Below, in pieces: positions 1 to 64,000 of a stretch of DNA of 64,000 nucleotides. Under the pieces are notes generated by a model, which had not been told where the DNA came from, ran no database searches, and worked only from the letters and a program-made list of their open reading frames with translations. Each line of letters starts with the position of its first letter. The stretch's first letter is position 1. Source of the DNA: Candidatus Aenigmatarchaeota archaeon (GTDB taxonomy: Archaea > Aenigmatarchaeota > Aenigmatarchaeia > Aenigmatarchaeales > JACQIB01); NCBI GenBank assembly GCA_016198755.1, contig JACQIB010000002.1, forward strand, positions 1 through 64,000. Direction: 5' to 3'. The position numbers and the translations under genes are program-made.

Positions 1-181
1 ATCTATTGTATTATAATATTTATAATATATATAGGATAAAATAGAAACTATATACAATAGTTTATATTATATTGTTAGAAATAGTTGTATAGAAAAGAAT
101 ATTATATAACATATTGGATGGGCAGGTTAGGATTTTGTTATTTTGGGGTAATAACATGTGCTTAGAATAGAATTGGTATTG

Positions 182-541
182 CTATTCGCCAAGGGATTTT
201 ATGGAAGAGTGGAAATCGTCGAGGGTTTTGCGCATATAGCCATGGAAGGTGTCCGGAGAGAGGAAATATATTGTTTTATACTTCTTTGTATCCTGAGATA
301 TATACTCGCGCTTCTCTTTTATCAATTGAACCTTCTTTAGTGGGTTTACAACAAAGTAAAATGTCCTTTTAGGCTTCTGGTACTGATTAAGGCTTATGCC
401 TAAGATAGAGCAGAGTTCCTGATACTCCATGGGTTTTTTAGCTAAAAGGTTTATTGTCTTCTCTGCCATTAGTCTTATGTGGGCATTCCTTGCACTCTTA
501 CCATATAGCCAAATAAGCATTTCTTTCATTTCAAACATCAA
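182..541 (-). CDS. hypothetical protein, possible winged-helix
   Basis: 119 aa ORF with helix-turn-helix-like 'MEYQELCSILGISLNQYQKPKRTFYFVVNPLKKVQLI'. Confidence 0.5.
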   Translation of the reverse strand: MMFEMKEMLIWLYGKSARNAHIRLMAEKTINLLAKKPMEYQELCSILGISLNQYQKPKRTFYFVVNPLKKVQLIKEKREYISQDTKKYKTIYFLSPDTFHGYMRKTLDDFHSSIKSLGE

Positions 542-759
542 ACCACTGAGATTAATAATAACTGTCCCTAAATATAAACTTGAGCAAAAGCCTGTCCAGA
601 GATATGTATATGGGACGTATATCTCTCTGCATGGGCATTATTATACGGTAAATGGGTTCTTTTCTATATAGATATACACTACAAATGTCTTTCTATTATT
701 TTCATATAAAAATCAAAGGAGTGATAATTGTATTGAATTGGGCTGGCCCAAATGGAAAA

Positions 760-1101
760 TTACTCGAGCTTTTCGAAAGGATCTTTGAACTGGTCTGCAA
801 CGCGGTAGAATTTTTTTGTTATTCCTTCGAAATCATGCGCTATTTCTTCGCCATCATTAGTAAGTTTAACTATTTTTACCCTTCCTTTCTTCTCAAATTT
901 TACAAGACCCATTTTTCTAAAGATATCCAGAACTTTTACTGTGTGGGAATAGGTGCAATCAACGTGTTTTGATACCTGTGTGGCATATCTTATGTCTTCC
1001 TTGTTCAGAGCAACTAACATTTTTACTGGTTTGCTGTGTAAAAACACGCTTTCTATAAAGAATTTGTTTGAATTTTCCTGTTTCATATGCAACACCCACA
1101 T
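760..1101 (-). CDS. HTH (winged-helix, MarR/ArsR-like) transcriptional regulator; start may be internal Met at ~1086
   Basis: 'DIRYATQVSKHVDCTYSHTVKVLDIFRKMGLVKFEKKGRVKIVKLTNDGEEIA' is wHTH-like. Confidence 0.65.
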   Translation of the reverse strand: MWVLHMKQENSNKFFIESVFLHSKPVKMLVALNKEDIRYATQVSKHVDCTYSHTVKVLDIFRKMGLVKFEKKGRVKIVKLTNDGEEIAHDFEGITKKFYRVADQFKDPFEKLE

Positions 1102-1351
1102 ATTTTTTAGGCTTAACTCCTACTTAAACCTAATACTACTTTTACAATATATATTATGCTGTAACTACTAGTACATAGTATTAGTATAGAATATAGTTTG
1201 CTGAAAATATTTTATATTGATTGTTATATAATAATTGTATTGTAAAATGGTTTATTTAACATATAGTATTTTGTATATACTTCAAACTCTCCCAAAATTT
1301 TTAATTTATATGGGAGATAGGAATTTATACTGGGAAAATCAAAGGTGAGGT

Positions 1352-1558
1352 ATGGAGTTTCCATTATCTGCAGCTGAAAAGCTTCTGAAGAGAACTGGGC
1401 TGAGAGTTAGTGATGAAGCTGTAACTGAATTTACTGGACTTTTAGAGGAGATTGCATCTGATTTGGCTGCTGAGGCTGATGCAAATGCAAAGTCACTTCG
1501 CAGGAGAACAATAAAGCCTGATGATATAGAGGCTGCAAAGAGGGCTTTGCTGGGTTAG
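1352..1558 (+). CDS. archaeal histone
   Basis: 68 aa histone fold 'FPLSAAEKLLKRTGLRVSDEAV...LRRRTIKPDDIEAAKRAL'. Confidence 0.9.
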   Translation: MEFPLSAAEKLLKRTGLRVSDEAVTEFTGLLEEIASDLAAEADANAKSLRRRTIKPDDIEAAKRALLG

Positions 1559-1595
1559 GGTTGAAAATTTAAGCTTTCGATACAGTAAGTTTTGC

Positions 1596-2576
1596 ATGGA
1601 AGATGTTCTACAGAAGATAGTTGCTGCCACTGGCCTTGCTATGGAAGAAGTGGAAAGAAGGGTAGCTGAAAAACAAAGGGAACTTTCAGGATTTGTAAGT
1701 AAAGAGGGTGCTGCGTATATTGTAGCAAAAGAAATGGGATTAGATCTTATTGGAACAGGAAAAAAGAGAACTGTGAAGATTTCTGAAATTGTCAATGGAA
1801 ACAACAATGTTGCTTTTGATGCAAGAGTTTTGAGGGTTTTTGAGGCAAGGGAATTTGAGAAAAATGGGAGGAAATTCAGGGTTGGAAACCTGCTTCTTGG
1901 AGATGAAACCGGAACAGTAAGGCTTTCACTCTGGGATGAACAGATTGGGCTTGGAAGCAAGATAGCTGTTGGGGATTGTATAGAAGTTTCAGGAGCTTAT
2001 TCGAAGGAAGGACCTGTAAGCATTGAAGTTAGGCTTGGGAGGAGAGGGAATATAAAAAGAGCTGAAAATGTAGAACTGCCTTCTGCTGAAAATATTCTAA
2101 AAAAGGAAGGAAGCAGCAGGGTTTCTATAGAGGAACTGAAAGAAGGGAAGGTTTGTGAAATAAGAGCTGCACTTATGCAGATTTTTGAAACTGAAAACAT
2201 TTTTGATGTTTGTCCTGAATGTGGAGGGAAGATAAAGTATGAGGGTGGGAAATATTTGTGTGTGAAACACTCTGCTGTTGTGCCTAGGAAGAGTATGGTT
2301 GTGAATGGTGTGGCTGATGACGGCAGTGGGAACATCAGACTTGTAATGTTTGGGGATGTTGGACTGCATTTGCTTGGGTTGACAATGGATCAGGTAATGG
2401 AACGTAGGGGAAAGGTTTTTGACGGGCTGGATTTGATTGGAACAGAATTTGTATTTTCAGGTAGGGTAAGGAAGAATCAGATGTTTGACAGGTTGGAATT
2501 TGTTGTTTCTGGAATTGCAAAATTGGAAATGGAAAAGGAAATTTCCACTCTTATAAATGCTTTATCTGCGAAGTGA
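1596..2576 (+). CDS. RPA-like single-stranded DNA-binding protein (OB folds plus zinc finger)
   Basis: OB-fold 'FDARVLRVFEAREFEKNGRKFRVGNLLLGDETGTVRLSLWDEQ'; Zn motif 'CPECGGKIKYEGGKYLCVKH'; directly upstream of radA. Confidence 0.85.
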   Translation: MEDVLQKIVAATGLAMEEVERRVAEKQRELSGFVSKEGAAYIVAKEMGLDLIGTGKKRTVKISEIVNGNNNVAFDARVLRVFEAREFEKNGRKFRVGNLLLGDETGTVRLSLWDEQIGLGSKIAVGDCIEVSGAYSKEGPVSIEVRLGRRGNIKRAENVELPSAENILKKEGSSRVSIEELKEGKVCEIRAALMQIFETENIFDVCPECGGKIKYEGGKYLCVKHSAVVPRKSMVVNGVADDGSGNIRLVMFGDVGLHLLGLTMDQVMERRGKVFDGLDLIGTEFVFSGRVRKNQMFDRLEFVVSGIAKLEMEKEISTLINALSAK

Positions 2577-3532
2577 GAAATATGGCAAAGAAAGAAATAG
2601 CTGATTTGACAGGAGTTGGGGAAAAGACTGCTGAAAAACTGAAAGAAGCAGGGTATATAGACATGATGGCTATTGCAGCTGCTTCTCCAGCTGAGCTTGC
2701 GGAAGCTGCTGCACTTGGGGAAGCTACTGCTGCGAAAATAATAGAAGGTGCAAGGGAAGAACTGGAAATAGGATTTGAAACTGCTGCGAAAGTTCTGGAA
2801 AAAAGGCAGAGTGTAATTAGAATAACAACTGGATGCAAGAGTCTTGATACATTGTTGGGAGGGGGGATAGAAACAGGCTCTACAACGGAATTTCATGGGG
2901 CTTTTGGATCCGGTAAAAGCCAGGTTGCACACCAACTTTCAGTTACTGTTCAGCTGCCTGTAGAAAGCGGCGGGGCTGGAGGAGCATGCCTGTATATTGA
3001 TACTGAAGGTACTTTCAGGCCTGAAAGGATTTTACAGATGGCAAAAGCTCTTAATATGGATGGGGATGAAGTTTTGAAAAATATACATGTAGGAAGAGTT
3101 TACAATTCAGATCATCAGTGTGTTATGATTGAAAAAGCTGGGGAGATAATAAGGGAAAAGAATATAAAATTGGTGATTGTGGATTCTGTTACAGCTTGTT
3201 TTAGGTCTGATTTTAGCGGGAGAGGAGAGTTAGCTGCACGCCAGCAGAAACTAAACAGGCATTTGCATACTTTGCAAAGGTTGGCTGATGTTTTTGGAGT
3301 TGCTGTGTATATAACAAACCAAGTAATGGCACGCCCTGATCTCATGTTTGGAGATCCAACTACAGCTATAGGTGGGCATATAATGGGACATTTTGCTGCT
3401 GTTAGAGCTTACTTAAGGAAGAGTAAGGGAGAATTGAGGGTTGCAAGAATTGTTGATAGTCCGAGTCTACCTGAGGGAGAAGCTGTTTTCAGAGTTTGTA
3501 CAGAAGGAGTAAGGGATACTGAAGAGGACTAA
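2573..3532 (+). CDS. radA: DNA repair/recombination protein RadA (likely start at 2582)
   Basis: HhH N-terminus 'IADLTGVGEKTAEKLKEAGY', Walker A 'GAFGSGKSQ', 'VIVDSVTACFRSDFSGRGELAARQQKLNRHL', 'ITNQVMARPD'. Confidence 0.97.
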   Translation: MRNMAKKEIADLTGVGEKTAEKLKEAGYIDMMAIAAASPAELAEAAALGEATAAKIIEGAREELEIGFETAAKVLEKRQSVIRITTGCKSLDTLLGGGIETGSTTEFHGAFGSGKSQVAHQLSVTVQLPVESGGAGGACLYIDTEGTFRPERILQMAKALNMDGDEVLKNIHVGRVYNSDHQCVMIEKAGEIIREKNIKLVIVDSVTACFRSDFSGRGELAARQQKLNRHLHTLQRLADVFGVAVYITNQVMARPDLMFGDPTTAIGGHIMGHFAAVRAYLRKSKGELRVARIVDSPSLPEGEAVFRVCTEGVRDTEED

Positions 3533-3580
3533 AATAGTAGTATGTCTATCTGGAAGGTATTTTGAAAGAGTTGTGACCTG

Positions 3581-3841
3581 TTAAGACACATCTTTCTCTG
3601 AGATTATAACAAAGTCTCCTACATTCTTTACAGCTGAAAATGGAACAAGATAATTCCCTGCATCATTTTCCTGTAAACCAAGCTCGCCAGCATTCTTTGT
3701 TGGCTCTGCTATTATAATGTTCATTAATTCTCCTGACTCTGCTATGAAGCTGACGTCACCTACAACTCCAAATCTTCTTCCTTCCTCGGAAACAACTACT
3801 TTTCCGAGCATCTCTCTTGTTGCTACTTTGTCTAATGCCAT
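3581..3841 (-). CDS. PRC-barrel domain protein
   Basis: 86 aa 'TREMLGKVVVSEEGRRFGVVGDVSFIAESGELMNIII...YLVPFSAVKNVGDFVII'. Confidence 0.8.
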   Translation of the reverse strand: MALDKVATREMLGKVVVSEEGRRFGVVGDVSFIAESGELMNIIIAEPTKNAGELGLQENDAGNYLVPFSAVKNVGDFVIISEKDVS

Positions 3842-3919
3842 AAAACCACCTCAATTTATAGGAAAAGTAATGGTGGAGTAGATATTTATAGCTAATCCAT
3901 ATGCAAAGCTATTTATTAA

Positions 3920-4702
3920 TTGTATGATCCAATACGAGTTAGGGAGATAAATTTGCTTTATAATGATAACTATTTCGAAGAAAACTATGACCAAAGATTG
4001 GTTGATTTGTGGCACAAGGATTTTGGCAAGACACTTCCGATTTATATACACGATATATTTGCATTGGGAACGCCACGTAGAGGCGAAAAAGTACTAGATA
4101 TAGCTACAGGGTATGGACATTTAGCTCTTCATTCGGCGTTAGCAGGCGCACAAACTGTTGCTATAGATTATTCAGATACTAGCTTAAGGTTGGCAAGGCA
4201 GACATTTGAAAAAAACATGGTAGATATAAAACTTATTAAAATGGATGCAACGAAATTGGATTTTGATGATGAAACTTTCGATCTTATATATTGCGTTCAT
4301 TTGATAGAACATATATCACAACAATCTGTAACGGAATGTTTGGCTGAAATAAAACGTGTTTTGAAGCCTAACGGTAGGTTAGTTATAACTACCTGTAGCA
4401 ATAAGTGGCATGATACTATAGGATATAAATTTATTTGCCTATACAATAAAATTAATAATCGGACTATAATACCATTGGATAATATCCATTCTTCGGGTCA
4501 TATTACAAAACTTAACCCATTTACATTTAAACATATATTAAAACAGGCAGGATTTTTAACCACCTTGAAAATAGTATTTAATCCTTATGAGAGATTAAAT
4601 ACTATTCATAAAATAATTTTGGCTACTCCTCTCAAAAATATATTTTGTTCAAATGTATATGCTCTATGTACAAAACCTCGTGGCTCCGAGTTTCGACATT
4701 AA
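3920..4702 (+). CDS. class I SAM-dependent methyltransferase
   Basis: 'EKVLDIATGYGHLALHSALAGAQTVAIDYS' motif I; 'LIYCVHLIEHISQQSVTECLAEIKRVLKPNGRLVITT'; TTG start. Confidence 0.85.
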   Translation: MYDPIRVREINLLYNDNYFEENYDQRLVDLWHKDFGKTLPIYIHDIFALGTPRRGEKVLDIATGYGHLALHSALAGAQTVAIDYSDTSLRLARQTFEKNMVDIKLIKMDATKLDFDDETFDLIYCVHLIEHISQQSVTECLAEIKRVLKPNGRLVITTCSNKWHDTIGYKFICLYNKINNRTIIPLDNIHSSGHITKLNPFTFKHILKQAGFLTTLKIVFNPYERLNTIHKIILATPLKNIFCSNVYALCTKPRGSEFRH

Positions 4703-4715
4703 AATTGTCTTATGT

Positions 4716-5366
4716 TTATTTGTGTTTCTCCAACAGATAATACATTTCGCGAGCAAATAAACTAGGTATATTTTGTGCTAGATATTCCAATAGCGGTATT
4801 TTCTTCGTTGGTACAATTCTTTGATAATAGATTTTAACAAGTTTAAAATCTTTAAAGTTAGTTTCGATAAATTCTCTGGCAACTTCTATGTTGAACATAT
4901 AGTGGTGGCCACCTCTATTGTATCCCATTGTAGAATTGCCGAAAAGTAATCTTAATCTCTGAATTATATCTAGTTCATTCGGCAATCCGACTAAAATTAG
5001 GCCTTTTGTTATTCTTTTTGCTTCTTCTATTACTTTCTCTGGATAAAATAAATGCTCCAGTATTTGTGACATTATGACCAGACTAAACGAATTGTTTTCG
5101 AATGGTAACATATCAAAATCGTTCAAATCAATTTTAATATCATTTGTGTGTTTGTATGGATTTTTCATATTCTCTGGTTTTATGCGCTCCTTTATACCGT
5201 ACTTATCTATGTATATGCCCCCGAAATCCATATTTATATAGGTTTTACAATTCAACAATTTTTTGAATTCGCTCTCTCCACCTCCTATATCCAAAGCGCT
5301 TTCTATTTGTCTGTCTTTGAGCAGGTTATCAAATACAGCTCTTAAAACTATGTCTCTCCATATCAT
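4716..5366 (-). CDS. class I SAM-dependent methyltransferase
   Basis: 'ESALDIGGGESEFKKLL', 'FSLVIMSQILEHLFYPEKVIEEAKRITKGLILVGLPN'. Confidence 0.8.
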   Translation of the reverse strand: MIWRDIVLRAVFDNLLKDRQIESALDIGGGESEFKKLLNCKTYINMDFGGIYIDKYGIKERIKPENMKNPYKHTNDIKIDLNDFDMLPFENNSFSLVIMSQILEHLFYPEKVIEEAKRITKGLILVGLPNELDIIQRLRLLFGNSTMGYNRGGHHYMFNIEVAREFIETNFKDFKLVKIYYQRIVPTKKIPLLEYLAQNIPSLFAREMYYLLEKHK

Positions 5367-5442
5367 ATTATTTGATGTGATTCGGATCTTTAAATAACTG
5401 GCTATGCCTAACTTCTGATATCAATTGAATGGTATAATCTTA

Positions 5443-6531
5443 CTAGTTCTGCACAAGCATGGTCCTGACTTTTGGTGTTAGAGCATACATAAAGGCCTTT
5501 CCGCGTGCTTCTCTCTGCACATACCCTTCTCTCATCAAACGCAGAAGAATATTGTTTAAAGAGCGCACAGCATGCTGTTTGCTTGCATATCCTTCCAAAT
5601 CAATGCCATCAACGATTGCAGTCGGAGTTAGCCAATCCTGTTTTGTAAGGGACTCTAGAATCTGGCGCTGTCTATAAGGAAGGTTCTTTATATCAGATTC
5701 TGATGGGGGTTTAGGTGAGAAAACAACTACTGGCTGGTCTAATTTTTCCTCGACTTCCGGAACTTCTCTGTATTCATCTATGTTTTTAGCTTCTATAATA
5801 TCATAGTTTTTCTCTACAGCATCATAAACTAACTTGTCACAAAACTTCATTACCTCGCGTGGGAAGCCTCCTGTACGCTGGTAAATAATATCTACTGCAG
5901 AATCTGTAAAGGGCTTTATGCCGGTTCCGCCCGCGGCTTCTATTCTTTTTTGTATAAGCTTTCTTGTATCTTCTTTTGATAAGGATGTTAATGTTATTCT
6001 GGAAGTTACCCTCTGATCAAGTGTTTGCAGCTCATCTCTCACTTTTTGCTCAAGACTTGGAAGGCCGGCAAGAATTAAGCTAACAGAATCTATCTGGTCT
6101 ACCAGAACGCGCAGCCACTCAAGCACATCCCTGTTTGTTTCATGTGCTTCATCCAGCAAAAACAATAATTGATTTCCTTTAAGGTTCTTGTTTATGTATA
6201 ATTGCAAATTGTAAAGATTTGGGGAGCGTTTCATTATTCTGTCCCATAAACCTATACCAAAAGTATCTGTAAAGATTGTTACAAGCTCCTCTGGGTTTGT
6301 TGGAGGCTTGCTGACATAGAGTTTGCTTATATTTTCAGAAGTGTTTGCTTCAAGCCACTTAAGCATTGTTGTCTTTCCAGAGCCTGTTGGACCTACTATA
6401 ATAGCTATTTTGTGCTTGCTTTCAATATGGTTTAGGGCTGCCTTTACCTGTTCTTCATAGCCTGTGAAAAGCTTTGGATCTATACGTAGAACGAATGGAT
6501 CTTCATTCCAGCCAAATTTTTGATAGTTCAT
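5443..6531 (-). CDS. ExeA/GspA-like AAA ATPase with C-terminal winged-helix
   Basis: 'FGWNEDPFVLRIDPKLFTGYEEQ', Walker A 'GPTGSGKTT', Walker B 'LLFLLDEAHE', sensor 'LAGLPSLEQKV'; C-terminal wHTH 'LPYRQRQILESLTKQDWLTPTAIVDGIDLEG...RLMREGYVQREARGKAFMYALT'. Confidence 0.85.
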   Translation of the reverse strand: MNYQKFGWNEDPFVLRIDPKLFTGYEEQVKAALNHIESKHKIAIIVGPTGSGKTTMLKWLEANTSENISKLYVSKPPTNPEELVTIFTDTFGIGLWDRIMKRSPNLYNLQLYINKNLKGNQLLFLLDEAHETNRDVLEWLRVLVDQIDSVSLILAGLPSLEQKVRDELQTLDQRVTSRITLTSLSKEDTRKLIQKRIEAAGGTGIKPFTDSAVDIIYQRTGGFPREVMKFCDKLVYDAVEKNYDIIEAKNIDEYREVPEVEEKLDQPVVVFSPKPPSESDIKNLPYRQRQILESLTKQDWLTPTAIVDGIDLEGYASKQHAVRSLNNILLRLMREGYVQREARGKAFMYALTPKVRTMLVQN

Positions 6532-6588
6532 TTCATCACTTTTGCTTGAAAATCGTTCATATGAAGGTTTTGTGAAGATAGTGTGAAG

Positions 6589-6935
6589 TTCACGTGAAGA
6601 TTTTGTTTGTAAATTATAGTTTCCATAGGAAATGGCCCCTTATTCTATATGAATAGCAACAATTTAAAGGTTTTGGAATGCCTTAATTGAGCATTATTAA
6701 TTTAGTATATATAAAGGCATCTATTTTTGTTTGAATTTTAACTTTTGTGAGAATTGTGGGAGTGAAGGTTGTGAATGTGGTGTGAAGTTCATCAAATCTT
6801 CACATAATCTTCACACCTTCACGTCATCTTCACGCGTGAAGATATGAACTTCACGTGAAGGTTTTATATATTGTTAATATATGTGAGCCTAAAAGTGCTA
6901 TATTCACGTGAATGTCACGTGAAGTTCACGTGAAC
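6589..6935. promoter_or_regulatory. cluster of TTCACGTGAA-type palindromes upstream of the ExeA-like ATPase
   Basis: TTCACGTGAA 6589-6598; ATCTTCACGCGTGAAGAT 6826-6843; CTTCACGTGAAG 6849-6860; ATTCACGTGAAT 6902-6913; GTCACGTGAA 6914-6923; GTTCACGTGAAC 6924-6935; several TTCAC/GTGAA half-sites between. Confidence 0.85.
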
Positions 6936-6990
6936 ATACATTGGCTATCTAGGCGGATTTCTATCCGGTATAGAACACTCACGGATTAAA

Positions 6991-7007
6991 ATATAACAGT
7001 GTTATAT
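6991..7007. promoter_or_regulatory. ATATAACA-N-TGTTATAT dyad, copy 1
   Basis: perfect 8+1+8 inverted repeat; same motif occurs twice in the presumptive oriC. Confidence 0.8.
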
Positions 7008-7020
7008 CAGATTTTAATAC

Positions 7021-7599
7021 TTGGACAACAAATATGCTCTCATGCGCCTCTTTATTGGAATTGCCTTGCCAGAAGAACTCAAACCGAAGGCTTTGGAGGT
7101 TCAGAAAGCACTCGGAAGCACTGGAGAAAAAATAAAGCTGGTTGAACCAGAAAATTTACATATAACAGTAAAGTTTTTAGGAGAGGTTGAAAAAGAGCGT
7201 TTAGACGGTATAAAGACTGTTTTAAGTTCTATATTGAAAAAAAGAAGTGTTTTTAGCCTTAAAATACATGGAATATCATATCTTCCCAATAAAAAGTTCC
7301 TTCGTACTGTGGCACTATCTGTACTTGATGAAAACAACATTTTAAAACAAATAGTGGATGATATAAACTCTTATTTGGCTAAAATAGGTATAAAAGATGA
7401 TGTAAGAGATTATAAAGCTCATTTAACACTTGCAAGAGTTAAAGGCACAAAAGATAGAATAAATATATTGCTATCTTTAATGTCATTTGAAGATATTGAT
7501 ATCGGGGAGGTTGAAGTTACTACCTTTGATCTTATGGAATCGATGTTAACAGAATCTGGACCTATATACAATAAAATAGCATCTTTTACTATAAAATAG
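7021..7599 (+). CDS. thpR: RNA 2',3'-cyclic phosphodiesterase (LigT/ThpR family); likely start at 7042
   Basis: 'MRLFIGIALPEEL', HxT motifs 'LHITVKFLGEV' and 'AHLTLARVKG'. Confidence 0.93.
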   Translation: MDNKYALMRLFIGIALPEELKPKALEVQKALGSTGEKIKLVEPENLHITVKFLGEVEKERLDGIKTVLSSILKKRSVFSLKIHGISYLPNKKFLRTVALSVLDENNILKQIVDDINSYLAKIGIKDDVRDYKAHLTLARVKGTKDRINILLSLMSFEDIDIGEVEVTTFDLMESMLTESGPIYNKIASFTIK

Positions 7600-7826
7600 G
7601 TTATTTTTCTAAATAAAAGAACAAAAATACTCTATTTTGCATTATTAGTCCTAGAATCTATATAAAAGCATAATATTCATTGTTTCACTCATAAATAAAA
7701 GTATACTTTGAGAATAGACGAATTTAATATAATATAAGCTATTTTTAGAGCTATTTTTATATATAGTAAAGTTTTATTGCTTTAAAGCTTAAAATAACTT
7801 GTTTTAATATGTTTTTATAACTATAT

Positions 7827-8123
7827 CTACTTATTATTCTTTATAGATTTTTTAATACTATATAAGGAAAGGATTTTTTCAATAGTAACGTTCTTTTTGT
7901 CATCGGGGAGCTTAATGATCTTTGCTCTTAATCCAAACTGGTTTATAGTCCTTATTTCAACAAAATAGGACATATACGTCTTTATTATTGTAGAAACGCG
8001 CTCTGGATGTAGGTTTAGGGCTCTGGCAATACCTCTTATATGTATGCCAGTGTCTCCTGCTTCTTTTAAAACTTCAAGTATCTTATAAATATTTCTCTTG
8101 GTTTGTGGCTGAATTGGCTTCAT
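7827..8123 (-). CDS. HTH domain protein
   Basis: 'KRNIYKILEVLKEAGDTGIHIRGIARALNLHPERVSTIIKTYMSYFVEIRTI'; start at internal Met MKPIQP chosen. Confidence 0.65.
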   Translation of the reverse strand: MKPIQPQTKRNIYKILEVLKEAGDTGIHIRGIARALNLHPERVSTIIKTYMSYFVEIRTINQFGLRAKIIKLPDDKKNVTIEKILSLYSIKKSIKNNK

Positions 8124-8195
8124 ATTAAACCTCCTTCTGAAACTACTGAAATATATAACATAATAAAACACTTGTCATATTATGTTTGGCAAACT

Positions 8196-9920
8196 TTAAA
8201 AGCCTGTGTTTTTCGCGGAATTGCGCAGGTTTGCAGCGATTCCACGTTTAAACTCTCTAACCTCTGAGCTTGTTAACAAAGCCTCACCAACAGCTACTAT
8301 TCTCTTTCCATATTTAATGGAAATCTGTTCTCCTGCAAAGATTTTGTCTTTTGGTATAGCAAACTTGGAAATCAAATCCTTTCCGGCAGCAATTAACTCT
8401 GCAACTTCCTTATCCTTTACTGCATAGCTCTTTATTTTACCTTTTAACAGCTCTGCACCAGCAATTGTTGGTATAAAGAAGCCGTCTGAAGGGCGCATTG
8501 TACCTAACAGTTCTTTCCCTCTCCAAATCCTTCTTATCCTTCCAGTATTCCTCGAAACCTCTATTTCAGCTTTCTTAAATCGCTTATCAGAACCAGAACC
8601 AAACTGATAATTTAATGTTGCTGAAAGCACTTCATTTGGTTTTGTTTTTACTCTGGGCTCAGAAAACCCAGGTATAAGAGACTGGCCAAATGGATAAACT
8701 GTTTTAAGCCCTACTGGGATTTTTCCGAATGGAGGTTTAATGAAGGATTTTCCGCAAACTCTATGTAGCCAGTCCTGCGCTCTTAGTACCTCAGGTCTCC
8801 AGTCAGACTCTTCCCCAAGCCATTGAAAAGCTGATTTTTTGGAGACTGGCTCAAAATTTAACAGCCACTTTCCATGAGTTTTCAAAACAAACCTTAACGC
8901 TTCCAATAAAGCTGGATGAGCTCTGCAGCGCTGTTGAACCAGTTCCCAGAGCCATTTTCCACGTATTGCTTCCCTGACAGTTTTTATCTCAGCGAGTGTT
9001 ATATTCAAATTGTGTATAGTCAGCATATTTTCCAGCTCTTGTTTTTCAAGAGATTTTAGCTCTAAAGCTGTTATTCCTGAACAAACTTTGCAGGAACATG
9101 GCAATTCAGATAGTTCTGAGACCGGTAAAGTACCTGAAACTGTCAAAAAAGCTGAACGGCGCGCAGCTAAACTGTACATTGCTGAATCAAAAAGATCACA
9201 GCCAATTGCTGCTAAAAGAGAGAAAAGCATTGGATGACCAGCACCAAATGCATGAACAGGCTTTCCAACAGGAAGGTTTTGCTTGCAAGTTATTATAATG
9301 TCAGCTAGTTCTGCAAACCTATACTGTTCCATTAACGGAACTATTCCCCCTATAGCAAACAGGTCTGGCTGTTCTTTTACAGTAAGCTTACAGGAGAGCC
9401 TTCTCAAATCAGTAAATTTACCTCCCTGTATAGGGCCCACAAGAAACCTTTCTCCAACAAGACTTCTTGCTTTTCCAAGCCTTTCAGCTGTTTCCAGAAC
9501 CTTTTTCCTTGCTTCTGATTTTGTATCTGTTAAAAGCACAAACCTGTCAAGTGGTGTAATAATTTCTGAACCAAGCTCCATTTGGGTTTTTATAGAAAGC
9601 TCCTGTGTCCATTCAGAACTTTCTGTGCTATGTGAAAACTGCTGAAAAGTACCAGAATCCGTGTAAATCAATCCTGGCCACTTAAAGTAGTTGTGTAAAC
9701 CTCCGGAAGTTTTTATGTCTGAAATGGTCTGTGAATTCCTGTTTATTATGTAGGCATTTGTTATTAGCAGGTTTGGCTTTGCTCCTATAACATCATCTAT
9801 TTTCAGGGTTTTAATATTGGGATTTACAACAACAGCTATCTCTGGGGTTTTGATTTTCTTTTTTCCAACTGTGAGCGAGCATAGCCTGCCTGCTGCATCC
9901 CTGTCTAAAAGTTCTAGCAT
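8196..9920 (-). CDS. tgtA: archaeal tRNA-guanine(15) transglycosylase (archaeosine TGT) with C-terminal PUA-like domain
   Basis: 'PNLLITNAYIINRNS', 'GLIYTDSGTFQQFSHS', 'VGPIQGGKFTDLRRLS', 'PVHAFGAGHPMLFSLLAAIGCDLFDSAMYSLAARR', Zn motif 'CSCKVC'; C-terminal PUA-like region. Confidence 0.93.
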   Translation of the reverse strand: MLELLDRDAAGRLCSLTVGKKKIKTPEIAVVVNPNIKTLKIDDVIGAKPNLLITNAYIINRNSQTISDIKTSGGLHNYFKWPGLIYTDSGTFQQFSHSTESSEWTQELSIKTQMELGSEIITPLDRFVLLTDTKSEARKKVLETAERLGKARSLVGERFLVGPIQGGKFTDLRRLSCKLTVKEQPDLFAIGGIVPLMEQYRFAELADIIITCKQNLPVGKPVHAFGAGHPMLFSLLAAIGCDLFDSAMYSLAARRSAFLTVSGTLPVSELSELPCSCKVCSGITALELKSLEKQELENMLTIHNLNITLAEIKTVREAIRGKWLWELVQQRCRAHPALLEALRFVLKTHGKWLLNFEPVSKKSAFQWLGEESDWRPEVLRAQDWLHRVCGKSFIKPPFGKIPVGLKTVYPFGQSLIPGFSEPRVKTKPNEVLSATLNYQFGSGSDKRFKKAEIEVSRNTGRIRRIWRGKELLGTMRPSDGFFIPTIAGAELLKGKIKSYAVKDKEVAELIAAGKDLISKFAIPKDKIFAGEQISIKYGKRIVAVGEALLTSSEVREFKRGIAANLRNSAKNTGF

Positions 9921-9969
9921 CCCTAATCTTTACACTAGTTATTTAAAGAATGCGCTGTTAAGGGGGGAG

Positions 9970-11244
9970 ATGGAGGAACTTGTTATTGTACTTCCAAGCG
10001 GGAAGTGTGAATGGGGAGGCTGTGTATTTTGCGGCTGGGGTAGGATGAAAGCCAAACAAAAAACCATAAGGGAGCTTAAAGAGTTTTTTGATAGCAAATT
10101 AAAGGGTTTAAAAGCGGGGGAACTGGAGAGGTTAAAAGTTTTCTGCTCTGGCTGTTTTTTAGATCCTAAGCAGGTTGTGCCTGCTTTCCGCAGTTATCTT
10201 GTAAGAAAGTGCGAACAGCTGTGTATAAAGAGCCTTATCGTAGAGAGTTTTCCTAAGTTTATAACAGATGAGAACCTGGAAAACATGAGAAGCAATAAAG
10301 TAAAGATTTTAGCTGGTATCGGGCTGGAAGTTGCTGATGATGCAGCGCTGAAAAGAATAAATAAGGGGTTTACTTTAGAGGAGTTTGAAAAGGCTTCAGA
10401 AGTCTGCAAACGAAATGGCTGGGGTATAAGGGCGTATTTGCTCGTTAACTGTCCTGGAGCTGAGAATCTCCTGAAAAAGAGTGTGGAATACGCGAAAAAG
10501 TGGTCGGAAGAGGTTATATTGATTAACTGCCTGCCGCATTATGCTGCTCCAATAATGCAGTTTTATGTGACTGGAAAGTGGAAACCATTTAATGAAAAGG
10601 AGTTTATAGAAGCCACGAAAGAATTTGATGTAGAAAAGGATTTTCAAAATTTTTCATTCCGCCCTATGTTTCCGGATTTTATGAGAGAAAAGATACGCGG
10701 AGCCGGAGAAAAACAACTTTTGCATCCGCATTTCAGAATTTGGCAGGAATTTTTCAGGGATTTCTATAAACCTAAAAAAGATAAGGATATTTTGCTTTTT
10801 GTACCATGCTCTTTCAGGAAACCTTACACTGCTTCACATTTACATAAAGCAATTGATCCGGTTTTAACTGAAAATATACAGAGAGTTGTTGTAAGTACGC
10901 CCGGTGTGGTTCCGATAGAATACTGTAATGATTACCCGTTTAACAGTTATGATTGGCCTGAATGGGAAGAAACAAAGGAAATAAAGCAAAAGTATATTGA
11001 CGTTACTGAAAAGAGAGTTGAAGATTTCCTTCGGGCCCATGCTGCACATTATAAAAAAATACTTTGTTACTTAAAGCCTGACACTGAAAGTTTCAAAGCT
11101 GTTATGCTGGCAGCTGAAAAGCTGGGAATTAAGGTTGAAAGCTGCATTAGGGAAGAAGTTTATGAGAGTTTTAAGGATGAAAAGAACCCTCTTGCACACC
11201 CTTTGGCTGTGAAAGAACTTGAAAGGGTTGTTAAGAAGCTTTAG
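9970..11244 (+). CDS. radical SAM (RaSEA-like) protein fused to an ArcS-type C-terminal domain; probable archaeosine synthase
   Basis: In-frame ATG at 9970 (the 9817 start would overlap tgtA). N-terminus 'CEWGGCVFCGWGRMK' Fe-S motif; C-terminus 'PCSFRKPYTASHLHKAI' matching PCxxxKPYxxSxxH of ArcS. Divergent from tgtA. Confidence 0.8.
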   Translation: MEELVIVLPSGKCEWGGCVFCGWGRMKAKQKTIRELKEFFDSKLKGLKAGELERLKVFCSGCFLDPKQVVPAFRSYLVRKCEQLCIKSLIVESFPKFITDENLENMRSNKVKILAGIGLEVADDAALKRINKGFTLEEFEKASEVCKRNGWGIRAYLLVNCPGAENLLKKSVEYAKKWSEEVILINCLPHYAAPIMQFYVTGKWKPFNEKEFIEATKEFDVEKDFQNFSFRPMFPDFMREKIRGAGEKQLLHPHFRIWQEFFRDFYKPKKDKDILLFVPCSFRKPYTASHLHKAIDPVLTENIQRVVVSTPGVVPIEYCNDYPFNSYDWPEWEETKEIKQKYIDVTEKRVEDFLRAHAAHYKKILCYLKPDTESFKAVMLAAEKLGIKVESCIREEVYESFKDEKNPLAHPLAVKELERVVKKL

Positions 11245-12592
11245 CAACAACATCCATGTTATCGAATTTTATATAGGGAAGAACAGCTGCTTCTGTAAGA
11301 CCTGTTGGAAACGGACTTGAAATAAATGTTTCCTTTGAGATTCCTGTTATCTTTTTTATAGCTTCGTATACAGAACCCACAACATTTCCCCATCTTACTG
11401 GTTCTGCAAGCTCGCCGTTCTTTATAGCAAAAGCATTGCGAATTTCCAGAGAAAATACTCCATTAGCAGAAGAACCGCGTGGCCATGCAACCTTTTCCAA
11501 GAGCAGTCCTTTCTTTGTTTCTGCTATTATTTTCTCCAGTGGAAGCTTGCCTGCTTGTACAACAATATTTGTATTTGTAACTGTGGGATTGAAAATAAAG
11601 TATTCGTCATAAGAAATTCCGCCGCGGCGGCCATTGCCTGTTGTTTTTTTGCCTGCTTTTGCACCGTATTTGCTGTCGAAAATAAAGTTTTTTAGTATTC
11701 CATTTTGTATAAGTGGGGTTTTTTGTGATGCTGTGCCTTCCTGATCTATACCGGTTGTTGCAACCCCAGCAGGATATGTTCCGTCATCGTATAGTGTAAA
11801 CTCCTTGGAAGCAACCTGCTTTCCTAGCTTGTCAAAATATGGTGTAGCTTTCATAAGAACAGTATTTCCTGACAGAGCTTCGCCCAGAGTTGTTGCAAAG
11901 AGTTCTGCCATTACCTTAGGGGAAATAATGACAGGATACTTTCCAACATCCACGGTTTTTGGATTTAGAGAACTTTGTATAAAGTTAATGGATTCGTTGG
12001 CTATTTTCTCTGGAGAGAATTGGGACAGCATTCTGAAACGTTCCATTGGTTCATATTCTATTATTCTTCCTTCATGTTTTTTAACAAGATTGGAATAGAA
12101 AAGTACGAATGTTCCATTCTCTGTCTTTTCAAGCCCTGTGCTGTTAGATACAGTATAAGAGAATGAAGTAAATTTCAGCCTGCCAAATGCTATATCAACT
12201 CCTTTCTCCTTCAACGCAGAAGTAAACCTCTTTGCTATTTCCAGCGCTTCTGGTTCTGAGATTTCAGCTATTTTGGGGTCAAAGGTATTTTTTACAGGTG
12301 TAGAACCTTTTTTGGAGGGAAAGGAAAATCCTTTTGGAATATCATCTCCAAATTTTGAGACTTTGGAAGCTGTCTCTATTACAGAATTTATTCCGTTATC
12401 TGAAAAATCATTCCCATAGGAAAAACCAAACTTTCCGTCTTTTACAACCCTTACAGCAAATCCTGATGTCTCCCCCCGCAGAATATTTGTTACTTTGTCT
12501 TTTTCTATGAAAAGATTAAGGTTTTTTGTGGTTGAAAGGAAGGTTTCCGCTGAGTCTGTTTTTCCTATTGCCAGTTTCAGAATTTTGTCCAC
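11231..12592 (-). CDS. TldD/PmbA family protein (PmbA-like)
   Basis: 'GKYPVIISPKVMAELFATTLGEALSGNTVLMKATPYFDKLGKQV...DDGTYPAGVATTGIDQEG', 'NGVFSLEIRNAFAIKNGELAEPVR'. Confidence 0.9.
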   Translation of the reverse strand: MDKILKLAIGKTDSAETFLSTTKNLNLFIEKDKVTNILRGETSGFAVRVVKDGKFGFSYGNDFSDNGINSVIETASKVSKFGDDIPKGFSFPSKKGSTPVKNTFDPKIAEISEPEALEIAKRFTSALKEKGVDIAFGRLKFTSFSYTVSNSTGLEKTENGTFVLFYSNLVKKHEGRIIEYEPMERFRMLSQFSPEKIANESINFIQSSLNPKTVDVGKYPVIISPKVMAELFATTLGEALSGNTVLMKATPYFDKLGKQVASKEFTLYDDGTYPAGVATTGIDQEGTASQKTPLIQNGILKNFIFDSKYGAKAGKKTTGNGRRGGISYDEYFIFNPTVTNTNIVVQAGKLPLEKIIAETKKGLLLEKVAWPRGSSANGVFSLEIRNAFAIKNGELAEPVRWGNVVGSVYEAIKKITGISKETFISSPFPTGLTEAAVLPYIKFDNMDVVAKAS

Positions 12593-13963
12593 TTAATCTC
12601 CCCCAACCAAAATCTTATCTATTCTCAAATGCGGACCCCCTGTTCCTGAAGGCACCCAATCCTCATGTCCCTTTCCGCATGCACCGGGGCTTGTTTCAAA
12701 ATCATTTGAAACTCCGGAAACAAGCTTTAGTATTTCAAGAACCTGAGAACCTGAAAGTACAATCTCGCCGCGTATTGGCTTTGTCAGTTCCCCATTCTCT
12801 ATCCAATAACCCATTGCACCGGAGACATAGAAACCTCCGCCTGCAGGATCTTCCATACCGCAGACATTTTTTATTATATACACTCCTTTTTTAATTCCCT
12901 CAAAAAGCTCTTCTGTTTTCATTTTACCTGGCTCAAAGAAAATGTTTGACATGCGCACGAAAACTTTCTTTCCAAACCCCTGCATTCTTCCATTTCCTGT
13001 TGATTCTGTTCCAAAGCGCAGAGCTGTTTCAACACTGTGCAAATGGCTTGAAAGTACTCCATCTTTAACCAAACCTGTTCTCTTTGCTAATGTTCCGTCA
13101 TGATCAAAAAAGTAAAAGCCTGAACTGGGAATTGTTGGTGTATCTGTTATGCTCACGAGAGGAGAAGCTATCTTTTCCCCTAATCTTCCGGCTAAAAATG
13201 AACGGCCATTTATTACAAAATCAGCTTCTGATGGGTGACCTATGCTCTCATGTGCTAACACACCGGCAAATGTTCCATCCAAAACAACTGGATAGTTTCC
13301 TTTTGGTGAAGCGCCTGCAGAGAGCTGTTCTATAGTCTTTTCCACGATATTGTCTGAAAATTCACCTATAGCATTCTTTGTTACTTCATATCCAACAGCT
13401 CCTCCTAGGCTGTCGTAAAAATCAACCATATTGTTCCCTTTTTTAGCAATTGTAAAAAGAAGTATTCTTGCCCGTTTCAGTGATTGTTCCATGTAACTGC
13501 CATTGGAATCAGCATAAACATGTTTTGTTGTGCCGTCTGAATAGCCTGCACGTATAGAAAGTATTTTCTTGTTTTTTGCTGCCGAAAACAGTTCGTTTAC
13601 AAAACCAACCTTTTCCTCAACTGAAACAGAATCCGGATCTGTTTTAATTGGGGTTGTAAATGTTTTTTTCAGTGATGGACGCTCAGGAAAAGATAGATTT
13701 CCTTTCTGGGAATTTGCTGCTTTCAGTGCGTTTGAAAGAGCTGTTAGAAGGTCTTTTTTCTCGAATGAATTTGTAAAACCGTATCCTATGCTTCCGTTTG
13801 CAAAAACCCTGAGAGAAACTCCTGAAAGAGAGTTCTGTTCAACTGTTTTGTCTATATTTGTTTTTGAAACAGATGTAGATTTGTTATTGAATATATTGGC
13901 ATCTGCGAATGTGGCTCCCTTATCCAAAGACAGTTGTAAGACTTTGAAAAGCAGGTCTTCCAT
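12593..13963 (-). CDS. tldD: TldD family metalloprotease
   Basis: HExxxH motif 'GVLAHESIGHPSEADF'; 'ENGELTKPIRGEIVLSGSQVLEIL'. Confidence 0.93.
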   Translation of the reverse strand: MEDLLFKVLQLSLDKGATFADANIFNNKSTSVSKTNIDKTVEQNSLSGVSLRVFANGSIGYGFTNSFEKKDLLTALSNALKAANSQKGNLSFPERPSLKKTFTTPIKTDPDSVSVEEKVGFVNELFSAAKNKKILSIRAGYSDGTTKHVYADSNGSYMEQSLKRARILLFTIAKKGNNMVDFYDSLGGAVGYEVTKNAIGEFSDNIVEKTIEQLSAGASPKGNYPVVLDGTFAGVLAHESIGHPSEADFVINGRSFLAGRLGEKIASPLVSITDTPTIPSSGFYFFDHDGTLAKRTGLVKDGVLSSHLHSVETALRFGTESTGNGRMQGFGKKVFVRMSNIFFEPGKMKTEELFEGIKKGVYIIKNVCGMEDPAGGGFYVSGAMGYWIENGELTKPIRGEIVLSGSQVLEILKLVSGVSNDFETSPGACGKGHEDWVPSGTGGPHLRIDKILVGGD

Positions 13964-13994
13964 CCTCTTAGGCTGGATCCTGAACTTAAAAAGC

Positions 13995-15200
13995 CTATTC
14001 CTGCAGGTCTTTTGTAAGCAAAACGCTCATAGACTCAGGAACTGACAATCTTGGCGCTGAACGCATGCCTATTATCCATTTTACCCCATGCTGGCTTGAA
14101 AAGCTCAGCAGTTTTTGATCAATTTCGCCGTCAAAAATCAGGGTTTCTGGCTTTATGTCTCTCATAGCATTGAACATTTCGCGCACAGGAACTTTTCCAA
14201 GCACGTTTCCTTCGGAATCCAATAGACATGCAGCACGTGTACCTGTTATTTCATTTACTATTTCCCTGAAAAATGCTGCTTTGTCTGGCTCTATAGATAC
14301 CTTTGGAAGCTGTGCTGGTTCTTGCCTTTCTATGTGTTCCGGGCGTTCAGTGTGCTCAACGCGCCTTTCACGTTTTTCAGCTGAAATTTCTTTTGCCTGA
14401 TTAAGCGGAACGCGTTCGCGCAGGGCTTTGAAAATCTCTTTCTTTGTTAATTCCTCTACTTCCTTTTCCTCAGGAGCGCGTGCTACAAAATCAACTTCTG
14501 CAACAGCTGTCAACTCCCTTAGTATAAGATCCCCACCCCTGTCTCCATCGAGGAATGCTGTTATTTCTTTTTCTTTTGCTAAATCAGCTACTTGTGGAGG
14601 TACAGATGTTCCCTCTATTGCAACCACGTTCTTTATTCCGCATCTTAATAGGTTGACAACATCTGCCCTGCCCTCTACAATGACAACATTGTCTGACTGG
14701 TTTACTGCTGGACCAGCCGGCAGACCTCTCCACTGAACAACTTCAGCAGACCGTATTGATTCCTTTATTTGATCTGTCATCTCTTGGGTTTCCATTGTGT
14801 CCTGGAACATTTTACCTAAGAGCTCTTTTGCACGCTCAATAACATATTTCCTCTTGGAAGCCCTTACATCTTCTATATTTTCTACTATAATTTTGGCGTT
14901 GCATGGACCAACTCTTTCTATGGTTTCTATGCAGGCTGCTATCAGGGCTGTTTCAGAACTATCAAGAGATGAAGGAATCGATATCTCACCTGATGCTTTG
15001 CCTGTTTTCATAACAAGCTCTACATCAATTCTTCCTATCCTCCCTGTTTTCTGAAGCTCCCTTAAATCCATATCCTGCCCTAACAACCCTTCAGTCTGTC
15101 CAAATAGAGCTCCAATAACGTCTGGTTTTTCTACTGTTCCCTCTGAATTGAATTTTGCTATTATTGTGTATTTTGAAGTTGACTGAGCTAGTTTTCCCAT
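13995..15200 (-). CDS. dnaG: archaeal DnaG-like primase
   Basis: TOPRIM 'VIVEGRADVVNLLRCGIKNVVAIEGTSVPPQVADLAKEKEITAFLDGDRGGDLILREL'; 'DVIGALFGQTEGLLGQDMDLRELQKTGRIGRIDV'. Confidence 0.95.
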   Translation of the reverse strand: MGKLAQSTSKYTIIAKFNSEGTVEKPDVIGALFGQTEGLLGQDMDLRELQKTGRIGRIDVELVMKTGKASGEISIPSSLDSSETALIAACIETIERVGPCNAKIIVENIEDVRASKRKYVIERAKELLGKMFQDTMETQEMTDQIKESIRSAEVVQWRGLPAGPAVNQSDNVVIVEGRADVVNLLRCGIKNVVAIEGTSVPPQVADLAKEKEITAFLDGDRGGDLILRELTAVAEVDFVARAPEEKEVEELTKKEIFKALRERVPLNQAKEISAEKRERRVEHTERPEHIERQEPAQLPKVSIEPDKAAFFREIVNEITGTRAACLLDSEGNVLGKVPVREMFNAMRDIKPETLIFDGEIDQKLLSFSSQHGVKWIIGMRSAPRLSVPESMSVLLTKDLQE

Positions 15201-15234
15201 TATTATAACCTCCTTTTTGTATATTTTTATTTTA

Positions 15235-15415
15235 TAGAAAAAGACTTACTACAGCTGGTATTCCTGAACTAAAGTGCTGTTAAATCAGCACATTTTCCAT
15301 TGCATACCCGTGTGAAACTTAATGAGCATGATGCTGTTTTCCCGAACTCCGGAACATACAGCTAGCAAGTCCTTTTCCTTTCCTATAGTTGCAAAGCAAC
15401 CTTTTTAAAGCTTCT
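15235..15415 (-). ncRNA. candidate structured RNA or long leader between the CBS-domain gene and dnaG
   Basis: 226 nt non-coding gap; hairpins GTGCTG-ttaaat-CAGCAC (15274-15291) and GTTGC-aaa-GCAAC; A/T box ('gctttaaaaagg') at its 5' side and oligo-T on the minus strand at its 3' side. Confidence 0.3.
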
Positions 15416-15426
15416 GTCTCTGTGAA

Positions 15427-15978
15427 TCAAACACCAGAAGCTTCTTCCACACAAGTAGTACATACCCACTGATCGTTCACGTTCTTTAGCTCTTCTGAGA
15501 AATTGTTGCAAAGTTCGCACTCGCCTTGGGTTGGATTTTCTGAGAGATTTGAAGAATCATCCTTCATTAGCAGGCGCTCGCGCAGGATTTCTATAAGTGT
15601 TGGTGCAACTTTTAAAACTTCCCTGTCAGAAATAAGACCTACCAGCTTACCCATGGAAACCACTGGCAAACGCTCAAATCCATGCTTAACCATTGTGCGG
15701 GCTGCTGTTGACAGGTCTTCATCTGGGCTGCACATAACAACAGGAAAACTCATTATGTCCTTTAGTTTTATGGAAGATGGAAGTTTGTTTAGTGCTGTTA
15801 TTTTATTTACGATATCCTCTCTTGTTACAATTCCAACCGGTTTTTTGCTTTCCATAATAACAAGCATACCAACATCTTCTTCCTTCATTATTTTAGATCC
15901 CTGTTCAGCAGAATCAGACTGGTTTGCGGTTGCAACGCGGGAAATCATTGCATCCTTGACTTTGATGCCGGTTACCAT
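15427..15978 (-). CDS. CBS-pair domain protein with C-terminal zinc ribbon
   Basis: two CBS motifs ('VGMLVIMESKKPVGIVTREDIV', 'LPVVSMGKLVGLISDREVL'); C-terminal 'CELCNNF...WVCTTC'. Confidence 0.9.
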   Translation of the reverse strand: MVTGIKVKDAMISRVATANQSDSAEQGSKIMKEEDVGMLVIMESKKPVGIVTREDIVNKITALNKLPSSIKLKDIMSFPVVMCSPDEDLSTAARTMVKHGFERLPVVSMGKLVGLISDREVLKVAPTLIEILRERLLMKDDSSNLSENPTQGECELCNNFSEELKNVNDQWVCTTCVEEASGV

Positions 15979-16020
15979 GTTTAAGTATTGGTGTGTAGAG
16001 TATAAATTGATTGCTGGAGA

Positions 16021-16734
16021 ATGAGACTTATGGGAGAAAATGTGGGATTTTTAAGAAAACTGTACAGGAAACTGCTTTATAGTGATTTGGACAAGGTTTA
16101 TAAGAGTTTTTTCTCTGCTGAGCAGAAACCTAAAAATAGAATGAAATTTTTAGATGTTGGTGCTGGTTTTGGGTTTGAAGTTATTAAACGCGGAAGAGAA
16201 GGATATTTTTCCGTTGGACTTGAATTTTTGCAGGAAAGAGCAGTAAAAACGTTGGGGGAATTCAGAAAAAGAAATGCAAATGGATTTGTTATTGTTGGGG
16301 ATGCACAGGATCTGCCTTTTAGGGAAGGGGTGTTTGATTTGATAAACTGCAACCATGTTATAGAACATGTTCCTGAAGATAGCAGAACTTTAGGTGAATT
16401 GAGCAGGGTTTTAAACAAAAAGGGGAAGCTTTTGTTAGCTGTTCCAAACGTAAAAAACCTTTATACTGCTTTTAGGAGCTTTTTGGGATTGAAAAACAGG
16501 TTCACAGATTCTACACACCTCAGAGAATATGAAGAAAATGAGTTAAGAAGGCTTATAGAGACAGCTGGGTTCAAGATTGAGGATTTGAAAAGAGTTGGTT
16601 TTAATCCTCCTATAGGGCTTAAGGTTGAGCTTTTGCTTGCACACTATATGCCAATAGATAAGGCGTTAAACAGCTTTGTTAGAATTTTCCCTAAAAGAGC
16701 TGCTGAATTCAGGGTTAAAGCCGGACATCGTTAA
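16021..16734 (+). CDS. class I SAM-dependent methyltransferase
   Basis: 'MKFLDVGAGFGFEVIKRGREGYFSVGLEF', 'FDLINCNHVIEHVPEDSRTLGELSRVLNKKGKLLLAVPN'. Confidence 0.88.
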   Translation: MRLMGENVGFLRKLYRKLLYSDLDKVYKSFFSAEQKPKNRMKFLDVGAGFGFEVIKRGREGYFSVGLEFLQERAVKTLGEFRKRNANGFVIVGDAQDLPFREGVFDLINCNHVIEHVPEDSRTLGELSRVLNKKGKLLLAVPNVKNLYTAFRSFLGLKNRFTDSTHLREYEENELRRLIETAGFKIEDLKRVGFNPPIGLKVELLLAHYMPIDKALNSFVRIFPKRAAEFRVKAGHR

Positions 16735-16755
16735 ATATATAAATGCAGTACGACA

Positions 16756-17493
16756 ATGTGGTGGATGATTGAGGTTGAGACTTTAGCTAAGGAAAGTGTT
16801 GGTAAAAGGATAGCAGGAGAGATTGTTCTAAGTCCGGATGCTGGTAAAACCATACAAAAATGGAGAAATATGTTTAAAATACCTCAAAGAATGTTAGCTG
16901 AAGAGATGAAGGTAATGCCTTCTGTTATTAGTGATTATGAAAACAGTAGGAGAAAAAGCCCTGGGATAAAGGTAATAAAGAGGATTGTGGATGCACTTAT
17001 CTCTATAGATGAGAAGAATGGGGGAAAGATTATAAAGGAGTTTTCAGAATTCCCTGCTAGGGCTGTGTTATCAGAAGCTGTAATAGATTTGAAGGAATTT
17101 TCATCTACAATGACAGTAAAGGAGTTTTGCAAGTCTATTGGAGCAAATGTTGTTGCAAGATCTGATTTAGCTGAAGGGAAAATACATGGTTATACGGTTA
17201 TTAACAGTATGAAGGCTATTATTGAGCTTCCTCCAACAGAACTTGTTAAATTGTATGGATTAACCAGTGAAAGAGCTCTGATCTTTACTGGAGCACATAG
17301 AGGAAGGAGTAGTATGGTGGCTTTGAAGGTTACAAACTTAAGGCCTGGAGTTGTTGTTTTACATGGTGTTAGTGGAGATGGGGTTGATGAACTTGCAAAA
17401 AGAATTGCAGAAATTGAAGGAATTCCATTGGCTTCTATAAAAGGTGGGGATTTAGACGAACTCATAAAGTCATTAAAATCTATATCTGCTTAG
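16756..17493 (+). CDS. XRE-type HTH transcriptional regulator with conserved archaeal C-terminal domain
   Basis: HTH 'IQKWRNMFKIPQRMLAEEMKVMPSVISDYENSRRKSPGIKVIKRIVDAL'; C-terminal 'GLTSERALIFTGAHRGRSSMVALKVTNLRPGVVVLHG'. Confidence 0.88.
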   Translation: MWWMIEVETLAKESVGKRIAGEIVLSPDAGKTIQKWRNMFKIPQRMLAEEMKVMPSVISDYENSRRKSPGIKVIKRIVDALISIDEKNGGKIIKEFSEFPARAVLSEAVIDLKEFSSTMTVKEFCKSIGANVVARSDLAEGKIHGYTVINSMKAIIELPPTELVKLYGLTSERALIFTGAHRGRSSMVALKVTNLRPGVVVLHGVSGDGVDELAKRIAEIEGIPLASIKGGDLDELIKSLKSISA

Positions 17494-17541
17494 ACTCCCC
17501 CCTTTAATTCTACTGGAAATGAGGTCTTTTATTATATTTAG

Positions 17542-17556
17542 TATAACACTGTTATA
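17542..17556. promoter_or_regulatory. TATAACA-N-TGTTATA dyad, copy 2
   Basis: perfect 7+1+7 inverted repeat in the presumptive oriC. Confidence 0.8.
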
Positions 17557-17638
17557 TGAAGTAAAGGTTCTCTGCTGCAGAAATATAAAGATTTAAAAAC
17601 AATATCCATAAGAAACCATGGCGGGGGCAAAAACAATC

Positions 17639-17657
17639 AATATAACACTGTTATATT
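17639..17657. promoter_or_regulatory. AATATAACA-N-TGTTATATT dyad, copy 3
   Basis: perfect 9+1+9 inverted repeat in the presumptive oriC. Confidence 0.8.
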
Positions 17658-17882
17658 CCAGTTCACACACCAAAATATGAAGTAAATAGCTTCACATAAC
17701 CTTCATTAATGTTCACAAATAGAAAAATCGATTAAACCCCTCCGTTTCCAATGAAAACCATCAAAAACAGAACCCCCTTGTTTCACATGGAAATTTATAT
17801 ACCTTCATTTCCAATCCAGTTGTTCACGTTTGGTTAAGGTTAAATATGTTCACGTACTGGAATCATTGCACTAGAAATTGAG

Positions 17883-19088
17883 GTGATTCCAATGCCAGAG
17901 CTACAACAAATATTCAATCAATTTATTGAATCAAAACCAATCTTTGCAAACAGATCAATATTGTCTCTTTCCTTTACACCAATAACAATACCACATAGGG
18001 AAAATGAGATAGAAGGCCTAGGTAGAATCTTAGCTCCTGCATTAAAGGGAGGTAAACCAAGCAATGTATTTGTATACGGAAAGACAGGAACAGGCAAAAC
18101 CCTTGTTTCTAAGTATGTTACTGAAGAGCTAGAGAAAGCATCAAAAACAACAAACCAAAAGCTCAAGACAGTTTACATAAACTGTAAGTTAAGACATTCA
18201 GCTGACACGGAGTATAGGCTTTTAGCCTATATAATAAAGGAACTGGGGGGCGATGTACCCTTTACAGGACTTCCAACAGACAAGATATTCTCAACTTTCT
18301 ATGAGTTTGTTGAACGTGAATCACAATGCCTTATCCTTATAATAGATGAAATAGACTCTTTGATTAAAAAGACAGGAGACGGGGTTCTATACAGCCTTAC
18401 AAGAATGAATCAGGACCTAAAGAAGTCAAAAATATGCATTATAGGCATCACAAATGACCTGTCTTTTATAGAAACACTTGATCCAAGGGTAAGATCTTCC
18501 CTGAATGAAGAGGAAATTGTATTTTCTCCATATAATGCTTTCCAGCTGCAGGAAATACTCAGGCAGAGGGCAAATATAGCGTTTCCAAACAGTTCAATGG
18601 AAGCAGGCGTAATAGAAAAGTGTTCTGGTTTGGCAGCTCAGGAACATGGAGATGCACGCAGAGCACTTGATCTGTTAAGGGTTGCAGCAGAGATAGCTGA
18701 AAGGAGAGGGGAACCTGTAATAAAAATTTCCAATGTGGATGAAGCACAGGAAAAGATAGATACAGACAGGGTTACAGAAGCTGTTAAGATGCAGCCGCGT
18801 CAATCACAGGCTGTTTTGAACTCTTTAATGGAAGCTTCAGCAGGAAAAAAAGATGTGGAAACCGGAGACGTTTTTGAAAAATACACAAACTTCTGTTCTA
18901 TCCATCACATAAAACCCTTAACTCACAGAAGAATTTCAGACTTAATTGCAGAGCTTGAGCTCTTTGGAATAATAAGCTCAAAGGTGGTTTCTAAAGGGAG
19001 ATATGGCAGGACACGAGTTATTTCCCTTTCCATAAACGATGAGATAAAAGTAAAGGTGCAGACTATCCTAAAGGAAAGCTTTGGTTAA
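17883..19088 (+). CDS. cdc6: Orc1/Cdc6 origin-binding initiator
   Basis: 'NVFVYGKTGTGKTLVSKYV' Walker A, 'LILIIDEIDSLI' Walker B, 'ALDLLRVAAEIAERRG', C-terminal WH 'YTNFCSIHHIKPLTHRRISDLIAELELFGII'. Confidence 0.97.
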   Translation: MIPMPELQQIFNQFIESKPIFANRSILSLSFTPITIPHRENEIEGLGRILAPALKGGKPSNVFVYGKTGTGKTLVSKYVTEELEKASKTTNQKLKTVYINCKLRHSADTEYRLLAYIIKELGGDVPFTGLPTDKIFSTFYEFVERESQCLILIIDEIDSLIKKTGDGVLYSLTRMNQDLKKSKICIIGITNDLSFIETLDPRVRSSLNEEEIVFSPYNAFQLQEILRQRANIAFPNSSMEAGVIEKCSGLAAQEHGDARRALDLLRVAAEIAERRGEPVIKISNVDEAQEKIDTDRVTEAVKMQPRQSQAVLNSLMEASAGKKDVETGDVFEKYTNFCSIHHIKPLTHRRISDLIAELELFGIISSKVVSKGRYGRTRVISLSINDEIKVKVQTILKESFG

Positions 19089-19097
19089 GGAGCTGTT

Positions 19098-20081
19098 ATG
19101 TCCAACATAGAAAGGCTTACAAAAGCAGGCATTTTAACAGACCCAGGCGTTGCTGAATTAGTTGAAAAACTATCTGAAAAACAGCTGGACTTTTTTATAA
19201 AATCAAAAAACAAGCCCCTAATCTTACAAAAAATTCATTTCAAATCATTTCAGCCAAAAATTGAAATAAAAACAGACATGGAAAAGAGGAAAAGTATACA
19301 GGATTTTATAAATATTCTAAACTCACGTTTTTCCCTCTTACAAAGAATACTAATGTCAAAATCAAAGGACAGCAACTTAGTTTCAATAAAAAGCGCTTCT
19401 GAAGGGAACATTTCCATTATAGGACTGATAAAAACCATATCGGAAAATAATGGAATTTTCAGGACAGAACTCGAAGATCAAACAGGCACAATAAAAGCTT
19501 CTGTCCCCAAAAATTTACCCGGAAAATTTGAAAGGTTTTTTCTGGATGAAGTTGTGCAGATTTCCGGAAGATTTTCATCAGGAGTTTTATACGCAGAAAA
19601 AATAGAATGGCCTGATATACAGTTAACAGAATATAAAAAACCAGACACAACTTCAACAGTCTTTATCTGTTTTTCCTCCTCTATTATTACACTTCCGGAA
19701 AAGGCAGATTCCTGCAATATTATAATATCAAACCAGCCTGTCCAAGCCACATTTCAGCAGGCAATAACTATAACCAACACATCCGCAGCCAAAATAAATG
19801 GCATAAATTTACTTTTCTATATGGAAAATGTAAAGGAAACAACTGATAAATTCAGCATAACAGAAAAAGAGTTTATTTTAGAATGTTTAAAGCGAAGGCA
19901 CTTCCTCAAGGAACCCTGCCTCCAATCAGGAATAATAGAAGAACAACCAGATTATTTCATTTTTCAAACACAAACACCTTTCACAGATTCCTACAGAGGA
20001 ACTATGATAATAGGTCTGCCAAAAGAAACATTTTGTTTACTTGATTTTGTTGACAGAAGTGCAGAATTCGGTACAATATAA
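19098..20081 (+). CDS. DP1-like protein (PolD small subunit/B-subunit family) with degenerate phosphoesterase domain
   Basis: 'FINILNSRFSLLQRIL', OB fold 'IIGLIKTISENNGIFRTELEDQTGTIKASVPKN...FFLDEVVQISGRF', C-terminal 'ECLKRRHFLKE...DYFIFQTQTPFTDSYRGTMIIG' in DP1 order; DxHxG, GNHD and GHxH motifs absent. Confidence 0.75.
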   Translation: MSNIERLTKAGILTDPGVAELVEKLSEKQLDFFIKSKNKPLILQKIHFKSFQPKIEIKTDMEKRKSIQDFINILNSRFSLLQRILMSKSKDSNLVSIKSASEGNISIIGLIKTISENNGIFRTELEDQTGTIKASVPKNLPGKFERFFLDEVVQISGRFSSGVLYAEKIEWPDIQLTEYKKPDTTSTVFICFSSSIITLPEKADSCNIIISNQPVQATFQQAITITNTSAAKINGINLLFYMENVKETTDKFSITEKEFILECLKRRHFLKEPCLQSGIIEEQPDYFIFQTQTPFTDSYRGTMIIGLPKETFCLLDFVDRSAEFGTI

Positions 20082-20164
20082 GAAAAAATACCCTACACTG
20101 GAGGATAGAAAACCTCTTAAATAGTTTTCAACACCTATATTCGTCAGCTTCTTTGGTGGGGAAC

Positions 20165-22846
20165 ATGAAAGCTCAGGTATTAGATTGCGACTACACAATG
20201 CTGAACGGCAAACCTCTAATAAGGCTCTTTTGCAAAGATGAAAGCGGAGGCACAGTCTGTTTTTTCTATGAAAATTTCCTTCCATATTTTTATGTTCAGT
20301 CTGAAAATATTGAAACCGCAAAAAAGGAAATAGAAAAAACTGCAAAAGCAGAAGTTGTAGAAAAGTTTTTACCAATAGGATACGGCCCTAAAGTAAAACT
20401 ATTAAAAGTAATAGGCAAAGACCCCTCAAAAATACCTGACATTAAAGAAACTATTTCCAAGGTTTCAGGTATTTCGAAATTTTTCGAGTCTGATATTCTT
20501 TTCAAATACAGGTTCATGGTAGATAACAATATTAAAGGTATGGGATGGATTGATGTTGACTGCTCAAGAACTATAACAAAAACCGTAAAATGTCCCGCTT
20601 ATACTGCAAAATCATTCAAGCCGATAGAAGTCATAAAAAATGCTCCATTGCGCTATATGTCCATAGACATAGAATGTGTAAGCAAAACAGAAACAATACC
20701 AGATATGAATAAAGATCCTATAGTAATAATTTCACTCAATTTTTTCCCGGATTATAAGGGAGCAAAAAGTATGGTTATGGTTGCAAAGACATCACCCAAA
20801 TTTATAGAAAACCAGTTTAATTTTGTTTCAGAAGAGGAAATGATGAAGAGATTTTTAGAAATACTTGAGGATTATGATCCTGATGTTGTAACAGGCTATA
20901 ACATAAACAACTTCGACTTACCGTACATAATTACCCGCCTAGAAAAACTAAATATAAGAAAAGACCTTGGAAGAGCAGACAAGCCAGTAATGCTGAAAAA
21001 GATGCAAATGGGCTATACAGCCTCTGTACTTGGAAGGGTTATTGTAGATACTTATGAAATAATAAAGAAGGATGTTTACCTTCACCTTAAAAGATATGAT
21101 CTAGGTACTGTAGCAAGAAGCCTGCTTAAAATGGAAAAAATAGATATTGGAGGCATAAAGGAAATAACGAGGTACTGGAAAGGTGATCCTAAGGCAATGG
21201 GACCACTAATACAATATGCAAATGTTGACGCTGAGCTTGCAATGAGACTTTTAATAGATAAAGGAATATTGGACAAATTTTTTGAAATATCAAAACTTTC
21301 CGGTTTGACACTACAGGATTCCCTCGGTGGTCAGTCTCAGAGGCTTGAGTGCAGACTTTTGCATGAATTTAGAGACAGAGATTTTGTTATGCCAAGCAAG
21401 ACATCCGGCCCAGAATTAGAAGCACTAAAAGAAAAGAGAGAAAAATATGGACTTAAGGGAGCTCTTGTTCTGGAACCTGTTGTTGGTTTACATACAGACG
21501 GATCCATACTTGTTCTTGACTTTACTTCACTATACCCATCTATAATAAGAAAATTTAACATATGCCCCACAACAATGCTTGTTTCAGGCGATGAGAAATG
21601 CAATGTTTCTCCAACTGGAACGAAGTTTGTCCTTCCAGAAGTCAGGCAGGGCATACTCCCAAAAATTGTCCATGATCTCATTTCAACGCGAGCTGCAGTA
21701 AGGAAGCAATATAGAGCAGAAACAGATCCGGAAAAGAAAAGAATACTTGATGCAAAGCAATTTGCTCTTAAAGTCCTTGCGAACTCCCTTTACGGATACA
21801 CGGGATACCTTAAAGCCAGACTATACGTGATGGATATAGCAAACACAATAACAGGATACGGAAGAGATACAATAGTTAACACAACAAAACTCATAGAACA
21901 AACATATTCAACAAAAGTTATTTATTCTGATACAGATTCTGTCTTTGTCAAGACAGGTATAACTAATCTGGAAAAGGCTCAGGAAAAAGGCGAAGAAATG
22001 TCCAGATTTGTCACAGAAAAATTAAACGGATTAGAGCTGAAGTTCGAAAAAATATTCAAGAGTTTCTTAATTCTTACTAAAAAAAGATATGCCGGCTGGT
22101 ATTTTGAAAAGCAGGGAAACGACTGGAAAACAAAGGTTGATATGAAGGGTATAGAGACTGTGAGAAGGGATTGGTGTGAGCTTACATCAGAATCCATGGA
22201 AAAAACTATAGACATACTTCTAAAAGAGCAGGATATTAAAAAAGCTGCCCACTTTATACGCGGAATAATACAGGATTTGAATGATGGTAAAATACCTCTT
22301 GAGAAACTTACAATAGTTAAAGGTGTGTCAAAATCTTTGTCCAGTTATGATGGAATACAGCCTCATGTAGAGCTTGCGAAGAAGATAATGATGAGGGATC
22401 CAACACGCGGAAGTCTTGTTGGAGAGAGATTGGGATTTGTAATAATAAAAGGAAACCAGATGCTTTCCAAAAGGGCAGAAGAACCTTCTTTTGTGAAGGA
22501 ACATAATCTAGAGATTGATTCCCAGTATTATCTTGAAAATCAACTTCTTCCCCCACTACAAAGGATTTTTGAAGCATGCGGCGTTGAAAAAACAGAACTT
22601 ATCGAAGGTAACAGACAGAAAAATCTCACGGAAATACTTTCTGGCAGAATATTAACTCCAGCCCAGACAGTACTAGATACATGGGACAGCATATCCTGTT
22701 CAAAGTGTTCATGGAATTACAGAAGGCCACCCCTCTCAGGTTCATGTCCAAACTGCAACAGTCAGATATTTTTCCGTTCCAACGGTTCTATAGGAAAATT
22801 TGTTACAAATTTCTTCATTATAGACCAGCAAAAAACAGCATTGTAG
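20165..22846 (+). CDS. polB: family B DNA polymerase with C-terminal zinc finger (ORF opens at GTG 20153)
   Basis: Exo 'MSIDIECVS', 'GYNINNFDLPYI', 'YANVDAELA'; Pol 'LDFTSLYPSII', 'KVLANSLYGYTGY', 'YSDTDSVF', 'KKRYAGW'; C-terminal 'CSKCSWNYRRPPLSGSCPNCNSQIFFRSNGSIGKFV'. Confidence 0.97.
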   Translation: MKAQVLDCDYTMLNGKPLIRLFCKDESGGTVCFFYENFLPYFYVQSENIETAKKEIEKTAKAEVVEKFLPIGYGPKVKLLKVIGKDPSKIPDIKETISKVSGISKFFESDILFKYRFMVDNNIKGMGWIDVDCSRTITKTVKCPAYTAKSFKPIEVIKNAPLRYMSIDIECVSKTETIPDMNKDPIVIISLNFFPDYKGAKSMVMVAKTSPKFIENQFNFVSEEEMMKRFLEILEDYDPDVVTGYNINNFDLPYIITRLEKLNIRKDLGRADKPVMLKKMQMGYTASVLGRVIVDTYEIIKKDVYLHLKRYDLGTVARSLLKMEKIDIGGIKEITRYWKGDPKAMGPLIQYANVDAELAMRLLIDKGILDKFFEISKLSGLTLQDSLGGQSQRLECRLLHEFRDRDFVMPSKTSGPELEALKEKREKYGLKGALVLEPVVGLHTDGSILVLDFTSLYPSIIRKFNICPTTMLVSGDEKCNVSPTGTKFVLPEVRQGILPKIVHDLISTRAAVRKQYRAETDPEKKRILDAKQFALKVLANSLYGYTGYLKARLYVMDIANTITGYGRDTIVNTTKLIEQTYSTKVIYSDTDSVFVKTGITNLEKAQEKGEEMSRFVTEKLNGLELKFEKIFKSFLILTKKRYAGWYFEKQGNDWKTKVDMKGIETVRRDWCELTSESMEKTIDILLKEQDIKKAAHFIRGIIQDLNDGKIPLEKLTIVKGVSKSLSSYDGIQPHVELAKKIMMRDPTRGSLVGERLGFVIIKGNQMLSKRAEEPSFVKEHNLEIDSQYYLENQLLPPLQRIFEACGVEKTELIEGNRQKNLTEILSGRILTPAQTVLDTWDSISCSKCSWNYRRPPLSGSCPNCNSQIFFRSNGSIGKFVTNFFIIDQQKTAL

Positions 22847-23987
22847 GTAGTATAAGACAACCCATACAGCTGCTTCTTCTTACCCCAGTAAAAGCTGCAG
22901 CAGCACCAACAGATGCAGCAGCTCCTGCTGCAACAAGACCATACACACCAGTTGTAATGGAAATAGCAGTAACAAGAAAAATCAAAACTATTCCGGAAAG
23001 CAGTCCATAATCTATTTTTTTCAGCATAACTTCAAACTTCCCAACCATTAACCTAACAATAAAATATCCTGCGAAAACAGCAGCCAATATTGAAGCAAGC
23101 AAAATAACCATATTCGAAATGTTTATTTCCAATATCTTCCCTACAGCAACAGCTATGCCTGAGCGCGGGTTTGAAACAATCCAGAGTGCCATGAAAGAAT
23201 AAATCATATCTGATATATTCAGGCTACCAAGAGCTGACAAAAATTCTTCTTCCTTAGGTTCAATACTCTCTATAATTACAGCAGCCTGCGATGACCCTAT
23301 ACCAGGCAACAACCCTGCAAATATTCCTGAAAGAGAACCAAGAATTGCAGGTTTCCAGCCTACATGTAACTTTTTTCCGCTTTCAAACTCACGTTTATCC
23401 TGTGGCCTAAAAATAGAAATAAACAGCATCGGAAGAGCAAAAAAACCAGTAAGCAGCGGAAAAAGCATTGTGTCCCCAAACCCTAAAAAACCTAGTCCAA
23501 TTAAACCTGAAAGTAAAAATATCAACGCTGAAATAATTCTTCCCCAGCCCTTTTCTGTTGCAAACATATATATCATAAAAAACAGCAAAAGCCAGTGCAT
23601 ACTCGGCCGAATGGTTTTGTATAGCATAGGAAATATAAAGGAAAAAACAGGCAGAAGAATCACAGAAAATATTCCGCCATAAACAGCCCCGTTTGCGCTG
23701 GCTAAAACAGCTTCAGTTCCCAATCCCTTTTTCAAGAGTCTATGGCCAGGCAAAACACTCATTACAGAGTCAGCCTCAGGTGCTCCAAGAAAAATTGATG
23801 GAATAAAACCTACAAGTACGTTAACTGCTCCTGCTGAAACAAGAAATACTCCGGCAGGTACAGGTCCGAAGAACAAAAGCAAAACAGGAAGCAAAAAAAC
23901 AAGATTATTGGGATGAAACCCAGGAGTAAGACCTGTAATAATACCTGCACCTACACCACACGCAAAAATCAAAAGCAGCTCCAACAC
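22818..23987 (-). CDS. TctA/DUF112-like polytopic membrane transporter
   Basis: 'GAGIITGLTPGFHPNNLVFLLP', 'IPSIFLGAPEADSVMSVLPGHRLLKKG', 'GLLPGIGSSQAA'; multiple TM segments; 29 nt convergent overlap with polB. Confidence 0.82.
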   Translation of the reverse strand: MLELLLIFACGVGAGIITGLTPGFHPNNLVFLLPVLLLFFGPVPAGVFLVSAGAVNVLVGFIPSIFLGAPEADSVMSVLPGHRLLKKGLGTEAVLASANGAVYGGIFSVILLPVFSFIFPMLYKTIRPSMHWLLLFFMIYMFATEKGWGRIISALIFLLSGLIGLGFLGFGDTMLFPLLTGFFALPMLFISIFRPQDKREFESGKKLHVGWKPAILGSLSGIFAGLLPGIGSSQAAVIIESIEPKEEEFLSALGSLNISDMIYSFMALWIVSNPRSGIAVAVGKILEINISNMVILLASILAAVFAGYFIVRLMVGKFEVMLKKIDYGLLSGIVLIFLVTAISITTGVYGLVAAGAAASVGAAAAFTGVRRSSCMGCLILPTMLFFAGL

Positions 23988-24050
23988 AGTGGATTTATTG
24001 AAAAATCCAGCTCTTAAAAACTATTTTATAAACAACGCGAATTAGCGTAT

Positions 24051-25724
24051 TTACTGTTTAACAGAAGTTTCCTGTGGTTTTTCTCCTTCTACTATATATT
24101 CCGCGATTTTACCAAATGCAGGCCTTGCTATTATGATTCCGATTAAAACTCCAAACATGGTTGTTATAGCAAATCCCCTTACGCCACCTATACCAACAAC
24201 CATAAGTGGTATCATGGCAGCCAGAACCGTGGATCCAGACCCCCAAATCATGAAAAACGCCTTTTTAATTTTCTGTTTAAACGTAAGCATTTCCTTATTT
24301 CCACGCTTAAGCTCATCAATAATCATTATCTGTGCATCTACTCCAGTTCCTATAGTAGCCATTATACCAGCCAATGCAGGAAGGTCTATTGTCCAGTTTA
24401 TCAAAATAGAAACTGCAAATATTATTACAACTTCAGCAAGGCTTGTAAACAATGCAGGCAAAACAACTTTAAAGTCTCTATACCTGATGAAAAGTATCAA
24501 ACCAACAGCAACAGCTCCAACTAACGCAGCAATAATAGCAGAACTTAAAAAACCTTCACCAAGCTTTGCTGAAACCTGATCTACTTTTACTATTTCAAGA
24601 GGAACAGGCAAAGCACCGGATTGTAGTATGGTTTGTAGAGACAGCTTTTCTGCATTTGCACTTTCAACATCAGGCCTCACACCAGTTATCTGAGGTTGTG
24701 TTAAAGCAACTCCAGCTAATCCAGAGTCTATATTCAAAATGCTAACTTCACCACCATCCAAAAACAACACAAGTCTGCTATCCAAACTTCCCCCAATTTT
24801 CTGAGCATCAGCTGTTGCTTTTGCAAATTTTTGTGCACCTTCATTTGTAACAAAAACCTGGAAAGTAAATTCAAACCCACCGGCAGGAAATGGCTGCACC
24901 CTGCTATAACACACTCCAGACTGTTCCTGTATACAAACATACTTTATGTCTGCACCAGTGTAAATGGATGCATAAAACAATGCTGATGAATTTGTAAAGT
25001 TTACAAGTTCAATACCAATATTATCCACAGTAATACTGTCATTAACTGCAAGAGCTTTTCCATCCACAAATACCGTGCCAGAAGAAAATGTTACATCCTT
25101 TCCAAGCAATTTCGCGGTTCCGTTTGAAAAACTCACGGGTTTTGTTACCTTGCCTTCAAACTTACCCTGCTTAGAAAGTATATCTTCTATATCTTTTCTT
25201 GACCCACCAGCCATTTCAACCTGTACATATTTATCTCCTGAAAATTCCTGTATTGGCTGGACTCGTGCTTCTTTCAGTCCATATGTGTTTATCCTTTTAT
25301 CCAATATACTAACCAGATTAGCAAGCGTTTCATCAGAAACCTTCTCCTTTGGTTTCAGCAATATCCTAGTCCCTCCTACAATATCCATACCCCAATGTAT
25401 TCTGCCCTGAGTTTTCTCCAAAACAGTTATATCAAGCCCAGGCTTTTCCACACCCAATATATCTATCTTTCCATTATGCAAAACTCTAAGCGCACCAGTA
25501 AAATTCTGGAATTTTGATACAGTATCCTGCCCTGTAACAGGCATATCATTCAGAGATTCAAGTTTTTCCCCAACACTTACCTTCCCATAGAAGGGAGAAG
25601 AAGTTTCGATGCTATTTACATATATACCATGACTGCCTCCTGAAAATCCTATTATCCCAACAGAGGCTACAATAATCAAAACAAAAAACAAAACCCTAAA
25701 ATCCTTCAAAATAGCAGGAATCAT
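24051..25724 (-). CDS. secD: protein-export membrane protein SecD
   Basis: 'HWGMDIVGGTRILLKPKE', 'KRINTYGLKEARVQPI', 'LPALAGIMATIGTGVDAQIMIIDELKR'; internal Met start consistent with SecF stop. Confidence 0.94.
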   Translation of the reverse strand: MIPAILKDFRVLFFVLIIVASVGIIGFSGGSHGIYVNSIETSSPFYGKVSVGEKLESLNDMPVTGQDTVSKFQNFTGALRVLHNGKIDILGVEKPGLDITVLEKTQGRIHWGMDIVGGTRILLKPKEKVSDETLANLVSILDKRINTYGLKEARVQPIQEFSGDKYVQVEMAGGSRKDIEDILSKQGKFEGKVTKPVSFSNGTAKLLGKDVTFSSGTVFVDGKALAVNDSITVDNIGIELVNFTNSSALFYASIYTGADIKYVCIQEQSGVCYSRVQPFPAGGFEFTFQVFVTNEGAQKFAKATADAQKIGGSLDSRLVLFLDGGEVSILNIDSGLAGVALTQPQITGVRPDVESANAEKLSLQTILQSGALPVPLEIVKVDQVSAKLGEGFLSSAIIAALVGAVAVGLILFIRYRDFKVVLPALFTSLAEVVIIFAVSILINWTIDLPALAGIMATIGTGVDAQIMIIDELKRGNKEMLTFKQKIKKAFFMIWGSGSTVLAAMIPLMVVGIGGVRGFAITTMFGVLIGIIIARPAFGKIAEYIVEGEKPQETSVKQ

Positions 25725-26548
25725 ACCCCATACCTCCTTTTTACATAAACCTCCAGCAATTCTGAGTTTGTTATCCACGTGTTTATGACATCAAATAACA
25801 ATCCTATTAACAAAACAGCAGCTATCTGTCCTAGTATAACAGAACCTGAAAGGAAGAACATTGCAACAAGCACAGCAAATGCTGTACCAGTCATTGTAAT
25901 TCCAGTGCGGAATGCACCTCTAATCTTTTCCTGCAGAACTCCCTCACCTTTCAATACTCTTGAAGTAAGAAGAATATCAGTGTCAACAGAATATCCAAGC
26001 AACAATAAAAGAGCTGCGAATGTAGCTAACGAAAGCTTTATGCCCAAAATCTGCGAAAATGCCAATGCTTCCACTATATCAGCAAAACCAGCCAGAACCA
26101 CATACAAGCTTGGCATAAATGCCCTGAACATTATGAAAACTACAAGTGACATTGCAATAAATGCTGCTATAAGTGCAAATTGTGCCTGTTTCAGGAAAGA
26201 GCTTCCAAGAGCAGGACCTATTGTTTGCATGTTTATTTCAGAAACTTCAATACCATTGCTTTTCATATATGCTACAACCTTCTCAGTTTCTGCCTCTGGC
26301 GGCAAGTCTATTATATAAGTCTTCCCTGTAGCAGAAGAAGTTTCCATGACTATTGCAGAAAATTGTGAAAGTTTAGCTTCCAGCTCAGTTACGCTTATGC
26401 TGCCAAACTTTCCTGTTATCTGTGAACCGCCTTTAAAGTCTATATCCAAGTTAAGCGGAACAACAATGACATATATTATAGAAAATACCAAAAGTGCAGC
26501 AGGTAGAATAATAAGGTATTTTTTATAGCTCTTTTCAGTTTCTGACAT
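25721..26548 (-). CDS. secF: protein-export membrane protein SecF
   Basis: 'LDIDFKGGSQITGKFG', 'IVEALAFSQILGIKLSLATFAALLLLLGYSVDTDILLTSRVLKG'. Confidence 0.94.
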   Translation of the reverse strand: MSETEKSYKKYLIILPAALLVFSIIYVIVVPLNLDIDFKGGSQITGKFGSISVTELEAKLSQFSAIVMETSSATGKTYIIDLPPEAETEKVVAYMKSNGIEVSEINMQTIGPALGSSFLKQAQFALIAAFIAMSLVVFIMFRAFMPSLYVVLAGFADIVEALAFSQILGIKLSLATFAALLLLLGYSVDTDILLTSRVLKGEGVLQEKIRGAFRTGITMTGTAFAVLVAMFFLSGSVILGQIAAVLLIGLLFDVINTWITNSELLEVYVKRRYGV

Positions 26549-26600
26549 GGACTAAAGATTACTATAAACATATATAAACCTTTTATTATAAGGAGAAAAC

Positions 26601-27575
26601 ATGAAAATTGCGGTTGTAGGTTCAAACACTATAGGAGCGTATATAGCAAGAAAGCTCTCAGAATCAGGCAATTCTGTGGATTTGTTCGAAAGAAAACCAC
26701 ATATAGGCAAGGAAGCCTGTTCAGGATTGTTCTCAGAAAGGATATGGAAGTACTTTCCAGAGAAAGTTTCTATTGTTAAAAATACAATAACCTCAGCAAC
26801 AGTCCACTTCCCAAAGAAAACAATGAAACTTGATCTAAGCCCTAAAATGCTGGTTTTTCACCGCGGTGATTTTGATTCTTATGCTACAGATTTAGCTGTG
26901 AAAGCAGGAGCAAAACTCCATTTAGGAGCATTTGCAAAGCTAAAATCACATGATAAAAATTTAGTTACTCTTGAAACAGATAAAAAAGAAATGGAATTTG
27001 ATTACCTCATAGCATGTGATGGCTCAGTTTCCACCATAAGACGCGAACTGAAACTTCCGGATCCGCATTTCAGGCTCGGAATATTTTTTTATAAGCCGGA
27101 AGAAAGCAACTCAAGCTTTTTTGATGTTTGGCCCACAAAAAAAGGTTTTATATGGAAACTGCCACGCGGTAAAACAACAGAATATGGCATAATAGAGGAG
27201 CCTGACACTGCCAGAAAGCTGTTTGATGTGTTTTGCGATAAAAATAGTATAAAACAGGAGAAATTGATATCAGCTATAATTCCAATGGGTCTTGTGAAGC
27301 CATTTTATGGCAGAATAGCTCTATGCGGAGATTCTATTGGACTGACAAAACCATGGTCCGGCGGAGGTGTTTTGTGGGGTCTAATAGCAGCAGATATACT
27401 AGTCAAAACCTTCCCAGACTTTAACATGTATCAAAAACAGCTAAAAAGCCTATTTTCCATGCGTATAGCCCGTTCAAACCTTTTACTAAAAGCCTTCCCT
27501 CTTGTACCTTACTTACAATATTTTGCACCAGCTCAAATACATTTCGATGCAGACTGGGGACCAAAACCATTTTAG
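26601..27575 (+). CDS. FAD-dependent oxidoreductase, geranylgeranyl reductase-like
   Basis: 'KIAVVGSNTIGAYIARKLSESGNSVDLFER', 'DYLIACDGSVSTIRREL', 'IALCGDSIGLTKPWSGGGVLWGLIAADIL'. Confidence 0.87.
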   Translation: MKIAVVGSNTIGAYIARKLSESGNSVDLFERKPHIGKEACSGLFSERIWKYFPEKVSIVKNTITSATVHFPKKTMKLDLSPKMLVFHRGDFDSYATDLAVKAGAKLHLGAFAKLKSHDKNLVTLETDKKEMEFDYLIACDGSVSTIRRELKLPDPHFRLGIFFYKPEESNSSFFDVWPTKKGFIWKLPRGKTTEYGIIEEPDTARKLFDVFCDKNSIKQEKLISAIIPMGLVKPFYGRIALCGDSIGLTKPWSGGGVLWGLIAADILVKTFPDFNMYQKQLKSLFSMRIARSNLLLKAFPLVPYLQYFAPAQIHFDADWGPKPF

Positions 27576-27614
27576 ACCCCATACCCGAAGTACAGAGCAT
27601 TTAAATACCTTATT

Positions 27615-28523
27615 ATGCTCACTAAACACATGCCCGAAATAAAAACTGCTGTTATACCGGCTGCAGGTTTTGGAGTCAGATTTTTACCTGCTACAATGGA
27701 AGTTCCAAAGGAGATGCTATGTGTCGTAGACAGACCTATAATACATCATGTAGTAGATGAAGCAATGAAATCCGGAATAGAAAACTTCATTGTCATAGGC
27801 GGCAGGGGAAAAGAAAGCCTAACTAGATACTTTAATATTCATCCAGAACTTGAGCAGCATTTAGAAAGGAAAAATAATACAGAAGAACTAAAAAATGTAA
27901 AGGCAATAGGCGATCTTTCAGACAGATTCACTTTCGTAACTCAAAAGGAGCCAAAAGGCCTTGGGCATGCTATAAGCTGTGCAAAAAAGGCAGTCCAAAA
28001 TGAGAGCGCATTTACAGTTTTACTCGGCGATACTATATACAGCTCAGACAATATACCGGTAACAAAGCAATGTATAGAAGCTTTCAAAAAATACGGAAAA
28101 CCCATAATAGCAGTTGAAAAGGTAAAGAAAGATGACGTTAATAGATATGGTATAGTTGGAATGGAGCCAATAACAGGCAGTATTGGGAAAGTAACAAAGT
28201 TTGTCGAAAAACCTTCCCCAGAAACTGCTCCCACATTTAACGGTGAATTTTATGGAATAACAGGAACCTACATACTAACACCATCCATATTTGAACATCT
28301 GGAAAAAGTGCAGCCAGGAACAGGGGGCGAAATACAGCTTACTGATGCTTTAGCTGAGTTATCAAAACAAACTGACATATATTATCTTATAATAGACGGT
28401 GAGAGGTTTGATGTTTCAAATCCAACAGAACTTGTTAAAGTTTCATTGAGGTTGGCAATGAAAGATAAAAAAATGCGCAGCGAAATTTTAAACCTATTAT
28501 CAGATCTTAAGCTAACTTCTTAA
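27615..28523 (+). CDS. galU: UTP--glucose-1-phosphate uridylyltransferase (GalU-like)
   Basis: 'KTAVIPAAGFGVRFLPATMEVPKEMLCVVDRPIIHHVVDEA', 'FTVLLGDTIY', 'KFVEKPSPETAP', 'GEIQLTDALAEL'. Confidence 0.93.
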   Translation: MLTKHMPEIKTAVIPAAGFGVRFLPATMEVPKEMLCVVDRPIIHHVVDEAMKSGIENFIVIGGRGKESLTRYFNIHPELEQHLERKNNTEELKNVKAIGDLSDRFTFVTQKEPKGLGHAISCAKKAVQNESAFTVLLGDTIYSSDNIPVTKQCIEAFKKYGKPIIAVEKVKKDDVNRYGIVGMEPITGSIGKVTKFVEKPSPETAPTFNGEFYGITGTYILTPSIFEHLEKVQPGTGGEIQLTDALAELSKQTDIYYLIIDGERFDVSNPTELVKVSLRLAMKDKKMRSEILNLLSDLKLTS

Positions 28524-28546
28524 ATCTATAATTGTATTGATTTACC

Positions 28547-29671
28547 ATGAACATACTATTCGTACTTGAATATTTCCCCCCGCACATAGGCGGAGTCGAA
28601 AAGTTTTTTGACAACCTTTCAAAAGAGCTTGCAAAGCGCGGCCACTCAGTAAGTATTTACACAACACTTGTCCCAAATTCAGAAAGATACGAAGAATCCG
28701 AAGGAAGAAAGATATACAGGCAGCCTACACTCTCCCGCCATACATTCCCGCTCCGCGGCTTTGTTCCTATAGCCAAACTTGCAAAGCATGCAGACATAAT
28801 ACACACAACAACATACTCTGCCGCAGGTTCAACAGCATTATCAAGGATTTTCACATCAAAACCAACAGTTATTACAGTACATGAGATATGGGACAGACTA
28901 TGGTTTGAGTTTGAAAACCCAATATCTGCTGCAGTAAATTGGTTTTTAGAAACAATGATATGCATGGTTTTCAAAAAATCTTTTATAACATGTCCAAGCG
29001 AATATACAAAAATTGCTCTGATAAAGAAAAATGTACCTGAGAAAAATATAACTGTTATACCGCATGGTGTAGAGCACCAATTCTACCATTCCGGAGTAAA
29101 ACCATCTTATAACTGGGGGTTTCCAACATACTTCTATATGGGCAGGCCAGGAATATCAAAGGGAATTGAGTATCTGCTTAAAGCAGTACCGCTTATAACC
29201 AAGGAGATACCAGAAGCAAAACTTGTTATGAGGATGGGAAAAAGCCCCAAATCTATGTACACAAAATATATACAAATGATAAAGGATCTTGGAATAGAAA
29301 AAAACGTGGTTTTATTGGAGCCCATATACGACCAGAAAACAAATGCAGAAACATTCCGTTCAGTGGATTGTGTCTGCGTTCCTAGCCTTTCAGAAGGATT
29401 TTGTTTTTCTGCAGTAGAAGCACAGGCATGCGGAATACCCGTTATAGCCAGCCTCGCAGGAAGCTTACCAGAAGTTGTTGGTGGCGGAAGATTCGTTCCA
29501 CCAAGAAGTTCTGAAGCAATAGCAAAGGAAGTAGTAAGTTTATTGAAAGATGATCCTGAGAGAAAGGTTCTTGGAAAGGCAGGAGCGGATTTTGTTAAAA
29601 GGTTTACATGGGAATATTCAATTAAACAGTATATAACACTTTATGAAAAGATGATGGGTGAGAAAATATGA
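28547..29671 (+). CDS. glycosyltransferase family 4
   Basis: 'EYFPPHIGGVEKFFDNLSKELAKRGHSVSIYT'; 'VDCVCVPSLSEGFCFSAVEAQACGIPVIAS'. Confidence 0.92.
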   Translation: MNILFVLEYFPPHIGGVEKFFDNLSKELAKRGHSVSIYTTLVPNSERYEESEGRKIYRQPTLSRHTFPLRGFVPIAKLAKHADIIHTTTYSAAGSTALSRIFTSKPTVITVHEIWDRLWFEFENPISAAVNWFLETMICMVFKKSFITCPSEYTKIALIKKNVPEKNITVIPHGVEHQFYHSGVKPSYNWGFPTYFYMGRPGISKGIEYLLKAVPLITKEIPEAKLVMRMGKSPKSMYTKYIQMIKDLGIEKNVVLLEPIYDQKTNAETFRSVDCVCVPSLSEGFCFSAVEAQACGIPVIASLAGSLPEVVGGGRFVPPRSSEAIAKEVVSLLKDDPERKVLGKAGADFVKRFTWEYSIKQYITLYEKMMGEKI

Positions 29672-30603
29672 AATATAAAATAATTTCAATGGTTGTTGCT
29701 ATTGCAATATTGGCAGGATGGATATACTTTTCAGGTCCTGAAAAAATACTGGAAAACATATTGCGCGCAGATTACAGATTCCTTTTGCTCGGGATAGTAA
29801 TAAGCACAGGGCTTGTAGCACTAAGAGTTTACAGGTGGCAGTTTCTGCTTAAACGCAGCGGAATAAAACTTGGATTTTTTGATGTTGCCCCATCTTTCAT
29901 GGCTGGTTTGCTGATAAGCAACCTTACACCAGGAAAGATTGGAGAACCTGCAAGGAACCTCTTTCTTAGCAGATCAAAATCCGTTCCAATAACAGAAAGC
30001 ATATCCACAGTAATATTGGAAAGGGCAGTTGACATAATTTCTATAATGATATTCTCAGTGCTGGGTATACTTACCTATGGAATATTCATAGCCAAAAGCG
30101 GCACAACAATAGCAGCTGTGGTTTCAATATACATCGCAGGTATAGCAGCCGTATTTTTTCTTGCGTCTTCCAAAAACAGAATGAACAAAATATTTTCAAT
30201 ATTCCCATTCAACAGGGTAATAAAAGATCCTCAAAAAGCATCGGAAGCAATATCAAAAAGCTTCAATTCCCTAAAAGACTGGAATCTGGTTCTTCCGTTA
30301 TTGGGTATGTCACTGTTAGTATGGTTTATAGAAGCAATAATACTCTATCTCGCATTTTCTTCGTTGGGTGCTGATGTTCCATTTATGTTTTTGCTTTCTG
30401 CATTTTGCATAGCAATCTTAGCCAGTATATTGAGTTCCCTTCCAGGAGGCATAGGTTCCATGGAAGTTATACTAACATTCTTTATAACGGCTGTAGTTTC
30501 TATACCAGTTTCAACTATATCTTCTGCAATACTCCTAGAGAGATTAATTGCACTCTGGTACAACCTTTTACTGGGTGCAATTTCCTTCAAGTTTTTGAAG
30601 TGA
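29668..30603 (+). CDS. flippase-like / LPG synthase TM (UPF0104) membrane protein
   Basis: 'GLLISNLTPGKIGEPARNLFLSRSKSVPITESISTVILERAVDI'; 'SSLPGGIGSMEVIL'. Confidence 0.88.
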   Translation: MKYKIISMVVAIAILAGWIYFSGPEKILENILRADYRFLLLGIVISTGLVALRVYRWQFLLKRSGIKLGFFDVAPSFMAGLLISNLTPGKIGEPARNLFLSRSKSVPITESISTVILERAVDIISIMIFSVLGILTYGIFIAKSGTTIAAVVSIYIAGIAAVFFLASSKNRMNKIFSIFPFNRVIKDPQKASEAISKSFNSLKDWNLVLPLLGMSLLVWFIEAIILYLAFSSLGADVPFMFLLSAFCIAILASILSSLPGGIGSMEVILTFFITAVVSIPVSTISSAILLERLIALWYNLLLGAISFKFLK

Positions 30604-30604
30604 T

Positions 30605-31927
30605 ATGATGGACAAACATTTAATAATAGTTATTCTTCTGAATCTGTTAATTATAGTTTCTGTATTTTCTTCATTCTATCCTGTTGGTTCGGATGAAGCT
30701 TTTTATGCAAACACAGCGCGCGATCTTTTGGCAGGAAAAGGCTATACAGGCAACATAATTGCCCCAGGGTTTTCCTATATACTATCTGTATTTTATGTTT
30801 TATTTGGCCAGAATGGTGTTGCAGAACGATTAATTGCTCCAATATTCACGATGCTATCTTCCATAGTTCTATATTTTCTTTCAAGGCGTCATTTAGAAGG
30901 CAAATGGTCTCTGTTATCTGTTATATTGTTTTTCACACTTCCACTAACAATACTTTTAAGCAGCAGGATGCTCACAGAGCCTGTTGCAATGTTTTTCTTT
31001 TTATTATCTCTTTACTTCTTTTCAAAATATACAGAAGGAAAAAACATAAACCTTATACCAGCAGCCATTTTCGCAGCAATAGCAGTCCTAATACGATATC
31101 CATCCGTACTTTTAATTGGAATATTTGCAATATATTTTGTTATTAACAGAAACAAAATCATACCTCTGCTAAAAGACAAGATATTTTATTTAGCAATTTT
31201 AGCCGGAATATTGGTTATTTCTCCCCTCCTTTTCCTCAGCCAAATAAATTATGCTTCACCATTACATATGATTTCAGCAGCTTTCACATCTTACTATACA
31301 AGCACAGGATTTAACCCCTTATTTTATTTACTCACTTTTCCATTGGTTTCCGCAGGATTATTTCCACTATTTATTTTGTCCATATATTCAGTTTACAGAA
31401 CAAGAGACAGGCGATATTTGTGGCTTATATTATCCGTTGCTTTTCTTGTTCTATATAGATCACTATTCCTTCCTATCCATGAAGAGCGATATTTGGTAGA
31501 CATTTTACCTTTTATATCCATACTTTCTGTTCTACCACTTATTCACCTTCAAAAATATATTAAAAAGTCATTTATGTTGCCAATTTTGTTAAGTATTATA
31601 ATCTTATTTAACACAATTTTCGGCATATTCATTTCAGATTATTATCATTCACTTCCGAGATATACAGAAGTGAAGTCTGGAATAGAATGGACAGAAAAAA
31701 ACTGTTCTGGACAGGATATTTTCACAAATGCTGCGCGTCATTACAAGTACTATACAGGCAAGGATGTGGAGGTTTTGAATTTAGATAAAATAAAGGTTTC
31801 TAAAAGCTATTGTTTGCTGTATACTTCATATGAGGGTAGCATAGGTTATATTGAAGAGTTTCTTAAAGGCAAAACACCATCAGTCAAGTTTGGTCAGGTA
31901 GAGATTTTCAGGGAGATAAACCAGTAG
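30605..31927 (+). CDS. ArnT/GT39-like membrane glycosyltransferase
   Basis: 'YPVGSDEAFYANTARDLLAGKGYTGN' and multiple TM segments; 'SSRMLTEPVAMFFFLLSLYFF'. Confidence 0.8.
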   Translation: MMDKHLIIVILLNLLIIVSVFSSFYPVGSDEAFYANTARDLLAGKGYTGNIIAPGFSYILSVFYVLFGQNGVAERLIAPIFTMLSSIVLYFLSRRHLEGKWSLLSVILFFTLPLTILLSSRMLTEPVAMFFFLLSLYFFSKYTEGKNINLIPAAIFAAIAVLIRYPSVLLIGIFAIYFVINRNKIIPLLKDKIFYLAILAGILVISPLLFLSQINYASPLHMISAAFTSYYTSTGFNPLFYLLTFPLVSAGLFPLFILSIYSVYRTRDRRYLWLILSVAFLVLYRSLFLPIHEERYLVDILPFISILSVLPLIHLQKYIKKSFMLPILLSIIILFNTIFGIFISDYYHSLPRYTEVKSGIEWTEKNCSGQDIFTNAARHYKYYTGKDVEVLNLDKIKVSKSYCLLYTSYEGSIGYIEEFLKGKTPSVKFGQVEIFREINQ

Positions 31928-31975
31928 TACATTAAAGCTTTTAAAGCTTGTGAATTTCTATTTAAGAAGAGACAT

Positions 31976-32530
31976 ATGGAAAGTTCAAAGTTATCAAAAA
32001 CAGCCATAATAGGTGCAGATGTAAAGCTTGGAGACAGTGTTATTGTGAGTGATTTTGCAGTTTTAGCAGGAGCTGCAAAAATAGGCAATGGCGCAAATAT
32101 ATGGAGATATGCAAATCTATATGGATGTGAGATAGGTGACGGGACAAAAATAGGCACCTATGTTGAGGTACAGAAGGGTGCAATAATAGGAAAGAACTGC
32201 AAAATATCTACCCATTCATTTGTGTGTGAAGGCGTAAAAATTGAAGACGATGTATTTATTGGACATGGAGTAATGTTCATAAACGACAACTATCCGCGTG
32301 CTGTTAACAAGGACGGAAAAATGGAAACGGATTCTGATTGGATGGGAGAGCGGCTGTTATGTACTACAGTAAAGAAAAGCGCATCTATAGGTTCAAATGC
32401 AACAATTCTCGGCGGGGTTACAATAGGCGAAGGAGCTATTGTGGGTGCTGGTGCTGTTGTAACTGAAGATGTTCCGGATTTTACAGTTGTGGCTGGTGTG
32501 CCAGCAAAAATTTTAAGGAAGATAAAGTGA
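31976..32530 (+). CDS. left-handed beta-helix acetyltransferase (WbpD/WlbB-like)
   Basis: hexapeptide repeats; '[23 protein letters not shown]', '[31 protein letters not shown]'. Confidence 0.9.
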
Positions 32531-32534
32531 TATT

Positions 32535-33638
32535 ATGGACTATAAAATACCCCTAATGAAGCACGTTGTAAATGACGAAATGAAAGAAGCCGTTTTGCAG
32601 ATTTTGGAAGAACAAAAACCATTGGTTTTCGGTGATGAAGTATTCAAATTTGAAGAAGAGTTTGCAAGGTACATAGGCACAAAATACGCTGTTTCATTAA
32701 GTTCGGGAACAGATGCACTTAATCTTTCTGTAATAGCCTTAGGAGTTAAACAAAAAGATAAAGTTATAACAACTACAAATTCTTTCATAGCTTCTGCAAA
32801 TTGCATACAGCTTGCCGGTGCTGTACCAGTCCTTACAGACATAGAACCTAACACAGGTAATATAGACATTAAAAAAATGAAAACCAATGGAGCTAAAGGT
32901 ATAATACCTGTGCATTTGTATGGAAACCCCTGTAAGATTGAAGACATAATCAATATTGCGAAAGAAGAGGGAATGTTTGTAATAGAGGATGCATGTCAGT
33001 CCCATGGGTCTGCTATAAATGGAAAAAAACTTGGTTCTTTTGGTGACATAGCCTGTTTTTCTTTCTACCCCTCCAAAAACATAACTGTTGGAGGCGATGG
33101 TGGTATTGTTACTACAAATAATGATGATTTAGCAAATAAAATAGCTTCCCTTAGGGACGGCGGAAGAGAAACCAAAGGAACAAAGCGATCATCCCACTAC
33201 ATCCATACTGAAATAGGCATAAATGCAAGGCTCAACACAATAAACGCTGCAATAGGCAGGATACAGCTAAAGCATTTGGATGAATGGAATAATGAGAGGA
33301 GAAAGATTGCAGGACTTTACTCAAAATTTCTTCCGAAAGAAGTGCTTCTAAACACAGCTTCAGGTTCCTGTTTTTATATGTTTGCAATTAAAACTCCACT
33401 TAGGGACAAAGTAATGGCTCATTTAGCAGAAAATGGAATAAAGAGCGGTATACACTATCCAATACCAATCCATCTCCAGCCAATATATATGCGTTTATAC
33501 GGCTACAAAAAAGGTGATTTTCCAATTGCTGAACAATTCTGCAGCCAGATACTATCTATTCCACTCTTCCATGGTATAACTGAAGAACAAATAAAAATTG
33601 TTGCAGAAAAAATAAATGAGGTACTTGAAAATGCTTGA
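32535..33638 (+). CDS. DegT/DnrJ/EryC1/StrS sugar aminotransferase (WbpE-like)
   Basis: 'ALSSGTDALNLSVIALGV'-type motif, 'FVIEDACQSHGS', 'CFSFYPSKNITVGGDGGIVTTNN'. Confidence 0.94.
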   Translation: MDYKIPLMKHVVNDEMKEAVLQILEEQKPLVFGDEVFKFEEEFARYIGTKYAVSLSSGTDALNLSVIALGVKQKDKVITTTNSFIASANCIQLAGAVPVLTDIEPNTGNIDIKKMKTNGAKGIIPVHLYGNPCKIEDIINIAKEEGMFVIEDACQSHGSAINGKKLGSFGDIACFSFYPSKNITVGGDGGIVTTNNDDLANKIASLRDGGRETKGTKRSSHYIHTEIGINARLNTINAAIGRIQLKHLDEWNNERRKIAGLYSKFLPKEVLLNTASGSCFYMFAIKTPLRDKVMAHLAENGIKSGIHYPIPIHLQPIYMRLYGYKKGDFPIAEQFCSQILSIPLFHGITEEQIKIVAEKINEVLENA

Positions 33639-34554
33639 GAAAAGACTAATAGGTGTTATAGGAGCCGGCAGGCAGGGACAGAATCATATAAGAGATATCA
33701 TATCACTTGGATGTGATGTTATAGCAGCCGATATAAACGAAGCGACTTTGAAGCAGGCCAAAGAGAAGTTTAATTGCCAGACAACAATGGATTATAAGGA
33801 AATACTCAATAATACCAATATAACAGCTGTTAGCATATGCGCTCCAAACAGCGAACACTATAAGATAGCAAAAGAAGCGTTGGAAAGCGGAAAGAATATT
33901 TTAATAGAAAAACCAATGGCAGATACTTACTCTGATGCAAAATCCCTTATAGAAATATCCAAAAAAGCAGGCAAAAGTATTTGTGTAGGTCATGTTTTCA
34001 GGTTTAATGATGCCATAGTTGAATTAAAAAGACTTGTAGAACAGAAATATTTCGGAGATAATATATTTTTCATAAAGTTTGTATGGAACAATCTTGAGCC
34101 TATATGGAACAGGGACATAATTTTTGACTTAGCATCACATCCATACGACATATTACACTTTATTTTCAATAAAACACTTGAAAATCCCAGTTTTATAGGG
34201 GCTCCATGCAGAAGGGAAACTGGAAATGAAGTCGCCTTTATAACAGGTAACATAGGTAAAACCCTAGTCAGTATGGATTTAAGCTGGGTTTTTCCTGAAA
34301 AAATAAGGCAAATAGTTATTGTTGGGTCAGAAAAAGCAGCAACAATAGGGTGTGTGGAGCAAACAATAGACATTTATGATTTCAAAACAAAGTCAAAAAC
34401 AAGACTCTGGCATGAAGCAAACAATGCACTGCGTGCAGAGCTTGCCCACTTCATAAACATAGCTTATGCAAATATTCCAACACACAGTTCCGGAGAAGTT
34501 GGAGCAGAAATTGTAAAGTCACTTGAAGAGCTTAGGGAACTGTCTAAGAAATAA
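33616..34554 (+). CDS. Gfo/Idh/MocA oxidoreductase (WbpB-like)
   Basis: 'GVIGAGRQGQNHIRDI', 'GKNILIEKPMADTYSDAKSLIEISKKAGKSICVGHVFRFN'; probable start at 33630. Confidence 0.92.
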   Translation: MRYLKMLEKRLIGVIGAGRQGQNHIRDIISLGCDVIAADINEATLKQAKEKFNCQTTMDYKEILNNTNITAVSICAPNSEHYKIAKEALESGKNILIEKPMADTYSDAKSLIEISKKAGKSICVGHVFRFNDAIVELKRLVEQKYFGDNIFFIKFVWNNLEPIWNRDIIFDLASHPYDILHFIFNKTLENPSFIGAPCRRETGNEVAFITGNIGKTLVSMDLSWVFPEKIRQIVIVGSEKAATIGCVEQTIDIYDFKTKSKTRLWHEANNALRAELAHFINIAYANIPTHSSGEVGAEIVKSLEELRELSKK

Positions 34555-35650
34555 TATCCCTATAAATCCCAATTGTATTTTTTGTTATATTTTCCCACTC
34601 ATAATGTTTCATTGCCAGTTCTCTGCAGTTTCTAAATCTTTCAGGCGCATCTAAAACTTCCTTAATTGCATCTACCAAGTTCCCGTTTGGTATTGTGCCA
34701 ATTCCTGTCCATTCATCATTTGGAAAGTGAATGAGATTGGTGCTAACCATTGGGGTTCCACATGCTGCAGCTTCAACAGGCGCAATGCCTATTCCGCCCC
34801 ACTTCGCAATCATATCTGTTGCGTTTAAAATATAGGCATCAACAGCGCTATAATAAAGCGGCATCTGCTCCCTCGGAACAGGAGCCAGCGCTATTCCCCC
34901 CATCCTTTTTACTTCACTGAACATTTCATTTTCCCCCCTATCTATAAGCAACATATCAACATCGAATTTTTCTTTCAAAACTTTAACAGCATCCAGCATT
35001 TCTCTCCATTTTATTTTATAAGGAGCTCCAACATAGAGCAGCAATTTTTTATCTTGCGGCAAATTAAGTATTTTCCTAGCATGTTTTCTTTCTGTTGGCT
35101 GACAAAAATTAAAGTCCACACCCATTCCCTGGAGCAAAACTCTTTCTTTTGGCAATATTCTAGAAATATATTCTATCTCAGCCTTTGAAACTGCCAAAAC
35201 TTTTCTTACTTTTTTAAGTGTAAAAGGTTCGAAAAAAGTCTTTATTCTTGGAAACGGAGACTCTCCATGATGCTGTATAACTACAGGAAGAGAAGAAAAT
35301 ATTTTTGAGATAAGGCTTACAAAAGGATAATGGAGTCCATGAAGATGAAGAATTACCTTTTCCTGCTTTGAAACTCTTTTTATTTCCCTTAAAAGAGGTA
35401 GCGATATTTCATACCCAGAACGCAATGCAAAGGAAGGAAAAATTTTAAAAGTTATTCCACTCCCCTCCTTTATTTCCATGTTTTTAAAGCTTTTTTCTGG
35501 TGTAAAACACTCTATATCAAATTCATTCGTTTCTTTAAGAACCCTTTTTCCAACTCTTGCAGCCCAACTCTCGAATATTCCAATTTCCAGCCGTTCTTTC
35601 GGAAGGGCAAAAGATAATGAATGGTGTACTACATGTATAACTTTTGTCAA
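34544..35650 (-). CDS. glycosyltransferase family 4
   Basis: 'KVLAVSKAEIEYISRILPKERVLLQGMGVDFNFC'; 'GIAPVEAAACGTPMVSTNL'. Confidence 0.87.
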   Translation of the reverse strand: MTKVIHVVHHSLSFALPKERLEIGIFESWAARVGKRVLKETNEFDIECFTPEKSFKNMEIKEGSGITFKIFPSFALRSGYEISLPLLREIKRVSKQEKVILHLHGLHYPFVSLISKIFSSLPVVIQHHGESPFPRIKTFFEPFTLKKVRKVLAVSKAEIEYISRILPKERVLLQGMGVDFNFCQPTERKHARKILNLPQDKKLLLYVGAPYKIKWREMLDAVKVLKEKFDVDMLLIDRGENEMFSEVKRMGGIALAPVPREQMPLYYSAVDAYILNATDMIAKWGGIGIAPVEAAACGTPMVSTNLIHFPNDEWTGIGTIPNGNLVDAIKEVLDAPERFRNCRELAMKHYEWENITKNTIGIYRDIIS

Positions 35651-36783
35651 TTATGCACACCAGCCAATGGGCAGCCTGTGCAGTTTGGAGGGACACCTCC
35701 AGAAGCCAGATGCTTTCTAAAGGAAACAACCTGCCGGCTGTTTTTTAATTCTGAATAAGGAGTTTCAAGTACATTACCAAAATTAAAAGTCCTCGGATCA
35801 GGATTTACACAACAAGTCGCAATATACCCATCTGCAGTTATGAAAGGTCCCTGCCATGGATATCCACACACTCCCTTCGGAACATCCCTAGCAAACTCGA
35901 AACCCAATCCATACGACTTTGCAAGAGCTTCGGCTTCCTCTACAGCCTTATCATCTACTTTTATAGCCAAGGCGGAATGAAGTTCTTCCTTACCTGTGAA
36001 GTTTGGGTTTACAACACCTATACTCAATGTACTTACACCCAAGCCGTGAGCAAGATTCACTATTTCTTTCATTTGATGTGCATTCTTTTTCATTAAAACA
36101 AAACCCAAATGAACTATTATTTTACTTCCATATCTTTTTTTTGTCTCTACAAGAGTCTTAATATTAGCAAGTACCTTATCGTAATCAGCACCAGCCCTTA
36201 TGGAGTTATAAGTTTCCTTTGTAGCACCATCAAATGATATGGCAACTTTATCTATCCCAGAGTTTACAAACTTTTCACAAACTTCCCTGTTTAGAAGGGT
36301 TCCATTGGAAATTACGAAAATAAAATCAACTTTTTTCACATTTTTTGCATGATCCACTATCCTGAAAAAGTCCTTATTCATTATGCCTTCACCCAGACCA
36401 GTGAAAATTATGTTATTAAGGTACTTGAACTGTCCTATAATTTTCAAATACCTGTCAAAAGTAAGGTCCTGTATCCTCTGTTCATCATAATAAGTTCTTT
36501 TGCACATTGTGCATCGCAAGTTGCACTTTCCAGTAGGTTCAAGTTGTACTGTTATCGGTTCCCCCATAATTTTATCTTTATTTAATTTTAATGTCAGTCC
36601 ATAAAGTAGCATGTTATAAACTCCGGATATACCGTTCTTTAGAAGGCTCCTTTCCATAAGGAATTTTATTCTAGAGAACTTTGCGGTTATTTTTATCATA
36701 CTATCTCCATGTTCATAACCTTTTAAATACCTTTCTACCGTTAGTTTTATAAAACATATGTATTTGTGGTTCATTCGTACCAC
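35647..36783 (-). CDS. radical SAM protein with SPASM-like C-terminus
   Basis: 'QLEPTGKCNLRCTMCKRTYYDEQ' (CxxxCxxC); C-terminal 'CGYPWQGPFITADGYIATCCVNPD...NFGNV...NCTGCPL'. Confidence 0.9.
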   Translation of the reverse strand: MVRMNHKYICFIKLTVERYLKGYEHGDSMIKITAKFSRIKFLMERSLLKNGISGVYNMLLYGLTLKLNKDKIMGEPITVQLEPTGKCNLRCTMCKRTYYDEQRIQDLTFDRYLKIIGQFKYLNNIIFTGLGEGIMNKDFFRIVDHAKNVKKVDFIFVISNGTLLNREVCEKFVNSGIDKVAISFDGATKETYNSIRAGADYDKVLANIKTLVETKKRYGSKIIVHLGFVLMKKNAHQMKEIVNLAHGLGVSTLSIGVVNPNFTGKEELHSALAIKVDDKAVEEAEALAKSYGLGFEFARDVPKGVCGYPWQGPFITADGYIATCCVNPDPRTFNFGNVLETPYSELKNSRQVVSFRKHLASGGVPPNCTGCPLAGVHN

Positions 36784-36809
36784 ATACAGTAAAATTAAAT
36801 AGTGATAAA

Positions 36810-37784
36810 ATGAGAGCTTTGATTACAGGTGGCGGTGGGTTCGTAGGCTCAAATCTAGCCTTATACCTACTTTCGAAAGGCCATGATGTTACTGTTTATG
36901 ATAATATGCAAAGGATGGGCAGCCATATAAATATTGGAAAAATAAAAGCAGCTTTTCCACAAGCCAAAATAGTGCCCAAGGAACTGGATGATATAAGGGA
37001 GTTTTTGCAAAATAATAGGTTTCATGTAATATTTCATTTCGCAGCCCAGGTTGCTGTTACGAGCAGCTATGAAAGTCCGCACAGTGATTTCAGGATAAAT
37101 GCTCTAGGAACATTTAATATTGTTTCGTCTACAGACACCCCAGTTATCTATGCCTCAACAAACAAAGTCTACGGAGATAATGTTAATCTTGTTCCCATAG
37201 AGGAGCATGAAACCAGATATGATTTTTCAGGCCCATTAAAAGGAGTTGGAATACCTGAAAGTTTCAGTATAGACTCCAAAAAGCATACTCCATATGGCTG
37301 TTCAAAGCTTGTTGGCGAGCTTTATGTCAGAGAATTCGACGGTGTTGCAAACAGGTTCTCCTGTATGTATGGTCCAAACCAGTTTGGCAATACAGATCAG
37401 GGCTGGCTGTCACATTTTGTTCAATATGCTCTATCAGGAAAACAACTCACTGTTTATGGTGATGGAAAACAGGTAAGGGACGCACTCTATATCGACGATG
37501 TTGTAAGACTTTTGGAGCTGCAGGCACTTAACATAGATAAAATACGCGGAGAGGTTTTCAATATAGGAGGTGGTTACAATAATGTAATTTCTCTGTTAGA
37601 ACTTTGCTCAAAACTTGGAGTAAAACCTAAATTTGAGGACTGGAGGCCTTCAGACCAGAAAGTTTACTATTCGGATATATCCAAAGCTAAAAAACTTTTA
37701 GGCTGGTCACCGGCAGTTTCTGTTGATGACGGACTTAAAAGACTTGTTGAATGGCACAAATCCCCAGAATCAAAGCTCCATTAA
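36810..37784 (+). CDS. NAD-dependent epimerase/dehydratase (extended SDR)
   Basis: 'MRALITGGGGFVGSNLALYLLSKGHDVTVYDN', 'HTPYGCSKLVGELYVREF', 'YIDDVVRLLELQ'. Confidence 0.93.
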   Translation: MRALITGGGGFVGSNLALYLLSKGHDVTVYDNMQRMGSHINIGKIKAAFPQAKIVPKELDDIREFLQNNRFHVIFHFAAQVAVTSSYESPHSDFRINALGTFNIVSSTDTPVIYASTNKVYGDNVNLVPIEEHETRYDFSGPLKGVGIPESFSIDSKKHTPYGCSKLVGELYVREFDGVANRFSCMYGPNQFGNTDQGWLSHFVQYALSGKQLTVYGDGKQVRDALYIDDVVRLLELQALNIDKIRGEVFNIGGGYNNVISLLELCSKLGVKPKFEDWRPSDQKVYYSDISKAKKLLGWSPAVSVDDGLKRLVEWHKSPESKLH

Positions 37785-37820
37785 GGTGCCTTTTAATCTT
37801 TTTCTATTCATGTTTTTCCA

Positions 37821-40076
37821 ATGGCAAATACCCTTAAAACAGACTTGATAAGCATAACCTTCATTTTCCTACTGTCTATTACACCATTCCTCCCATACTT
37901 AGTCCAATCAGGCAAAGTACTTGGTTCAGGTATATCAGACACAGTCTATATACTCCCGTTTATAGGTGAGTTATCCAGAAAAGAGCTCACAGAAACAGGT
38001 TTTTTCCCTACATGGGACAGCTATACATCCTCAGGTCGTCCATTTCTAGCAAACCCACAATCAGCTCCATTTTCCCTCTCAACACTTCTTTATCTCCTTT
38101 TTTCATTCAATTCCTTTGCTATTTCCACAGCTATTTACATGTTTCTTGCAGGTATTTTTACATACTTATTTTCCAGATTACTTGATCTAAAACAGCCCGA
38201 AGCCCTCTTCGCCTCAATTTCCTATATGTTCAGCAGTCTGTTCTTCCTCAGAATATTCGCAGGTCACACTCTGTTAATAGGTGCATTCGCTTTCTTCCCC
38301 CTTATACTTCTTATAGCAGAACTAAATGTAAGAAAAACCAGAAAACTTCATATAATATTGTTTGGTTCAATAGCATTCTTCCTCCAAATATCCACAGGCG
38401 GTTTGCAAATAGCCTTTTACACCACAATAGCATTCTTTCTTTACACCATCCTGCGCAGCGTACAGCGGTTCTTGCTTGAAAACTCAACTAAACAGCTCCT
38501 GAAAAATATTGTTGCACCGCTTTTAATGATAGCAATTTCAATTATGATGGTTTCATCTCAACTACTTCCTGCATTTGAGCTCCTTTCATTAAGCCCAAGG
38601 GCAAATTCTGATGGTACTTCAGTTTCCACCTCTTCCCACCCCCTGTTGTTATCCAATCTGTTTCTCCCAGAAATTTTATCCAGTTCCAACTATAACTTCG
38701 GTTTTACTAATTTTTGGGAATTCATACCATACATAGGTGCGATAACAGCTATCATGGCACTTTTAGGTTGCTTATTTTCCAGCAGAAAGATAAAATATCC
38801 GCTCATTATACTTGCTCTATTTTCAATATTATTTTCTCTTGGAACATACACGCCATTTTTCAGTTTATTCTCAAAAGTACTTCCGTTTATTAACAGCTTT
38901 AGATTTCCTTCGCGCATGATATTTGTTTTTCTCTTCTCCCTATCTATACTATCCTCACTCGGGTTTCACTCACTCCTGCAGAAAAGCACAAAAAAACTCT
39001 TTCATGTCCCACTTTTCATAGTATCCATTGTTTTTCTTTTAGTATCCATACTACTAACAAATCCAGCCTATATTATATTAAAAGAACAGTTTACACACAT
39101 ATCTGCTGTTATTGCCGGCAGTCTTCCATATGACTCTGCAATAATAAAAGCCAGTGCAATAGAACAGAACTTCCAGTTTATTTATGCTAATATAGTTTTC
39201 GGTTCTTATCATCTGCTTATTTTCTTAGTTCTCTTTCTCTGGGCATGTTCTTCTTTCATTAAAGGCAGACTTACACCGCGTATATTTTCTCTTGCAATAT
39301 TATTGCTTCTTCTATCAGATCTGCTTTTATTCGGTATTCCCTATATAAAGTATACAGACCAGAAGAGTTTAGAGCTGCCGCAGGATGCACTAAAATACAT
39401 AGATTCGGATTATAATGTATATCTGGACAAAGCAGTTTTCCCTCCTGTAGCATTAATAAAAAATAACTTAAAGACTCACCAGATATACGATCCTGCAACA
39501 CTAAAATCATATGAAGAATTTTTATCTATAAATAACTGCACAGAATATTGCTCTTCAGCCTCAAACCTGTTCTCTACAAAATACTACATAACAAACAAAA
39601 CCTTGGATATGGAGAAACTATATTCATTCTCCTATACTAACTATCTGACTGGAAAGCCTTCCATCGCCACAATTTACAGCATAAACTCTTCAGGTTTGGC
39701 AAGAATATCCTATAACTGGAGAGTAGACTCCTCATACCTAGGCGACGTTTATCTGGATAAACTAGAATTCTCAGATGATTCTAAAATAAACATAACTTAT
39801 CGTTCATCCAGCAAAATAAATATCTCAACCTATACTTCTCAGTCCGGAGTTCTCGTGCTTTCCCAGAATTATTATCCAGGATGGAAAGTTTTTATAGATG
39901 ATAAGGAAGCCAGAATTTTACAACCATATGCCAGCTATACCGGCGTTTTCCTTCCCAGAGGTCAGCATAACGTGGAGTTTGCTTTCAATCCATATTCAGG
40001 CCTGACTGTTACACTTATAGGAACTATAATTTCCTTAATATCGTTCTTTACTCTACTGCTTCTCTATATATTCTGA
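37821..40076 (+). CDS. YfhO-like polytopic membrane protein
   Basis: 751 aa with many TM segments; C-terminal 'GVLVLSQNYYPGWKVFIDDKEARILQPYASYTGVFLPRGQHNVEFAFNP'. Confidence 0.85.
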   Translation: MANTLKTDLISITFIFLLSITPFLPYLVQSGKVLGSGISDTVYILPFIGELSRKELTETGFFPTWDSYTSSGRPFLANPQSAPFSLSTLLYLLFSFNSFAISTAIYMFLAGIFTYLFSRLLDLKQPEALFASISYMFSSLFFLRIFAGHTLLIGAFAFFPLILLIAELNVRKTRKLHIILFGSIAFFLQISTGGLQIAFYTTIAFFLYTILRSVQRFLLENSTKQLLKNIVAPLLMIAISIMMVSSQLLPAFELLSLSPRANSDGTSVSTSSHPLLLSNLFLPEILSSSNYNFGFTNFWEFIPYIGAITAIMALLGCLFSSRKIKYPLIILALFSILFSLGTYTPFFSLFSKVLPFINSFRFPSRMIFVFLFSLSILSSLGFHSLLQKSTKKLFHVPLFIVSIVFLLVSILLTNPAYIILKEQFTHISAVIAGSLPYDSAIIKASAIEQNFQFIYANIVFGSYHLLIFLVLFLWACSSFIKGRLTPRIFSLAILLLLLSDLLLFGIPYIKYTDQKSLELPQDALKYIDSDYNVYLDKAVFPPVALIKNNLKTHQIYDPATLKSYEEFLSINNCTEYCSSASNLFSTKYYITNKTLDMEKLYSFSYTNYLTGKPSIATIYSINSSGLARISYNWRVDSSYLGDVYLDKLEFSDDSKINITYRSSSKINISTYTSQSGVLVLSQNYYPGWKVFIDDKEARILQPYASYTGVFLPRGQHNVEFAFNPYSGLTVTLIGTIISLISFFTLLLLYIF

Positions 40077-41163
40077 GAAGCTGTTCATTCCTAGCTTTTA
40101 TAGAAAACTTTCCATTCACAACTTCTTTCAACCCAGTTTCCCCCAGCTTCCGCCTTAATTTTGAATCCTGTATCAATAAACCAGCCTTTTCTATTATACC
40201 GCTTACTATTTCCGGTTTTTCTGTTGTTTCTACAAATCTGTTAAATTTTTCCCAATTATCCATGGAAAACAGGTAGTTCTTTCCATACCAAGAGTATTTT
40301 GAACTAGGTAGTGCAAATCCACAATTACCTATTATTTCCGGAACAGCAAATGTATCTGTTCCAATACACGGTTTTCCGGCAGCCATAGCCTCAAGAAAAA
40401 CCATGCCAAAAGTATCAGTATATGTTGGTAATATGAAAACATCTGAATTTGGAAAGAATTCTGTAAGAACCTTTTCCCTTGGCTGAAGCCCAGGAAATTT
40501 TACTTTAAACTTCCCAGAGTATTTCTCCACAATATCCTTTGGCACATCACTTATCATTGTAAGTTCAACATCATACTTTTTGCTTAGTGTCTCGAAAGCT
40601 TTCAGTACTTCCATCCCCCCCTTTATGTAAAACCCATAGCTTACAAACAAAAATCTCACAGAATCAGACTTGGTTTCCGCAACATTCCTTGGTGCTATAG
40701 CAGGGTATACAACTTCCAACTTTTCCTTAAATCCAGAGCAATCCAGACCATTTAGAATAGACATTTTTCCAGCCTCTGTCCAAGGCATTATTTTTTTACA
40801 GTTTTTCCCAGCTAAATACTTCTCAACCTTTTTCCTGACATTTTCCAGCCTTCCAGCCTGAAAACCAACAAAAGAAGCAGCATGTTCCAAATCCAATACC
40901 CAAGGCATATCATTTTTTACCAGAATCCCGCTGCATCCATGTATAAGCTCAGCTCCCATCGGATTAACTTTTAATGCATGTGGATTGTTTGTAAACCTCA
41001 GGTAAGACCTGAATAGTCCGCGTTTTATATTGTTTACAATTTTATTTTTCGACGGGACAACATAAGGCGGAAAGACATATTCTACACCCTTCGGAGGATA
41101 TTTTATCAAATCCTCAAAGACAGAATGGTAACCTTTCCTCAAACAAACTTTCATTCTACCCAC
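40048..41163 (-). CDS. glycosyltransferase family 4
   Basis: 'NSDVFILPTYTDTFGMVFLEAMAAGKPCIGTDTFAVPEII'. Confidence 0.9.
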   Translation of the reverse strand: MGRMKVCLRKGYHSVFEDLIKYPPKGVEYVFPPYVVPSKNKIVNNIKRGLFRSYLRFTNNPHALKVNPMGAELIHGCSGILVKNDMPWVLDLEHAASFVGFQAGRLENVRKKVEKYLAGKNCKKIMPWTEAGKMSILNGLDCSGFKEKLEVVYPAIAPRNVAETKSDSVRFLFVSYGFYIKGGMEVLKAFETLSKKYDVELTMISDVPKDIVEKYSGKFKVKFPGLQPREKVLTEFFPNSDVFILPTYTDTFGMVFLEAMAAGKPCIGTDTFAVPEIIGNCGFALPSSKYSWYGKNYLFSMDNWEKFNRFVETTEKPEIVSGIIEKAGLLIQDSKLRRKLGETGLKEVVNGKFSIKARNEQLLRIYREAVE

Positions 41164-42235
41164 CCAGCAGACTTTTGTAAATAGCCATCATACCATTTGC
41201 ATGGTTTTCATATGTAAATACCTTTGCTCTTTCCAAGCTCAGTTTTGAATATTTCTGCCTCATATGCTCATCTTCTATCAGTGGCCTTAATCCAGCAGCC
41301 ATAGATTCTATATTCGGCTCTACTATAACCCCATACTTTTGTATTAACTCAGGAGACGTTGAAGCATTGCAAGCAACAACAGGCAATCCGCAGTGCATAG
41401 CTTCTGCTATCATGTTTCCAAAACCCTCACTCAGAGACGGAAATACAAATATATCAAGAGAGTTGTAAAATTTTGTAACATCTTTATTGTCTACAAATCC
41501 GTAGAAATGCGTACCATCAACTCCTAATTTTCTGAAAGCCTCCAGATTTTTACCCCCGCCACCAACATGAAGCTCTACTTTGTTTCCATATTCCTTTCTT
41601 AATTTTTCAAAGGCCTGTACGAGAAGTATAACATTCTTCCTCCCATCCAACCCACCAAGATACCCTATTTTCACGATGTCACTTTTTGTTTTTGGCAAAG
41701 GATGAAATATGCTAGTATCGCATCCATGATAAACGACCTTCAATTTTTCCCTTTCTATACCCAGTTTCACGGCTTCTTCTTTTGCAGAATTTGAAAAAAC
41801 TAAAAGTGCATCAGCTTTTCTTATTGTCCTAAAACAATACCTATACCATGCTGTTATTACCAAGTCCCTTAACTTCATATTTTTTAGAGCATAGTGAAAC
41901 GGTATAACATCGTGTATAGCCACAACAGAAGGCGTTTTATCGTTCCATATAAACGGTGCGCCAGTAGTTACATAATCCGAATGGTAAACATCAGCTTCAA
42001 GATTCTTTATCTTTTTCGAGAGATAAAGCGGATATGGTATCCAGCTGAATTTTGGTGCATGCACAGTTTCTATCCAAGGTTCAGATGGTGAGAAGTCATC
42101 TCTTATAAGCAGCTTCACATCATTATTGAGCTCCTTCAAGCTCTTCCCTAGATTGTATATATATCTGGAGAATCCTATGCTCATACCCCACACACCACTT
42201 TGCGGTACAGTGTGACCTGCAAGCAGTATTCTCAT
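41156..42235 (-). CDS. glycosyltransferase family 4
   Basis: 'LDIFVFPSLSEGFGNMIAEAMHCGLPVVACNASTSPELI'. Confidence 0.93.
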   Translation of the reverse strand: MRILLAGHTVPQSGVWGMSIGFSRYIYNLGKSLKELNNDVKLLIRDDFSPSEPWIETVHAPKFSWIPYPLYLSKKIKNLEADVYHSDYVTTGAPFIWNDKTPSVVAIHDVIPFHYALKNMKLRDLVITAWYRYCFRTIRKADALLVFSNSAKEEAVKLGIEREKLKVVYHGCDTSIFHPLPKTKSDIVKIGYLGGLDGRKNVILLVQAFEKLRKEYGNKVELHVGGGGKNLEAFRKLGVDGTHFYGFVDNKDVTKFYNSLDIFVFPSLSEGFGNMIAEAMHCGLPVVACNASTSPELIQKYGVIVEPNIESMAAGLRPLIEDEHMRQKYSKLSLERAKVFTYENHANGMMAIYKSLLGG

Positions 42236-42266
42236 AACATCACAAAAAGCTTGAAGTGAAAGGCTT

Positions 42267-43277
42267 TTATGCCTTTAGTAACCTATGAACCACATCTGCT
42301 ATACACTCTTTTCTCTGCCCGTAATTGAAAATTTCCTTTATCCTTTCCCTTCCTATATTTCCAAGTCTTTCAACTAGTTCCCCATTTTTAAGTACCTTTA
42401 GTATCGCTTCCGCCAGCTTCTTTGGATTTTTTACAGGCACATACAATCCAGCCCCGCCAGCTACCTCTGGAGTAGCCCCCTTTCTGCTAACAATAACTGG
42501 CAATCCACATGCCATTGCCTCTGCCATAGCTAATCCAAACCCCTCGTGCATTGAAGGCTGAACAAAAGCTACAGATTTGTTTACTAACCTTATTTTCTCC
42601 TTCTCTTTCATCTCCCTAGATTCATGGAACTCTACATTTCTTTCCAATCCAAGATTTTTTACCCTTTCCTTTACAGCCGGAAACCCGTCTATAAGCGTCC
42701 CAATAAGTACAAACTTCGCATCTGGAATATCATTAACTACGATTTTCATAGCATCCAATATGTCCATTATCCTTTTTCTCTCCACATTGTGTTTTGATAC
42801 ATGACTAACTAAAACCACACTTTTTTCCTTCTTAATTTTCAGTGGCTTATACTTTTCCGTATCTATTCCAAAATAACAAAGTTTAAGGTTTTTCCCTCCC
42901 AGCATTCTAGCCTGTTGTAAAACATGTTTTGAATCTACAAGAACAGCATTACTGTTTTTTAACGTCCATTTTATAATCTTTTTCTGCCAATACGGTCTCG
43001 CATCAAATCCAGTTGAAGTTTTATCACTCTTACACACATCACTGCCTGCAGCTACTAGTATGTTAGGCTTACCTATCATTTTGCTGTACATTATTGCTTT
43101 GGCTCCTGAAGAGGCCCAGTAGGCAAAATAAAGGTCAGCATTTTTTTCTATATTGCTAAAAGAATTAGAAACCTTAACTTCGAATCCCAGCTCTTCCAAA
43201 ATCCTTATATCGGTTTTGTAGAACTCTACAACCTTTATCAAGTCAAATGGAGCATTTGCAAAAAAACAAACTTTCAT
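42267..43277 (-). CDS. glycosyltransferase family 4
   Basis: 'VAFVQPSMHEGFGLAMAEAMACGLPVIVSRKGATPEVAGGAGLYVP'. Confidence 0.93.
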   Translation of the reverse strand: MKVCFFANAPFDLIKVVEFYKTDIRILEELGFEVKVSNSFSNIEKNADLYFAYWASSGAKAIMYSKMIGKPNILVAAGSDVCKSDKTSTGFDARPYWQKKIIKWTLKNSNAVLVDSKHVLQQARMLGGKNLKLCYFGIDTEKYKPLKIKKEKSVVLVSHVSKHNVERKRIMDILDAMKIVVNDIPDAKFVLIGTLIDGFPAVKERVKNLGLERNVEFHESREMKEKEKIRLVNKSVAFVQPSMHEGFGLAMAEAMACGLPVIVSRKGATPEVAGGAGLYVPVKNPKKLAEAILKVLKNGELVERLGNIGRERIKEIFNYGQRKECIADVVHRLLKA

Positions 43278-44347
43278 TTTTCAAGCCCCCGCACAACTTC
43301 TATCGCTTTTTTCGTAAGATCAGGCTTAAATTCGATACTAACAGTCTTTATTTTCATCTTTTCTATCTTTTCTGCAGCTTCTAACATTCTATCACCATCT
43401 ACACCAGTAACAAATACCAACCCCTTATTTAAAAGCTCTCTGAACGGTGTAAATTTGTTTGTAACTATACATGGCTTTCCAAGAACATTACACTCCTCAA
43501 CAACTCCATTGCTGTCTGTTACAACTATATCAGCTGCTGCAATGAGTTTCAAATATTTCTCATAAATGACAGGTTCCACAACCATGACTTTTTCCTTATC
43601 CAAACCCAAAAAGAAGCCATACTTTTCCAGCATATTTCTTATGATAGGATTGGCAGAGAATATAACTCTTCCACTAACAGCAACGCAAAACTTTTTCATT
43701 TCTTCCACATCATTTCTGTTTTTTATGGATCTCACGCTATTTACCAGTACAAATCTCCCAGTAACAGTCTTCTTATTTCCCAATCCCAAAACATACGAAA
43801 CTACATCTGTCATTAAATTACCTACAAAAAAAATCCTGTTTTTTGATATACTTTCCTTTTTTAAATTTTCTTCAAAATCCCTATATTGTACAAACAAGTA
43901 GTTGCTCAAGTGGTCTGCTATCCAATACATTAAGTCCAGTGTATAGGAGCCAAAGGCTTTAGAGCGGAATCCGGATTCAAAATGTAAAACCTTTTTCCCC
44001 GTAAGTTTTCCTGCAAATACAGCAGCCAGTGATGACATTGTGTTACCATGCGAAATCACGATTCCTTTATTGTTTATAAAAACTTTTGCAAGCTTTATTG
44101 TTGTAAGAACAAACCAAAATATACCAAGAGCTGTAGATAAGGGAAACGGCAGCTTAGACCACACACTCCTATACGACCTGCCAAAATGAATATCCGGAGC
44201 AGGAATTTTCAATGCTTTCTGTAGTTCAGAATTATCATGTTGTCCTGTGTCTATTATAACATTATCTTCGTTTTCAGACTTAAGCAGCTTTATGAATACT
44301 GATAATTTTATCAGTTCAGCCCTTGTCCCGTATACAACAATAACCAT
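43274..44347 (-). CDS. divergent UDP-N-acetylglucosamine 2-epimerase (WecB)-like protein
   Basis: 'VVYGTRAELIKLSVFIKLLK', 'IDTGQHDN', 'ISHGNTMSSLAAVFAGKLTGKKVLHFESGFRS', 'IVVTDSNGVVEECNVLGKPCIVT'. Confidence 0.8.
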   Translation of the reverse strand: MVIVVYGTRAELIKLSVFIKLLKSENEDNVIIDTGQHDNSELQKALKIPAPDIHFGRSYRSVWSKLPFPLSTALGIFWFVLTTIKLAKVFINNKGIVISHGNTMSSLAAVFAGKLTGKKVLHFESGFRSKAFGSYTLDLMYWIADHLSNYLFVQYRDFEENLKKESISKNRIFFVGNLMTDVVSYVLGLGNKKTVTGRFVLVNSVRSIKNRNDVEEMKKFCVAVSGRVIFSANPIIRNMLEKYGFFLGLDKEKVMVVEPVIYEKYLKLIAAADIVVTDSNGVVEECNVLGKPCIVTNKFTPFRELLNKGLVFVTGVDGDRMLEAAEKIEKMKIKTVSIEFKPDLTKKAIEVVRGLEK

Positions 44348-44360
44348 ATCAAACCCAATA

Positions 44361-45350
44361 TTAAACTTTTAAATTAACTCTCATTCTCTCTTCCCACCAT
44401 TTTAACATATCATTTAGCGTCTGGTCCATAGGAATTACAGGTTTCCAGCCAGTTTTTGATACAAATTTTAAATTGTCACCTGCAATAACCCTTTCATCAG
44501 CCGGTCTCAGGAGAGTTTTATCTTGAATCAGATCTGCCTTTACACCGCTTAATTCCATCATCCTTTTAACAATATCACCTATTTTATGAAGCTTGCCTGA
44601 ACATAAGTTATATGATTCTCCCCACTCACCAGAATCACCGGCAAGCCATATGGCTGCTGCCATATCCCTCCCGTCTGTAACATCCCTATAATTCTCCAAA
44701 TTCCCACACAATATTTTATTTCTTACTCCAAGTTTAACTTCTATTATACGTTTTGCATATGCAGAGCATGCATCCTTTGTTTTGCCTGGCCCAGTAGTAT
44801 TAAAAATCCTGCAAACAACAGTTTTTATACCATAATTTTTAAAGTACTGATAGGACAGTAAATCCTGTGCAACTTTACTCACCCCATATGGATGCAATGG
44901 CTTCAGCTGGTGGGTTTCTTTTGTTGGCAGATCTTTCTCCTCTACTATACCATATTCTGCCGAAGAACCGGCAACAACTACAATAGGATTTATTTTTAGG
45001 TCTCTTATAGATTCAAATATATTTATAGTTCCTATGACATTGGTTTGAATTGTTTCCTGTGGATATTGTAAGGAATATGTAGGGGATGCCTCTGCTGCCA
45101 AATGGAATATTTTGTCCGGTTTAAATTCTTCAATAAGCCTCCTGACAGCATAAAAATCCGCAACATTGCAATATACAAGCTTCATCTTTGTTTCTATATC
45201 ATCTATAAGATTTTTGTTCTGTATATCTTCTAGGTTGGCATAATCATCACTCTTCCAGTACACACCAATTACATTTTCTCCTTTATTCAAACAAAGTCTA
45301 GAAAGAAAACTACCTATAAACCCAGATGCTCCAGTGATGAGTACTGTCAT
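44361..45350 (-). CDS. NAD-dependent epimerase/dehydratase (GDP-mannose 4,6-dehydratase-like)
   Basis: 'MTVLITGASGFIGSFLSRLCL', 'KIFHLAAEASPTYSLQYPQETIQTNVIGTINIFES', 'HPYGVSKVAQDLLSYQYFKNYG'. Confidence 0.93.
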   Translation of the reverse strand: MTVLITGASGFIGSFLSRLCLNKGENVIGVYWKSDDYANLEDIQNKNLIDDIETKMKLVYCNVADFYAVRRLIEEFKPDKIFHLAAEASPTYSLQYPQETIQTNVIGTINIFESIRDLKINPIVVVAGSSAEYGIVEEKDLPTKETHQLKPLHPYGVSKVAQDLLSYQYFKNYGIKTVVCRIFNTTGPGKTKDACSAYAKRIIEVKLGVRNKILCGNLENYRDVTDGRDMAAAIWLAGDSGEWGESYNLCSGKLHKIGDIVKRMMELSGVKADLIQDKTLLRPADERVIAGDNLKFVSKTGWKPVIPMDQTLNDMLKWWEERMRVNLKV

Positions 45351-45467
45351 AGAAAAGGGCTGGTCAGTTACAAATAAAAACCTATTGGTATCATTGCTAC
45401 ATATTATGCAGAGATCCTATACCCATTTAAATCCCAAAACAACCTCTGTAAATAGAAAGATGATATA

Positions 45468-46961
45468 ATGAGAACAATAGATAAGGCAATAAGCAATACA
45501 TTTTACCTTTTCTTGGACTGGTTGGGAGTTGCAGTTTCAGGTTACTTATACTGGGTTATTATAGGGAAGCTGTTGCAGCCTGCAGATGCTGGTGTTGTAT
45601 CAGCGTTTATAAACTTCTCGCTTCTAATAAGCGGTCTTTCCACTTTAGGATTATTGACTGCAGTCAGTAAGCTTTTGCCGGAATATGAAATAAAGGGACA
45701 GAAAGAAAAACTCGTTGGAACAATATGGTGGACATTCAAAATAATAATGTTACTGAATATTATAATCGGTATTTTGATTGTTGCCGCAAATCATATTTTT
45801 GGCTGGTTTGTCTATAGTACACAATACGATGCGATAGCACTTTCCCTCTTTTTAATAACTATGACAAGCTCTACACTGCTTTCAACTTATTTACAGAGTA
45901 TGCAGCAAATGAAAAGGATTTTTACTTCCAATCTTGTTTTAGCCATATCAAAAATAATTGCAACTCTGGCTTTTATGACGGTTTCTTTCAATTACATAGG
46001 TCCTTTAGCAGGTTTTATAGCAGCTTCCGCTTTAGTGACAGTTATAAGGTTTTTCTGGATGCCAAAGGGAAAGGGTGATATAGATACAAAGGGAATACGG
46101 GATCTTGCTATACCTTCTTTCATGACAATACCAGGAACTCTTTTAGTAAGCAATGGCAGTGTTATTGCCTTAACTGCAATAGCTACAGCCAGTGATGTAG
46201 GCTTATTTGGTTTTGCGCTCATTATAGCTTCTGTTATCCATATAATGCCCAATGTCTTATCCCGCTCTATTTTTCCAATTTCTTCCCAGCAATGGGCAAT
46301 GAAAACCACAGAAAGCCTTCGTCGCCTTCTTTCCCTCAGCCTAAAATATTCTATTTTAATAGCTCTTCCAATGGTAGCCTTTTCATTTATTTTCTCCAAC
46401 GAAATAATACTTTTGCTTTCAAAACAGAGCTATATAGAAGCAAAAAATATCGTGGGAATTTTAGCTGCATCATTCATGTTTTATGGAATATCAAGTATTT
46501 TCACAAATACTCTCTATTCGATGGGTGAAGCAAAAAGAAACAGGGATATATGGAGTGCTGCAGGTGCAATCAATATAGGGCTGACAATTTTACTTTATTC
46601 ACTATACGGCATATCCGGTGCTGCATTCGCTCTTTTAATATCTACAATATTTATAGCAAGTTTAACAATATATTTTTCCATAAAGAAGACCGGAAACTTC
46701 ATACATCCAAAGCCAATAATAAAAATTATAGTTTCCACATGCATTTCATTTATTATAACAATTATTTTAAAACAGTTTTTTCCAGGATACATTTATGCTA
46801 TTCCAATAGCATTAGCATTTCTTTTCATCTATTGCGTATCACTTCTTTTGACAAGGATTTTTGAAAAAGATGACAGCCTTCTTATAGAAAGACTTGAAAC
46901 TAAGATACCCTCCTATATTAAACCGATTTTTAACAAATTAGCCTCTTTTATACCCAAATAA
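45468..46961 (+). CDS. polysaccharide/oligosaccharide flippase (Wzx/RfbX-like)
   Basis: 497 aa polytopic 'ISNTFYLFLDWLGVAVSGYLYWVIIGKLLQPADAGVVSAFINFSLLISGLSTLGL'. Confidence 0.87.
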   Translation: MRTIDKAISNTFYLFLDWLGVAVSGYLYWVIIGKLLQPADAGVVSAFINFSLLISGLSTLGLLTAVSKLLPEYEIKGQKEKLVGTIWWTFKIIMLLNIIIGILIVAANHIFGWFVYSTQYDAIALSLFLITMTSSTLLSTYLQSMQQMKRIFTSNLVLAISKIIATLAFMTVSFNYIGPLAGFIAASALVTVIRFFWMPKGKGDIDTKGIRDLAIPSFMTIPGTLLVSNGSVIALTAIATASDVGLFGFALIIASVIHIMPNVLSRSIFPISSQQWAMKTTESLRRLLSLSLKYSILIALPMVAFSFIFSNEIILLLSKQSYIEAKNIVGILAASFMFYGISSIFTNTLYSMGEAKRNRDIWSAAGAINIGLTILLYSLYGISGAAFALLISTIFIASLTIYFSIKKTGNFIHPKPIIKIIVSTCISFIITIILKQFFPGYIYAIPIALAFLFIYCVSLLLTRIFEKDDSLLIERLETKIPSYIKPIFNKLASFIPK

Positions 46962-46962
46962 T

Positions 46963-48006
46963 TCACAGTAATTTCATAAAGAAGAGTGCAAAACCCAGCA
47001 TACATAATATAATTTGTAGACCAACCAATCTATAGACAATTCCGCGTTCAGTATTCCTACCGTTCATGAAAACATGAGTTAGAGAATATATTTTATCATA
47101 CTTCGATTTCAAAGAGCCATCCTTCTGCAAAATACCAAAGCTCTGCGCTTTAAATCTAGATCTGGCTTTCAATGCAAATTCTATAAACCATGGGAGGAAA
47201 AGGAATGCTACAAATCTTTCCATATTCCCTATTATTGCTGCAGTTGCTATAACAGCTCCTATGGCATATGTAAGGCTGTCTCCAGGCATTATTTTTGCAG
47301 GATATTTATTATATAAAAAAAATGCAAACAAGCCAGCTGCAAATATCAATGCTATAGAAGCTGCCGGAATTTCACCTATTATAAGAGCAAAAATTCCTAT
47401 AGATCCAAGAGTTACTGCTCCAAGACCAGCTTCCAGTCCGTTCAACCCAGCCAACATGTTTGTTGCATTTGAAGCTCCAACTATAGCTATAGGTACTATC
47501 AATAGCGGGTAGAGTATACCCAGATCTACAGGTCCAAGAACCGGCAAATATAGGACTGTATTACCTGCTAATATTGCCATTAATGGTATTGCTGCAGGAA
47601 GAGTGAAAAGTGGTTTTTGCCACTGTTTCAGACCTATACGTTTTATGTTTCCAAAAACATCTTTTTTCATTTTTTTCTTTATCAATCTACCAAGGTCATC
47701 AAACATTCCTATCAAAACAACTATCAGTATAGTAGAAATTGAAATCAATATTTTTACCATTACAATATCCGCCTTCAAATCATAGAGGAAAACACGTGCT
47801 CCAATGAAAGCAAATATTCCTATTAAAAATCCTACAACAACAGCCGGTCCACCCATTTCAGCTATTTTCGGTTTTTCTATTTTCTGAACATCTATTCCAA
47901 CCATACCGCTTAATTTCAGGAATTCTATCAATCTGGGTAAAACAAGATAGGCTACTGCAAAGGCTATGAACATAGCTGTTGCGATTGTAACTGACAACTT
48001 ATACAC
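46963..48006 (-). CDS. MraY/DPAGT1-like UDP-GlcNAc-1-phosphate transferase (GT4 membrane family)
   Basis: 'KIAEMGGPAVVVGFLIG', 'VVLIGMFDDLGRLIKKK', 'ATNMLAGLNGLEAGLGAVTLG', 'AKIMPGDSLTYAIGAV'. Confidence 0.92.
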   Translation of the reverse strand: MYKLSVTIATAMFIAFAVAYLVLPRLIEFLKLSGMVGIDVQKIEKPKIAEMGGPAVVVGFLIGIFAFIGARVFLYDLKADIVMVKILISISTILIVVLIGMFDDLGRLIKKKMKKDVFGNIKRIGLKQWQKPLFTLPAAIPLMAILAGNTVLYLPVLGPVDLGILYPLLIVPIAIVGASNATNMLAGLNGLEAGLGAVTLGSIGIFALIIGEIPAASIALIFAAGLFAFFLYNKYPAKIMPGDSLTYAIGAVIATAAIIGNMERFVAFLFLPWFIEFALKARSRFKAQSFGILQKDGSLKSKYDKIYSLTHVFMNGRNTERGIVYRLVGLQIILCMLGFALFFMKLL

Positions 48007-49600
48007 CTTCTGAATTTATTTTGTATATTATAGTACCATCATTCTCAAAAACTTTTGTGAAGTTCTTTGAGCCCTCCAAATATACAACAAACTTAATTGG
48101 GTAAGCCTGTGAATAGTCCTGTAATTGTATGGAAAATTTCGCTACAAGAATATAATCTATTCCATGTTTTTTCAAAATTGGCAGAACAGTATCATCTTTT
48201 CCTGACAACAATATATCATTCAATTCAGGCATACTCCATATAGCTTTCCTTCCAGAAAGATAAACAGTATGAGCTGTCCAGAGTGATAGTATTGTAGAAT
48301 CTATTGGAGTGTTTTGTCTTATCCAGTCGTTTGACTTTTCAAAATCAGGTGAAAAGGTTTTTACACCCTGCATAACGAAAACTTTTCCTGGCATGTTTAC
48401 ACCAGGTCCCGGAGGCCATATTGCTTGCGGTATTAGGAAGACAACGAAAATAGCTATGATAAAAAGAATTCCTACTTTATAGGCTATATTTTCCTTACCT
48501 TCTAATTTGTACGCTAAAAATGCAGGAAGTATTGAAAGAGGAATAGCAACAGGCAACACATATCTTGCAACGTCCTCTGACCTACCTGTAGAATACTGAT
48601 AAAGTGTTAGAGTAACAAGGAAAAATAACGCTATAATCCACGGTCCTTTATCTTTCCTATAAAATAAGGCAGCTAAGAATCCTGATATAGCAAGGAAAAC
48701 TATAAAGAAATTTCCATATGCAAATTCCATAAAAGCAGGCACTCCAATATTAAGTACATTATTCTCTGATCCTACATTTGCTGTTCTTCCTGCAAATTCC
48801 AAACCAGTAGATGATTGTGTTGTTCCAACATTGCAGCCTGAGTTGTTGAAAAACCTGCCCAAGAACGGATAGTTATCGCATATTGGACTTCCATATAACA
48901 GAGAATTCCTTACCAGCCACGGAGAAGCTATTAAAATCATACAGATAAACAAAATACCGGCTTTTTTCAACCCTTCTTTTTTCAGACCATCTAAAGCAAA
49001 ATATACTATAAAAAACAGAGGCATTATAATACCGCTAATCTTTGTTATTATTGCAAGTCCGCTGAATATACCTGAAAATATAAGGAAAGCTGTTCTGCCT
49101 GTTTTTACATGTTTATAGAAAGCATACAAGGCTATTGTTAGAATCATTATAAACAGCGAGTCACTGTACGCCAAAACACTATGTGTTATTACAGTTGGCA
49201 GCAACAAGAAAATCAGCATCGATAATATTCCTGCTAATCCTGATACAAGATTCCTTACAAGTAGGTATATTGTAAACGCTGTTATAAGCGAGAATATAGG
49301 CAACAGAATTTTTAACAAAGATTCATTCCATCCAAATATATTGAGTCCTGCAAATAAAGTGTGATGTAACGGAGGCCTAAGGTAGCCCATTTTGCTGTAT
49401 TCAGTTTCATAAAATAACGGAGTCCATTTCGGCAATATTTTATTTTCTGATATCCACTTAGACATTTCAGCATGATATCCTTCATCCCCAAACAGTATAT
49501 TTCCACCTACAGAAGCTATAGAATAAACAAACAACCAAAAAACGAAAACTATTATTATAGCAGCAACGTCAGTTCCAAGCAAAACCTTATTTTCTCTCAT
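47999..49600 (-). CDS. ArnT/GT39-like membrane glycosyltransferase
   Basis: 'GNILFGDEGYHAEMSKWISENKILPKW', 'LVSGLAGILSMLIFLLLPTVITHSVLAYSDSLFIMILTIALYAFYK'. Confidence 0.84.
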   Translation of the reverse strand: MRENKVLLGTDVAAIIIVFVFWLFVYSIASVGGNILFGDEGYHAEMSKWISENKILPKWTPLFYETEYSKMGYLRPPLHHTLFAGLNIFGWNESLLKILLPIFSLITAFTIYLLVRNLVSGLAGILSMLIFLLLPTVITHSVLAYSDSLFIMILTIALYAFYKHVKTGRTAFLIFSGIFSGLAIITKISGIIMPLFFIVYFALDGLKKEGLKKAGILFICMILIASPWLVRNSLLYGSPICDNYPFLGRFFNNSGCNVGTTQSSTGLEFAGRTANVGSENNVLNIGVPAFMEFAYGNFFIVFLAISGFLAALFYRKDKGPWIIALFFLVTLTLYQYSTGRSEDVARYVLPVAIPLSILPAFLAYKLEGKENIAYKVGILFIIAIFVVFLIPQAIWPPGPGVNMPGKVFVMQGVKTFSPDFEKSNDWIRQNTPIDSTILSLWTAHTVYLSGRKAIWSMPELNDILLSGKDDTVLPILKKHGIDYILVAKFSIQLQDYSQAYPIKFVVYLEGSKNFTKVFENDGTIIYKINSEGV

Positions 49601-50340
49601 CTACCCACCTTAAATAATCTTCTAATTATTTCCCCCTTATACTTAAAAGCGAAGTTCATATACCCACTTGCCAACCTTACAAAATTTGGTTTTCTGCCAG
49701 TTTCATAGCTGCAAGAAACAGGAACTGTGGCAATCCTGTAGTTATTATCTACACAAAGCCTCAAAATCTCAGGTTCTATCCCAAAATCCACCACATTCAA
49801 TTTTTTTCCAACAGATTTTATAACATCCCTTGAATAGGCTCTATATCCGGAAGATACATCAGCAAAGAACTGCCCTGTGACAAGAAGCACAACTATATTT
49901 ACAATAACATTAAAAAATACCCTTATAGGAGGGAATTTATCCACACCCCTTCTGCTGTACCTAGATCCTATAACAACATCAGAAGCTCCACTTTCAACCA
50001 ATTCTGACAGGGACTCTATCTGCGTCGGATCATGCTGCCCGTCAGCATCCAACGTTATTAAAACATCGCCAGAACCATTCAAAAATTCCTCTAATCCGAC
50101 TTTTGTCGCATACCCCTTCCCTCTGTTTGGCTGGTAACTTATAACTGTAATGTCCTTTCCCTTTAGTTTTTTTAGTTTATCATAGGTTTTATCTCTGCTG
50201 CCATCATCCACGACTATAACTCTTTCTACCTCTTTCTTCGTTTCTTTCACAACTCTTACTATGTTTTTTTCTTCGTTGTATGCGCAAATCAGTGCAACCC
50301 TTCTCATGAAATCACACAGCTTTATATTGAAAGCAACCAT
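49597..50340 (-). CDS. GT2 glycosyltransferase (dolichyl-phosphate sugar synthase-like); likely start at 50307
   Basis: 'VALICAYNEEKNIVRVVKETKKEVERVIVVDDGSRDKTYDKLKKL', 'DVLITLDADGQHDPTQIESL', 'VIGSRYSRRGV'. Confidence 0.93.
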   Translation of the reverse strand: MVAFNIKLCDFMRRVALICAYNEEKNIVRVVKETKKEVERVIVVDDGSRDKTYDKLKKLKGKDITVISYQPNRGKGYATKVGLEEFLNGSGDVLITLDADGQHDPTQIESLSELVESGASDVVIGSRYSRRGVDKFPPIRVFFNVIVNIVVLLVTGQFFADVSSGYRAYSRDVIKSVGKKLNVVDFGIEPEILRLCVDNNYRIATVPVSCSYETGRKPNFVRLASGYMNFAFKYKGEIIRRLFKVGR

Positions 50341-50350
50341 TTATATACAG

Positions 50351-51298
50351 ATGCGGCCGAAAGTCTCCATACTCATAATAGCAAGGAATGAAGAGCATAA
50401 CATCCCTAAACTTTTTAAATCTTTAAAAAGGCTTCGGTATCCGCGGGACAGCTATGAAATAGTTCTTATAGATGATAAATCTACAGATAATACAGGAAAG
50501 GTTGCAAAATCATTTGGTGCAAGAGTTGTAAGGAATGAAAATTGGGCAGGGCGCGGCAGAGCCCGCAATATAGCCCTGAAAAACGCAAAATATGATCATG
50601 TAGCCTGGATAGATGCTGATTGTGAGATTGTAAATGAAAACTGGCTTAATGACATGATTCCATACCTCAAGGGCAAGGTTGTTGGTGTTGCAGGTACACA
50701 TGTATTTCCTTCACATGGAAATTCTGTACAAAAAGCAATATGGTTCCTGCCAGGCATGCACATGGAAACAGATAAGCCAAAAGAATTTTCCCGTGCACCA
50801 ACAACAAGCAGCTTATTCCTGAAAAAACCACTAATTGATGTCGGAATGTTCAATGAAAAACTTGTTACAGGAGAGGATCTTGAAATTTGCATGCGATTAA
50901 GGAAAAACGGATATAAATTTATGTTAATACCATCTGCAAAAATTATAATAGGATACAGGAAAACAGCTTTCAGGTATATGGAGCAACAAATTGAATATGG
51001 CAGCGAAGGTGCAAAGATTCTTGCAAAGTATCATGGACGGGGAAAAATATTGCTTTCTATTCCAGTCTTAATTTTACTTTTTGCAGCGGCCTACCTTTTC
51101 CCACTTCTAATACCCGTGTATTTAGCTTCTTTATTTCTTCTCCACTTCACTCTATTGGGTCCTGAGATTGCTGTTCGTACATGGATTAGGTCATTGAAAG
51201 CCGGAGGTGCAAACGTATGTCTTGCCAATTTCTGCCTAACATTCCTTAGAAACATTTCCATTATTTGCGGTTTTTTGCGCGGTATTCTCAGAACTTAA
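50351..51298 (+). CDS. GT2 glycosyltransferase with C-terminal TM segments
   Basis: 'KVSILIIARNEEHNIPKLFKSLKRLRYP..YEIVLIDDKSTDNTGKVAKSFGARVV', 'VAWIDADCEIVN', 'GEDLEICMRLRKNGYKF'; in-frame ATG at 50351. Confidence 0.92.
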   Translation: MRPKVSILIIARNEEHNIPKLFKSLKRLRYPRDSYEIVLIDDKSTDNTGKVAKSFGARVVRNENWAGRGRARNIALKNAKYDHVAWIDADCEIVNENWLNDMIPYLKGKVVGVAGTHVFPSHGNSVQKAIWFLPGMHMETDKPKEFSRAPTTSSLFLKKPLIDVGMFNEKLVTGEDLEICMRLRKNGYKFMLIPSAKIIIGYRKTAFRYMEQQIEYGSEGAKILAKYHGRGKILLSIPVLILLFAAAYLFPLLIPVYLASLFLLHFTLLGPEIAVRTWIRSLKAGGANVCLANFCLTFLRNISIICGFLRGILRT

Positions 51299-53438
51299 CT
51301 TCGTATATCTTTACTTGAGAATTTCTGAAAACAAGCTTAAACTTTTCTAATCCAAATCCATCCAAAAAGAACATTCTCGTGAACATGCTATCTTCCAATA
51401 TATCCGGAATCATGACTAAATAACCATAATTGTCTTCTGCCCAAATGGCTCTCGGAATAGTCTGATTTACAATATTTATACCAAGCTGCGAAGTTATAGG
51501 ACTGACAACCGGTATAAGATTTTTCAATTCCTCATCTTTTATAGAGAAATCTGTTAGTCCGGTATCATTCCTGTATATTACATGACTAAAGAAAACAGCA
51601 TTATTTCCTTCACGATAAAGAACCAAAGGCACAGAGCCATGAAGCACAATAATCTCTTTATTCGGAGTACCTGATGGTTCTGGTAAATCATATATTCTCA
51701 TTCCCATCTTACCATCTGCCGTATATTTCGCAGAAGTCTGTGGCACATACATATACATTTCGCACTTAGGATCACCAGTCCTACCATCACATCCTGTTCC
51801 AAAGTATTGCAGCCACTGAAACTTTTGTATTAAGTCATCTGATGCTATCCAATATGCTGTGTCAGATGTACCCTTATATTTTTTCAGTATATCTATAGCT
51901 TTGTTTTCATCTGTTTCAAGGAAAACCTTTCCAAGATCAGATATCCTCTGATTAATACCATACAAACAGCTTTCATTTCCACAGTGTGCACCATCAGCAA
52001 TAACCCTTCTTTCACCCAATCCAGTAATCATATGCCCAGGATCCCACCAAGTTCCAACCAATGCATTTTCAGGTGTTTTTTCTTTAAGAAACTTCCAAGC
52101 TGCATCCCAGTTACCACTGTGATCTGGTCCAAGTCCAATAGAAAGTTGCAATCCTATAAACATTGTTGTAGCAGCTAAAAATAAAACAAGACCACTGCAT
52201 AAAACTGCCATTAAAGTCCTTCCGGCATTTTCACTTCCTTTCTGCCTAGACCAAAAATAGTCTATTAAATATCCTGTACCTGCTGCTACAGTAATTAAAA
52301 TGAAAATAGATGAAAATTCTGTAAATCTTGCACCACGTGTTGTAGTGTAAATACCAACTGAAACCAATGTTATAAGGAAAGCAGAATTTACAAATTCTTT
52401 TCTTTTTATTGACATAACAAAAGAACCAGCAATAAAAATCAGCATAAGAATAAAAATAGTTATATCTATAATACCATCTCCAGTCACAACTCTACCAAAT
52501 GCTACCAGCCAGTTTCCGATTTCCATAAGATTGACATTCTGCAATTCTGCTATGGATATGTTTACTATGAGTGCTTCTGGTTTTTGTGCCCAGCCCAAGA
52601 GGCTGACAAAAGCCCCAATTATATCAACTTTGCTAATTATACCAAATATCAAAATAGAAGCAATTATAACAAGAATCGAAACTATGAGCATTGTAGTTTC
52701 TTTAACAGATCCTTGGATAGATTTGCCAAAAACACCGGAAATAAGTGAAATTATAAAGAAAACCGGTATAGCAATCGCTGCTATAAAAATAACGTAGAAG
52801 AATGTGGTCCACATTAGCATGAATCCTACGAATGATGCAGCAGCGAAACAATAGCTAAAAATTGTCTTCCTTTTCATCGCATAAATTACTGAAAATAATG
52901 TCAAAAGAATAAAGAAAACCACAAGTTGATCTGTATCATAGCTGCCTCCAAATGTTCTTATAAGTATTTGCGGTGCTGAACCTATCAAAGCCGCAGATAT
53001 TAATCCTCCATATTTGTTTGAAAGTTCTCTCCCAAGAAAGAAAGCAGGTATTACAATCGCAGCTCCATACAAAGCCGAAAGCAAACTTGCTGTTGATAAG
53101 AGCGTAAATCCAAAGTTTTTCAAAATCCAGTAAATCAGAGCAGAAAGATAGAACATTATCGGAGGTGCGCTGTTTATGGTTATTTCCCTTCCAGGAGTAT
53201 AAGTCAATTCATCCCACTTAGGCAGTTCCCCATAGTCTGCAACATATTTCGTATATCTATATTCAAATACCGGATCAAATGACAGCAATTTATTTGGGTC
53301 TAAGTTTGCAGCTCTTATAGAGTAAGAAAAGCAAATTATGAATAAAAGAGCTAAAATCCACCAATGTTGTTTGGCTAAATCAGCTAATCTATAAGCTACT
53401 TTAAGATAGTTTGAAACGGGTACTTCCGTGCCTTCCAT
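51288..53438 (-). CDS. aglB: oligosaccharyltransferase AglB/STT3
   Basis: 'WWDPGHMITGLGERRVIADGAHCGNE' (WWDxG-type active-site region), 'LSFDPVFEYRYTKYVADYGELPKWDE', 'GGSYDTDQLVVFFILLTL'; 13 or so TM segments by eye. Confidence 0.94.
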   Translation of the reverse strand: MEGTEVPVSNYLKVAYRLADLAKQHWWILALLFIICFSYSIRAANLDPNKLLSFDPVFEYRYTKYVADYGELPKWDELTYTPGREITINSAPPIMFYLSALIYWILKNFGFTLLSTASLLSALYGAAIVIPAFFLGRELSNKYGGLISAALIGSAPQILIRTFGGSYDTDQLVVFFILLTLFSVIYAMKRKTIFSYCFAAASFVGFMLMWTTFFYVIFIAAIAIPVFFIISLISGVFGKSIQGSVKETTMLIVSILVIIASILIFGIISKVDIIGAFVSLLGWAQKPEALIVNISIAELQNVNLMEIGNWLVAFGRVVTGDGIIDITIFILMLIFIAGSFVMSIKRKEFVNSAFLITLVSVGIYTTTRGARFTEFSSIFILITVAAGTGYLIDYFWSRQKGSENAGRTLMAVLCSGLVLFLAATTMFIGLQLSIGLGPDHSGNWDAAWKFLKEKTPENALVGTWWDPGHMITGLGERRVIADGAHCGNESCLYGINQRISDLGKVFLETDENKAIDILKKYKGTSDTAYWIASDDLIQKFQWLQYFGTGCDGRTGDPKCEMYMYVPQTSAKYTADGKMGMRIYDLPEPSGTPNKEIIVLHGSVPLVLYREGNNAVFFSHVIYRNDTGLTDFSIKDEELKNLIPVVSPITSQLGINIVNQTIPRAIWAEDNYGYLVMIPDILEDSMFTRMFFLDGFGLEKFKLVFRNSQVKIYEVKF

Positions 53439-53470
53439 AAAACCAACAATTGTACCTCAGGCTTATAAGC

Positions 53471-53608
53471 CTACCAGTCATCCTCATCTTCGTCCTCATC
53501 CTCTTCCTCAGTGTCCAGATCCTTGGATGAGGAGCTAGTATCTATTTCCTGCTCTTCGTGCCCTTCTGCGTTTTCTTCTAGTAACTTTTTTACTGGACGT
53601 TTTTGCAT
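53471..53608 (-). CDS. small acidic-tailed protein
   Basis: 45 aa from internal Met: 'MQKRPVKKLLEENAEGHEEQEIDTSSSSKDLDTEEEDEDEDEDDW'. Confidence 0.55.
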   Translation of the reverse strand: MQKRPVKKLLEENAEGHEEQEIDTSSSSKDLDTEEEDEDEDEDDW

Positions 53609-53691
53609 AAATTCACCCCCGAATTCATTTCTTAGGCATACAATTAGTAAGTATTTAAACTTTTCCTTCCTCCGCATTTAAGGCACTATAA

Positions 53692-54960
53692 TTATATTTC
53701 TCCAATATCCCCGTTTTTTGGTGCTGCAGAATCAAATCCCATGCCATTTAGCTCTGCTGCAAAATTTTCACACTGATCTCCGTGCATAACAAAAATCTTT
53801 TCAGGTGTTACCTTTTTTATGAATTCTAACAACTCTCCTCTGTCAGCATGCGCTGAAAAATCCAAAAATTCTGTTTTCATTTTCACTTTCTGATCAAATC
53901 CATTCTGCACAAACCTTCCAGTATCCTGCAAAACCTTACCTGCGGTCTCCGGTATCTGAAAACCAACAAAAATCAATGAGCATTCCGGTCTGTTATAGAG
54001 TTTTTTAATGTAGCTGGCAGAAGGCCCCCCATCCACACATCCTCCAGTTGTTATTATGGCGCATGGTTTTTTCAATGCTTCAGCTCTTTCTTCTTCTGTA
54101 TACAAAGGATAAACATCTTCCAGAGCTTTCTTCAGTGCAGCAGGATCTCTTAAGAATTCAGGATATCTCAAAGCTATATCAGTTGCTTCCCTAGCCATAC
54201 CATCCAAATAAACAGGTATACTTCCAGCTATTCTGTCTAAAATCATTGCAACTTCAGCAGCTCTTCCAACAGCAAATGATGGAATTATAGCTATTCCCCC
54301 ATTGCCTATGGTATCTTCCACAGCTTCTATCAGCTTTCTTTCTGTTTCAGCCCTATCTGGATGCAGTCTGTTAGAATATGTTGATTCTGTAAAAAGCACA
54401 TCCACCTTTTCCAAATTTTCTATCCTTGCTCCAGCCAGTAGTTGTGTTGGTTTAAGTTTTAGATCTCCAGTGTATAATATATTCTTTTTAAACAACTTTA
54501 CTAAAAACATGCAAGATCCAGGTATATGTCCTGCATCTATAACATCCACAAGAGCCTTTCCAACTTCAAACTGCTGTCCATAAGTTACTCTATGCTGGTT
54601 CATTTTCATCAGTTCAAGCTGTTTATCCCCAAAAAGCGGGCTTTTCCCATTGGCTTTTGCAACTTTTATGCTATCCTTTAAAATCAATTCCCCCAAATCA
54701 AATGTGGAAACAGTTGAAAATATGCTTGGAGTTCCAGAGAAAAAGAGTGATGGAACAGAACCTATATGGTCCAAGTGTGCATGTGAAACAAACACTGATT
54801 TTGGCTGTACTTTTATAGGTGGTGTCCCCTCTTCCACATTTAGTCCATAATCAAAAACTATTTCCTCTCCATTAGGGTCAATCAAAACTCCATTTCTTCC
54901 AACTTCCCCAAAACCACCCAAAGCCTTGAATTTCATACCTTTCAGTTCTATTTCCTTCAA
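53692..54960 (-). CDS. MBL-fold/beta-CASP ribonuclease (aCPSF2/RNase J-like)
   Basis: 'FVSHAHLDHIGSVPSL' (HxHxDH), 'ILYTGDLKL', 'TESTYSNRLHPDR', 'IIPSFAVGRAAEVAMIL', 'FLDFSAHADRGELLEFI', 'FVMHGD'. Confidence 0.93.
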   Translation of the reverse strand: MKEIELKGMKFKALGGFGEVGRNGVLIDPNGEEIVFDYGLNVEEGTPPIKVQPKSVFVSHAHLDHIGSVPSLFFSGTPSIFSTVSTFDLGELILKDSIKVAKANGKSPLFGDKQLELMKMNQHRVTYGQQFEVGKALVDVIDAGHIPGSCMFLVKLFKKNILYTGDLKLKPTQLLAGARIENLEKVDVLFTESTYSNRLHPDRAETERKLIEAVEDTIGNGGIAIIPSFAVGRAAEVAMILDRIAGSIPVYLDGMAREATDIALRYPEFLRDPAALKKALEDVYPLYTEEERAEALKKPCAIITTGGCVDGGPSASYIKKLYNRPECSLIFVGFQIPETAGKVLQDTGRFVQNGFDQKVKMKTEFLDFSAHADRGELLEFIKKVTPEKIFVMHGDQCENFAAELNGMGFDSAAPKNGDIGEI

Positions 54961-55027
54961 TAAATACTCTATACAGACCTGACTGGAAGGCTTTTTAACT
55001 TAAAAACAGAATCTGTTTCGTGATGAA

Positions 55028-56116
55028 ATGGACATAGAAAGGAGAATAGAGCTTATAACAAGAGCTCCAGTAGAGGAGGTTGTAACAATAGAAGAGCTGC
55101 GCGAGCTTTTACAGACCAAGGAACATCCATCTGCTTATGACGGATTCGAGCCCTCAGGTATAGCTCACTTGGGCTCAGGATTATTGAGGGCAATAAAGAT
55201 AGCCGACCTGCTCGAGGCAGGCGTAAAGTTCAAACTTTTTGTTGCTGATTGGCATGCTTGGTGCAACAATAAATTAGGAGGTTCTCTGGAAAATATACAA
55301 ACAGCCGGAAAATACCTTATAGAAGCCTGGAGAGCTTGTGGTGTAGATACAAAGAAAGTTGAAGTTGTTTGGGCAAGCGATGTTGTAAAAGATCCCGAAT
55401 ACTGGAAGACTGTACTAGCTTTTTCCAAGGCTTCTACAGTGGACAGGATAAAAAGATGCAGCACTATAATAGGAAGACGGGAGGGTGAGATGCAGTACAT
55501 GTCCATGTTTATTTACCCGTTAATGCAGGCTGTGGATCCATTTTTCCTTAAAACAGAGATATGCCAGCTTGGTATGGACCAAAGAAGAGTATACATGTTG
55601 TCAAGAGAACTGGGTCCAAAGCTTGGTTACAATAAACCCATAGTAATAAGCCATCATTTAATGATAGGATTACAGGGACCCTCAAAAATGGGCGGTTTTG
55701 ATACAAACAAAGCTGTTGACGAGGAAATAGCAAGCAAAATGAGCAAATCTATTCCAAATACAGCAATTTTTATCCATGACTCTCCGGAAGAAATAAAGAA
55801 AAAAATATCAGAAGCTTTCTGCCCTGCAAAACAAACAGAAGAAAATCCCATCCTTGAAATATGCAAGTACATTGTTTTCAGGAAACAGAAGTCCCTAAAT
55901 ATAGACAGACCAGCAAAGTTTGGAGGTCCACTTGAATTTAGCGGTTATGAGGAGCTTGAAAAAGCCTTCCGTGAAGGTTTACATCCTGCAGACTTGAAAA
56001 CTGCAGTTTCCGATTCTATAATAAAAATACTTGAACCTGTAAGAAAACACTTTGAAAAGGATAAAACAGCTAAAAAACTGCTGGAACAGGTAAAAGGATT
56101 CTCAGTAACGCGCTAA
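55028..56116 (+). CDS. tyrS: tyrosyl-tRNA synthetase
   Basis: 'AYDGFEPSGIAHLGSGLLRAIKIADLLEAGVKFKLFVADWHAW', 'QLGMDQRRVYMLSRE', 'SKMSKSIPNTAIFIHDSPEEIKKKI'. Confidence 0.96.
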   Translation: MDIERRIELITRAPVEEVVTIEELRELLQTKEHPSAYDGFEPSGIAHLGSGLLRAIKIADLLEAGVKFKLFVADWHAWCNNKLGGSLENIQTAGKYLIEAWRACGVDTKKVEVVWASDVVKDPEYWKTVLAFSKASTVDRIKRCSTIIGRREGEMQYMSMFIYPLMQAVDPFFLKTEICQLGMDQRRVYMLSRELGPKLGYNKPIVISHHLMIGLQGPSKMGGFDTNKAVDEEIASKMSKSIPNTAIFIHDSPEEIKKKISEAFCPAKQTEENPILEICKYIVFRKQKSLNIDRPAKFGGPLEFSGYEELEKAFREGLHPADLKTAVSDSIIKILEPVRKHFEKDKTAKKLLEQVKGFSVTR

Positions 56117-56745
56117 GCCTTTCCAACCTTTAAAATAAACTGGTATGCAAGCAGGCTTGGCCAGATTTTTGTTATAAAATAAATAGCAGGTTTCCATGGT
56201 GTATAATCTTCTTTCAGTACTTTGAAACCAGAGTTCTCCAGTAGTTTCCTTGCGGTTTTCAATGTAAAAAACCTCAGGTGACCAGAATCCATTATTCCAG
56301 TTTCAGTATAGTCCCACTTTCCAAAAAGGTGCTTTAATCTCATAGTCCAATACCCGATATTAGGCAGGCTTACAACAATATATCCCTCAGGCTTCAAAAA
56401 CCCAGAAAGCTTTTTCAAAGTTATATCAGGTTCTTTCATATGCTCAAGCACATCAGCCAGAACAATAACATCAAACGATGCCTTCCCCATAGGCAGCTTT
56501 TCCATATCTTCTATATCCCCTCCAATAACCTCTATCCCAGCTTTCCTAGCAACTTCAGCTGCTTCATTTTCAATTTCAATTCCTACAACAGAGCATCCAT
56601 GTTCTTTCATTTTAGAAGAAAGATAGCCTGTTGCACAGCCAATTTCCAGCACCTTTTTATTGTTTCCGACAAGTTCTAGGACTTTTTCATGTGCTCCATG
56701 CTTTGTGCCGCTATATTTTGTATACTTTAAAACCATTGAAACCAA
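56113..56745 (-). CDS. class I SAM-dependent methyltransferase
   Basis: 'KKVLEIGCATGYLSSKMKEHGCSVVGIEIE', 'FDVIVLADVLEHMKEPDITLKKLSGFLKPEGYIVVSLPNIGY'. Confidence 0.92.
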   Translation of the reverse strand: MVSMVLKYTKYSGTKHGAHEKVLELVGNNKKVLEIGCATGYLSSKMKEHGCSVVGIEIENEAAEVARKAGIEVIGGDIEDMEKLPMGKASFDVIVLADVLEHMKEPDITLKKLSGFLKPEGYIVVSLPNIGYWTMRLKHLFGKWDYTETGIMDSGHLRFFTLKTARKLLENSGFKVLKEDYTPWKPAIYFITKIWPSLLAYQFILKVGKA

Positions 56746-56819
56746 TTAATAAGAGATACGAAAGCCTTTAAATACTATGCCTATATTATATCCATCCGAG
56801 CATTCTAAGCGGTGAAATT

Positions 56820-59081
56820 GTGAGTACAATAATAATATGCGAAAAACCAGATGCAGCTGATCATATAGCCCATGCACTTGCGGAAAAAGATTTGAAGAAA
56901 AAGAAGAGTGAATTTGGGGTTGACTACTGGGAATTTACACGTGGTAACAAAAAATACCTTGCAGTTGCAGCTGTTGGTCACCTATTTAATCTAAAGCAGA
57001 AGGGCGGGAAAGGCTGGACATACCCGATTTTTGATGTTGAATGGGCACCTTCCTTTGAAATACGGAAAAAGGCAGAATTTTCTGCCAAATACTTCAAAAC
57101 CCTCCAGTCCCTCTCTAAGGATGGTTCTGATTTTGTGATAGCCTGCGATTTTGACAATGAGGGAACTGTTATAGGGTACAATATACTGCATTTTATTTTC
57201 GGGAAGAATGATGCAAAGAGAATGAAATTCTCAACTTTAACAAAGCAAGACCTTCAAAAATCTTTTGCTGAAATGAACTCACATTTAGATTTTCAAAACC
57301 TTGAAACAGGCCTTGCCCGCCATATGATAGATTTTTACTATGGAATAAACAGTTCCCGTGCCCTAACATTAGCAATAAAAAAATCTTCTACCCGTTTTAC
57401 TCTTCTTTCAGCAGGTCGTGTTCAGGGACCAGTACTTTACATGCTTGCAGAGCGCGAGGCAGAAATAAAATCCTTTAAGCCTGTTCCATACTGGCATTTG
57501 CAGGCTATAGTCTTGTTAGATGGAAAGGAAATGATAGCCGAACATTTGACAGATAAATACTGGAAGAAGGATGAGGCTGATGCAGCCCTGAAAAATTCAA
57601 AATCAGAAGTTGCAGTTGTTGATTCTGTTGAGAAAAAAGAACATAAAGAATCTCCTCCAGTTCCTTTTAACATAACAAGTCTTCAGACAGAAGCCTACAA
57701 ACTCTTTGGTTATAGCCCCCAGCAAACCTTGTCTATAGCTCAGGATCTTTACACTAAAGCTTACACAAGCTATCCGCGCACAAGCAGCGAAAAACTTCCT
57801 CCACAGATAAATTACAGAGAAATATTGGAAGCTGTTTCTAAAATTAGAAAGTACGAAAAACTCGCCAAAAAACTGCTTAGTTTGCAGGAACTAAAACCAA
57901 CAGAAGGAAAAAGAGATGATCCTGCACACGAAGCATTGCACCCAACAGTTGAGCCGCCAGATTATGAAAAGCTAAAAAGCATGCACAAGAATATTTACGA
58001 CCTTATAGTTCGCAGATTCTTTTCAGTTTTCGGCGAGCCAGCCATAAGAGAAGGTATGAAAATACTTTTCAATATAGGAAAGGAAAAATACAAAGTCAGC
58101 GGCAGGAGGACAATAAAACCCGGTTGGATAGAATTCTATGGACCACTTGCAAAGTTTGATGAAATAACTCTGCCGGATTTAAAGAACGGCGACAAAACAA
58201 AGGTTAAAGGGCTGAATATGCTTTCTAAAGAAACCCAGCCACCTGACCGTTATTCCCAAGCTTCTGTAATAAAAGAAATGGAAACGCGTGGTTTGGGCAC
58301 GCGTGCAACCCGTTCCGCAATACTTCAAACACTGTATGACAGAAGTTACATTACAGACAAAAGCGTAAAGGTAACTGAACTGGGGATTAAGGTTGCAGGA
58401 GTTTTGAAAAAGTATGTCCCTGATTTTGTTGATGAAAAGTTTACAAAGGAAATGGAAGAAGATTTGGAAAGAATTACAGAAGGCAAAGTAAAGAAGGAGA
58501 AGGTTCTGGAGGAAGCTAAAAAAGCCCTGATAAAGATATGCAAAGACTTCAAGGAAAACGAGGAAAAGATAGGGAAGGACATTGGAAAAGCTGTCATGAA
58601 TACACAGGAGGACAAAAATACTGTTGGCACATGCCCGAATTGCGGGGGAACACTGAAAGTTTTATTCAGTATTTTCACAAAGAAATCTTTCGTTGGCTGC
58701 TCAAGCTACAACCGCTGTTCAAAGTGTGAAATGACAAAGAAAGCCTGCAAATGCGAGTGTCCTATATGTAAGCAACCGAAGGGGAAGTGTGCAGACAGCT
58801 GGAAAGACAAAGTTTATTCTCCAAAATGTTCTACAGGTTATCCATTGCCTGCAGCTGCAACCATACAGAGGCTGGACAAGGTTTGTGAAAAGTGCAAAAC
58901 CCCGCTGATAATGGTTTATAGAAAGGGGAAAAGACCATTCAAGATGTGCCTTTCTCCGGAATGTCCAACAAAAGCTGAATGGGGCAAGCCTAAGTCAGGA
59001 GCCCAGAAACAAAAGAAAACACTCCCTTCAAAAAAGGTGCAAGCCAAAAAAGCGGAAAAGAAAATCCAGCCAAAAGCATAA
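56820..59081 (+). CDS. topA: type IA DNA topoisomerase I
   Basis: 'TIIICEKPDAADHIAHAL', 'IACDFDNEGTVIGYNI', active-site 'YTSYPRTSSEKLPPQINY', C-terminal zinc fingers, Lys-rich tail; GTG start. Confidence 0.95.
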   Translation: MSTIIICEKPDAADHIAHALAEKDLKKKKSEFGVDYWEFTRGNKKYLAVAAVGHLFNLKQKGGKGWTYPIFDVEWAPSFEIRKKAEFSAKYFKTLQSLSKDGSDFVIACDFDNEGTVIGYNILHFIFGKNDAKRMKFSTLTKQDLQKSFAEMNSHLDFQNLETGLARHMIDFYYGINSSRALTLAIKKSSTRFTLLSAGRVQGPVLYMLAEREAEIKSFKPVPYWHLQAIVLLDGKEMIAEHLTDKYWKKDEADAALKNSKSEVAVVDSVEKKEHKESPPVPFNITSLQTEAYKLFGYSPQQTLSIAQDLYTKAYTSYPRTSSEKLPPQINYREILEAVSKIRKYEKLAKKLLSLQELKPTEGKRDDPAHEALHPTVEPPDYEKLKSMHKNIYDLIVRRFFSVFGEPAIREGMKILFNIGKEKYKVSGRRTIKPGWIEFYGPLAKFDEITLPDLKNGDKTKVKGLNMLSKETQPPDRYSQASVIKEMETRGLGTRATRSAILQTLYDRSYITDKSVKVTELGIKVAGVLKKYVPDFVDEKFTKEMEEDLERITEGKVKKEKVLEEAKKALIKICKDFKENEEKIGKDIGKAVMNTQEDKNTVGTCPNCGGTLKVLFSIFTKKSFVGCSSYNRCSKCEMTKKACKCECPICKQPKGKCADSWKDKVYSPKCSTGYPLPAAATIQRLDKVCEKCKTPLIMVYRKGKRPFKMCLSPECPTKAEWGKPKSGAQKQKKTLPSKKVQAKKAEKKIQPKA

Positions 59082-59280
59082 TACCAGCAGCCAAATCTAT
59101 TCCCCCAAGAATATCAAAGAAAAACCCTGACATAACACTTCCTCCCACCGAAAACAATCCTTTTACAAGCATTAACACAGCCACCCAAAAAACAATTTCC
59201 TGCCCGAAAAAATCAGGAAACAAAAATGATAGCCCAGCTAAAATATCCAATATACTTACAATAGGCAGGAAAATTCCCAT
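58990..59280 (-). CDS. small hydrophobic membrane protein
   Basis: 96 aa, several hydrophobic segments ('IVFWVAVLMLVKGLFSVGG', 'IDLAAGIMLLAGFSFPLFWLAPF'); fills the topA-radB gap; overlaps topA by 92 nt. Confidence 0.65.
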   Translation of the reverse strand: MGIFLPIVSILDILAGLSFLFPDFFGQEIVFWVAVLMLVKGLFSVGGSVMSGFFFDILGGIDLAAGIMLLAGFSFPLFWLAPFLKGVFSFVSGLLT

Positions 59281-59282
59281 TG

Positions 59283-59954
59283 TTATCCCTTATAATCTCT
59301 TATTCCTTTTGAATAAATCTCAAATTCCACTCCCCTTTCCTCTGGCAGGCTTCTGGCCTTTTTTATAACTGCAAGCCTTCTTCCAGGTTTTCCAACATGA
59401 AACAGTTCTATAATATTCTTGCTCCACCATTTTACAATTGAGCTCCCGCTCATTTCCAGCCTGCCAGTCTTCGGGTTCTCATACACCTGATTTGTTATAA
59501 TAACAGGTATTTTGTTTGTTCGCGCTATTTTTGAGAGTACAGATAACTGAGTTGCCAGCTCCCTTATGGCTGTTTTTGCATTCTTTTCCTCTATATGAAC
59601 TCTCCATAAAGCTGCTATGCTATCCACTATAATAAGTCCTATATCCCTTTTCCTTGAAATAACTTCAGCCTTTTTCACGGCTTCCATTTGTTCCTCCCAT
59701 GTTTTTGGTTCAAGTAAAATTATCTTTTTTCCAACTTTCCCTCCATCTGCTATCTGATTTAATCTTTCCACTGAAAATCCCCCCTCAGTATCTATAAACA
59801 GTACTTTTTTCCCTCTTCCAACAGCAGAAACAGCACTAAGCATTGAAATCTGGCTCTTCCCAACAGCCGGAGGCCCGAAAAAGTTTGTAACACATCCATC
59901 TTCTACCCCACCCCCCAAAAGCCTGTCTATCGGAGTGCATACAGAAAGCCGCAT
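59283..59954 (-). CDS. radB: RadB recombinase paralog
   Basis: 'TPIDRLLGGGVEDGCVTNFFGPPAVGKSQI', 'VLFIDTEGGFSVERL', 'LIIVDSIAALWR', 'IPVIITNQVYENP'. Confidence 0.94.
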   Translation of the reverse strand: MRLSVCTPIDRLLGGGVEDGCVTNFFGPPAVGKSQISMLSAVSAVGRGKKVLFIDTEGGFSVERLNQIADGGKVGKKIILLEPKTWEEQMEAVKKAEVISRKRDIGLIIVDSIAALWRVHIEEKNAKTAIRELATQLSVLSKIARTNKIPVIITNQVYENPKTGRLEMSGSSIVKWWSKNIIELFHVGKPGRRLAVIKKARSLPEERGVEFEIYSKGIRDYKG

Positions 59955-60003
59955 ACTGCGGATTAGGTTTCAAGAATTTAAATAGACCGTGCAATCTATA
60001 CCT

Positions 60004-60453
60004 ATGGAAAGAGTAACTTATCGTCTTGTTGCAACAGGCATTATAAAGAAAGGAAATAAAGTTCTAATCAGTCTGAAGGGCTCAGAACCACGCCCAATAC
60101 GCAATCAGTGGTACTTTCCAGGAGGCAACGTGGAAGCCGGTGAAAATCCTTTCTATTCTGTGTTGAGAGAAATAAAGGAGGAGACAGGCCTACGCGTAAA
60201 AGTTCTGCGTGTTATAGACTTCTTTCCAGAGTTCCGCGACTTCAATCCCTGGAAGTTCAAAGGCTGGATGATGCATATTGTTTTCGAATGTGAATATACT
60301 TCAGGCAAGCCATTTGCAAAGGACGATATAGTGCAGGTAAAATGGGCTTCTAAAAAAGAAATTTTAGAATATACAAGAAAAAATTCACATACAAGACTTG
60401 CAAAGTTTCTCAAAAACAGCAAAAACCTTAAGTCATTCTTCCAGCGGATTTAA
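60004..60453 (+). CDS. NUDIX hydrolase
   Basis: Nudix box 'GGNVEAGENPFYSVLREIKEETGL'. Confidence 0.93.
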   Translation: MERVTYRLVATGIIKKGNKVLISLKGSEPRPIRNQWYFPGGNVEAGENPFYSVLREIKEETGLRVKVLRVIDFFPEFRDFNPWKFKGWMMHIVFECEYTSGKPFAKDDIVQVKWASKKEILEYTRKNSHTRLAKFLKNSKNLKSFFQRI

Positions 60454-60526
60454 TCCATAACAGAAAGCTTTAAATACTTAGTATGTATAATAACACAAAT
60501 AGTTAGTATGTATAAGGATACCAAAA

Positions 60527-60883
60527 GTGAGGAAAATGCAGATTGAAATAAGAAAGAAAGGACCGGAAACTGCCATTCTGATTAGTTTTGACACGAATAC
60601 TGAAAGCTTCAAGTCTCCGTATGAAAGGAACAAGTTCTTTTCCGAGCTTCATGGGAGAAAGCAAATTGTTATAAACCAGTCAGGTAGATATGTTTACCAT
60701 AGACCAGGGCTTATGGATGAAATACCGCATATAGACGTGGACAGGTCCGTTTTCATAGTTGCGATGGAACATATGAAAAGAATGGAAGAGTTTTTCCATG
60801 ACTGGCAGAAGAATGTAATGTTCAAAACATTCCCCGTTTTACTTAGCAGGGAAGAAGCAGAAGAACTAAAGGAGGAAGAATAA
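60527..60883 (+). CDS. conserved hypothetical protein co-oriented with cdc48
   Basis: 118 aa ORF ending 2 nt before the cdc48 ATG; charged, no recognised domain. Confidence 0.75.
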   Translation: MRKMQIEIRKKGPETAILISFDTNTESFKSPYERNKFFSELHGRKQIVINQSGRYVYHRPGLMDEIPHIDVDRSVFIVAMEHMKRMEEFFHDWQKNVMFKTFPVLLSREEAEELKEEE

Positions 60884-60884
60884 T

Positions 60885-63170
60885 ATGTTAAAAGAACCGC
60901 AGCCAGAGGGAGTGAAGCTAAAGGTAGGAGAATTGACAGGAAGGGAGGATTTTGGAAGGGGTATTGCTAGATTGGATGCTAATACAATGAAAGCCATAAG
61001 TGTAAAAGAAGGGGATGTTATTGAGATTAGAGGAAAGAGAACAACAGCAGCAATAGCTGTGCGTTCTTATCCGGCGGATGTGGGTCTGAATATTGTAAGG
61101 ATTGACGGGCTTGTAAGGAAGAATTGCGGAACTTCTATCGGGGAAGGTGTTATTGTTGTCAAGGCAAATGCAAAGGAAGCAAAGAAAATTGTTTTGGCTC
61201 CGGCTGAAAAAGGGTATATACTCAGGGTTTCCCCCAACCTTTTGAAGCAAAATCTTTTCATGAGACCAATGGTAAAGGGAGATCTTATAATTGCAAATCC
61301 AGTTTTCCGCAGCCGCAGGGGAGGAGGAGATGTTTTTGAACAGTTTTTTGGCGTTCCAATGGAGGAAGTTTTCCTTCCTTTAGGAACAGAAACAAGGTTG
61401 GCTGTTGTTAAAACAGTTCCTGAAGGAGCAGTGCAAATAACTGAAATGACAGAGCTTGAGCTTTTGCCGGAAGCAACAGAACTTGAGGAGGGGAAAGTCC
61501 AGACAGTAACATATGAGGATATTGGAGGACTAGGAGAGATTGTGCCAAAAATCCGCGAGATGATAGAAGTTCCATTGCGTCACCCTGAAGTTTTTGAGCG
61601 TTTAGGAGTAGAACCTCCAAAGGGGGTTTTGCTGCATGGTCCGCCTGGTTCAGGAAAAACTTTGCTTGCAAAAGCAGTTGCAAATGAATCCGGTGCCTAT
61701 TTTATTTCAGTTGCAGGCCCAGAACTGGTGAGCAAATGGTATGGTGGTTCTGAGGAGAATCTTAGGAAAGTATTTGAAGAGGCTGAAAAGAATGCACCCA
61801 CAATTATTTTCTTTGACGAGATTGATGCTATAGCCCCAAAGAGGGAGGAGGTTTCAGGGGAGGTTGAAAGGAGAATGGTTTCTCAGTTACTAACTTTAAT
61901 GGACGGTCTAAAAAGCAGGGGAAGAACAATAGTAATTGCAGCTACTAACAGGCCAAATAGCTTGGATCCAGCTCTGAGAAGGGGAGGGAGGTTTGACAGG
62001 GAACTGGAGATACCAGTGCCTGATAAAAAGGGCAGGAAAGAGATTTTGCAGATTCACACACGCCATATGCCTATGGATGGAGTGGATCTTGATAAATTAG
62101 CTGAGATAACATATGGTTATGTGGGGGCTGACGTTTCAGCTCTTGTAAAGGAAGCTGCAATGCATGCTTTGCGAAGGGTTTTACCAGAGGTTTCTGCCTT
62201 AAAGGAGGATGAAGCACTTCCAAAAGAATTGCTGGAAAAACTAAAAGTTACAAGTGAGGACTTTGAATTTGCAATGCGCATGGTTCAGCCTTCTGCGATG
62301 AGGGAAGTTCTAATAGAGATACCTAAAGTTAAATGGGCTGATGTTGGAGGATTGGAAAATGTAAAGGAACTTCTGAAGGAAGCTGTTGACTGGCCGCTTA
62401 AAAATGCGGATGCTTTCAAACGCATTGGGATAAAGCCGCCAAAGGGAATAATGCTTTATGGTCCGCCCGGATGCGGGAAAACATTTATTGTGAAAGCTCT
62501 TGCAAACGAAGCTGGTGCAAACTTTATTTCAGTAAAGGGTCCTGAATTGCTTTCCAAATGGGTTGGGGAAAGTGAACAGCATTTAAGGGATGTTTTCCGC
62601 AGAGCAAAACAAGTCGCTCCATGTATAATTTTCTTTGATGAAATAGATTCTCTAGCTCCAAGAAGGGGGTCTGATGCAGGGAATAGAGTAACAGAACAGG
62701 TTGTTTCCCAGCTGCTTACAGAAATGAATGGAATAGAGAACATGGAAGGTGTAATGGTTATAGCAGCCACAAACAGGCCGGATATTATTGATCCAGCACT
62801 CCTAAGGCCAGGGAGGTTTGACAGGTTAATTTATGTCCCTGCACCAGATGAAAAAACAAGGCTGGAAATTTTAAAGGTTCATACAAAATCAATGCCGCTT
62901 TCGAAAGATTTATCTATGGAGAAACTGGCAAAACAGACAGACGGATACTCAGGAGCGGATTTGGAGGCTGTTGTGAGAGAAGCCGGATTAAATGCTTTGA
63001 GGGAAAATATGAAAGCAAAGGAAATAACGAAAAAACACTTTGACGAATCTCTGAAGGAAATAAAACCATCAATAACAGAAGATATATTCATGAAATACCA
63101 GAAAATAGTTGAAGATGTAAAGAAAACAAAGCTGGAAGAACATGAAAAATCAAGCAGATATATAGGGTGA
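60885..63170 (+). CDS. cdc48: Cdc48/VCP AAA+ ATPase
   Basis: two AAA modules '[22 protein letters not shown]', '[22 protein letters not shown]'; N-domain '[27 protein letters not shown]'. Confidence 0.97.
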
Positions 63171-63520
63171 TAAAAATGGTAGAAAAAAGAATTAACGTAA
63201 GTATAGACCACACAGATCCAACATTTTTTTGTGACAGGGTAGTTGTTTCCCATAGTCCCACAAAATTTATACTGGATTTTACTCAAACAAGCCCAAGGTT
63301 CGATTTCAACGGTGAAAACCTTCAGGAAGCACTGGTTGTAAAACACAGGACCATAATGCTGGATCCCATGGTTGCTAAAGATTTTCTAAATGCTTTACAT
63401 GAAAATGTAGCAAAATTCGAGAAAGCTTTTAAGAAAATAGAAGTTCCAAAACAAAAGAAACATTCACATCCAATAAAGGAATTTCAGAGGCCAACAGAAC
63501 CCAGCAAATATATAGGATAA
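63167..63520 (+). CDS. DUF3467 family protein
   Basis: 'CDRVVVSHSPTKFILDFTQTSPRF...VVKHRTIMLDPMVAKDFLNALHENVAKFEKAF'; overlaps cdc48 stop. Confidence 0.85.
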   Translation: MIKMVEKRINVSIDHTDPTFFCDRVVVSHSPTKFILDFTQTSPRFDFNGENLQEALVVKHRTIMLDPMVAKDFLNALHENVAKFEKAFKKIEVPKQKKHSHPIKEFQRPTEPSKYIG

Positions 63521-63523
63521 AAA

Positions 63524-63739
63524 TCAGGCAGCTTTTCTTGCGAGGAGCACATCCTCGCGTTTAATTGTTTTCCTACCGGCGTGCATTGCATACTTTAAGG
63601 AATCTTTTGCAACTTCCAGCCCCCTTTCCATTAGAATCTCTGAAAGGGCGCGTGCTGCACTATCAGAAACTCTCTGTGCTCCGGCCTGCTTGAAAATATC
63701 AACCATTGGAGCTGCTGCAATAATACTCCTCTTCCTTGG
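63524..63739 (-). CDS. archaeal histone (second)
   Basis: 'MPRKRSIIAAAPMVDIFKQAGAQRVSDSAARALSEILMERGLEVAKDSLKYAMHAGRKTIKREDVLLARKAA'; internal Met start chosen. Confidence 0.9.
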   Translation of the reverse strand, partial: PRKRSIIAAAPMVDIFKQAGAQRVSDSAARALSEILMERGLEVAKDSLKYAMHAGRKTIKREDVLLARKAA

Positions 63740-63791
63740 CATAACAAATAGTTTCTCAGGCTTGTATATAAACATTTGCTGCGCTCGTTAG

Positions 63792-64000
63792 TCAGAGCAA
63801 AGTTGTAACAAAAGGTTTCTCACCCACAATTATAGTGTGTTCAAACTGAGCAACCATTCCATTTCCTGTTTCTTTCAGTATCTTGTACGGATAAACTGAA
63901 ACAATAGATGAGAGCTCTTTCAGTGCAAGCTCTGTTTTAACAGAGCCAAATAGCTTCTGAAGCCAGCGTTTTGCAAACGGTAACCTTGCAAAGTCTGTTT
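63792..64000 (-). CDS. map: methionine aminopeptidase, 3' portion only (runs off window)
   Basis: manual minus-strand translation '...TDFARLPFAKRWLQKLFGSVKTELALKELSSIVSVYPYKILKETGNGMVAQFEHTIIVGEKPFVTTLL*' matches type II MetAP C-terminus. Confidence 0.85.
   Translation of the reverse strand, partial: TDFARLPFAKRWLQKLFGSVKTELALKELSSIVSVYPYKILKETGNGMVAQFEHTIIVGEKPFVTTLL

Follow-up and report, generated by a model that had tools for sequence, protein, structure and literature searches.

A B-family DNA polymerase with a DP2-like C-terminal finger encoded beside a DP1 homologue that lacks catalytic residues in Aenigmatarchaeota

The window, meaning the whole stretch of 64,000 nucleotides that was analysed, belongs to a genome of the Aenigmatarchaeota (G000), and its closest named relatives are Aenigmatarchaeota MAGs. 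Three genes follow one another on the forward strand: an Orc1/Cdc6 initiator (17883..19088, +) matching Pfam Cdc6_C and Cdc6_lid, a 327-aa homologue of DP1 and the polymerase B-subunits (19098..20081, +), and a B-family DNA polymerase of 893 aa (20165..22846, +). About 10 bases separate the cdc6 stop from the start of the B-subunit gene, and 83 bases lie between the end of that gene and the PolB ATG. This cassette is preceded by an intergenic region (17494..17882, no strand assigned) which carries two copies of the palindrome TATAACACTGTTATA together with TTCACA-like repeats and is a putative origin or operator. The palindrome, TATAACA(C/G)TGTTATA in general form, occurs twice at a distance of 99 bp upstream of cdc6 and once more at 6992-7006 and has 11 places in the genome, as against 0 for the reversed pattern. 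Possibly it is a regulator's operator, or part of an origin along with the TTCACA-like repeats. An HTH_3-type DNA-binding protein is encoded at 16756-17493, adjoining the palindrome-bearing region and cdc6 on the upstream side, and is a candidate for the protein that reads the palindrome. Neither an Rfam nor a tRNA scan of the window gave a match.

A complete family-B polymerase is read from the open frame at 20153..22846 (+); its residues are numbered from the ATG at 20165 because the starts of the relatives align there. Pfam DNA_pol_B was matched with an E-value of 3e-113 and exo1 with 5e-40. The exonuclease motifs (D168/E170, N246/D251 and Y351/D355) and the polymerase motifs (SLYPS, KxxANSxYG and DTDS) are all intact, which confirms the complete, motif-intact core claimed in a preliminary description of this DNA. 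The same description compared the protein with PolB3, but it is not a PolB3: the nearest solved relative is human Pol delta, both in sequence (phmmer against the PDB) and in fold (Foldseek). The cysteine of DIEC in ExoI and that of NIC in motif A are present, and the ExoIII cysteine is absent. By its best PDB match and these cysteines the core would be Delta-like, in agreement with group B6. An AF2 model of the PolB has an ordered core, then a disordered linker and then a separate, small beta-rich module. The linker (22610..22654, +; residues 816-830) has a pLDDT below 50 in that model and varies in length and sequence among relatives.

Behind the linker lies a four-cysteine finger with a YRRPPLSG loop (22691..22819, +), where the peptide quoted in the preliminary description is read exactly. 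Its cysteines are C845, C848, C861 and C864, with codons at 22697, 22706, 22745 and 22754; in 17 aligned PolBs all four cysteines and Gly859 are invariant, and Leu857 is nearly so. When the 73-aa tail alone was searched with phmmer against all PDB sequences, DP2 of PolD came out on top (E-values of 3.5e-6 and 8e-5), the next match standing at 0.54. A profile built from 25 tails and searched against the PDB likewise placed DP2 first: it scored 50 bits (E 1.5e-12) on the third zinc finger of DP2, Zn-III, and at most 1.2 bits on the two other zinc fingers of the same chains. The NCBIfam DP2 models match residues 846-885 of the intact PolB, and the eight-residue YRRPPLSG loop is identical to that of DP2 in some genomes of family f12 (e.g. 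L152). No eukaryotic Pol CTD was reached from the tail by sequence alone.

These scores bear on a different reading, which takes the tail for a generic zinc ribbon, RpoP- or LysW-like, that was gained independently, binds DNA or PCNA and merely resembles the DP2 finger. The RpoP, LysW and S27e ribbons do appear in the tail profile search at marginal E-values, but with about 17 bits or less compared with 50 for DP2 Zn-III, and no unrelated protein exceeds the 22 bits of adenylate kinase. Moreover, the DP2 match spans the YRRPPLSG docking loop and so extends beyond the cysteines, and the neighbouring gene encodes a DP1-like partner. We therefore rejected a generic ribbon on the profile scores and give independent gain hardly any credence. 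The DP2 kinship proposed in the preliminary description, which had allowed that the tail might fit generic ribbons equally well, is thereby upheld; sequence comparison supports a finger of the DP2 Zn-III type, homologous to it and predicted to bind zinc.

A scan of named genomes with the single protein returned nothing, and an alignment-based scan returned 80 PolB loci, nearly all titled Aenigmatarchaeota. The pattern C-x2-C-(about 12)-C-x1-2-C follows the last polymerase helix in 78/80 of these related PolBs, and the two finger-less ones both run into a contig end. An assembly chimera as the source of the tail was rejected, since 78 other PolBs carry the same tail. The arginine dyad of the loop is missing from the fingers of some relatives (f11, f16 and f22). 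Many of the same genomes encode a second, divergent PolB whose match stops near residue 820 and which has no tail. Such tail-less PolBs within the same phylum thus provide an internal negative control for the finger, and they speak against the possibility, raised beforehand, that most PolB3 proteins carry it. Three fingered PolBs (G002:C67, G005:C123 and G057:C2) have open frames of 1246-1400 aa in which the match falls into two segments separated by a gap, so that they may contain inteins.

Fingered PolBs were also sought in 80 viral loci as a mobile source, and none was found there. The nearest viral PolBs (L161, L162, L163 and L166) are about 35% identical over the whole core and finger-less; they lie on viral contigs of 44-76 kb and are candidate kin of a mobile source. 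They terminate in QQSLTKF at the point where the core of the PolB ends. At the end of the core in the window, ahead of the linker, stands the putative PIP-like (PCNA-binding) peptide RQKNLTEI (22613..22636, +), whose Q818 is invariant in the 17 aligned PolBs. Judged from these sequences, the Q-x-x-L peptide may be the original C-terminal PIP box, behind which the finger was appended, and it could bind PCNA.

The adjacent 327-aa protein was described beforehand as DP1-like, and both profile and fold bear this out. It matches DP1 in NCBIfam (1e-20) and in the PDB (1e-11), in each case over the N-terminal/OB part only. It has an OB fold and a remnant phosphoesterase without catalytic residues, retaining 0/8 metal-site residues of the Mre11-like phosphoesterase. 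Its AlphaFold model is confident (pLDDT 87, pTM 0.83). In a Foldseek search with this model ranks 1-10 were solved DP1 structures, and ranks 11-42 were B-subunits of eukaryotic Pol delta, epsilon, alpha and zeta or replisome structures containing them. The OB-phosphoesterase fold has therefore been kept while its chemistry has been lost. Erosion of DP1 is graded across the genomes. All eight metal-site residues are present in f12 and Thermococcales DP1, seven in f17-type genomes (GNHD to GNMD), six in two separate clades, four in f8 and none in the window. One f12 DP1 (L160, G034:C21) has its phosphoesterase motif II broken (GGDLC / CDGVG) by a long insertion whose ends are intein-like.

The window B-subunit sits on a very long branch (2.13) and is at most about 31% identical to its relatives, and in some lineages its gene lies apart from PolB. 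Such rapid evolution might mean that the retained finger has lost the 327-aa protein as its partner, the latter serving initiation with Cdc6 instead. The confident OB-phosphoesterase prediction, however, matches B-subunits that are bound to polymerase CTDs, and PolB and the B-subunit gene are adjacent in most loci, the window included, so that we consider a lost partnership very unlikely. In most related loci cdc6, the B-subunit gene and PolB are consecutive; in others cdc6 and the B-subunit gene lie a few kb off on the opposite strand. Because cdc6 is known to be linked to DP1 near the origin in euryarchaea (PMC2643942), the PolB can be said to occupy a PolD neighbourhood.

The window genome contains a single PolB and a single DP1-like gene, and no match to PF03833, the N-domain of DP2, was found in it. 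A search with an archaeal EF-2 profile also failed to find EF-2, giving only weak matches to other GTPases, which is probably a matter of MAG incompleteness. As the genome is 89% complete and EF-2 is missing too, its lack of DP2 is weak evidence when taken alone, and because its own absences count for little, the argument for DP2 loss is carried by the pattern across the phylum. The genomes of the relatives are likewise incomplete MAGs. In a set of 59 relatives DP2 was confined to family f12, where 7/7 genomes have it. A fingered PolB is present in 48/52 genomes outside f12 and in 0/7 within it; this count takes strong matches to the whole PolB, pieces at contig ends included, the finger itself having been read in the loci. 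The two are never found together in one of these genomes. Four genomes outside f12 are without a fingered PolB (G006, G010, G016 and G054); among them G054, at 91% completeness, lacks DP2 and yielded no fingered PolB either. Across 143 genomes of the phylum DP2 is present in 9, all of them f12, and missing from 134/143.

Several genomes that are at least 90% complete lack DP2 and have the fingered PolB as their sole PolB (for example G029, 97%; G018, 94%; G017, 93%), and on these grounds it would be the replicase by elimination. A contrary reading makes the fingered PolB and its B-subunit an accessory polymerase for repair or restart and leaves bulk replication to another enzyme. In its favour, many relatives encode the second, tail-less PolB as well. 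Yet in the window genome, as in several near-complete ones, the fingered PolB is the sole PolB and DP2 is lacking, and the genes adjoin cdc6 as DP1 does in euryarchaea (PMC2643942); an accessory role is accordingly an unlikely one in our estimation.

Family f12 is the one family that keeps PolD. An RpoB tree rooted on Thermococcales/Sulfolobales nests f12 beside f8/f15/f17 with support of 100/98, and an unrooted EF-2 tree does the same with 100/99; the main clades of the PolB tree are largely those of these two trees. The idea that f12 is simply a basal keeper of PolD is thus unsupported by RpoB or EF-2. The subunit tree places every PolB partner on one side (100/99) and f12 DP1 opposite, with Thermococcales DP1. 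Constraining f12 DP1 to group with its species-tree sisters was rejected (p 0.003), and the position could be an artefact of the long branches of the decayed subunits. No cdc6 was found in the stretch read around f12 DP1, unlike in the other families. Tentatively, with somewhat less than even confidence, the ancestors of f12 may have exchanged DP2 for the fingered PolB, with decay of DP1, after which a complete, active PolD returned in f12 and its fingered PolB disappeared. A common ancestor with both systems, followed by lineages losing one or the other, also fits. Under regain and sorting alike, both sides of a replicative polymerase swap would survive within the class, along with stages in between. 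The natural intermediates, DP1 proteins with 8, 7, 6, 4 and 0 metal-site residues and a PolD family, are a useful addition, and with them biochemistry and better trees can test in which order finger capture, DP2 loss and nuclease decay took place.

Taken together, the main replicase of this aenigmatarchaeon is very probably composed of two subunits, a Delta-like (B6) PolB that has replaced DP2 while keeping the Zn-III finger, and DP1 as a non-catalytic B-subunit. PolD offers a model for their contact. In Pyrococcus abyssi PolD the Zn-III loop with its two arginines sits in an electronegative groove between the OB and phosphoesterase domains of DP1, and a 20-residue Zn-III peptide of P. horikoshii binds DP1 with nanomolar affinity (PMC6355029). 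The YRRPPLSG of the PolB tail corresponds to the DP1-docking arginine dyad of the P. abyssi enzyme. As Zn-III does in PolD, the finger on its flexible linker would lodge its Arg-Arg loop in the groove that separates the OB domain of the B-subunit from the dead phosphoesterase domain. The PolB chain would carry out both polymerisation and proofreading by its exonuclease, which would leave the DP1 nuclease free to decay. The putative contact between finger and B-subunit may be weaker than in PolD, since the extra DP1-binding helices of DP2 are not seen in the AF2 model of the tail.

Compared with the DP1-DP2 PolD of Thermococcales, the window has in common a docking finger, an OB-phosphoesterase partner and cdc6 near DP1. 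It differs in having a PolB core in place of the two-barrel DP2, a dead DP1 nuclease and an exonuclease domain in PolB that would do the proofreading. With eukaryotic Pol alpha, delta and epsilon it shares a B-family catalytic subunit, a C-terminal cysteine module and an OB-phosphoesterase B-subunit which, in the window, is predicted to be without nuclease activity. In contrast to those enzymes it has one finger (CysB type) and not two, no CysA or Fe-S cluster, and no helical CTD detectable in the AF2 model of the tail. This is the arrangement that the ancestral eukaryotic replicative polymerase is proposed to have had, with catalysis by PolB, a DP1-derived scaffold and a DP2-derived finger holding the two together, as the preliminary description had suggested. 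The evolutionary reading is the same in Kazlauskas et al. (2020, PMC7544198), whose text proposes replacement of DP2 by B6-aenigma1 PolBs and a link to eukaryotic polymerases. The preliminary description was unsure whether the architecture had been described before; it had been, in that paper, as B6-aenigma1. There, group B6 is defined within the Delta-like clade, the B6-aenigma1 PolBs have one DP2-type zinc motif, and Aenigmarchaeota are reported without DP2 and with an inactivated DP1. The B6-aenigma2 PolBs of the same paper (PMC7544198) have two zinc motifs; the window shares with them the B6 core and the DP2-type second finger, and their first (CysA) motif is absent in the window, nor did reading the tails of the 80 loci reveal it. 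No later experimental study of a B6-aenigma1-type PolB was found in the literature searched. B6-aenigma1 and the window agree in phylum, Delta-like core, single Zn-III-type finger, inactivated DP1-like subunit and absence of DP2. As far as the main text of that paper describes the group there is no essential difference, the window being a further genome with a more eroded B-subunit (0/8). A fingered PolB with a dead DP1 is thus a real and conserved arrangement, but one already described for Aenigmatarchaeota in 2020, and since the idea was published with the same archaeal group, what is mainly added here is a clean, operon-like case together with a broad census. Relative to the main text of Kazlauskas et al. 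2020, it goes further in the nesting of f12, with intact PolD and no fingered PolB, inside the class and in the graded erosion of DP1, and new here is the conserved cassette of cdc6, B-subunit and PolB.
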